From a virus: DNA of 30,460 nucleotides. Within the stretch, counting starts at the first letter, position 1; every line of letters begins with the position of its first letter. The notes beneath the pieces are model-generated. The model searched no databases, was not told the origin of the DNA, and saw only the letters and a list, made by a program, of their open reading frames with translations. The stretch is from positions 1 to 30,460 of IMG/VR virus record IMGVR_UViG_3300037493_004912; one strand, given 5' to 3'. Position numbers and translations under genes: made by a program. Positions 1-30,460 of this stretch are shown here, one piece after another.

Positions 1-127
1 AACCCGCGAGTTATCCCCGACGCTGATTGAGACGTTGTCGCCGAGCACATTCATAATCGTGCCCTCGATGTCTGCCGACGCTGCACCCGCCCCGATGGTG
101 GTTCCACCCGGCGCGGTTATCAGTAGC
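1..127. repeat. Terminal direct repeat, left copy (assembly overlap)
   Basis: These 127 bases are identical to 30334-30460. A protein reading frame crosses the join cleanly when the two copies are merged. An exact odd-length overlap of 127 is what a de Bruijn assembler leaves when it closes a circle with k=127. I therefore read it as an assembly overlap and not a biological terminal repeat. The true genome is circular or circularly permuted, 30,333 bp. Confidence 0.95.
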
Positions 128-717
128 AGCCCGTCGATTGATGACATCGCCCATCGAGCGCTGTTGTCGTCGACGGCGAAGACGTTGTCGACAGAGTACA
201 GGTACAGGTTCTGGGCAAACAGGCGAGCGTTGCGCGTCCCCAGCGACACGAACGAACCATGCCCGACGAGGTTGGTGCAGCTTCCCGCCGATGCGTCGAC
301 AAGGACATTTACCAGTCGGACATAGGGAACGATTTCCGTTGACGCGAAGGCTGCACTGAACTGTTCCACGATGACGACCGTTGTCAGCGTCGACCCGGCC
401 TGCACGAGGACTTCGACGTTCGTGACGTCAACCGGGCATCCGTCGTTCAACTCGGCGCCCTTTGCATAAAGCAAGTAGGGCACCGACCCCGACACCACGA
501 ACTTGAAGCGCTGCGCCCCGTCGATGCTAAATGCGCGCAACCCGCCGGGGATGGTGAACCCCGACGTGATGGGAATGTCGTTGCCCAGCTCGAGGACGCA
601 CGGGAGCCCGTCGGACAATCGCAACGTGATGTTCCGCCTGATGTCGTCGGCGCTGTAGACGATGGTCGCCCGTCGAACCGAGCGCGTCGCGTTGGCGTCA
701 AAGGCGCGCATGACCAT
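1..717 (-). CDS. Tail fibre-like protein, N-terminal part (gene crosses the circular junction)
   Basis: The frame opens at ATG 717 on the minus strand and is open to base 1. In circular coordinates it continues from 30333 down to the stop at 29797, giving 417 residues. This part carries residues 1 to about 239. The start ATG overlaps the TGA of the upstream 75-residue gene (TGATG), and an in-frame TGA lies 7 bases upstream, so 717 is the earliest possible start. The N-terminal half is beta-strand rich, with many V/T/S and few charged clusters (for example residues near DIPITSGFTIPGG). No enzyme motif is visible. The C-terminal half resembles phage tail-fibre repeats. Function is inferred from that motif and from the neighbouring virion genes. 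Confidence 0.8.
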   Translation of the reverse strand, partial: MVMRAFDANATRSVRRATIVYSADDIRRNITLRLSDGLPCVLELGNDIPITSGFTIPGGLRAFSIDGAQRFKFVVSGSVPYLLYAKGAELNDGCPVDVTNVEVLVQAGSTLTTVVIVEQFSAAFASTEIVPYVRLVNVLVDASAGSCTNLVGHGSFVSLGTRNARLFAQNLYLYSVDNVFAVDDNSARWAMSSIDGLLLITAPGGTTIGAGAASADIEGTIMNVLGDNVSISVGDNSRV

Positions 718-944
718 CAGCGGTCACCGAGCAGGCTCGCCCGCCCCGTTCGCGCCTGTTGCGAGAGTGGCGACGCGCGACCCTCCATCGCCCGCGTCTC
801 GTTCGGTGGGAGCCCGGGTCCTGCGGGGATTGCGTCAGACGCCCCCAGCTCGTCTAGGGCGCCCGCCCGTGCCTCGGGTGAGCCGAGGTCCTCGGGAGGT
901 TCCCCGGCGAGCTGTCGTCGGATTGTGGCGCGATTGATGAGCAC
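717..944 (-). CDS. Small hypothetical protein (75 aa)
   Basis: A 75-residue frame with a GTG start at 944, 12 bases after the stop of the preceding gene. Its TGA shares bases with the ATG of the fibre gene (TGATG), the same coupling seen elsewhere in this operon. The protein begins MLINRATIRRQLAGEP and has a predicted helical, charged N terminus and a Gly/Ala/Pro-rich middle with no membrane segment. No family is recognised. Support comes from the exact fit between two genes and the termination-reinitiation overlap. No strong Shine-Dalgarno is visible. It could be a virion accessory or simply a coupling ORF. Confidence 0.6.
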   Translation of the reverse strand: MLINRATIRRQLAGEPPEDLGSPEARAGALDELGASDAIPAGPGLPPNETRAMEGRASPLSQQARTGRASLLGDR

Positions 945-956
945 GGTTACATCTCG

Positions 957-1844
957 TCAGGTTGGAGTGCTGCGGACCGCCATCGCCGTCGCGGGGTTTT
1001 CTTTGCTCTTGTAGAGTTGGCTATTGTCCTGCCGACGGTACACGTAAAACGAGCTGCCGAGCATCTTGTGGGGACCGCTGACCAGTGGGTCGGGCTCGCC
1101 AAATAGACTGACCCCGCGGCCTCTTTCAGGGAGGGCCTTGATGTATTTTTCCGTCGCCTTGTCGGTCGCGCCGATGGGCATGTCGGTCGGTGTACCCGCC
1201 CGGTCTTCTGCTTCGCTATTGTCAACGATTGGGTCGTTTTCGAGGTCACCGTCGCCAATGGTCCCGCCGACGGGCTCGCCAGCGACTTTGCCGTCGTCGT
1301 TGTAGTCGGTGTCGGCCGCATCTTCGAGGTCGTCGAGGGCCGCTTGTCGTTGAATGTCGGTGAACTTCGCATCCTCGGCGGCCTGGTCGAACTGTTGCAT
1401 GGTTAGAACCTTGCTGCGGGCCTGCGTTCGCGCGAGGTCACCCTCGGATGCCGACGCTGCACCCGACAGCCCGAGACCGCCGAGGCCTGCGCGACTGCGC
1501 TGGTCCATCGCCGCCCGTGCATTCTGCGCGTCGATTTCCTGCGCGGCCGCTTGACGCGCGCGCGCCAGATCGTCCATGCCGTCGCTCTTTGGTGCCTCTT
1601 CCTTTGGCTTGTCGCCGCCGGTTTTTTTTGCTCCATAACCCTGCAGGCCGAGGCCCGGTCGGGGTTTCTTGGGGCTGCGGACTAAAACGTCCTGTTGTTG
1701 CTCCGTCGCACCAACTGACAGGTCGGGACTCGGCTTCGCGGGCGGCATCCTCGACGCCGCGAGCCCGTCGAGGTCGTCAAATGGACGCATCTGCGGGGGG
1801 AGCTTCGGTGGTTGTCGGCGAGTGTCAGGGCGAGGGATGGCCAT
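957..1844 (-). CDS. Putative internal virion protein, low complexity with a Ca-loop-like motif (295 aa)
   Basis: A 295-residue protein starting at ATG 1844, with GGAG about nine bases upstream. Residues 1-130 are Pro/Gly/Lys/Ala-rich and probably disordered. Residues 90-180 look helical (QAAAQEIDAQNARAAMDQR, then DIQRQAALDDLEDAAD). Residues 180-187 read DYNDDGKV, which matches the first eight positions of a dockerin/EF-hand calcium loop (D-x-N-x-D-G-x-V). The tail (residues 245-295) has a compact Tyr-rich stretch. Its N terminus, MAIPRP followed by FDDLDGLA, resembles that of the 26-residue ORF at 2258-2338. The function is unknown; a structural or packaged protein fits its place among virion genes. 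Confidence 0.75.
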   Translation of the reverse strand: MAIPRPDTRRQPPKLPPQMRPFDDLDGLAASRMPPAKPSPDLSVGATEQQQDVLVRSPKKPRPGLGLQGYGAKKTGGDKPKEEAPKSDGMDDLARARQAAAQEIDAQNARAAMDQRSRAGLGGLGLSGAASASEGDLARTQARSKVLTMQQFDQAAEDAKFTDIQRQAALDDLEDAADTDYNDDGKVAGEPVGGTIGDGDLENDPIVDNSEAEDRAGTPTDMPIGATDKATEKYIKALPERGRGVSLFGEPDPLVSGPHKMLGSSFYVYRRQDNSQLYKSKENPATAMAVRSTPT

Positions 1845-1886
1845 GTGATGCGCTCCGGCTGTTGATGGTGGGCGACGAGGTCGGAT

Positions 1887-2261
1887 TCAGTGGACGTGCA
1901 TCGAGTGGACGGCCCACGAGGAGGCAACGGCGCTGGCGACGATGTACAGGTCACACACCGAGGGAATGATGAACTCGTCGACCTGACCCGGGAGCACATG
2001 CCGCCCGCCTGCAGCGGTGAACGTCGCGTCAAACGTCGGGGCAGGGGCCCCGCGGCCGATTGCTTCCGTCGCGAGAATCACGCCCGCGGCGTTCGGATTG
2101 ACGACGCGAATGCGGATGAATCCGGTGATGCCACCGTTCAGGGTGACGTCGGGGAGGGTGACCTTGACCGGGGTCAACCCGAGGACGGCGCTACCGTCGA
2201 TGACGGCCTGTCCGTTGACGACGAGGCCAAACCCTGCGCGATTGACGAGAGACGTTGTCAT
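1887..2261 (-). CDS. Decoration-like virion protein, paralogue 2 (124 aa)
   Basis: A 124-residue, beta-rich, cysteine-poor protein. It starts at ATG 2261, which overlaps the stop of the 26-residue ORF (ATGA). It is clearly homologous along its whole length to the protein at 3830-4201, with about half of residues identical. Shared segments include DGSAVL, TPVKVTLPDV, APTFDATF and LPGQV. A longer open frame reaches 2651, but the extra N terminus only shadows the neighbouring genes, and the paralogue begins at the equivalent methionine. The short all-beta protein immediately downstream of head genes suggests a capsid decoration or tail accessory protein. That role is inferred from size and context, not from a recognised family. 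Confidence 0.8.
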   Translation of the reverse strand: MTTSLVNRAGFGLVVNGQAVIDGSAVLGLTPVKVTLPDVTLNGGITGFIRIRVVNPNAAGVILATEAIGRGAPAPTFDATFTAAGGRHVLPGQVDEFIIPSVCDLYIVASAVASSWAVHSMHVH

Positions 2262-2338
2262 GCTTGCTCCTGCGCCGGCGCGCGGGCGTCGGCCAGTTCG
2301 TCGAGGTCGTCCATGGGGAGCATGCGAGGGATGGGCAT
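2258..2338 (-). CDS. 26-residue ORF, coupled on both sides
   Basis: A very short frame encoding MPIPRMLPMDDLDELADAR plus seven further residues. Its ATG at 2338 sits in the TGATG stop/start overlap with the Cys-rich gene, and its TGA lies in the ATGA overlap with paralogue 2. Without it there would be an 80-base gap in an otherwise overlapping operon. The peptide echoes the N terminus of the 295-residue protein two genes downstream (MxIPR, then DDLD-L). It may be a real micro-protein, a coupling leader, or the remnant of a duplicated N terminus. The first two are preferred because both junctions are intact. Confidence 0.5.
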   Translation of the reverse strand: MPIPRMLPMDDLDELADARAPAQEQA

Positions 2339-2703
2339 CAGGGCTCCTGTTGGTCGAGAGTACATGGGACCGCGCCAGCAGGCACGCCGAGAAGTACACC
2401 CGCCGCGTCCATGCGGGCTTGCTGCGCAACGGTGGCGTGAGTCTTCGCGCATCGGCCAACCTCGACGCCGTCGGCGCAATAGGGCACGCCCTGCACGTCG
2501 TCGTTGTCGTCGATGCACTGGACGTCACCATCGGGACACCACGCCAGCGCCCACGCTGCCCACTCGACAGGGTCGGAGATGCACACTTCAAGGTGTGCCG
2601 TGCGCGGTTCGTCGACGTGTGGCGGGAGGCCGGTGTCGATGGAGAGGCCACCGGCGACGATTGCGGCGACGATTGCGAGAGCAGCGAGACGTCTTTGTCT
2701 CAT
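2338..2703 (-). CDS. Exported Cys-rich small protein (121 aa)
   Basis: A 121-residue protein with a classic signal peptide: MRQRR, then a hydrophobic run LAALAIVAAIVAGG. The mature part holds six cysteines, many acidic residues (IDDNDD) and no further membrane segment, so periplasmic or extracellular disulfide bonding is likely. There is no lipobox cysteine after the hydrophobic stretch, which argues against an outer-membrane spanin lipoprotein. The start at 2703 is fixed by its ATGA overlap with the upstream gene; the longer frame from 2736 would only add residues inside that gene. Function unknown. Its position in a virion operon suggests a moron or a host-envelope interacting protein. Confidence 0.7.
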   Translation of the reverse strand: MRQRRLAALAIVAAIVAGGLSIDTGLPPHVDEPRTAHLEVCISDPVEWAAWALAWCPDGDVQCIDDNDDVQGVPYCADGVEVGRCAKTHATVAQQARMDAAGVLLGVPAGAVPCTLDQQEP

Positions 2704-3818
2704 GGTGTCACCGGGAGTGTGCCGCCGAGTGCCCACTCGTCGACGGCGAGGTTGATGCCGCGTTGGGTGGCCGACAGCGAAGACGGGTAGATCAGGACCT
2801 TGGTGATGTCGCCGGTCAGAGGTTCCGCCGTTGTCGATGACCGGGCACAGAGAATGAGCGGCTGGATTGGTGTCACCGGGAACGTCGGTGCATTGACGGG
2901 CGTCCCGACGCTGGCGTTGTCGATGTAGAGCGTCAGGTCTGGTGTGTCAGCCGACGCTGCCGTCGACAGGATCGAGACAAACGTGCCGGTCGGTGCGGTG
3001 TTGTTTCCGCTGGTCACCGACGTAGCCGTCGCACCATCGGCGAAAAAATACCGCGCCGAGAATGTGTTACCGCGCTGGTGGCGTAGACCGGCACTGTTGG
3101 CGCTTGTCGACGTAGAGACGACGCTAGCCAATGACGTCGACGTCGTGAACGAAACACTGTCAATGGTCGACCCCGTGCCATCGCTGACGAATGCCCAATC
3201 CAAAGCGAGTGCCGCCGCAAGGTGGTCCCCACCATCACACCGTACCACCGGCTGACCGCCTACGATGGACGTCCGATACGTCGGCTGTGCTGACCCCGTC
3301 GCCTGCGTCACGTTCAGCGCCGACGTCCCAAGATTTACCCACGTCGCCACGGCGCCGAGGTTCGTCATCGTGCTGTTGTAGGAACCATCCACCGATTGCG
3401 CTAAGAAGCAGCTATGCGCCGGCGCGACGTAGAACCCAAGGTCTACCGTCGCCGACGCGCCACCCGCCTGTGTCACCGTGATTGTCTCCACGCCCTCGCC
3501 CGCCGCACTCGGTGACACGGCTACCGGACACGACCACGACGTGGTGCCCGTACACGAGCCGAACGAAACCGAGATAGAATCGCCCAAGGGCGTCGCTGAC
3601 CACGTCACCGCTCCTGTGCCTGTCGCCGTTCCTGTCACGGTCCTGGTGCCGGTACAGGTGACGGTGCGGGCGAATGGCTGGGCGTCGATGGCCACGCGGG
3701 AGCCCTTCACTGTCGGGGTTCCCCAGCCCGTCCACGATGGCCAACCACGACCCCCGCCACCCCAGGCGAGGACCGGGCCAGCGAGCAGCAGGGCAACGAG
3801 GGCGAATCTAAGGCGCAT
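2700..3818 (-). CDS. Secreted protein with C-terminal LamG/ConA-like domain (372 aa)
   Basis: Starts at ATG 3818 behind a strong GAGAGGAAG ribosome site six bases upstream. Residues 1-18 form a signal peptide (MRLRFALVALLLAGPVLA). A Thr/Gly/Ser-rich, Ig-like beta region covers about residues 35-130. From about residue 150 to the end the pattern is that of a laminin-G/concanavalin-like jelly roll. An early segment ends QPTY, followed by GGQPVVRCDGGD. A strand reads DLTLYIDN. The closing segment ITKVLIYPSSLSATQRGINL matches the usual end of this fold. These domains bind carbohydrate or decorate phage particles. The signal peptide is unusual for a virion protein. It could be a secreted adhesin-like or host-surface-modifying protein. 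Confidence 0.75.
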   Translation of the reverse strand: MRLRFALVALLLAGPVLAWGGGGRGWPSWTGWGTPTVKGSRVAIDAQPFARTVTCTGTRTVTGTATGTGAVTWSATPLGDSISVSFGSCTGTTSWSCPVAVSPSAAGEGVETITVTQAGGASATVDLGFYVAPAHSCFLAQSVDGSYNSTMTNLGAVATWVNLGTSALNVTQATGSAQPTYRTSIVGGQPVVRCDGGDHLAAALALDWAFVSDGTGSTIDSVSFTTSTSLASVVSTSTSANSAGLRHQRGNTFSARYFFADGATATSVTSGNNTAPTGTFVSILSTAASADTPDLTLYIDNASVGTPVNAPTFPVTPIQPLILCARSSTTAEPLTGDITKVLIYPSSLSATQRGINLAVDEWALGGTLPVTP

Positions 3819-3829
3819 GTGACTTCCTC

Positions 3830-4201
3830 TCAGCGGAACAGGAACGACGTGGCGGACCAGCTCGACGCGGCAGCGTTGGCGACGAGGTAGAGGTCGACGC
3901 CGTTGGGCAGCGTCAGGTACTCCACCTGTCCAGGCAGGATGTGGGAGCCCTTGCCGGCGGCGAAGGTGGCGTCGAACGTGGGAGCAGAATCCCCGCGGCC
4001 CACGGTCTTCCACGCCAGGATGTTCGCCCCGTTTGGGTTGACGATTTTGACCTTCAAAAACCCGTTGAGCCCGCCGTTCAGCGAGACATCGGGGAGGGTG
4101 ACCTTGACGGGCGTCGTCGAGAGAACGGCGCTCCCATCAACGGTCCCGCCGCCTTCAAGAGGGACGCCAAAACTAGCACGGTCGACAAGGGAGGTTGCCA
4201 T
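3830..4201 (-). CDS. Decoration-like virion protein, paralogue 1 (123 aa)
   Basis: A 123-residue beta-rich protein lying directly downstream of the portal gene, with GAGG eight bases upstream of ATG 4201. Full-length similarity to the protein at 1887-2261 shows a duplication. The conserved core runs from DGSAVL through TPVKVTLPDV and APTFDATF to LPGQV, followed by a DLY-VA strand. Small beta proteins next to portal genes are commonly head decoration or head-tail accessory proteins; this is an inference. The two copies are now separated by two exported-protein genes and a micro-ORF. Confidence 0.8.
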   Translation of the reverse strand: MATSLVDRASFGVPLEGGGTVDGSAVLSTTPVKVTLPDVSLNGGLNGFLKVKIVNPNGANILAWKTVGRGDSAPTFDATFAAGKGSHILPGQVEYLTLPNGVDLYLVANAAASSWSATSFLFR

Positions 4202-4210
4202 CTTTGAGCC

Positions 4211-5986
4211 TCAAGCCCGGGGTTCGGGCGGTGTGGGTGGTTGGTCGGTCGGCGTTGGGGCTGCTTCCCCGGTGTCGGCGTCGGCCTGCTCGATTTGGTC
4301 GGTGATGATGTTTTCGAGCAGCACCAGGTCGACGAAATCCGCCTTCTTGCCCTGCGCGATGGCCCGCGACTTCGCCCGCGCAATGCTCTCACGCAGCGCG
4401 GGAATGCTGTAGTCGTTGACGTTGATGTCGACGTCACCCGCTGCGAGGTACGTCTTGACCGCGAGGTCTGCAGCTTGTTTCGCCACGGCGTTCGGTGCCG
4501 TCTTCTGCGCCGCGGCCACATCCTCGGCGCCGCCGACGCCCGCCTGGGCATTCTCGACGGCCTTCCCGACGCGCACATCGGTGCGACGTTCGAGTTCGCT
4601 CGCCGATTCGAGACGGATGTTTTTACCCTGCACGTCCGCGCCGGTGAACGTGAAAATATCGGCCGCGTCCATGCGCGTAATCTCGGCGACACGAGGGACC
4701 GGGTAGTACAGTTGGATGATGGCAAGGCAGACGCGCCATGCATCGAGCACCATGTCCTCAAGGGACTTGAGTGCGTCGCTGTTTTTCTGCGCGTCGAGTT
4801 CGTAGTACGCCTCGATGGCGCGGCCCGACAACGTCGGGGCAGCACCGCCCGAGGTCACCTCGTTGAGCCCGACGACGTCGAACATGAAGGCCTTCGCGTC
4901 GTCGCGCAGCTTGTACAGGTCGAGGCCCACCGCGCCCAGCTCGACGGCGAATATCTTCGACCGCGCGTCATCCATCTTCGGGTCGTAGTCGATGGTGTTG
5001 GTGCGCGTGATGTCGATGGAGTCCGCGAGCGTCTTCGGCATCGCAATCTGCGGGTTCGTCACCAGTCGCATGACCTTGATGGTGCGTGCGTGTGTCTCGT
5101 TCAGCAGTCGTTGAAGGTTGATGACGTCGGCCAGCGGGGTGATTCCGTAGGCGCTGTCTCGACGAAAACGAATCTTCATCAGCGAGAGGGGAAGGAGCGA
5201 TTCCTTGCGGTCGTCCTCGGTGTTGACGATGAGCGGGTAGGCCTTTCGCACGACGACGACGGTTCCGATGATGACCGCGAACACGCCGTCGGGGAACTTC
5301 CGCGACGGGCGAACCCAGTATTCGTAGCCGACAATCCCGCAGACCGTTTCGCCGGCCGCGTTGACGTAGTCCTGCTCTTCAGGAGGGAGGCCAGCGACGC
5401 CACCGGCTTCCCACATCGCCGCGACTTCGTCCTCGCCGTAGTGATTCTCGAAAATCACCCACTTCGCGTCATGCCAGTCCTCGACAGGGTCAATCCAATA
5501 ATCGTGGATGGTCAGACGGGCCCATCGAACCTCGCCGCGAACCTCGTCGGGCCAAACCTTCACGCCGGCGGTTCCATCCTGAAACGCATACTGCACGGCC
5601 TGGTGAATCTTGCTCGCGGTCTTCTGCTCCTGGGCGACGTAGTCGATGACGCGGTTGGTGATTTCCGTATTGTAGATGTCCTCGGGGTCGTCGGGCGTCG
5701 ACGCCGTCGCAAGAGCGCTGCGGCGGTCTTTGTTGAGCAGCGACGAAAACGTCGTCATCAGCCCCTGACAGATGTTGATGTGCGAACGAGGCACGTTCTC
5801 GTCGTCGAACCACGCGTCTTTGACCACCTGTCGACGCTGCCCGCTGTAGACGCCCCACTGTCTCCCGCCGACGAACATCTCACACAGCTCGCCGAGCTGC
5901 CGATATGGCAGCGCGATGCGCTCCCCTTGGCGCTTGTGCCTGTTGAAATCATCGAGGATTGACGACGTCAGCGGGAGGTCGGCCAT
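4211..5986 (-). CDS. Portal protein (591 aa)
   Basis: At 591 residues this has the size and pattern of P22-like podovirus portals. The start at 5986 follows the preceding stop by one base (TGAAATG). The N-terminal region includes CEMFVGGRQWGVYSGQ and then SHINICQGLMTTFSSLLN, a region typical of portal entry domains. Next come GTAGVKVWPDEV and HDYWIDPVEDWHDAKWVIF, which match the portal wing segments that describe an assigned location and a cross-check strand. The C-terminal 150 residues are helical with acidic stretches and end in a Pro/Thr-rich tail. The portal forms the dodecameric DNA channel at one capsid vertex and docks the terminase. Unusually, it is transcribed away from the capsid gene. 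Confidence 0.88.
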   Translation of the reverse strand: MADLPLTSSILDDFNRHKRQGERIALPYRQLGELCEMFVGGRQWGVYSGQRRQVVKDAWFDDENVPRSHINICQGLMTTFSSLLNKDRRSALATASTPDDPEDIYNTEITNRVIDYVAQEQKTASKIHQAVQYAFQDGTAGVKVWPDEVRGEVRWARLTIHDYWIDPVEDWHDAKWVIFENHYGEDEVAAMWEAGGVAGLPPEEQDYVNAAGETVCGIVGYEYWVRPSRKFPDGVFAVIIGTVVVVRKAYPLIVNTEDDRKESLLPLSLMKIRFRRDSAYGITPLADVINLQRLLNETHARTIKVMRLVTNPQIAMPKTLADSIDITRTNTIDYDPKMDDARSKIFAVELGAVGLDLYKLRDDAKAFMFDVVGLNEVTSGGAAPTLSGRAIEAYYELDAQKNSDALKSLEDMVLDAWRVCLAIIQLYYPVPRVAEITRMDAADIFTFTGADVQGKNIRLESASELERRTDVRVGKAVENAQAGVGGAEDVAAAQKTAPNAVAKQAADLAVKTYLAAGDVDINVNDYSIPALRESIARAKSRAIAQGKKADFVDLVLLENIITDQIEQADADTGEAAPTPTDQPPTPPEPRA

Positions 5987-5987
5987 T

Positions 5988-6356
5988 TCAGTCCTCGCTC
6001 ATCAGCGCGTTCAGCGCATCCTGCCGCAGCTTGTACCGCGCCAGCTTTTCTTGCCGCCTCATCTCGCCTTCGGCGATGGTGTCGTCGGCCGCGCCCAGCT
6101 CATCCTCGGACAACGCATCGCCAGCCATGCCACCGAGAGCGCCGCCAAGCTGCGAGCCCGCAGCCATTGCCGCAGGACCGAGGATAGCGCCAGCACCAGG
6201 CACGAGGAACCCGAGAGCCCCGAGGCCTGCACCGAGCACGTTCCCGATGCCGCCACCGATGGCGCGATTGCCGGCGCCGCCTTCGGCCTGCACCTCCGCT
6301 GCACGTTTCTCCGCTGCCGTCAATGCCAAATCTTGGGGGGTCAATCTTCGCGGCAT
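5988..6356 (-). CDS. Small Gly/Ala-rich protein, first gene of the minus arm (122 aa)
   Basis: A 122-residue protein with the best ribosome site of the arm: AGGAGG five bases before ATG 6356. Residues 28-80 form a long Gly/Ala hydrophobic region (IGNVLGAGLGALGFLVPGAG and onward), similar to glycine-zipper segments. Helical charged ends follow, including EGEMRRQEKLARYKLRQDAL. Such proteins are often membrane-inserting or internal virion components, for example ejected proteins that help DNA cross the envelope. The family is not recognised. As the first gene after the divergent promoter it should be well expressed. Confidence 0.75.
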   Translation of the reverse strand: MPRRLTPQDLALTAAEKRAAEVQAEGGAGNRAIGGGIGNVLGAGLGALGFLVPGAGAILGPAAMAAGSQLGGALGGMAGDALSEDELGAADDTIAEGEMRRQEKLARYKLRQDALNALMSED

Positions 6357-6413
6357 GTGGCCTCCTGATGCGGCATCGTTGCACAGATTCGGTTACAGTG
6401 CTACCTATGTAAC
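6357..6413. promoter_or_regulatory. Divergent promoter region between the two transcription arms
   Basis: This 57-bp gap is the only place where both arms start, so it must carry outward promoters unless they lie inside the first genes. A TTGCAC hexamer at 6379-6384 could be a plus-strand -35, but no good -10 follows at 17 bases (TACCTA at 6402). I cannot place the minus-strand promoter. The minus side carries AGGAGG for the 6356 start. The plus side carries no ribosome site before ATG 6414. The segment is noticeably richer in A/T than its surroundings. Confidence 0.6.
6392..6413. promoter_or_regulatory. Operator-like inverted repeat GTTACA-N10-TGTAAC
   Basis: Perfect 6-bp arms at 6392-6397 and 6408-6413 flank a 10-base spacer. 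The right arm ends at the base before the ATG of the scaffold gene. The spacing suits a dimeric helix-turn-helix repressor contacting two successive major grooves. No second copy of this exact sequence was noticed. It would control both arms, or the plus arm alone. Confidence 0.5.
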
Positions 6414-7328
6414 ATGACCACCACCTCCGCCGCATCTGCGGTCGATTCGGGCGCCTCGTCGGCCTCGCCCACCGACACCCAGGAGACCGTCGTCCCCCAG
6501 GCCCCGGCTTCCACCCAGTCGCGCATGATGGCGTCCATCGCCGCCAAGCGTGCAGCTGCAGCCGCTGCAGCCCCCCAGGCCCCGGGCTCACCCGCCGGCC
6601 AGCCTGCTTCCTCGGGTGATTCACCGGATTCGTCACCGGGTAACGATGCAGCCGACAGCCCCGAGGCCGTCGACGCATCAGACGAACGCAAGCAGGCCTC
6701 CGACGTTGTCCCCATGGCAGCGTTCAAGGCCCGCATCGGCAAACTGTCCGACAACGTGAAATCAGCACGAGAGGAATCAGCTCGTCTCGCTCACGAGAAC
6801 CAGCGGTACAGCACAGCTGCGCAGCTCCTGCAGGAGGAAAACGAACGCCTCCGACAGCAACTGCGCGAGGGTGTGCAGTACGATGCTCGCGACGAGGAGC
6901 TTGCTGATGTCAGGTTGTCACAGCGAGCCAAAGAGCGCGCCGACGCGCTGGCCATCGAACACGAGGCGAAGTTGCGCGAGATGCAGCAGAACTTTGTGTA
7001 CGAGGCCGAGCGCGAGCAGATAAAAGCGCGGCTCTCGACGCAAATCGAGAGCGCACTATCCACGCACCGCCTCGCCAACCGCGCCGATGTCATTGCCGCC
7101 ATGAAAGCGCGGCATGACCTGAGCGCAAGCGAGGCCGCGCGCATGATTCATGAGCGGGAGGTCAAGCGGCTCGAAGGCCTCGGCTATGCCCCTCGTCAAT
7201 CAGCCCCCGCCGCTGCCAACGTCCCCGTCGGGGCACGAGCACCAGGGGGAGCACCCGGCGCAACAGGCCGGTTTTCCAACAATGCCAAGGGAATGCTCGA
7301 TTTCCTTGACGCTCGCCGTCAGTCTTGA
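6414..7328 (+). CDS. Capsid scaffolding protein (304 aa)
   Basis: It lies immediately upstream of the major capsid gene and has the usual scaffold build. Residues 1-95 are a disordered Ala/Ser/Pro/acidic region. Residues about 100-205 are a long charged coiled coil (for example LLQEENERLRQQLREG). A Gly/Ala/Pro linker follows, then a short C-terminal helix (NNAKGMLDFLDARRQS) of the kind that contacts capsid protein. Scaffolds guide procapsid assembly and leave before DNA packaging. The ATG at 6414 has no ribosome site and directly abuts an inverted repeat, so translation may be leaderless. A later ATG at 6526 also lacks a ribosome site. Confidence 0.8.
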   Translation: MTTTSAASAVDSGASSASPTDTQETVVPQAPASTQSRMMASIAAKRAAAAAAAPQAPGSPAGQPASSGDSPDSSPGNDAADSPEAVDASDERKQASDVVPMAAFKARIGKLSDNVKSAREESARLAHENQRYSTAAQLLQEENERLRQQLREGVQYDARDEELADVRLSQRAKERADALAIEHEAKLREMQQNFVYEAEREQIKARLSTQIESALSTHRLANRADVIAAMKARHDLSASEAARMIHEREVKRLEGLGYAPRQSAPAAANVPVGARAPGGAPGATGRFSNNAKGMLDFLDARRQS

Positions 7329-7360
7329 CGACGAGAACACCAACTCACTGAGGTTTCAAA

Positions 7361-8695
7361 ATGGCTCTAGCAAACGTCACAATCAACAGCATCAGCGGCA
7401 TCATCGCCGAGTTCGGTCCCGAGCGTTTCGTCAACACCATCAACAACATGAGCCCGCTTGTCGGCAGCGGCGTGCTCGAAAAAGTCGAATGCGACGGTGA
7501 AGAACTCGTCATCACCGCCGACGTCGGCGAGTCGCCCGCGACCACCTACGCGCTGGACTTCGACAACCGCCCGAACGGCCAGACCACCACCCCGGTGAAG
7601 GCCCGCTTCGTGCCGACGATGGTCACCACCCGCGTCAGCCTCGGCAAGCAGGCGATGTTGGCGAAGTTGGCCGACAAAGACCTCACCAAAATGCTCGACA
7701 GCAAACTCGACGCCTCGGCGAAGAGCGTCGCTCGTCACATCGGTCGCGGTCTGTACGCTGGCGCCGTCGTCCCCCAGGCCGTCGCCACCTGGTCCGGCAC
7801 CGCTGCCGATTCCACGGTGACCATCTCGTTCCTCGACGTGAGCCTCTTCATCCCCGGCGCGTCGTATAACTTCGTCGATACGTCGCTGACCTTCAGCTAC
7901 ACCGTGCGGTGTCAGTCCAAGGTTGCCGCCGTCGTCGGTGCCAACTCGGCCAACGTCGCCGGTACCGTGACGTTCATCAATGACGTCATCAACCCCGCGA
8001 CCGGTGCCGTCGTGGCCCTCGGCGCCACCGCCGTCGCCACCGACGACATCCTCGCCCTGCGCGGCACCTTCCCCGGATTCGGCGGGTCGGCCACCGCCAT
8101 CGCGGGCAAGCGCCTGAACTCGTTCGACGACATCGCCGGCAGCGGTGCATCGTCCTCGTTCGGTGGCATCGCTCCCGCCTCGCTGCCTGGTTGGGTCGGC
8201 CAGACGCTCGCCCTCGCCGCAGCGTACTCGCACGAGGCCGCGCTGCAGTTCGATGCGCGTATCACGCAGTACAGCGGCGAGCAGTTCACCGATGCACTGA
8301 TGTCGCCACAGGTCGCCGCGGCTCACCGCATCCAGGCCGGTGCAATGGGCGCCGTCTTCGGCATGTCCATCCAGCCAACTGCCCAGCGGCCCCAGCCCCT
8401 CGGCGCGCGTGCTGACAAGTACGGCGATGTCCGCAACTCGGGCCTCGACCTCGCCGGCCGCCCGGTGCTCATCGACCCGAACTGCCCGCAGACCATCGTC
8501 GTGTTCCACAACCGCGACCACGCCAAGCTCGGCGTGTGGAGCGAGATGGCCCCCGAGGAGCTGACCGAGCTGGGCGGTGTCGTCGTGACGAACCGCGCGA
8601 CCCTGTCAATGGATTCGGACTTCACCGGGTCTTATCAGCTGTACTGCGCCAAGCGTGCCGCCATCGGCGTCATGACCGGCCTCACCGGTCTCTGA
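7361..8695 (+). CDS. Major capsid protein (444 aa)
   Basis: The protein is 444 residues long, preceded by TGAGG about eight bases before ATG 7361 and followed by a strong terminator. The order scaffold then capsid is standard. The pattern fits an HK97-fold, P22-like coat protein. The N-terminal arm includes PERFVNTINNMSPLVGSGVL. A loop region is rich in DFDNRPNGQTTTPV. The long middle insertion (about residues 140-260) is beta-rich with many V/T/A. The C-terminal strands contain DLAGRPVLIDPNCPQTIVVF. It forms the icosahedral shell. The insertion could correspond to an I-domain as in P22 coat, but that is an inference. Confidence 0.85.
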   Translation: MALANVTINSISGIIAEFGPERFVNTINNMSPLVGSGVLEKVECDGEELVITADVGESPATTYALDFDNRPNGQTTTPVKARFVPTMVTTRVSLGKQAMLAKLADKDLTKMLDSKLDASAKSVARHIGRGLYAGAVVPQAVATWSGTAADSTVTISFLDVSLFIPGASYNFVDTSLTFSYTVRCQSKVAAVVGANSANVAGTVTFINDVINPATGAVVALGATAVATDDILALRGTFPGFGGSATAIAGKRLNSFDDIAGSGASSSFGGIAPASLPGWVGQTLALAAAYSHEAALQFDARITQYSGEQFTDALMSPQVAAAHRIQAGAMGAVFGMSIQPTAQRPQPLGARADKYGDVRNSGLDLAGRPVLIDPNCPQTIVVFHNRDHAKLGVWSEMAPEELTELGGVVVTNRATLSMDSDFTGSYQLYCAKRAAIGVMTGLTGL

Positions 8696-8701
8696 GCAAC
8701 C

Positions 8702-8739
8702 AACCGAGCCCCGTTGACGAAGACGGGGCTCGGTTTCTT
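8702..8739 (+). terminator. Rho-independent terminator after the capsid gene
   Basis: A perfect 13-bp stem (8702-8714 with 8723-8735) closes an 8-base loop and runs into a T-rich tail (TTTCTT). It starts seven bases after the capsid stop and ends 14 bases before the next ATG. Downstream genes therefore need read-through or their own promoter, which would give the capsid and scaffold genes the highest expression. Confidence 0.93.
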
Positions 8740-8752
8740 ACTTGGGGCACAA

Positions 8753-9043
8753 ATGAACCAACAAGCTACACACCTCGTCGCGAACGGCGTCACCGTCCCC
8801 ATGTGGCTCGTGTCCGTCATCGGGGCCATCATCGTCGCCGGTTCTCTCGTCATCGCGCAATCCATCACCAACGTCCGCGACAAGACCATCGTGCTCACCG
8901 AGAAAGTGACCGTGCTCGAAGTCGCCAGCACCGAGAGGTCACAGGTGCTCACGCAGTTGGGCAGCATCGGCGCCAAACTCGACGCACTGCGCGCTGACGT
9001 GAACCGCCTCGACGAGGCCAACACTCGCAACCGTCCCCGTTGA
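8753..9043 (+). CDS. Single-span membrane protein with coiled-coil tail (96 aa)
   Basis: The start at ATG 8753 is chosen because the longer open frame from 8714 begins inside the terminator hairpin. One transmembrane helix (about residues 17-37, MWLVSVIGAIIVAGSLVIA) is followed by a charged heptad-like region (residues 45-90). The shape fits an inner-membrane spanin or a class III-like holin accessory. The next gene is holin-like, so a lysis role is plausible. The endolysin itself is in the other arm. Confidence 0.65.
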   Translation: MNQQATHLVANGVTVPMWLVSVIGAIIVAGSLVIAQSITNVRDKTIVLTEKVTVLEVASTERSQVLTQLGSIGAKLDALRADVNRLDEANTRNRPR

Positions 9044-9053
9044 AAGGCCCACA

Positions 9054-9404
9054 ATGCCCGCAGCCATTCTCACGCTCATCCCCGTCATCCTCGCCGCCCT
9101 GGTCACCGCTTGCGGGCTGGCCCTTATCGCTGGCCCCCTCGTGGTTCCATTGTGGGCGGCCCATATGGACGAGGCCCGCCGGCGTCAAATCGTCGCCGCC
9201 GTCAAAGGCGCTAACGACGCCCTCGGCCCATTCATCCGCGCAACCCCGAGCGACATCGACGACCGCATCCTCGACGTGAGCGAGATGGTCGTGCGCGAGC
9301 TGGGCAGCATCGGTGCGAAGAACGCGGCGAAGGTGAAGGCCATCAGCAAGGCCGTCGTCACCAAGTCAGCCCCGCAGCTCGTCGTTGTCGGCGAGGCGAA
9401 GTGA
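9054..9404 (+). CDS. Holin-like membrane protein (116 aa)
   Basis: A 116-residue protein with an AAAGG ribosome site before ATG 9054. Its first 35 residues are hydrophobic (ILTLIPVILAALVTACGLAL and onward), forming one or two membrane passes. An amphipathic helical domain follows with a GSIGAKNAAKVKAISKAV segment, similar in layout to LLH-type phage holins (N-terminal anchor plus soluble helical tail). A holin would permeabilise the inner membrane and release the CHAP endolysin. The family match is by eye only. Confidence 0.5.
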   Translation: MPAAILTLIPVILAALVTACGLALIAGPLVVPLWAAHMDEARRRQIVAAVKGANDALGPFIRATPSDIDDRILDVSEMVVRELGSIGAKNAAKVKAISKAVVTKSAPQLVVVGEAK

Positions 9405-9784
9405 TGGACCTCGCCGCAATCAACGACGACCCCGACCTTCATCACACGCCCTTCGGTCGCGTGCTCGTTTCGCGTGCTCACGGCGGCGGGGTGGCGATGT
9501 GTTCAATCGAGCACGAGGCCAGCGGGATGCCGATGGTCGTCGGGCTCCTGCGCGACGGCGCTGGCGTGTTCGACGGGCTCCATGGCAAACGCCAGTGGGA
9601 GGCGTGGCACGTGCTCGACAAGGCCGAGCGCTACCGGTTGAGCCAAGAGGCCCGGCAAGAGCTATCGTTGCAAGACCACCGCGCCGACTTCCGCCGAGAA
9701 ATCGACAAAAGTCTCGCGCGTGTCGTCGATGGTCGTGACATGCTCGCCGCTGCAATGTCGCGGACGAAACGAGGCCCCCGATGA
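9404..9784 (+). CDS. Hypothetical protein (126 aa)
   Basis: ATG 9404 overlaps the preceding stop (TGATG). A GTG three bases earlier in the same frame is an alternative start. The protein has a compact N-terminal half (HHTPFGRVLVSRAHGGGVA) and a helical, charged C-terminal half (QEARQELSLQDHRADFRREI). There is no signal peptide and no membrane segment. No family is recognised. It is coupled at its end to the adaptor gene (ATGA), suggesting a structural or assembly role. Confidence 0.65.
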   Translation: MDLAAINDDPDLHHTPFGRVLVSRAHGGGVAMCSIEHEASGMPMVVGLLRDGAGVFDGLHGKRQWEAWHVLDKAERYRLSQEARQELSLQDHRADFRREIDKSLARVVDGRDMLAAAMSRTKRGPR

Positions 9785-10422
9785 CCATGACACTCGCCCA
9801 GGCCCTCACCCGCGTTCGCTTCCTCCTCGACGACAAGGACAACAACCCGCTGATTTCTGATGCCGAAATCACGACGGCGTTGCAGGTTGCGCAGGAAGAG
9901 GTCTGGCAGAGCGTCGTCGACAGCGGCGCAAATATCTACTACCAGTCCGTCGACATTTCCTCGTCGTCGGCCGGTGTCGTCTCGTTGTCGTCCATCACGC
10001 CGCTGAAGATTGCGAACGTGGCCCTCGTCGTTGGCAATGGCGTGCTGCAGGTTCCGCCTTGCCGCGTGTTCGACGGGTTCGCCAACGTCACCGCGGTCCA
10101 GCCATGCCGCATCATGTACGTCCCCCGCGCGGCGTTTCCCGCGCTGTCGTCGGACCCATTCATCTGGTCGCAAGCGACCATCTCGTCGACCACCCTTGAC
10201 CAGCTTTTGTGCCACACGGCCGCGTCGATGTGCTGGGTCAAGACGGGCGAGCCCCCGTTGTCGTCGATGGAAAAGCGCCGCGCCGAGCTGCAGCTGTCAT
10301 GCACCTCGACAATCAACCTGCCCGGGTGGTCGGTCACTCCTCTCACCGTCGGCGGCGCGCGAGACTCGGGCATTTACTGGCGTCGGACTGCTCACGACCA
10401 AATCCAACTCATCAACGGGTGA
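9781..10422 (+). CDS. Head-tail adaptor-like protein (213 aa)
   Basis: Starts in an ATGA overlap at 9781. The N terminus (AQALTRVRFLLDDKDNNPLISDAEITTAL, quoted here only as the pattern alternating helix, turn with DDKDNNP, helix) is the signature opening of phage adaptor/gp6-type proteins that bind below the portal. A beta-rich middle section follows. The last third is helical around LDQLLCHTAASMCWV and SMEKRRAELQL. It probably forms the ring between portal and tail. The position before the two ejection-type proteins is usual for short-tailed phages. Confidence 0.6.
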   Translation: MTMTLAQALTRVRFLLDDKDNNPLISDAEITTALQVAQEEVWQSVVDSGANIYYQSVDISSSSAGVVSLSSITPLKIANVALVVGNGVLQVPPCRVFDGFANVTAVQPCRIMYVPRAAFPALSSDPFIWSQATISSTTLDQLLCHTAASMCWVKTGEPPLSSMEKRRAELQLSCTSTINLPGWSVTPLTVGGARDSGIYWRRTAHDQIQLING

Positions 10423-10425
10423 CCC

Positions 10426-11640
10426 ATGTCGCGCGCATCTCGCACAGCTGAAATCCTCGCCGCCGCCGGCCTCGTTCCCCTGCAGCTCGAGCAGGAGCGC
10501 ATCCGCGCAGGCCGTGACGCTGCCCGGTCGACGGCGCTGGCGTCGTTGCTGCCCGCCCTCATCCAAACTGGTGCAGGCATCGCCGGGGACGTGGCGCAGC
10601 GAGACATGGCCGAGCGCAAGTTTGCCGCCGACATCGAGGCCCGCAAGGCCCGTGACGCTGACATCATCAAGGCCCGCAACGCGAGAACCGGCGTCGAGGC
10701 CACGAAGGCGGCCACCGAGGCGACGAAGGCCGCGGCCGAGATGGCAAGGACGAACGCGAAACTCGAGGCCGACCGCGTCAAGGCCGCCCTCGAGGCGCGC
10801 ACGACGAACATCGCTGGCGCAGCATCGGACACCGAGAGCCTGATTTCTCGCCCAGGTGGTGTCTCACAGGCCGAACTTGAGCGCGTCGCCGTTGCCCGGG
10901 GTCTGCCCGCGTCGGACTGGCGGACGGTGCTCGGGGCCCGCGACACCGCCGTCGACGAGACCGCCGCTCTTGCCGCCAAGGCCCGACAGGGTGAGGCCAC
11001 GGCGAAGCTCGCCGAGCGCAAGGCCGACGCCCCGATGGGCGGCGCAAGGCAACCGAGCCCTGATGGTGCGATGCGTTCGGAGAAGCTGCGCCTCGAGGTG
11101 GAGCGCTTGCGCAACGAGGCAGCCGGCGGACCGGGGTCCTCTCGCGACACCGCAGCGACGGCTGTGCTCGATAAACGACGTCAGCAGGTCCTCGAGGTCG
11201 AGAACTTCACCTCAAATATCGACCGAAATATCGACGCCATCAAAGCGCAAATCGACGAGACCGGCACCTTCGAACTCACCGGCCCCGAGGGGGCCGTGAT
11301 GGAACGTCGGTTGACGGAAATCGCCACCGACCTTGCGAAGCTCGCAGACCCCGGCAGCGTCGCCCGCGAGGGTGAAGTCAAGCTGATGAGGCAGGGTCTC
11401 GTCGACAGCGGGTTCCTTGGTCTTGCTACTCGCAACTCGACGGCGAAGTCTGTCCTCGATGCCCTCAAGGGTGACGTCAAGCAACGCCGAGCCGCCGCGT
11501 ACCTCGCACGAGGGCTGGATACGCCCGACGGTGCAGCCCCCGCCGCCGGCGTCATGCCCGCCGCCGCCAAACCATTGAGCGAGATGACGCCGGAAGAGTT
11601 CGCCGCATATGGCCAGCAACTTGAAAGCAGGAAGCGATGA
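10426..11640 (+). CDS. Internal virion / DNA-ejection protein 1 (404 aa)
   Basis: A 404-residue Ala/Arg/Glu-rich helical protein. Residues 15-60 contain a mildly hydrophobic helix (LASLLPALIQTGAGIAGDV). Residues 60-130 are a long charged helix. A conserved-looking C-terminal part reads EGAVMERRLTEIATDLAKL followed by DPGSVAREGEVKLMRQGL. That last pattern is what I recognise from podovirus DNA-transfer/ejection proteins, where a TGP...A.LADPxSVAREGEV segment recurs. Such proteins sit in the capsid and are injected to build a trans-envelope conduit. The gene overlaps the next one (ATGA). Confidence 0.65.
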   Translation: MSRASRTAEILAAAGLVPLQLEQERIRAGRDAARSTALASLLPALIQTGAGIAGDVAQRDMAERKFAADIEARKARDADIIKARNARTGVEATKAATEATKAAAEMARTNAKLEADRVKAALEARTTNIAGAASDTESLISRPGGVSQAELERVAVARGLPASDWRTVLGARDTAVDETAALAAKARQGEATAKLAERKADAPMGGARQPSPDGAMRSEKLRLEVERLRNEAAGGPGSSRDTAATAVLDKRRQQVLEVENFTSNIDRNIDAIKAQIDETGTFELTGPEGAVMERRLTEIATDLAKLADPGSVAREGEVKLMRQGLVDSGFLGLATRNSTAKSVLDALKGDVKQRRAAAYLARGLDTPDGAAPAAGVMPAAAKPLSEMTPEEFAAYGQQLESRKR

Positions 11641-13433
11641 CACTCGAAGAAGAGCTGCAAGCGTTCGAGTTCGAAAAGGAGCGTCGACGACGCGCGCAAC
11701 CCGCAGCGGCCGCGCCGACTGCAGCGGTGAGCGATGCGCTGAAGGCTCCCCGCGACGAGGAGCTGCAGCGCCGCATCGACGCCCGCCCGTTCTACGAACA
11801 GAGCCTCGCCACCGGCGCCAAGCAGGGTCTGACCGCAAGCTTCGGCGACGAGCTGGCCGGTGCTGCCGGCGCCCTGGGCAACGTCTACAGCCGAGCCCGC
11901 GACGCCCTCACCGGCTACAATGGCGCCGAGGGTGGCCTCATCGAATCCACGCGCAACGCCTACCGCGAGGCACGCAATGAGGAACGCACTCGCCTCGATG
12001 AGTCCCGCGCCGCCGAGCCCCTGAAAACCGGCACCGGTCAAGTCCTCTCGTCGTTGCTCCTGCCCGCCGGTGCTGCAGGCAAAGCGAGCGACCTCGGGAG
12101 GGCAGTGCTCACCGGCATGGGAGTCGGTGCATTGCAAGGTGTCGTCACCGGCGCAGGTGAGGCGAAGACCCTTGAACCACAGGACATCGTCGGCGAGATG
12201 ACGAAGATGGGCACCCTTGGGTTGCTCACCGGCGGCGCTGCTCCCGCCGCCGTCCAAATGGCCCGCAGCGCCGCCCCTGCCGTGGCGTCGTCGTTGTCGA
12301 AGCCGCTCACCGAGCTGGGCAAGGGCGCCGACATCGCCCGCCTTGCGACGTCGAAGGGTGCGACCGGCGCGAACATCGAGGGCCTGAAGATTGCCCGCCT
12401 CGTCGAGGGAAAGGTGAGCGGCACCCCGCCGGTGAAAGGTGGAGTTCCCGAGGCGACGCGCATTATGCGCGAGTACGGGATGGCCCCGAAAGCGTCGACG
12501 ACGACGGCTCTCAACGAGGCCGCGACCAAGTCCCGCGAGACAATCAACGAGGCGAAACGGGTCCTGCTCGAACAGGCCGACGCCGCCGGCGCGTCGGTGT
12601 CTGCGCAACAACTCGCCGACCGAGTCCGCCAGCGGGCCCGCACGTTGCTTGCCGACTCCGACGAGTATCGCCCCGTGGTCGAGACGATGCTCGCCCAGGC
12701 CGACGAACTCGACGCGAGCGACGTCGTCTACACCCTCGAACAGGTGCAGCGAAAGGCGAACGTCGCTGGAAAAGTCGCTGGCAAATGGGGGGATTCTCCC
12801 GCGCAGGTGCTGGCGAAACAGGAGTACATCCGCTCGTTGCGCGACACCGCCGACGACGCCGTCGAGAGTGCCCTCGTCGGTGTGCCGCCGGCCGAGGTGA
12901 GCATGATGGTCTCCCGCCTTCGCGGGAGCCCGGGCCCGAAAGGCGCGAAAGACCTGTATCAGGAGCTCCGCAAGGCCGAGCAGGTTGCCCGGCTCATCGA
13001 GGACCAGACCGCCGAGAGTCTGGGCCGTGCCGCCGGTGGTCGCCTGGTCGGCCTGCGCGAGGCCGAGGTGGCGAAGGCCGGCGAGGCGATTGGCGGTCCT
13101 GTCGGTGGCGCCGCCGCCGTTGGCGCCTTCAAGGCCGGGTCTGCTCGGGGTTCGCAAATGCGCGCGACAGGGAAGGAGGCTGCAGCCGCGGCCGGGAAAC
13201 GCCTGGGCACCTTCGCCCTCACCGAGGCCCCGGCGAGCGCTGCGCCAGCTCGTGCAGCTGGCGCCATCGCCTCGGCCGTTCGAGGGGCAGGCGAGGCCAA
13301 ATACCGCGCACCGCTCCCGCCCGAGGATGCAGCTCTCGCCGACGACCTGCGCCGGCGTGGCATGACGGAGGAGGAGATTGCGAGCATCCTCGGGCTTGAC
13401 CAGCGCAACGCGGCCCTCGACGAACTGCGTTGA
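11637..13433 (+). CDS. Internal virion / DNA-ejection protein 2 (598 aa)
   Basis: A 598-residue protein that is the last gene of the morphogenesis block. Residues 55-75 (ATGAKQGLTASFGDELAGAA) and the following AYREARNEERTRLDES form a motif common near the N terminus of large phage internal virion proteins. Residues 135-215 are Gly/Ala-rich hydrophobic segments (LSSLLLPAGAAG, GVGALQGVVTGAG, GLLTGGAAPAAV) that could insert into membrane. The remainder is long helices. The C terminus (RRRGMTEEEIASILGLD) resembles a small helical hairpin. A role in genome ejection is inferred from this layout and from the neighbouring ejection-like gene. It overlaps that gene by four bases. Confidence 0.65.
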   Translation: MTLEEELQAFEFEKERRRRAQPAAAAPTAAVSDALKAPRDEELQRRIDARPFYEQSLATGAKQGLTASFGDELAGAAGALGNVYSRARDALTGYNGAEGGLIESTRNAYREARNEERTRLDESRAAEPLKTGTGQVLSSLLLPAGAAGKASDLGRAVLTGMGVGALQGVVTGAGEAKTLEPQDIVGEMTKMGTLGLLTGGAAPAAVQMARSAAPAVASSLSKPLTELGKGADIARLATSKGATGANIEGLKIARLVEGKVSGTPPVKGGVPEATRIMREYGMAPKASTTTALNEAATKSRETINEAKRVLLEQADAAGASVSAQQLADRVRQRARTLLADSDEYRPVVETMLAQADELDASDVVYTLEQVQRKANVAGKVAGKWGDSPAQVLAKQEYIRSLRDTADDAVESALVGVPPAEVSMMVSRLRGSPGPKGAKDLYQELRKAEQVARLIEDQTAESLGRAAGGRLVGLREAEVAKAGEAIGGPVGGAAAVGAFKAGSARGSQMRATGKEAAAAAGKRLGTFALTEAPASAAPARAAGAIASAVRGAGEAKYRAPLPPEDAALADDLRRRGMTEEEIASILGLDQRNAALDELR

Positions 13434-13511
13434 CGACGACGTCGGGGCCCCATATCATCGGATGATGGCGCCGTCGTGGGCGTCTTGGGTCATGGTCAAG
13501 TGTTCGGCAAG

Positions 13512-13542
13512 CGCCACCTTTCGCGAGGTGGCGTTTGTTTTT
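13512..13542 (+). terminator. Rho-independent terminator closing the morphogenesis block
   Basis: An 8-bp GC-rich stem (13512-13519 with 13526-13533), a 6-base loop, then TTTGTTTTT. It lies 78 bases after the stop of the second ejection gene and upstream of the early promoter, so it separates late and early transcription. Confidence 0.9.
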
Positions 13543-13635
13543 GTGCGCGCGGTCGCAAATCAGGCCCCCTCGTGTCGCACCCAATGCGCGTGAAACGGCT
13601 TTGCAAAGCCCCAGAAAAAAATATCACCACCATGC

Positions 13636-13664
13636 TTGACAGTATGCACCAGCTAGCGCATACT
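13636..13664 (+). promoter_or_regulatory. Sigma70-type promoter of the early/replication module
   Basis: A consensus -35 TTGACA at 13636-13641, a 17-bp spacer and a -10 CATACT at 13659-13664 (four of six consensus bases). It lies 49 bases before the first gene of the module (ATG 13713) and after a terminator. An operator-like inverted repeat lies across it. Confidence 0.8.
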
Positions 13665-13665
13665 G
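13640..13665. promoter_or_regulatory. Operator-like inverted repeat CAGTATGC-N10-GCATACTG
   Basis: Perfect 8-bp arms (13640-13647 and 13658-13665) with a 10-base spacer. The left arm includes the last two bases of the -35 and the right arm covers the -10. A bound dimer would exclude RNA polymerase. The 65-residue protein encoded just downstream is a candidate autoregulator. A separate 14-base perfect palindrome (GGCTTTGCAAAGCC) lies at 13597-13610. Confidence 0.65.
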
Positions 13666-13712
13666 GGCTCACGGCGAACGACACCGCCGCAACGACCGAC
13701 CAGGAGCACGAC

Positions 13713-13910
13713 ATGCTGACCAACAAAAACATCTCCACCGCCGTCGACAGCTACATCGCCGCCTCCGATGCCGCCCGCGAAGCCGGTGTTCCGCTCACCG
13801 CCCGCCGGGTCGCCTACTTTCTCGGATGCACTGAAGCTCGTGCCCGCAACCTCGCCGCCTACGCTCACGATGTCATTGTTGCCGGAATTGCCGACGCCCT
13901 CGCTGCATGA
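13713..13910 (+). CDS. Small putative DNA-binding protein (65 aa)
   Basis: The ATG at 13713 follows CCAGGAGCACGAC, the same initiation cassette used at 16267 and 16923. The frame is open upstream to 13476, but that part crosses the terminator and promoter. The protein is helical. Residues 27-52 (VPLTARRVAYFLGCTEAR and onward) can be drawn as helix-turn-helix with Gly38 in the turn. As the first gene behind an operator-bearing promoter it may be a regulator of its own operon. The family is not recognised. Confidence 0.65.
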   Translation: MLTNKNISTAVDSYIAASDAAREAGVPLTARRVAYFLGCTEARARNLAAYAHDVIVAGIADALAA

Positions 13911-13937
13911 CCTGACCCCGACAACCTGCCCAGCATT

Positions 13938-13957
13938 CCCCGGTGAGCCCGGGGTTT
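13938..13957 (+). terminator. Weak hairpin, possible attenuator
   Basis: CCCCGG (13938-13943) pairs with CCGGGG (13949-13954) around a 5-base loop, followed by only three T. It could reduce transcription after the first early gene, or it may be chance in GC-rich sequence. Confidence 0.35.
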
Positions 13958-13997
13958 CGCCGCGCCGGGACCACGACCCCGGCGACGGAGAACACAC

Positions 13998-14201
13998 ATG
14001 GACCTGCCCGACTTCGACGCCCTGCTTCCCGACCCCGCTGCCCGTCGCGGCCTCGACGAGGACGAGAGCGCCCTCGATGCCGTCCTCGAAAGCCTGACGC
14101 TGGCCGAGCTCGTCGACTGGGTGCGCGACAACCGCGTCGTCCGCGAGGCTTTCGAGGCCGACTACGCCGACCAAATCGCCGACTATCTGGCGGACGTGTG
14201 A
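13998..14201 (+). CDS. Small acidic protein (67 aa)
   Basis: ATG 13998 is preceded by GGAG eight bases upstream. The 67-residue product is strongly acidic and all helical (SALDAVLESLTLAELVDWV, then a C-terminal helix ending DYLADV). Early phage operons often encode such acidic proteins as inhibitors or DNA mimics, but nothing specific is recognised. The stop overlaps a GTG start of the next small frame (GTGA). Confidence 0.65.
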   Translation: MDLPDFDALLPDPAARRGLDEDESALDAVLESLTLAELVDWVRDNRVVREAFEADYADQIADYLADV

Positions 14202-14323
14202 CTACCCTGACGCGCCATGGGCGTGCGGGTTGGGTGGTCGCTGTGGACGGTGTGGCCGTCGTCACCGGTGTCGGTTTTCCCGGGGCCATCGCAGCGTTCG
14301 GTGTGCTGCGAGGTGCCCGATGA
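14198..14323 (+). CDS. 41-residue ORF, coupled on both sides
   Basis: A GTG at 14198 overlaps the preceding TGA, and the frame's own TGA at 14321-14323 overlaps the next ATG (ATGA). It fills the gap exactly. The peptide is mostly hydrophobic after residue 10 (WVVAVDGVAVVTGVGFPGAI) and ends RGAR. It could be a small membrane-associated protein or simply a coupling ORF. No family is recognised. Confidence 0.45.
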   Translation: MTTLTRHGRAGWVVAVDGVAVVTGVGFPGAIAAFGVLRGAR

Positions 14324-14835
14324 TTTACGCCATCGAAAGCGCGCAGGGCCTTGTCCGAATCGCCGCAGGATGGCCGACGCTGGCGTCGTCCTACTGGGAT
14401 GCCACCAGTTGGCAGACCAACCCCGGTGCCCAGCGCGCGTTGCGTCGGGCTGTCTCCGTCTCCACCGCTGCGGTTGTCGCAACGCAAGGCGTCGCCGCAC
14501 GTGCAGCCCTAGACCTACTCAACGGCGCCTGCGTCGTGGTCCTCGACGCCGACGCCCACGCCCGGCACAGCGTGGCCCAGGCAGCGAGAGGTCGCGTCGA
14601 CGTTCGCCGCCGGCAGCTGCTCGCGGGCATCACCGCCGTCGTCGACACTGCCCGGCTCGTCGGGGCAGGGGCAACGATTGACGGCACCGCGTGGACGCCG
14701 GAAATGTGCGCCGCCCGCATCGAGCGGGAGATTGATTACGTGCTGTATGAGTGCCTGCGCGACCCCGAGGTCGGCGAGGGGTGGTTCACCGAGGCCGGGC
14801 TCCGTTGGTTTGTGGCCAACCTGCAGGCGAAATAG
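14320..14835 (+). CDS. Hypothetical early protein (171 aa)
   Basis: The start at ATG 14320 (MIYAIESAQGLVRI) is chosen for the ATGA overlap; the frame open upstream to 14230 lies over the 41-residue ORF. The protein is Ala/Val-rich and mixed alpha/beta, with an NGACVVVLDADAHARHSV strand-turn-helix and a helical C terminus (CAARIEREIDYVLYE). No signal peptide and no recognised family. It is followed by 175 non-coding bases that contain a ribozyme. Confidence 0.65.
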   Translation: MIYAIESAQGLVRIAAGWPTLASSYWDATSWQTNPGAQRALRRAVSVSTAAVVATQGVAARAALDLLNGACVVVLDADAHARHSVAQAARGRVDVRRRQLLAGITAVVDTARLVGAGATIDGTAWTPEMCAARIEREIDYVLYECLRDPEVGEGWFTEAGLRWFVANLQAK

Positions 14836-14909
14836 CTTCAAAGGTTTCCCCGTCGACTTCGACGCGGCGGGGAGAATGGCCGCCCGGCAGCATGTCGCTG
14901 CCGGGGTAA

Positions 14910-14992
14910 CGACCGAAACGGGGGGGTGCTTGGATTCACCGCCCGTCGACGACCACGGCGCACCGATACGGTGGGTTGTCCTGATGAGGACG
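14910..14992 (+). ncRNA. Type II (permuted) hammerhead ribozyme
   Basis: All core elements are present in the order of a type II hammerhead. GAA at 14915-14917 precedes A15.1 at 14918. Stem III pairs 14918-14922 with 14942-14946, then 14925-14928 with 14937-14940, around an 8-base loop. U16.1 (14946) is followed by C17 (14947), giving a GUC cleavage site between 14947 and 14948. Stem I pairs 14948-14954 with 14974-14980 (one G-U), then has a six-base bulge and a capping hairpin (14961-14965 with 14969-14973). CUGAUGA lies at 14981-14987. Stem II pairs 14910-14914 with 14988-14992, with one A-A mismatch. Cleavage would separate the upstream message from the transcript of the HTH gene at 15011. 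Confidence 0.8.
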
Positions 14993-15010
14993 CCGAACAC
15001 GAGGACACAC

Positions 15011-15262
15011 ATGACCAAAAAAAAACCAAAACGAGCGACGACGCTAGCGATTGCCGCGACGCTGCTTGGCATCGACCGCGCCACCCTCCGCCGATGGTGC
15101 TGCTCGGGAGCGCCACACGACAAGATTCCATGCCCGCCGATGCCAGCGGGATTTCTGTTTCACGTCAACGTCGACGAGCTGCGCGCGTGGCGAAGAACCA
15201 AACCCGAGGGGAACCGGACGGCGTTTATCAACTACGCCGCCGTCGACGGTGACGACGTATGA
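15011..15262 (+). CDS. Small HTH DNA-binding protein (83 aa)
   Basis: ATG 15011 has GAGGA five to six bases upstream; the longer open frame from 14678 runs through the ribozyme and is not used. The N terminus is Lys-rich (a nine-A run encodes three lysines). Residues 9-30 (ATTLAIAATLLGIDRATLRRW) form a helix-turn-helix of the MerR/excisionase/Fis type. Residues 45-58 (GFLFHVNVDELRAW) form the beta-wing and next helix seen in such proteins. It may be a transcription factor or an accessory DNA-binding protein. Its message would carry a 63-base leader after ribozyme cleavage. ATGA overlap with the next gene. Confidence 0.7.
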   Translation: MTKKKPKRATTLAIAATLLGIDRATLRRWCCSGAPHDKIPCPPMPAGFLFHVNVDELRAWRRTKPEGNRTAFINYAAVDGDDV

Positions 15263-15543
15263 GCAGCCTGAACCGTACCGGCGCACATGCCGCACTCGTT
15301 CGCGGGACCACCCTGGACCGCCTAGAGTTCGAGCAGCTGGCCCACGACCTCGTCGATGACCTCTGCAACGTGACCGACGCCGTCGCCGCCCAAGCCGTCG
15401 CACAGACGCGAAACTATCTCTTCCCCGCTCGCTCGTCGACGACGACGACGAACGAGACCGAGACGCTGCAGGCCCGCCGCGTCAAGGCCTTGGAAGCAAT
15501 CGCGACCGCTCTCACGACCATCGCAAAAAAGGACACACCATGA
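15259..15543 (+). CDS. Hypothetical helical protein (94 aa)
   Basis: Starts in an ATGA overlap and ends in another with the exonuclease gene. The 94 residues are mostly helical and acidic in the middle (LEFEQLAHDLVDDLCNVTDAV), with a Thr-rich stretch (STTTTNETET) and a helical end. No family is recognised. Tight coupling to the exonuclease suggests a role in recombination or its control, but that is only context. Confidence 0.65.
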   Translation: MSSLNRTGAHAALVRGTTLDRLEFEQLAHDLVDDLCNVTDAVAAQAVAQTRNYLFPARSSTTTTNETETLQARRVKALEAIATALTTIAKKDTP

Positions 15544-16223
15544 CACTGACCGTCTACAAAGAGCTGATTCAAGGTTCGCCCGAGTGGCTGCAGGCTCGAT
15601 GCGGTCTGCTTACCGCGAGCCAGATGAAGCTCGTCGTCACGCCTGGGCGCCTGAAACCTGCCGACAACGACAAGAGCCGGACCCACCTGTATGAGCTGCT
15701 CGCCCAGCGCCTGACCCAGTACGTCGAACCGTCGTTCGTCTCCGACGACATGCTGAGGGGGCACACCGACGAGGGTGAGGCACTCGACATTTACGAGGAG
15801 AACTATACGCCCATCGAGCGCGTCGGGCTCATCACCAACGACCGCTGGGGGTTCGCCATTGGCTACTCTCCCGACGCCCTCGTCGGCGCCGACGGGCTCG
15901 TCGAGGTCAAATCACGGAGAGGGAAATACCAGGTACAGACCATCCTCGCGAATGTGATGCCCGACGACTACCTGCTGCAGGTACAGACCGGGCTCCTCGT
16001 CAGCGAGCGCAGCTGGCTTGATTTCGTTTCGTTTAGCGCCGGGCTGCCCATGCTCACCCTGCGCATCTACCCAGACCCAGTCATCCTCGCCGCCATCGTC
16101 GACGCCGCCGCTGCGTTCCATGCTCGCCTCGACGAGGAGTATCAACGCATCGTCGAGGCGATGGCGTCGCCCGACTTCCGCCTGATTCCCACCGAGAGGA
16201 GAGACGACGGCATCAATATCTGA
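15540..16223 (+). CDS. Lambda-exo/YqaJ-type exonuclease (227 aa)
   Basis: The start lies behind AAGGA with a seven-base spacer. Family features are in order. QGSPEWLQARCGLLTAS (residues 11-27) is the typical entry motif with an Arg in the DNA path. Glu79/81 lie in the DEGEAL segment. PDALV has Asp112, and LVEVKS has Glu122 and Lys124 of the PD-(D/E)xK centre. YLLQVQTGLLV has Gln147 of the QxxQ-type motif. The enzyme digests double-stranded DNA 5' to 3' to give single strands for annealing. About 227 residues matches lambda exonuclease. No classical Bet/RecT annealing protein is visible, so the next gene is a candidate partner. Confidence 0.85.
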   Translation: MTLTVYKELIQGSPEWLQARCGLLTASQMKLVVTPGRLKPADNDKSRTHLYELLAQRLTQYVEPSFVSDDMLRGHTDEGEALDIYEENYTPIERVGLITNDRWGFAIGYSPDALVGADGLVEVKSRRGKYQVQTILANVMPDDYLLQVQTGLLVSERSWLDFVSFSAGLPMLTLRIYPDPVILAAIVDAAAAFHARLDEEYQRIVEAMASPDFRLIPTERRDDGINI

Positions 16224-16266
16224 GAACCGAGACAGCACACACCAACGACCACCAGGAGCACGCACC

Positions 16267-16896
16267 ATGACCACCAGCATCGACGTCGGGGCCACCATCG
16301 CCCCCAAGTCCGACCAACTCAATGCCGACGACCTCATCGTCGGGCCGCGCACCATCACCCTCACCGCCGTCAAAGCCCGCGCCAGCACCGGGCAGGGAGA
16401 CCAGCCTATCGCGTTGCACTTCGAGGGTGACGCAAACAAACCCTACCTGCCGTGCAAGTCGATGCGCCGGGTCCTCGTCCAATGCTGGGGCCGCGACGGC
16501 GCGGCCTACGTCGGGCGCTCCCTCACCCTGTACCGCGACGAGAGCGTCGTCTTCGGTGGGGCGGCTGTCGGCGGAATCCGCATCAGCCACATGAGCGAGC
16601 TGACGCGCAGCGTGACGTTGTCGCTCACCGCCTCGAAGGCGTCGCGCAAACCCTACGTCGTGCAGCCCCTCGTCATCGCCGCCCCGGCGAAGGCCGCGAA
16701 GAAGGAGGCGACGGCCGAGGAAAAGCTCGCGAAGGCGAAGGCGACGCTCGACACCATCCTCGCCGACATTGCCACCGCCGAGGACGTCAACGCCGCCGCC
16801 GCCAAGCACGCCGACATGATTGCGCGCGTCGCCGGTGTCGTCCCCGACGCCCGCCTCCGCGTTGACGCTGCCGTCGCTGCTCGCCTCGCCCGCTGA
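16267..16896 (+). CDS. Conserved phage protein next to the exonuclease, DNA-binding candidate (209 aa)
   Basis: ATG 16267 follows CCAGGAGCAC. Residues 6-125 follow a pattern I recall from many phages of alpha-proteobacteria and relatives: IGATIAPKSDQLNADDLI-like opening, PRTITL, then KPYLPCKSMRRVLVQCWG, YVGRSLTLYRD, and VGGIRISHM. The function of that family is not established to my knowledge. The fold looks beta-rich (OB-like) up to residue 140, followed by a Lys/Ala/Glu helical tail. Adjacent to a YqaJ/lambda-exo gene, a single-strand DNA-binding or annealing role is a reasonable inference. Confidence 0.75.
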   Translation: MTTSIDVGATIAPKSDQLNADDLIVGPRTITLTAVKARASTGQGDQPIALHFEGDANKPYLPCKSMRRVLVQCWGRDGAAYVGRSLTLYRDESVVFGGAAVGGIRISHMSELTRSVTLSLTASKASRKPYVVQPLVIAAPAKAAKKEATAEEKLAKAKATLDTILADIATAEDVNAAAAKHADMIARVAGVVPDARLRVDAAVAARLAR

Positions 16897-16922
16897 CACC
16901 ACCACCACCAGGAGCACCACAC

Positions 16923-17831
16923 ATGACTGAGCCAATGTTCCCCGTCGTCGCCCACGACGCCGACCGCGAGCGCATCCGCGCCCGGGCCCGCCTCGCCCGC
17001 GATGTTCTCGCCGACCTGGAAGAGGCCGCTATCAGCGCCGCGAGTCGGCATGGCCACCAGGTCGACGCACTGAAAACCGAGTTGGCCGAGGCCCAGCGAC
17101 AGCTGGCCACGCCCTCGCTGCCCTTCCCGGCCTCGATGGCCGTCGGCCTCGATGATATCCGCGTCATCCTCGAGGAGGAACAGCGCGGGGTCATCGACGA
17201 CCTTGTCGTCGTCGAGGACGGGCAGGTGCAGGTCATCGACACCATCCACCAGCTGCTCGCCCACATCATCGCCGTCGACACCGCCTGGCCCGCGAGCGAG
17301 ATGGAGAGCCTCCGCCGCCAGTTGCAGTTTGCGCAGGACGAGTTGCGCAAGGCCAACGCCGCCGCGCTGGCCAATGCTCAGGCCGAGGCCGACCACCTCG
17401 CCGACATGGACGGGGACCTGCGACAGGCCGTGACCGAGCTCATCGACGGCATCCGCCCCGTGGACGTTGCAGCTGCTCGCCTCGCCGACAACGCCAACCC
17501 CACCGCCGCCATCATCGTCGTCGCTGAGGCCCTGCGAGAGCTGACCGGCCAGATCCTGGAGGACGGGGAGGGCGAGACGATGCGCGCACTTGCCCTCGCG
17601 CGCGCTGACGCTGACCGCCTGGAGACCGAGCTGCATGCAATCGAGGCCGCATGCGAGGCAGCAGGCATGGCCGCGACGGTGGAGCGCGAGGACATCCCCG
17701 GGTGGCTTGCCCTGCATCTCACCCCGCGAGCATTGCAGGCCAAAGCCAAACGCAAGGCGAAGGCGCCCGCCGTCGAGGCCGACGATGACCAGGGGCAGCT
17801 TTCCATCCTCGACGAGGTGAGCGATGTCTGA
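16923..17831 (+). CDS. Acidic coiled-coil protein with possible clamp-binding tail (302 aa)
   Basis: A 302-residue, acidic, mostly helical protein with an ACCAGGAGCAC initiation cassette eight bases before ATG 16923. Heptad-like runs lie at residues 40-65 and 120-165 (SLRRQLQFAQDELRKANAAA). The last 40 residues hold a Lys/Ala linker and an acidic end with QGQLSILDEV. This resembles the bacterial beta-clamp-binding motif QL(S/D)LF. The family is not recognised. A DNA-metabolism or replication accessory role is suggested by position and the tail motif. It overlaps the next gene by eight bases. Confidence 0.65.
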   Translation: MTEPMFPVVAHDADRERIRARARLARDVLADLEEAAISAASRHGHQVDALKTELAEAQRQLATPSLPFPASMAVGLDDIRVILEEEQRGVIDDLVVVEDGQVQVIDTIHQLLAHIIAVDTAWPASEMESLRRQLQFAQDELRKANAAALANAQAEADHLADMDGDLRQAVTELIDGIRPVDVAAARLADNANPTAAIIVVAEALRELTGQILEDGEGETMRALALARADADRLETELHAIEAACEAAGMAATVEREDIPGWLALHLTPRALQAKAKRKAKAPAVEADDDQGQLSILDEVSDV

Positions 17832-18087
17832 GCAACTCACCCTTGACAATCGCGTACTGCCCCCGCAGCTCGTCGTGACACTCGCCGCCCTGGAGCTGCG
17901 CGCCGGCCTGCGAGGCAGCATCCTCAGCGCGACCAACGTGGTGCGCGGGCCAACAGGCAAATGGTGGATTCAGCTGCTGGTCGACGGACGCCGGCCGCTG
18001 GCCTTGATTGACCGAGTCGACCTTGAGGTCGCGGCGCAGGACCTTTTCCACCTCATCCACCACCGAGCACCACCGGGTGACGCATGA
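17824..18087 (+). CDS. Hypothetical small protein (87 aa)
   Basis: Starts eight bases before the previous stop, with GAGGTGAG upstream. The protein opens MSEQLTLDNRVLPPQLV and contains a beta hairpin-like region (GKWWIQLLVDGRRPLALID) and a helical end. The opening QLTL also resembles a short clamp-binding motif, but this is weak. No family is recognised. Confidence 0.6.
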   Translation: MSEQLTLDNRVLPPQLVVTLAALELRAGLRGSILSATNVVRGPTGKWWIQLLVDGRRPLALIDRVDLEVAAQDLFHLIHHRAPPGDA

Positions 18088-18335
18088 GCCCCCGATGGGT
18101 TCTCGTGTGGGATGACGACGACACATTGCGCCCGCCGGCGCTCCCCGTCCGGTGCATCGAGGACGAGATGATCCCGCCGGCGACGTATGCCGACCTCGTC
18201 GCGAAGTCCGCCGAGGAACGAAAGAAAACCATCGCGCAGCGGGTGAAAAATACCCAGGCGAGCAAGGTGCGCAGCGCACAGAGACGAGCCGACGCGAAAG
18301 CCTACGCGTTGACGATGAAGCTGCGCGACGTTTGA
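18084..18335 (+). CDS. Hypothetical small protein (83 aa)
   Basis: ATGA overlap with the preceding gene. The N-terminal half is acidic with WDDDDTLRPP. The C-terminal half is strongly basic and helical (AEERKKTIAQRVKNTQASK and more), consistent with nucleic-acid binding. No family is recognised. It is the last gene before a long hairpin and the primase. Confidence 0.6.
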   Translation: MSPRWVLVWDDDDTLRPPALPVRCIEDEMIPPATYADLVAKSAEERKKTIAQRVKNTQASKVRSAQRRADAKAYALTMKLRDV

Positions 18336-18340
18336 GCGCA

Positions 18341-18389
18341 GCACGAAGCGACGGGGTTGGTGTCATTGCCGCCCCGTCGCTTCTCGTGC
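18341..18389 (+). terminator. Long imperfect hairpin upstream of the primase gene
   Basis: The arm 18341-18356 pairs with 18372-18389 to give 16 base pairs interrupted by a two-base bulge, with a 15-base loop. The T-tract is poor (ATTATAG follows), so it may be a leaky terminator, an mRNA-stabilising structure or a processing site. The primase start is 77 bases downstream. Confidence 0.55.
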
Positions 18390-18465
18390 ATTATAGCCCC
18401 CCCACCGAACACGACCACGCGCAAGCGACCACGAAACGCCAGCGCAACAGACCCGAGGCGACACA

Positions 18466-20775
18466 GTGAAGTACACTCAGCAAAGCATCGACGACGTCAA
18501 GCGAGCGTCGTCGATGGCCAACGTCGCGCGACTCTTCTGCCAGCGCGTGAAGCATGAGAGCGGACCCCACTATTCAGCCGTCTGCCCGTTTCACAAGGAC
18601 AGCAACCCGTCGCTGGATATCGACGACGCGAAAGGGGTCTACATCTGCCGCGCATGCGGGGCCGGTGGTGATGCGCTCACGATGCTCGAACGGCTGCGCG
18701 GCGTTGGGTTCCTCGACGCTATCGTCGAACTCTCCACCGTGGCCGGGATACCTCTTATAGAGGTGGCCGAGGAGGCCCCTCGCATCGTCGCCGAGTGGCA
18801 CTACCTCACCGCCGACGGGGCCCGAGCGTACTCGGTGAAACGGTGGGAGCCCGGCCGGGGTCGCGACGGGAAGTCGAACGGGAAGCGCAAGTCCTACAGT
18901 CAGCACCTCGCCGACGGGCACGGGGGGAAGGCCGCGGTACAGCTGCCCTACCGTCTCCCGCAGCTCGTCGCCGCCCGGTCGACCGGCGCCGTTATCGTGC
19001 TCACCGAGGGGGAAAAGTCCGCCGACGCCGTCGTCGCCCTGGGCGTGGTCGCGACAACGTGGGCAGGAGGGACTGGCGCCGTCGGCGGGGAGGAACGGAC
19101 GACGTGGACGCCCCAGTTCGCCGAGCACTTCCGAGGGGCACACCTTGCATTGTGGCCCGATAACGACGACGTCGGCCGCGCCGCGATGGCAAAGATTGCG
19201 AGCGTGCTGCAGGGCGTCGCCGCATCCGTCGTCACCGTCGACGCCCAGCTCGACCAGAAGGGGGCCGATGCCGCCGATTGGATTGCCGCCGGGGGAACGC
19301 GCGAAGGCCTGCAGGGCCTCATCCTCGACGCCCGCAAGGCCCTCGTCGCGAAGGTCGTCGTCGCCGCCCCGCCCGCTCCCGAGGGCGTCGTCGAATACCT
19401 GACCGACTCGGGCAACGCCGAGCGTTGGGTGCGGATGCACGGGAAAGACTTTCGCTACCTCGTCGATGACAGCTGCTGGCTGCATTGGACCGGCTCGCAT
19501 TGGGAACAGGGTGGGGACGCCGCCGCGTTGCATGCGACAAAAGCGGTCGCACGCTCGTGGCAGATTGACCAGCTCACCGAGGGCGATGACGCGCGGCGAG
19601 TGATGCTCCGTCGTCACGCCGACAAGAGCGAGGCCGCCCCTCGTCGTGCCGCCATGCTCACCCTCGCCGCCAGTGAGACCGGCATCAGCGTCGCAAGCAA
19701 CGAGCTGGACCGCGACCCGTGGATGCTCAACTGCAGCAACGGCACCGTCGACTTGCGGACGGGGAAGCTGCAGGCGCATCGCCGCGAGGACCTGTGTACT
19801 CGCATGATTCCCGTCGCCTTCGACCCCCTCGCCACGTGCCCGACCTTCGATGCGTTTCTCGCCCAGGTGCTCCCCGACGCCGCGACCCGAGAATACCTCG
19901 GGCGGTGCATCGGATACGCAGCGACCGGCGTCATCCGCGAGCACGTGTTCCCGGTGCTGTGGGGTCAGACCGGCCGCAACGGAAAGGGTACCCTCGTCGA
20001 GGCCGTGTTCAGCGCCCTCGGCCCCTATGCCACGGCGCTGCCGAACGATGTCATCCTCGAAAGCCGCAACGACCCTCACCCGAATATGTTCGCCCAGCTG
20101 CTCGGGGTGCGCTTCGGTGTCGCCGCCGAGCTTCGGCCGTCGGACAAGCTCAACGAGGGGATGTTGAAGAAGCTCACCGGCGGGGATTCCATCAGGGCCC
20201 GCTACATGGGCGGGGAGTTTTTCTCGTTCTCGCCGACGCAGAAGCTCTTCCTCCAGACGAACTACAAGCCCCGGGTTCGAGGGGGAGACCCGGCGTTGTG
20301 GGCGCGAATGAGGGTGATTCCGTTCGGTGTCTCGTTCGTGGGCCGCGAGGACCTCACCTTGAAAGAGCGCCTGTTGCGGGAGCTGCCCGGCATCCTCGCC
20401 GTCATCGTTCGATGGTGCCTCGACTGGCAGCGCCTGGGCCTCGTCGCCCCGGCCGAGGTGCTGGACGCGACCGCCGACTATCGCGAGGAGTCCGACCGCG
20501 TCGGCCAGTTCCTCGAGGAACGTTGCGAGCGCGCGGCAATGGGGACCATCGGCGCCGGCGTCTTGTGGAAAGCGTACCGGTCATGGTGCGAGGACCGAGG
20601 GGAAGCCGCAGGGGGTCAGAACGCATTCGGCACAGAAGTCAAGTCGCGCGGATACGAAAACTGCAAGGTTTCCGGCGAGCGACGATACCGAGGGGTGCAA
20701 CTGCGCGGGGTTGGGTCGTCAAGTTCGTCGCAGGACGACGACGAAAACGAGTCTCGTGATAAATCATGGACCTAG
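18466..20775 (+). CDS. P4-type primase-helicase (769 aa)
   Basis: GTG start at 18466 with GAGGCG upstream. The three activities of a P4 alpha-like protein are visible. A CHC2 zinc finger has Cys40, His43, Cys61 and Cys64. A Toprim primase core has LTEGEKSADA (Glu181) and LWPDNDD (Asp232/234/235). An SF3 helicase has the Walker A GQTGRNGKGT (residues 500-509), an acidic Walker B region near GVAAELRPS (551-559) and motif C KLFLQTNYKP (593-602). A D5-N type region lies before it and a helical winged-helix-like tail after it. It should unwind and prime the phage origin, using a host polymerase. P4 alpha also binds iterons at its origin, and TGGACGCA repeats lie directly downstream here. Confidence 0.93.
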   Translation: MKYTQQSIDDVKRASSMANVARLFCQRVKHESGPHYSAVCPFHKDSNPSLDIDDAKGVYICRACGAGGDALTMLERLRGVGFLDAIVELSTVAGIPLIEVAEEAPRIVAEWHYLTADGARAYSVKRWEPGRGRDGKSNGKRKSYSQHLADGHGGKAAVQLPYRLPQLVAARSTGAVIVLTEGEKSADAVVALGVVATTWAGGTGAVGGEERTTWTPQFAEHFRGAHLALWPDNDDVGRAAMAKIASVLQGVAASVVTVDAQLDQKGADAADWIAAGGTREGLQGLILDARKALVAKVVVAAPPAPEGVVEYLTDSGNAERWVRMHGKDFRYLVDDSCWLHWTGSHWEQGGDAAALHATKAVARSWQIDQLTEGDDARRVMLRRHADKSEAAPRRAAMLTLAASETGISVASNELDRDPWMLNCSNGTVDLRTGKLQAHRREDLCTRMIPVAFDPLATCPTFDAFLAQVLPDAATREYLGRCIGYAATGVIREHVFPVLWGQTGRNGKGTLVEAVFSALGPYATALPNDVILESRNDPHPNMFAQLLGVRFGVAAELRPSDKLNEGMLKKLTGGDSIRARYMGGEFFSFSPTQKLFLQTNYKPRVRGGDPALWARMRVIPFGVSFVGREDLTLKERLLRELPGILAVIVRWCLDWQRLGLVAPAEVLDATADYREESDRVGQFLEERCERAAMGTIGAGVLWKAYRSWCEDRGEAAGGQNAFGTEVKSRGYENCKVSGERRYRGVQLRGVGSSSSSQDDDENESRDKSWT

Positions 20776-20836
20776 CTCGATGCGCCTGGACGCATGGACA
20801 GACTTGGACGCATGGGTTTTTTGCCATGCGACCCCG

Positions 20837-20867
20837 AAAAAACGGCTACAGAAAGCCGTTTTTTTTT
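20837..20867 (+). terminator. Terminator after the primase gene, potentially bidirectional
   Basis: AAAAAACGGCT (20837-20847) pairs with AGCCGTTTTTT (20854-20864) around a six-base loop, and the T run extends to nine. The A-tract on the left makes it symmetric, so it can act on both strands. It lies inside the iteron region. Confidence 0.85.
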
Positions 20868-20999
20868 GGTTGGACGCACTGGACGCATGAATGCGGGTCT
20901 CCGGCCATATACAGGCCCCTCAACTCAACTGCGGAGGGGTCGTTTTCTAGACCGGTTTTCTGACAAAAGTCTGTCCAAGGGATAAAGAAGGGGTATAAA

Positions 21000-21017
21000 A
21001 CGGCTTCACAAAGCCGT
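21000..21017. repeat. Hairpin ACGGCTT-N4-AAGCCGT
   Basis: A perfect 7-bp stem and a CACA loop, flanked by A-runs on both sides. It shares its stem with the terminator at 20837 and partly with the palindrome at 13597. Read on the minus strand it is followed by TTTTATA, so it could be a minus-strand terminator, but no minus-strand gene ends here. Confidence 0.6.
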
Positions 21018-21156
21018 AAAACGGTGGACGCACTCTCGAAAACCAGTGCGTCCAAGTCCGTCCACCGACCCCCCCGGCGAAACGCCGCAGTTTTCGGGGT
21101 TGCCCGGGTGACCTGTCGTCGATGATGGTGTTGAACACGAACGCGAAAGGCTGAAA

Positions 21157-21372
21157 ATGTGGGCTGTCGATGTCCCTTGTGAAATTTGCGGGGCCGCCGC
21201 CGGCCATGAGTGTCGCACTCCCGCCGACGTCGTTGCGCAACGCCCTCACCGGGTGCGCCTGGTGCTGTCAGTCGTCGGCGTGAAAAGCGGTCGCGCCGTC
21301 GCCGTCGTCGACGCTATCCTGCAGGCCGGCGACGCTCGCCCGACCTTCACCCTCCCCGAGGTTCCCCGATGA
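21157..21372 (+). CDS. Small zinc-binding protein (71 aa)
   Basis: ATG 21157 follows AAAGG. Residues 8-32 contain C-E-I-C-G, then HEC and a histidine (about H31) followed by R-x-R. This CxxCG...C...H arrangement is a short zinc finger common in small phage and actinobacterial proteins. The rest is a beta/helix segment. A nucleic-acid-binding role is likely but the target is unknown. It begins the last early sub-operon, downstream of the origin candidate, and overlaps the next gene (ATGA). Confidence 0.7.
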   Translation: MWAVDVPCEICGAAAGHECRTPADVVAQRPHRVRLVLSVVGVKSGRAVAVVDAILQAGDARPTFTLPEVPR

Positions 21373-21635
21373 GCACCATCCCAGCCCCGACGCCCGGCCG
21401 CATCGTCACCTACACCGACCGCGCCGGCCTCGACTGGCCCGCCCTCGTCGTCGCCGTCGGCGACCTCGACGCCGTCGACCTCACCGTCTACGTCCACCTG
21501 AGCACGTCCGACGGGCTCAACGTGCGATACTGCGCGACCGCAACCGGCTGCACGTGGCGATGGCCGAGCTTCTCCACCGCGCAGCTCGAGGTCGACGACG
21601 CAACCGGCCTCGTCACCGGGCCGGTGATCCCGTGA
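21369..21635 (+). CDS. Small SH3-like phage protein (88 aa)
   Basis: Start fixed by the ATGA overlap at 21369; the longer frame from 21210 is a shadow. The opening TPGRIVTYTDRAGLDWPALVV and the later GCTWRWP follow a pattern frequent in small phage proteins of unknown role that fold as a compact beta barrel (PGRIVxY...WPAxV...TWxWP). The function is not known. GTGA overlap with the next gene. Confidence 0.7.
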   Translation: MSTIPAPTPGRIVTYTDRAGLDWPALVVAVGDLDAVDLTVYVHLSTSDGLNVRYCATATGCTWRWPSFSTAQLEVDDATGLVTGPVIP

Positions 21636-21811
21636 CCGCGCCTCTCACCGACTACCAGCTCCGCCACCTGCGCAGCCTCATCGAGCGCGAGCGGACCAGT
21701 TCCGGTGAGACCGCCGCCGGCATCCTGCTCGCCGCTGCCCTCGCCCGCCTGCAGCACCTCGAGTGCAGGCTCGTCCAGGCCGTCGCCCCCATCGAGGGGC
21801 AGGAGCCATGA
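21632..21811 (+). CDS. Small helical protein (59 aa)
   Basis: GTG start at 21632 in a GTGA overlap; the frame upstream to 21554 lies inside the previous gene. Two helices are predicted (TDYQLRHLRSLIERER and AAGILLAAALARLQHLECRL). No family is recognised. Its ends fit its neighbours exactly (ATGA downstream). Confidence 0.55.
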   Translation: MTAPLTDYQLRHLRSLIERERTSSGETAAGILLAAALARLQHLECRLVQAVAPIEGQEP

Positions 21812-22077
21812 GCGATGCCAACGAGCCCCGATGGGTCCACACCTGCTCGCGTTGCGGAGTGACCGAGCCAACTGACCGTTGCGAGGAGGATTGCCCGGTG
21901 TGCCAGGTGGCGATGGCCGCCGACAAGCTGCAGCCCTCGCCCTCCGCCGACGAGCTGGCGCGCAAGCAGCGCGTCGTCGATGCCATTGGGGTCTACATGA
22001 GCAAGCCCCCGAAACCCCTCCGCTCCCGCCGCCGGCAGCGCGCCCTGGACTCATTTACCGCCCGCGAGGACCGATGA
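21808..22077 (+). CDS. Small zinc-ribbon protein (89 aa)
   Basis: ATGA overlap at 21808. Residues 11-32 hold two CxxC pairs (CSRCG and CPVC) around an acidic loop, the layout of a rubredoxin-like zinc ribbon. The C-terminal half is basic and helical (SKPPKPLRSRRRQR), suited to nucleic-acid binding. The specific role is unknown. It is coupled to the resolvase-like gene (ATGA). Confidence 0.65.
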   Translation: MSDANEPRWVHTCSRCGVTEPTDRCEEDCPVCQVAMAADKLQPSPSADELARKQRVVDAIGVYMSKPPKPLRSRRRQRALDSFTAREDR

Positions 22078-22727
22078 CACACCCGACCCTGACCGCCCGC
22101 ATCGACGTCACCCTGCTGCGAGGGCAGAATAACCGCGAGCACCACCGGGTCCGCGCGGCGAGAGTCGCTGCCGAGCGCAAAGCCACCCTCGACGCACTCT
22201 GGTCCGCCGACATGGGCGACCAGTTCGGCGAGCTGGAGCATGCTACGCACGAGCCCGGCTTTGCCGCGCGCGTCACCCTCACCCGCCCGTACCAGGTGAC
22301 GCCCCTCGACTGTGACAACCTGTCAGCCTCCTTCAAGGCCGTCCGCGACGCAGTCGCCCGATACCTCCTCCTCGATGACGCCAGCGACCGGCTGCATTGG
22401 GTGTACCGCCAAGAGCCCGCCGCCGTCCTGGGCAAGTCGACCAAACCGGGCAAGACCCGCGCATCGCCCGACCGCGACACCCGCCCGACGGTGCTCATCG
22501 AGGTGCTGCCCGTCGCGAGCATCGACCCGCAGGCCGAGGCCCTCGCCCAGGCCGAGGCCCGCGAGTGGGCCCTCGGGGTGCAGGTGGTCGCGCAGGCGGC
22601 GCGGCTGCGACTGGCCGAGGCTGTCGTTGACGAGGCCCGCTATGGACAGCAGCCGCTCGCTATGCGCCTAGCCCTCGCCGCATGGGATGCCGTGCCAGGT
22701 GGCGTCGCCCCGGTTGACCTCGGGTGA
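22074..22727 (+). CDS. RusA-like Holliday-junction endonuclease (217 aa)
   Basis: ATG 22074 overlaps the previous stop. The segment TPLDCDNLSASFKAVRDAVA followed by LLLDDASDRLHWVYRQE matches the RusA-type core: an acidic pair before N-L, a lysine in the next helix, D in K-x-V-R-D, then the D-D after a turn. The flanking N-terminal beta strands (TARIDVTLL, RVTLTRPYQV) also fit. The C-terminal third is an Ala/Glu helix not usual for RusA and may be an extra domain. Such enzymes resolve branched DNA before packaging. It is the last gene of the plus arm. Confidence 0.6.
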   Translation: MTHPTLTARIDVTLLRGQNNREHHRVRAARVAAERKATLDALWSADMGDQFGELEHATHEPGFAARVTLTRPYQVTPLDCDNLSASFKAVRDAVARYLLLDDASDRLHWVYRQEPAAVLGKSTKPGKTRASPDRDTRPTVLIEVLPVASIDPQAEALAQAEAREWALGVQVVAQAARLRLAEAVVDEARYGQQPLAMRLALAAWDAVPGGVAPVDLG

Positions 22728-22774
22728 CGACGCTGTCACCGTCGAGGTGCGCAGCCTAAGCAACAGCGTGTGGG

Positions 22775-22815
22775 CCCCGTCGGTGCGATTCTGCATCGGC
22801 GGGGTTCGGTCTTTT
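22775..22815 (+). terminator. Terminator at the end of the plus arm
   Basis: A 12-bp stem with two G-U pairs (22775-22786 with 22793-22804), a six-base loop, then TTCGGTCTTTT. It lies 47 bases after the last plus-strand stop and eight bases before the terminase stop, so it prevents transcription into the opposite arm. No comparable T-tail is seen for the minus strand. Confidence 0.75.
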
Positions 22816-22822
22816 GTGGGCG

Positions 22823-24355
22823 TCAGTACCGTTCCCGTGACCCTCGTCGCAGCGCCTTCGACGAGTGAAACACGACCGAATGGTCGATGCTGTCGACGAC
22901 ATTGATGGGCACCGACGACGGGAGCGCATCGAGGTAGAACTCGCGCGCGAACGACAGCGCATTGAGACAGTCGTCGAGGCCCTCATACGACGGACGACCC
23001 TTCGGTCCCGTCGGTGGTTGGATGTTCGAGCTTTTCACCTCGGCGACCAGCTCGGGCCCGATGGGAACGACGCCCTGCTCAATCGCCAGCTTCAAGCGCT
23101 GCAGCCGAAAGTGTTTCTCCTCGCCGCTGCGTTGCTCGGTGACGTGCCACCGAGAGAACTGTTTCAGGGTCTCGTACACGCCGACGCCGACGCCGTTGGA
23201 CTCAACGACGACGGTCTGCGGGATGTACTTCTCGGCGGTGTCCTTCACCAGTTCGACGAGGTCGGGCAGGCTCGTGCTGTTGCTGACCCAAGTCGCGATG
23301 ATGGTCCCGGTGAGCAACGACAGCACGACGACCGCCGACGAGTCCCCACCACCGCCGGCCGCAACGTCGACGCCGAACACGACGGGCTCGTCGGGCATCC
23401 GGTCGCGATACCGATGCCATCCGTCGAAGCGCTTCGCCTTGCCATCCCACTTGCCATCGGCGACGACGACGGCGTCGGTGAACCGGAGAATCCACCGGCC
23501 ACGAGCGAAGCTGAAGCAATGCTCGGGGAGCTGCGGAAACTCCCTCATGGCCCCGTCTTCGTCGCCGGCGAAGTCGACGCGCATGCGATGCCACCACCAA
23601 GCCGCCGTCGCCCGGGAGGTGAACCCGTACCGCGTCCCCGACAACGTCAGCCACGTGTCCTCGTCGATGGTCGTCGGGGAGCGCTGGTAGACCGGGTGAC
23701 GCTCGATGGGAAGGAACACCCGATGCCATTCGCCGGCCGACCCTTCGTCCTCCCCGTGCCACAAGGTGCGGAAGAGGTTGTCGGCCGCGCTGGCCGTGGA
23801 CTCCACGACGATGCGCGCCCCGGGAAGCGCCGTCGACGTGAGCCCTCGAAACACCGCCGCGTCGGACAACCAGAACGCCAACTCCGACGCATGGATGAAC
23901 CCGTAGGACTTCGAGCGACCGACGCGGCTCTCACCGGCCTCGGCGCGAGACACGGCGGAGAGGGCGTCGATGACCGTACAGACCCCGTCGGGTCCGGCGT
24001 TCGCGAGGTCGATGGAGCCCTTGTTGCGCGCGCCGACCTCGATGCCCAGCTGCTCGCACCACCCCGCAAGGCGAGCGAGCAGCCCCTGGGCCTTGTCGCG
24101 CGTGTCGGCGACGATGGCGCAAGGCACGCCGGGGTTGGCGATGGCAAACACCAGGAGGGCGAGCAGGCTCACCGTCGAGACGCCCATCTGTCGGCCCTTC
24201 AGCACGATGGTGCGCTCGTGCTCGAGGATGGCCTCGAGGACTTCGACTTGCGCGTCGGTGATGCGCCAGCGGGAGATGGCCCCCTGTTGCTCCTGATTCA
24301 AAATCATCAACAGGCCCGACATGCGACGAGCCCGGTCGAGAATCGGCCGCTTCAC
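22823..24355 (-). CDS. Terminase large subunit (510 aa)
   Basis: GTG start at 24355 in a GTGA overlap with the small subunit candidate and behind GAGGGTGAAGG. ATPase motifs: Walker A KGRQMGVST (residues 53-61), Walker B followed by the catalytic Glu in YGFIHASELAFW (151-162), and coupling motif ESTAS (185-189). Nuclease motifs: FGVDVA (Asp330), VVESNG (Glu385) and YEGLDDCLNAL (Asp461/462). The protein packages DNA into the procapsid and cuts it. It is the last gene of the minus arm, almost 14 kb of circular distance from the portal with which it works. Confidence 0.92.
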   Translation of the reverse strand: MKRPILDRARRMSGLLMILNQEQQGAISRWRITDAQVEVLEAILEHERTIVLKGRQMGVSTVSLLALLVFAIANPGVPCAIVADTRDKAQGLLARLAGWCEQLGIEVGARNKGSIDLANAGPDGVCTVIDALSAVSRAEAGESRVGRSKSYGFIHASELAFWLSDAAVFRGLTSTALPGARIVVESTASAADNLFRTLWHGEDEGSAGEWHRVFLPIERHPVYQRSPTTIDEDTWLTLSGTRYGFTSRATAAWWWHRMRVDFAGDEDGAMREFPQLPEHCFSFARGRWILRFTDAVVVADGKWDGKAKRFDGWHRYRDRMPDEPVVFGVDVAAGGGGDSSAVVVLSLLTGTIIATWVSNSTSLPDLVELVKDTAEKYIPQTVVVESNGVGVGVYETLKQFSRWHVTEQRSGEEKHFRLQRLKLAIEQGVVPIGPELVAEVKSSNIQPPTGPKGRPSYEGLDDCLNALSFAREFYLDALPSSVPINVVDSIDHSVVFHSSKALRRGSRERY

Positions 24356-24741
24356 CCTTCACCCTCGTCGTCACCAGTGAGCAACGCTCGCAGCTCGTCG
24401 ACGCGGCGAGAGACCTTCGGCGCGGGTCTGTTGCGCTTCTCCGGTGCGCCAGCGGCGAGGGAGAGCAGGTGCATCGCCGCCTTCGCCGACGTCCCCGACA
24501 GGGTCACATCGGCGCGCCATGCAACGGCGAGCATCTCCAACTCGTGGATGTAGTGAGCCCGGTTGGCCGACGTCACCCGCTGGATTTCGTCGGCAGCCTC
24601 GTCGAACGTCATCTCGACGCCGTCGACGACGGGCACGCGCGGGACCCAAGCGTCGGCGGGAATGTCCGCCGCGCTCTTGTCGACCGGCGCCTTCGAGGGC
24701 GTACCGGTGTCGAAGATGTCCCGCCGTTTCGCCGTCGTCAT
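24352..24741 (-). CDS. Putative terminase small subunit (129 aa)
   Basis: A 129-residue protein directly upstream of and coupled to the large subunit. It has a disordered Thr/Lys N terminus and a central helical block (TFDEAADEIQRVTSANRAHYIHELEMLAVAW) quoted here by pattern: two helices with conserved-looking Arg/His. A third helical segment (TSAKAAMHLLSLAAG) and a basic tail follow. The size and position fit a small terminase that recognises the packaging site. No HTH is obvious, so the call rests on synteny. Confidence 0.5.
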   Translation of the reverse strand: MTTAKRRDIFDTGTPSKAPVDKSAADIPADAWVPRVPVVDGVEMTFDEAADEIQRVTSANRAHYIHELEMLAVAWRADVTLSGTSAKAAMHLLSLAAGAPEKRNRPAPKVSRRVDELRALLTGDDEGEG

Positions 24742-24744
24742 CCC

Positions 24745-25221
24745 TCACCCACCGCCGACAAGCTCGTCACGAAGACGGACCTTCGCCAGCACGTGCCGCC
24801 GGTGAATCAGCAGGGGTTCGAGGTCGGGGTGCAGGGGTTCAAGCATCGCGTTACGCACGACGACGACGTCACCGGGCTCGATGCCCACCCAGGTCTGCGG
24901 ATGCTGGTCCGCAGCGGCCTCGATGACCCCGACGCCGGCGACGACGTAGGCAATGCAGGCCGTCCCGAGGGTGCCCTTGACCTCGTCGACGGCGGTCACG
25001 ATGCCGCCGGTTGACCGGGCAGGGCGACGGAGGGGGAGCAGAAGCGCCGTGTTCGGCGCGACATCGGCGAACGCGCCGACGGGCAGCCCGCACGAGTACA
25101 GCTCATGGACGCTGACAGCCCCGTCGACGGCTGCAGGGGTGACGCCGTCAGGGGTGACGGGGGAAACGTCGCTCGCGTCTTCGGTGTTGCGCTTGTCGAC
25201 GATGGTGAACTTCTCGGTCAT
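24745..25221 (-). CDS. GroES-like co-chaperonin candidate (158 aa)
   Basis: The start at 25221 has AAGGA eight bases upstream and ATGA coupling. After a 50-residue variable N terminus, residues 58-152 follow the GroES ground plan. A strand (TALLLPLRRP) leads to a Gly-containing turn (STGGIV, where the mobile loop would sit). A GxAxVVAxGxGV-like strand follows (TACIAYVVAGVGVI). Then comes PGDVVVVRNAMLEPLHPD, which matches the GDxVxF...GxE segment. The terminal LLIHRRHVLAKV matches the L-x-R-E-x-D-I-L-A-V ending. Phage co-chaperonins help host GroEL fold capsid proteins. Sequence similarity is weak and by eye. Confidence 0.5.
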   Translation of the reverse strand: MTEKFTIVDKRNTEDASDVSPVTPDGVTPAAVDGAVSVHELYSCGLPVGAFADVAPNTALLLPLRRPARSTGGIVTAVDEVKGTLGTACIAYVVAGVGVIEAAADQHPQTWVGIEPGDVVVVRNAMLEPLHPDLEPLLIHRRHVLAKVRLRDELVGGG

Positions 25222-25550
25222 TGGTTGGCGTCCTTCGTGGGAGGTAGTGACTTGATGATGATTCTTTCGCCGACGACGTCGATGTGACCCATTAGGGTCA
25301 GCATCCGCAGGTAGGCGAAGAGGATTTCCTGATTGATTTCCGCCTTCGCCTCGGTGAGCGATGCGACCCCGTCGTCGTCGGCGAGGATGGACAGGTGATG
25401 CAGCACCGCGAGCGGCACAAACAGGTTCGGGAGGTATCGCGCCGGCGCGTACCACCCTCGAAGATTCGTGGGGTGCTTGTGCTTCGGGGCCTTTGCGGGC
25501 TCGCCCTGGGCCTCGATGGCCGGTGTCGGTGGGTCTTGTTTTTTGCTCAT
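25218..25550 (-). CDS. Hypothetical protein with possible winged-helix end (110 aa)
   Basis: ATG 25550 is chosen because GAAGGA lies four bases upstream. A GTG at 25568 overlapping the endolysin stop would add six residues and is the alternative. The N terminus is Pro/Lys-rich and disordered. The C-terminal 70 residues form helices (LFVPLAVLHHLSILADD and ILFAYLRMLTLMGHI) then a short beta pair (DVVGERIIIKSL), like a small winged helix. No family is recognised. Confidence 0.6.
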   Translation of the reverse strand: MSKKQDPPTPAIEAQGEPAKAPKHKHPTNLRGWYAPARYLPNLFVPLAVLHHLSILADDDGVASLTEAKAEINQEILFAYLRMLTLMGHIDVVGERIIIKSLPPTKDANQ

Positions 25551-25564
25551 GGGTTCCTTCGTGC

Positions 25565-26020
25565 TCACGCGAGACTCGCATACCCGAGGATGCGCTTGTC
25601 GTCGACATCGTAGTCACGGCGAGCAACGCGGTTACCGCTATTCCCCTCGATGGTGTGGACTCTCCCGTCGCGCAGCTCGTCCACAACCCCGCAATGATTC
25701 CCGGGGACGCCGACGTCACTTTGTGACGCAGTGAAAAATATGACGTCGCCGGGTTGTGGGTCGTACCCCTTGCGAGGGCGGAAAATACCATTCTCCCCGG
25801 CGACCGCGACGAACCCCGACACCCGCCGGCATTTGTAGTGCTGCGCGTCGAAAGCATGGCGCCAGCGGTTGTCGCTCTGCGCGAGGCACCAGAGGACGAA
25901 CCCGGCGCACCAGGCGAGGGCGTCCCCGCGCATGTACCGCTGGGCCGGGACGCCGTCGTTCTTGCCGGTCTTCTCGCTCACGCCGAGCTGCGTCCGCGCG
26001 ATGTCGTGGGGGCCCTTCAT
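25565..26020 (-). CDS. CHAP-domain endolysin (151 aa)
   Basis: The full length is one CHAP (NlpC/P60-like) domain. The catalytic cysteine is in AWCAGFVLWC (Cys38). The mid strand is PQPGDVIFF. His109 lies in GNHCGVV, and the third polar residue region is HTIEGNSGN (Glu125, Asn127). The end DKRILGY is typical. ATG 26020 is chosen; a TTG at 26035 would start inside the upstream gene. There is no signal peptide, so export needs a holin. Those candidates are in the other arm (8753-9404). It cuts peptidoglycan amide or peptide bonds at lysis, or it could be a virion-borne lysin since tail genes surround it. Confidence 0.85.
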   Translation of the reverse strand: MKGPHDIARTQLGVSEKTGKNDGVPAQRYMRGDALAWCAGFVLWCLAQSDNRWRHAFDAQHYKCRRVSGFVAVAGENGIFRPRKGYDPQPGDVIFFTASQSDVGVPGNHCGVVDELRDGRVHTIEGNSGNRVARRDYDVDDKRILGYASLA

Positions 26021-26024
26021 GTCT

Positions 26025-27041
26025 TCACCATTCAAACCAGAGAATGACGGACGCGCGGGTGACGGTCCCCGCCCCTGAAAACTGCACGGTGTAGTCCTGC
26101 GCGGCCAGCTCCACCCCGCCGTTCAGTGTGAGCGCCAGCGCCCCGCTGTCGGCGGTCATGATTTCGTCAACCGTGTGGCTGTTTGTCAGCGTCGACACCG
26201 TCGTTCCCGCCGCGTCCCTGATGACGGCCGTGCACGTCACGCCGACGGCGGCCTGAGCGGACGAGGTCAAATAGGCCCGCACGATGCTCGAGGAGCAACG
26301 CGACGACGACGGGACCGGGATGACCTTCAACAGGTCGGCCGGCACAGAAAGCACCGTCAACCCCGTCGACGTCACCATCGCCGCCGACATCCCGCGGGCC
26401 GTCAGCTTCGCCACCTCCGTCGCCAGCGCCACCGTGGCCCCGACGCCAGCGCTACCGACAAGCAGCGCATCGGCGAGCCCGTCGGTGAAGTCGGCGAAGG
26501 CGAAATCGGGCACAGCCATGAGCCCGCCCGCGCGCCACCGGTCGACCTGGACGTGCAGGATGACGTCGCATCGTTCGGTGTTGAACGAGACGCCCTCGAT
26601 GATGAGGTCATAACTGACCCCGGCCTCGAGTTCGACGCTTTGCGTGTTGGTGTCGTTGACGTCGACCGCTGTCGTCGACCCCGCCACCACGTTGAGGTAT
26701 GGCGCCGTCGCCCCTGTTGGCACAACCCCGGTGACGGCCCGCTTCAGCGCGATGGTCATCTCCGACGCTGCCGTCACGTTGCCGTTCAAAAATGCACGCA
26801 CGACCGTGCATGCGACGGGGCAAGTGAACCGATGCGTTCGCGACCTGAGAGCGCTGGCGTTGCTGAGGCCTGCCGCGAGGCTGAAGACGAACGGAAAAGT
26901 GATGGCCGCGAGGGCGTAGCGTTTCTCCGACACGTCGGCGAGGGCGTCCTTTGAATACAAGAACACGTCATTGAGGTCGGTGGGTGAGAGGGCGTCCCCC
27001 GACGTGAATCGAACGACTTGCAGTGATGCGAAAACTTTCAC
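26025..27041 (-). CDS. Virion/tail beta-rich protein (338 aa)
   Basis: The GTG at 27041 overlaps the upstream stop (GTGA) and gives an N terminus MKVFASLQVVRFTSG followed by LSPTDLND. The 338 residues are dominated by Val/Thr/Ala strands. They may be two repeated beta domains, each with a T-C-x-V-type strand (TCPVACTVVRAFL and SSSIVRAYLTSS). No enzyme motif is visible. Its opening resembles that of the 174-residue neighbour. It is probably a tail or fibre-associated virion protein, placed just before the endolysin. Confidence 0.7.
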   Translation of the reverse strand: MKVFASLQVVRFTSGDALSPTDLNDVFLYSKDALADVSEKRYALAAITFPFVFSLAAGLSNASALRSRTHRFTCPVACTVVRAFLNGNVTAASEMTIALKRAVTGVVPTGATAPYLNVVAGSTTAVDVNDTNTQSVELEAGVSYDLIIEGVSFNTERCDVILHVQVDRWRAGGLMAVPDFAFADFTDGLADALLVGSAGVGATVALATEVAKLTARGMSAAMVTSTGLTVLSVPADLLKVIPVPSSSRCSSSIVRAYLTSSAQAAVGVTCTAVIRDAAGTTVSTLTNSHTVDEIMTADSGALALTLNGGVELAAQDYTVQFSGAGTVTRASVILWFEW

Positions 27042-27562
27042 GAGATACCCCGGGCAAGCGACGAGCGTGAGCACAGGACAATGGTCGCCACCATCGTAGC
27101 GAGGGCGTTCGTCGTCGACACCGTGACGTCGACGATAGCACCCTTCGGCAGCAATCGCACCACGCGCGACGTCGTCGACTGGTTCAACCCGGGCTTTGCG
27201 AGCATGGTCCCGTCGTAAAGCAGCCGCGACTGCTTTTTCGTGACGGTGTCGAGGGTGCCGGTGACCTCCATCGCCCAGTCGTCGAGGATGCCGCCGGCCG
27301 AGACGGTCGCCGTGATGGTCGCCGCCGAGCTGGTTGCCGGTGACGTGATGACCGCCAACGTGTCGACGAGCATATTGACGGGGACGACGAACCGCGCCGT
27401 TCGACGGGCTGCAGGTGTCCCGTTGATGAGACCCTGAAACGTGAAGATCACCGGCGCGTACCCGGGCAGCCGTCGGTTGTCGCTACGCATCAGCACCAAC
27501 GACGCCGACGTGAGCGCGTTCAAATCCGCCGCGAGAATGGTTGAGCCGTTGGCGACGGTCAT
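27038..27562 (-). CDS. Virion/tail beta-rich protein (174 aa)
   Basis: ATG 27562 in an ATGA overlap; the longer open frame from 27736 shadows the previous gene. The opening (MTVANGSTILAADLNALT) and the segment RRTARFVVPVNMLVDTL resemble the next gene's LSPTDLND and RSRTHRFTCPVACTVV, so the two may share a domain. The rest is beta-rich with VSAGGILDDW. It is likely a small tail protein. No specific family is recognised. Confidence 0.65.
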   Translation of the reverse strand: MTVANGSTILAADLNALTSASLVLMRSDNRRLPGYAPVIFTFQGLINGTPAARRTARFVVPVNMLVDTLAVITSPATSSAATITATVSAGGILDDWAMEVTGTLDTVTKKQSRLLYDGTMLAKPGLNQSTTSRVVRLLPKGAIVDVTVSTTNALATMVATIVLCSRSSLARGIS

Positions 27563-29019
27563 GTTTGCGTTTCCTTTTTGTTCGTCCACGTCCCGCCAGC
27601 CTGGACGTCGACCGATTCGACAATGGCGCGACCCATCCCGCTGACCGTGACTTCGAGGTCGAGTTCGGTCGCCCGCACATTGAGCGTCGCGCGCACACTG
27701 CGAGCCGTGAGCGACGACCAGTTCGGCGTTCCCCACAGGTCGGTCCCGATGACGGTGTCACCGTTGACGGTTGTCGACTTTCCGGTGTCGACAACCCCGT
27801 TGCCGCAGACACTCACAGGAGCCCCGCCATTCGCCGCCGATATGCTGACCCGACGCACCAGCGGGTTTTCTTGTGGCCCCGATTGCACGCGACCACACAG
27901 CGCCCCGGCGATGTCGTTGGCAACGAGGTCGGAGAAGTCGCGCAGGCCCTTGGTGTGCAGCGCCCATACGCCGGTTCTGTCGATGAGGAGGTCCTCCCCA
28001 TCGCGAGTCTGCAGCACGCCGACGATATTGACCGGTGTCGACAATGTGCCGGTGTACCAAAACGACGTAGTGCCCTCGTTGAGGTCGACGGCAACGGCGT
28101 AGTTTCGGTCGCTGCCGAACCCGACGAGGACACCGAACGACGTCGGGTAGACTCGGCCGAACTGGCGCACGTCGAGGACGTCGATGGGTCGTGTCAGTTT
28201 CCTCCGCCCTTGGTACGAGGAGAACGCAATCTCGCGGGAGTTCCCGCCGTTCAGCACCGCGACCCCGTCGACGGTGAGGGCGACGACGCCGAACGGGGTG
28301 GAGCACGCACCACCAGGGCGAGAGGTGAGCACCTGCGGGACCAGCGAGATGAACCCGGCGACACTCTGGCCCTGCCCGAGGGCGTCGGTGGCCATCGAAT
28401 AGGCCCCGGCCGGCGTGAACATCCACAAGGCCCCGTCGGGCCCTTGGGTCATGGCGTGGATCGTGGCCGGCAGCGGGATATTATTCTCCGCGACGTAGGT
28501 GCGCGGGTCGATGCCGGGGTCGTTGAAATAGACGATGCTCCCCTGGGCAATCGGCATGCGGTCGCCGAACGAGCAGATGTGGCCGGCCGGGATGTCGAGG
28601 GCTGTCGTGTCTGGGTACGACGACGGCGTCGCCACCGCCGGCATCGCCCCGCCACCGGGCAACCCGTACAGTGGCCCCGACATTGATGGGGAGTTTATCA
28701 TCAGTTGGTTGTTGACCATCGCATGCGAGAAAACCGGCATGGACGGATGTGCCCCGAGTTGCAGTCTGTAGCGCTCAATCCATTCCTCGTCGGTGACGAC
28801 CATCGTCACGACGCCTGTCTGACCGTCCTGGACAAACAGGTAGTGCTCGGTCTCAGACGTCGACGGGACCAGCACCGAGAACCCGCCGACGAACTCGCCG
28901 TTGGTGACGCCGAACGCCGACGCCGATACCGAGATGGCAAGCCCTCGACGCGTCGACAGTCGCCCGCTTTGGTTGACGACGTTGTGACGCTCGAAGTTGC
29001 GGATACTGATGGTGCTCAT
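27559..29019 (-). CDS. Tail-hub / DNA-stabilisation-like beta-propeller protein (486 aa)
   Basis: A 486-residue protein with repeated short beta motifs of propeller type. Residues 135-200 hold HICSFGDRMPIAQGSIVYFNDP followed by DPRTYVAE, then IHAMTQGPDGALWMFTPAG. This resembles the 'is it running in the phage's virtual frame' pattern of P22 gp10-like hub proteins (site label, date-like loop, then L-x-V-F strand). Later repeats include CSTPFGVVALTVDGVAVLNGG and GRVYPTSFGVLVGFGSD. It could plug the portal-tail channel and hold packaged DNA. The family match is moderate and by eye. Confidence 0.5.
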   Translation of the reverse strand: MSTISIRNFERHNVVNQSGRLSTRRGLAISVSASAFGVTNGEFVGGFSVLVPSTSETEHYLFVQDGQTGVVTMVVTDEEWIERYRLQLGAHPSMPVFSHAMVNNQLMINSPSMSGPLYGLPGGGAMPAVATPSSYPDTTALDIPAGHICSFGDRMPIAQGSIVYFNDPGIDPRTYVAENNIPLPATIHAMTQGPDGALWMFTPAGAYSMATDALGQGQSVAGFISLVPQVLTSRPGGACSTPFGVVALTVDGVAVLNGGNSREIAFSSYQGRRKLTRPIDVLDVRQFGRVYPTSFGVLVGFGSDRNYAVAVDLNEGTTSFWYTGTLSTPVNIVGVLQTRDGEDLLIDRTGVWALHTKGLRDFSDLVANDIAGALCGRVQSGPQENPLVRRVSISAANGGAPVSVCGNGVVDTGKSTTVNGDTVIGTDLWGTPNWSSLTARSVRATLNVRATELDLEVTVSGMGRAIVESVDVQAGGTWTNKKETQT

Positions 29020-29022
29020 GGT

Positions 29023-29793
29023 TCAGCCGCCCAGGAGGTAGCACGCCGAGACGCGCCAAATGGTGTCGGTGCCGGCGGGGCAAACGATGGTGGTGTTCGA
29101 GCCCGCCGCCGACGCTTTGATGGGGTGATGCGGTTGAACGAGTTCCTCGAGGGTGCTGCCGATGGCTCCCGACGTGCCGAACGAGAAAGCCACGGTACCC
29201 GGCAGGTTCGTCGTCGTCACGATGGTCGGCGTTGCGGCCGCGAGGCCCGCGGTCACGAAGAAGCGCTTGATTTGCAACCGCGTGATGAGGTGAAAGACGC
29301 CCGCGACGCCCGGGATGGTCAACGTCACCGCCGCGTTCACCAGCCCCGTCGCCGTCACGCAGAAAGCCGCGGGAACCGGTGTCGCCAAAATGGCATAGTC
29401 TGACGTCGACGACCGCAGCGCTACGGTCAGGGTGCCCGACGTGTACGCCGAGACGCGAAGACGGAAGCGTCGAAATCCCGACACGCCTACGACGATCTGC
29501 GTGTTGACCACGCCGGCGCCTGCAATGAGCGACACCGTTGTCGACCCGACGAGCCCGGTGACCGCGAAATAGTTGACTCCATCGAGCGTCGCCTCGAAGA
29601 CAACGGTACCGGTGAAGGCCGCGCTGCGAAGGTCGAGGGCGACGACGGCCTTGCCGTTGAGGTCAAGCAGCGCCTCGGCATTGAGAGCACCAACCACCGC
29701 CGTCGCCGCGCGCGCGTCGGTGATGGTCTCGGCTGTGATGCCGTCGAGCGAGCCGTTGAATGGGTTCCCGCGAACGTCGAAAAGCTGCGTCAT
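29023..29793 (-). CDS. Virion-associated beta-sandwich protein (256 aa)
   Basis: ATG 29793 lies three bases after the fibre stop (TGAAACATG). The opening FDVRGNPFNGS followed by ALLDLNGKAVVALDLR and VVFEATLDGVNYFAV is a pattern seen in many phage structural proteins with a jelly-roll fold. The C terminus (TIVCPAGTDTIWRVSACYLLGG, quoted as pattern) is typical of such beta sandwiches. It may attach to the tail or capsid surface. No enzyme motif is visible. Confidence 0.7.
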   Translation of the reverse strand: MTQLFDVRGNPFNGSLDGITAETITDARAATAVVGALNAEALLDLNGKAVVALDLRSAAFTGTVVFEATLDGVNYFAVTGLVGSTTVSLIAGAGVVNTQIVVGVSGFRRFRLRVSAYTSGTLTVALRSSTSDYAILATPVPAAFCVTATGLVNAAVTLTIPGVAGVFHLITRLQIKRFFVTAGLAAATPTIVTTTNLPGTVAFSFGTSGAIGSTLEELVQPHHPIKASAAGSNTTIVCPAGTDTIWRVSACYLLGG

Positions 29794-29796
29794 GTT

Positions 29797-30460
29797 TCAC
29801 CCGAGAATGTAAAGAACCTTATACGTTCCGCCGACGTTGTCGCGGTCGTTGCTGCTCACCGTGATGAGCACCTGGCCGAGACCGCCGACGGCGGAGAATG
29901 TCACGTTGCTGGCCGGTGGCTGGTTCTCGTCAGTGTTTGCCGTGTTGCCCCAGGCTACCATCACCTTGCTCGCCGCCGTCGCGCCTGCATCAACCACCGT
30001 GGCCGTCTGCGCCTGCAGTTCGAACGGTACCGTGATGGTTGCCGCCGTCAGCGTCGCACCCCCACCGCTGGCCGAGATGGTCACCGTCGAACCCGCGCCG
30101 GCGTCGACGATAGTGATGCCCGACCCGGCCGTCAGCACTCGCTCTTGTGTCAGCGTCGCATCGGTCGACAGGGTGACATAGGTCGCATTCGTCGGGGCAC
30201 CACCACCGCCGCCGAGGTTGTCGAGGTCGACCTCGTTTGGCCCGAGGGTGCGGGTTGAATATCCGCGCACTCGAAGAAGCGTGTTGAACCCGCTGTTCCC
30301 GACGTAGTCGCTCGTGTCGCACGAGATGAACGCAACCCGCGAGTTATCCCCGACGCTGATTGAGACGTTGTCGCCGAGCACATTCATAATCGTGCCCTCG
30401 ATGTCTGCCGACGCTGCACCCGCCCCGATGGTGGTTCCACCCGGCGCGGTTATCAGTAGC
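29797..30460 (-). CDS. Tail fibre-like protein, C-terminal part (continues at base 717 across the junction)
   Basis: This is the same gene as 1-717. The 196 residues from the internal Met at 30387 are codons 222-417. The frame stays open beyond 30460, whose last 127 bases repeat the start of the window. A Gly-rich hinge (LDNLGGGGGAPTN) leads into TYVTLSTDATLTQERVLTAG, then a TIVDAGAGSTVTIS strand. This is the recognisable motif of many phage tail fibres and side-tail proteins. The last 100 residues form a beta sandwich ending KVLYILG. It is likely to be a receptor-binding or collar fibre. Counting it once with 1-717 gives one intact 417-residue protein. Confidence 0.8.
   Translation of the reverse strand, partial: LLITAPGGTTIGAGAASADIEGTIMNVLGDNVSISVGDNSRVAFISCDTSDYVGNSGFNTLLRVRGYSTRTLGPNEVDLDNLGGGGGAPTNATYVTLSTDATLTQERVLTAGSGITIVDAGAGSTVTISASGGGATLTAATITVPFELQAQTATVVDAGATAASKVMVAWGNTANTDENQPPASNVTFSAVGGLGQVLITVSSNDRDNVGGTYKVLYILG
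30334..30460. repeat. Terminal direct repeat, right copy (assembly overlap)
   Basis: Exact copy of bases 1-127. See the left copy. Only one of the two should be kept in a circular map. Confidence 0.95.

Follow-up and report, generated by a model that had tools for sequence, protein, structure and literature searches.

Genomic setting of the element

This locus raises the question of whether a phage early operon holds an RNA that cuts itself ahead of a regulator-like gene, and of what such a cut would serve. The window, i.e. the whole stretch of DNA that was analysed, comprises 30,460 bases of the IMG/VR virus record IMGVR_UViG_3300037493_004912. Its middle part carries genes for an HTH protein, a YqaJ/RecE-like exonuclease and a D5-type primase-helicase (early/replication) on the + strand, and the portal and terminase genes lie on the - strand, a gene content that fits the 'early operon' label of the first-pass annotation. 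The upstream gene (14320-14835, + strand) encodes a 171-aa protein without functional assignment, for which family searches (phrog, Pfam) gave no match; its synteny is conserved in 12 homologous loci. The downstream gene (15011-15262, + strand) encodes an 83-aa excisionase/regulator-like HTH protein (phrog_66, E=1.1e-4; HTH_17, E=1.4e-4, under the Pfam cut-off), and a Shine-Dalgarno-like GAGGA (15001-15005, + strand) stands 5 nt ahead of its start codon. The motif lies within the 175 nt from the end of the 171-aa gene (stop codon, 14835) to the start of the HTH gene (15011). No sigma-70-type promoters were found near it. The start of the HTH gene itself (15011-15034) contains a run of nine A (ATGACCAAAAAAAAACC), longer in one relative (L021), at which slippage might occur or which might serve as an A-rich standby site for ribosomes.

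Anatomy of the hammerhead

The first-pass annotation had proposed a type II hammerhead ribozyme in this gap. All the conserved hammerhead core nucleotides (CUGANGA ... GAA ... NUH, with A15.1-U16.1) are present in type II order on the + strand between 14913 and 14995, and most of the elements originally described were found as claimed. The core GAA (G12 A13 A14, 14915-14917) is invariant and A15.1 (14918) is present in 15 out of 16 aligned sequences. The stem III hairpin (14918-14928/14937-14946, with one mismatch, one bulge and the loop 14929-14936) leads into the GUC triplet (14945-14947), where H17 is C14947 and cleavage is predicted between C14947 and G14948. Stem I follows (14948-14980), with seven pairs (14948-14954/14974-14980), an internal loop (14955-14960) and a capped extension (14961-14965/14969-14973), and then the core CUGAUGA (C3 to A9, 14981-14987). 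Stems I and III are thus closed and stem II is open, the type II topology. The leader of 63 nt (14948-15010) ahead of the ATG at 15011 is likewise borne out by the coordinates.

Stem II was misread. It had been drawn as a five-position closing helix with one A-A mismatch, and we rejected that extended form because its outer pair, 14911-14991, is A x C, hence unpaired, in 6 of 13 relatives, and because the same bases form a covarying pseudoknot. The actual stem II consists of two nearly invariant pairs, G14988-C14914 and G14989-C14913: the 3' strand (C11.2 and C11.1, 14913-14914) is paired as C-G in 15/16 and 16/16 sequences, with one U-G, to the 5' strand (G10.1 and G10.2, 14988-14989) in the 16-sequence alignment. 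After G14989 come A14990 and then CGCCG (14991-14995), which is the partner of CGGCG (14956-14960) in the internal loop of stem I. This contact, which links a loop of stem I with the tail 3' of stem II, is the type II pseudoknot; it had been overlooked, and we rank it as the best piece of evidence for the ribozyme.

Database searches and folding energies

Rfam at its curated cut-offs gave no match in the window, and a search of the entire record with RF02276 (Hammerhead_II) gave none at E<=1. With the threshold relaxed, this family was the top Rfam match (14911-14998, full model covered), so the covariance-model check named in the first-pass annotation returned the expected family yet fell short of the gathering score: 20.3 bits in the window and 30.8 bits for the relatives' copies, against 37 bits, a curated cut-off and not an anatomical feature. 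A descriptor comprising the core, a stem III of at least 5 bp and a stem I of at least 7 bp matched only the reported motif in the window, and gave 0 matches in 300 dinucleotide shuffles of the window on both strands. When a model was built from sequences outside the window's clade, it scored the window at 101.4 bits (E 3e-26). No other hammerhead was detected in the window by the descriptor scan or by model R1 at E<=0.01; model R2 had a weak match at 5367-5475 on the - strand (19.3 bits).

The minimum free energy (MFE) fold of the window differs from the hammerhead. Pseudoknot-free energy models favour non-hammerhead folds, and under an energy model without pseudoknot or tertiary terms the predicted minimum is more stable than the nested hammerhead fold by about 8-11 kcal/mol. 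Such a preference is common among short ribozymes that are stabilised by tertiary contacts.

Conservation and covariation among related phages

Related contigs were fetched by protein searches with the HTH, 171-aa, 94-aa and 209-aa genes. In these phage contigs the element again precedes the HTH gene, as 15 further distinct sequences (16 with the window), and its position between the stop codon and the Shine-Dalgarno of the HTH gene is conserved among the relatives. The model recovered it in 8/8 tested records of related phage contigs of about 19-34 kb and, by the same kind of search, it was absent from 10/10 further phages, larger for the most part, in which the 209-aa protein also occurs. 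Among named phages, a search of blastn sensitivity gave no near match beyond a 21-base chance match, and a host search gave no close prophage among GTDB genomes. We rejected a 21-bit R1 match in Methylobacterium (L195), which has no core on inspection, as well as weak RF02276 matches in G005, G009 and G010, which also lack a hammerhead core.

Over 13 distinct sequences and 37 pairs (hammerhead, pseudoknot and the upstream hairpin B described below), 97.5% of the cells are paired and both-sided changes occur at 13 pairs. None of 500 shuffles reached the observed counts, and sliding the structure along the alignment left 0-1 pairs with both-sided changes; neither control corrects for kinship, but the substitutions are of more than one type. 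In the hammerhead and pseudoknot alone, nine pairs show such changes across the 16 sequences. Stem I is paired in 100% of cells (16 sequences), with both-sided changes at 3 pairs, and its pair 14953-14975 occurs as G-C, C-G, U-A and U-G; in stem III 4 out of 10 pairs change on both sides (13 sequences), and the stem III that one relative (L028) has at this place, of 10 bp, is for the most part different. The pseudoknot covaries at 14956-14995 (C-G, A-U or G-C) and at 14960-14991 (G-C or A-U) in the 16 sequences. By its anatomy and the comparative evidence, the element is a genuine type II hammerhead that the Rfam cut-off misses: conservation with compensatory change settles that it is real, and not a chance occurrence, despite the sub-threshold score.

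One relative (L021:4097-4720) carries a perfect 447-nt tandem duplication that takes in the hammerhead together with the last part of the gene before it and the first part of the HTH gene; it is either a real duplication or an assembly artefact.

Natural variants of the core

A full core, with U or C at N7, is present in the window and in seven other distinct sequences of the 16. Position 7 is the core position that toggles (U/C) among relatives with otherwise intact cores, and C was found there in L083, L025, L019 and L168. Further changes affect the core of other relatives: U15.1-A16.1 in L089 (one distinct sequence of the 16, present in several contigs), an extra U after A9 in L012, L181, L085 and L028, an extra U plus U4C in L014 and L015, and A9U in L168. 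The 209-aa protein gave a poorly resolved tree, on which sequences with a full core fall in several regions and the variants are dispersed. Judged by their sequences, several relatives' cores are expected to be weak or dead. The relatives with altered cores still keep stems I, III and the pseudoknot, and since the fold is retained alongside the extra U, A9U, U4C and U15.1-A16.1, the structure may matter without fast cleavage.

Two of these variants resemble published ones. L089 is like a natural U15.1-A16.1 variant that cleaves less efficiently (PMC3088659), and the four sequences with the extra U after A9 are like viroid hammerheads with an extra core nucleotide, one of which is reported to be weaker yet tied to infectivity (PMC11014351). 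Unlike the published cases, the core variants here are homologous to one another and share a single locus among related phages.

Upstream hairpins and a helix competing for stem II

Two conserved hairpins precede the hammerhead. Hairpin A (14848-14855/14865-14872, + strand; loop ACUUCGACG) is recovered by the alignment and in MFE folds, and is absent from L028. The relatives that have it share a nearly invariant loop of nine bases (AYUUCGACG), which suggests a candidate binding site. Pairing of this loop with the cleavage site (UCGACG/CGUCGA) was considered and dropped, as it is broken in L089 and the motif recurs often in this DNA.

Hairpin B (14883-14905, + strand) has 9 bp and a 5-nt loop, with both-sided changes at 4/9 pairs and 99% of cells paired. 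Below it, a basal helix (14878-14882/14910-14914; 95% of cells paired) forms 4 or 5 of its 5 pairs in 16/16 sequences. Two of these pairs change on both sides, a count that shuffles match in 24/500, and in the window the helix contains a C x A mismatch at 14880-14912. This helix takes the stem II strand C14913-C14914, so it and stem II are mutually exclusive, and the exclusion between the hairpin B and hammerhead folds makes a switch possible. Type II hammerheads have been known in phages since 2011; the new feature here is the conserved hairpin immediately before it, with a base that can, from the complementarity of the strands, pair with the stem II strand.

Predicted cleavage and competing explanations

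The conserved element has type II hammerhead anatomy, and the early mRNA therefore probably cuts itself before the HTH gene. The claim as first put, a type II hammerhead upstream of this gene, is upheld by the complete core, the toggling N7, the compensatory changes in stems I and III and the covarying pseudoknot. In transcription of the + strand, stems III and I would form first, followed by the core CUGAUGA, the two-pair stem II and the pseudoknot, in which the tail binds the internal loop of stem I by five pairs; the pseudoknot would keep stems I and II next to each other. A cut between C14947 and G14948 would follow. The upstream product would carry the stem III hairpin and a 2',3'-cyclic phosphate at its 3' end, and the downstream product would begin with the 63-nt 5'-OH leader, opening with the stem I hairpin and the pseudoknot. 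In this leader the pseudoknot would end five nt ahead of GAGGA, the ribosome-binding site of the HTH gene, which is itself five nt from the ATG. We consider it very probable that the leader between the 171-aa and HTH genes holds a type II hammerhead whose co-transcriptional self-cleavage, as read from sequence, would split the early message.

Three other explanations were weighed. A chance resemblance in a GC-rich intergenic region would agree with the sub-threshold Rfam score and the different MFE fold, but it is extremely improbable, being already refuted by the covariation and conservation over 16 distinct sequences, and the shuffle test and the score of the leave-clade-out model also speak against it. 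A second explanation sees a hammerhead-derived structured 5' leader that tunes the stability or translation of the HTH message, with cleavage secondary or lost. The altered-core relatives with intact helices would fit such a leader, as would the placement of stem I and the pseudoknot wholly inside it and adjoining the Shine-Dalgarno. However, the eight distinct sequences with a full core, the window included, are spread over the tree, and stem III and the GAAA are also kept though a leader has no need of them; we therefore regard this explanation as improbable.

It is also conceivable, though rather unlikely, that the hammerhead is gated, in the sense that the base of hairpin B captures the stem II strand and keeps the ribozyme off until a protein, translation of the upstream gene or simply folding time releases it. 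The persistence of the competing helix in every sequence, its two covarying pairs, the covariation of hairpin B itself and the presence of the helix in MFE folds of several relatives argue for a gate. Two varying pairs, matched by some of the shuffles, are modest support, the helix of the window is interrupted by its C x A mismatch, no ligand or protein is known for the gate, and other hammerheads cleave without one. That competition from the upstream hairpin would let the phage control when the early transcript is cut appears doubtful; if true, it would mean that the phage times this cut ahead of the HTH gene.

Second hammerheads and comparison with known systems

A second, short type II hammerhead was found downstream in the same early operon of L021 (7472-7531) and L026 (7134-7193), with RF02276 scores of 38.4 and 34.6 bits, respectively. 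The higher score exceeds the Rfam cut-off (37), so a relative phage adds further support for the type II hammerhead of this operon. The L026 copy begins directly behind a stop codon, with the Shine-Dalgarno of the next gene close after its end, and in both copies the stem I loop can pair with the tail (UCGC/GCGA). The window has no counterpart: its gap after the 209-aa gene (16896-16923) is just 27 nt. With a second hammerhead downstream in the operon, cutting at both sites would free a block of early genes.

Type II hammerheads have a short stem II and need the pseudoknot between stem I and the tail for fast cleavage (Perreault et al. 2011, PMC3088659). The element studied here shares with the RF02276 type II hammerheads (PMC3088659) the strand order, the core, the two-pair stem II followed by A, the pseudoknot that joins the loop of stem I to the tail following stem II, and the location between genes of phage or prophage operons. 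It differs in its longer stem III, in a stem I with a 6-nt internal loop (used by the pseudoknot) and an extra capped hairpin, in scores of 20-31 bits, under the cut-off, and in the conserved hairpins A and B upstream. Tandem prophage hammerhead arrays are also known, three of which cleave in vitro and one of which was shown to cleave in E. coli (PMC3088659). The two hammerheads that bracket early genes in L021 and L026 are like the clustered prophage hammerheads of Agrobacterium tumefaciens (ardA, PMC3088659); unlike that cluster, the window has one detected hammerhead and a different set of genes (HTH, exonuclease).

The role with the best support is message splitting, favoured because of the second hammerheads of the relatives, the layout shared with published prophage arrays and the cleavage of some of those arrays; its benefit and its effect on expression are our reading of the arrangement. 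The likely use would be to divide the early transcript into messages with structured ends that decay or are translated separately. Throughout a phage group the element occupies one position in the early operon, and it comes with natural variants of its core and with what may be a competitor helix. This constancy of place, the natural series of cores and the competing hairpin give it more use than a mere further ribozyme would have, and the family offers a ready comparative set for asking whether phages split or time early messages by self-cleavage.

Between the two hammerheads of L026 (6687-7000) we also observed a short-repeat gene, with a weak collagen-repeat match in an overlapping frame.
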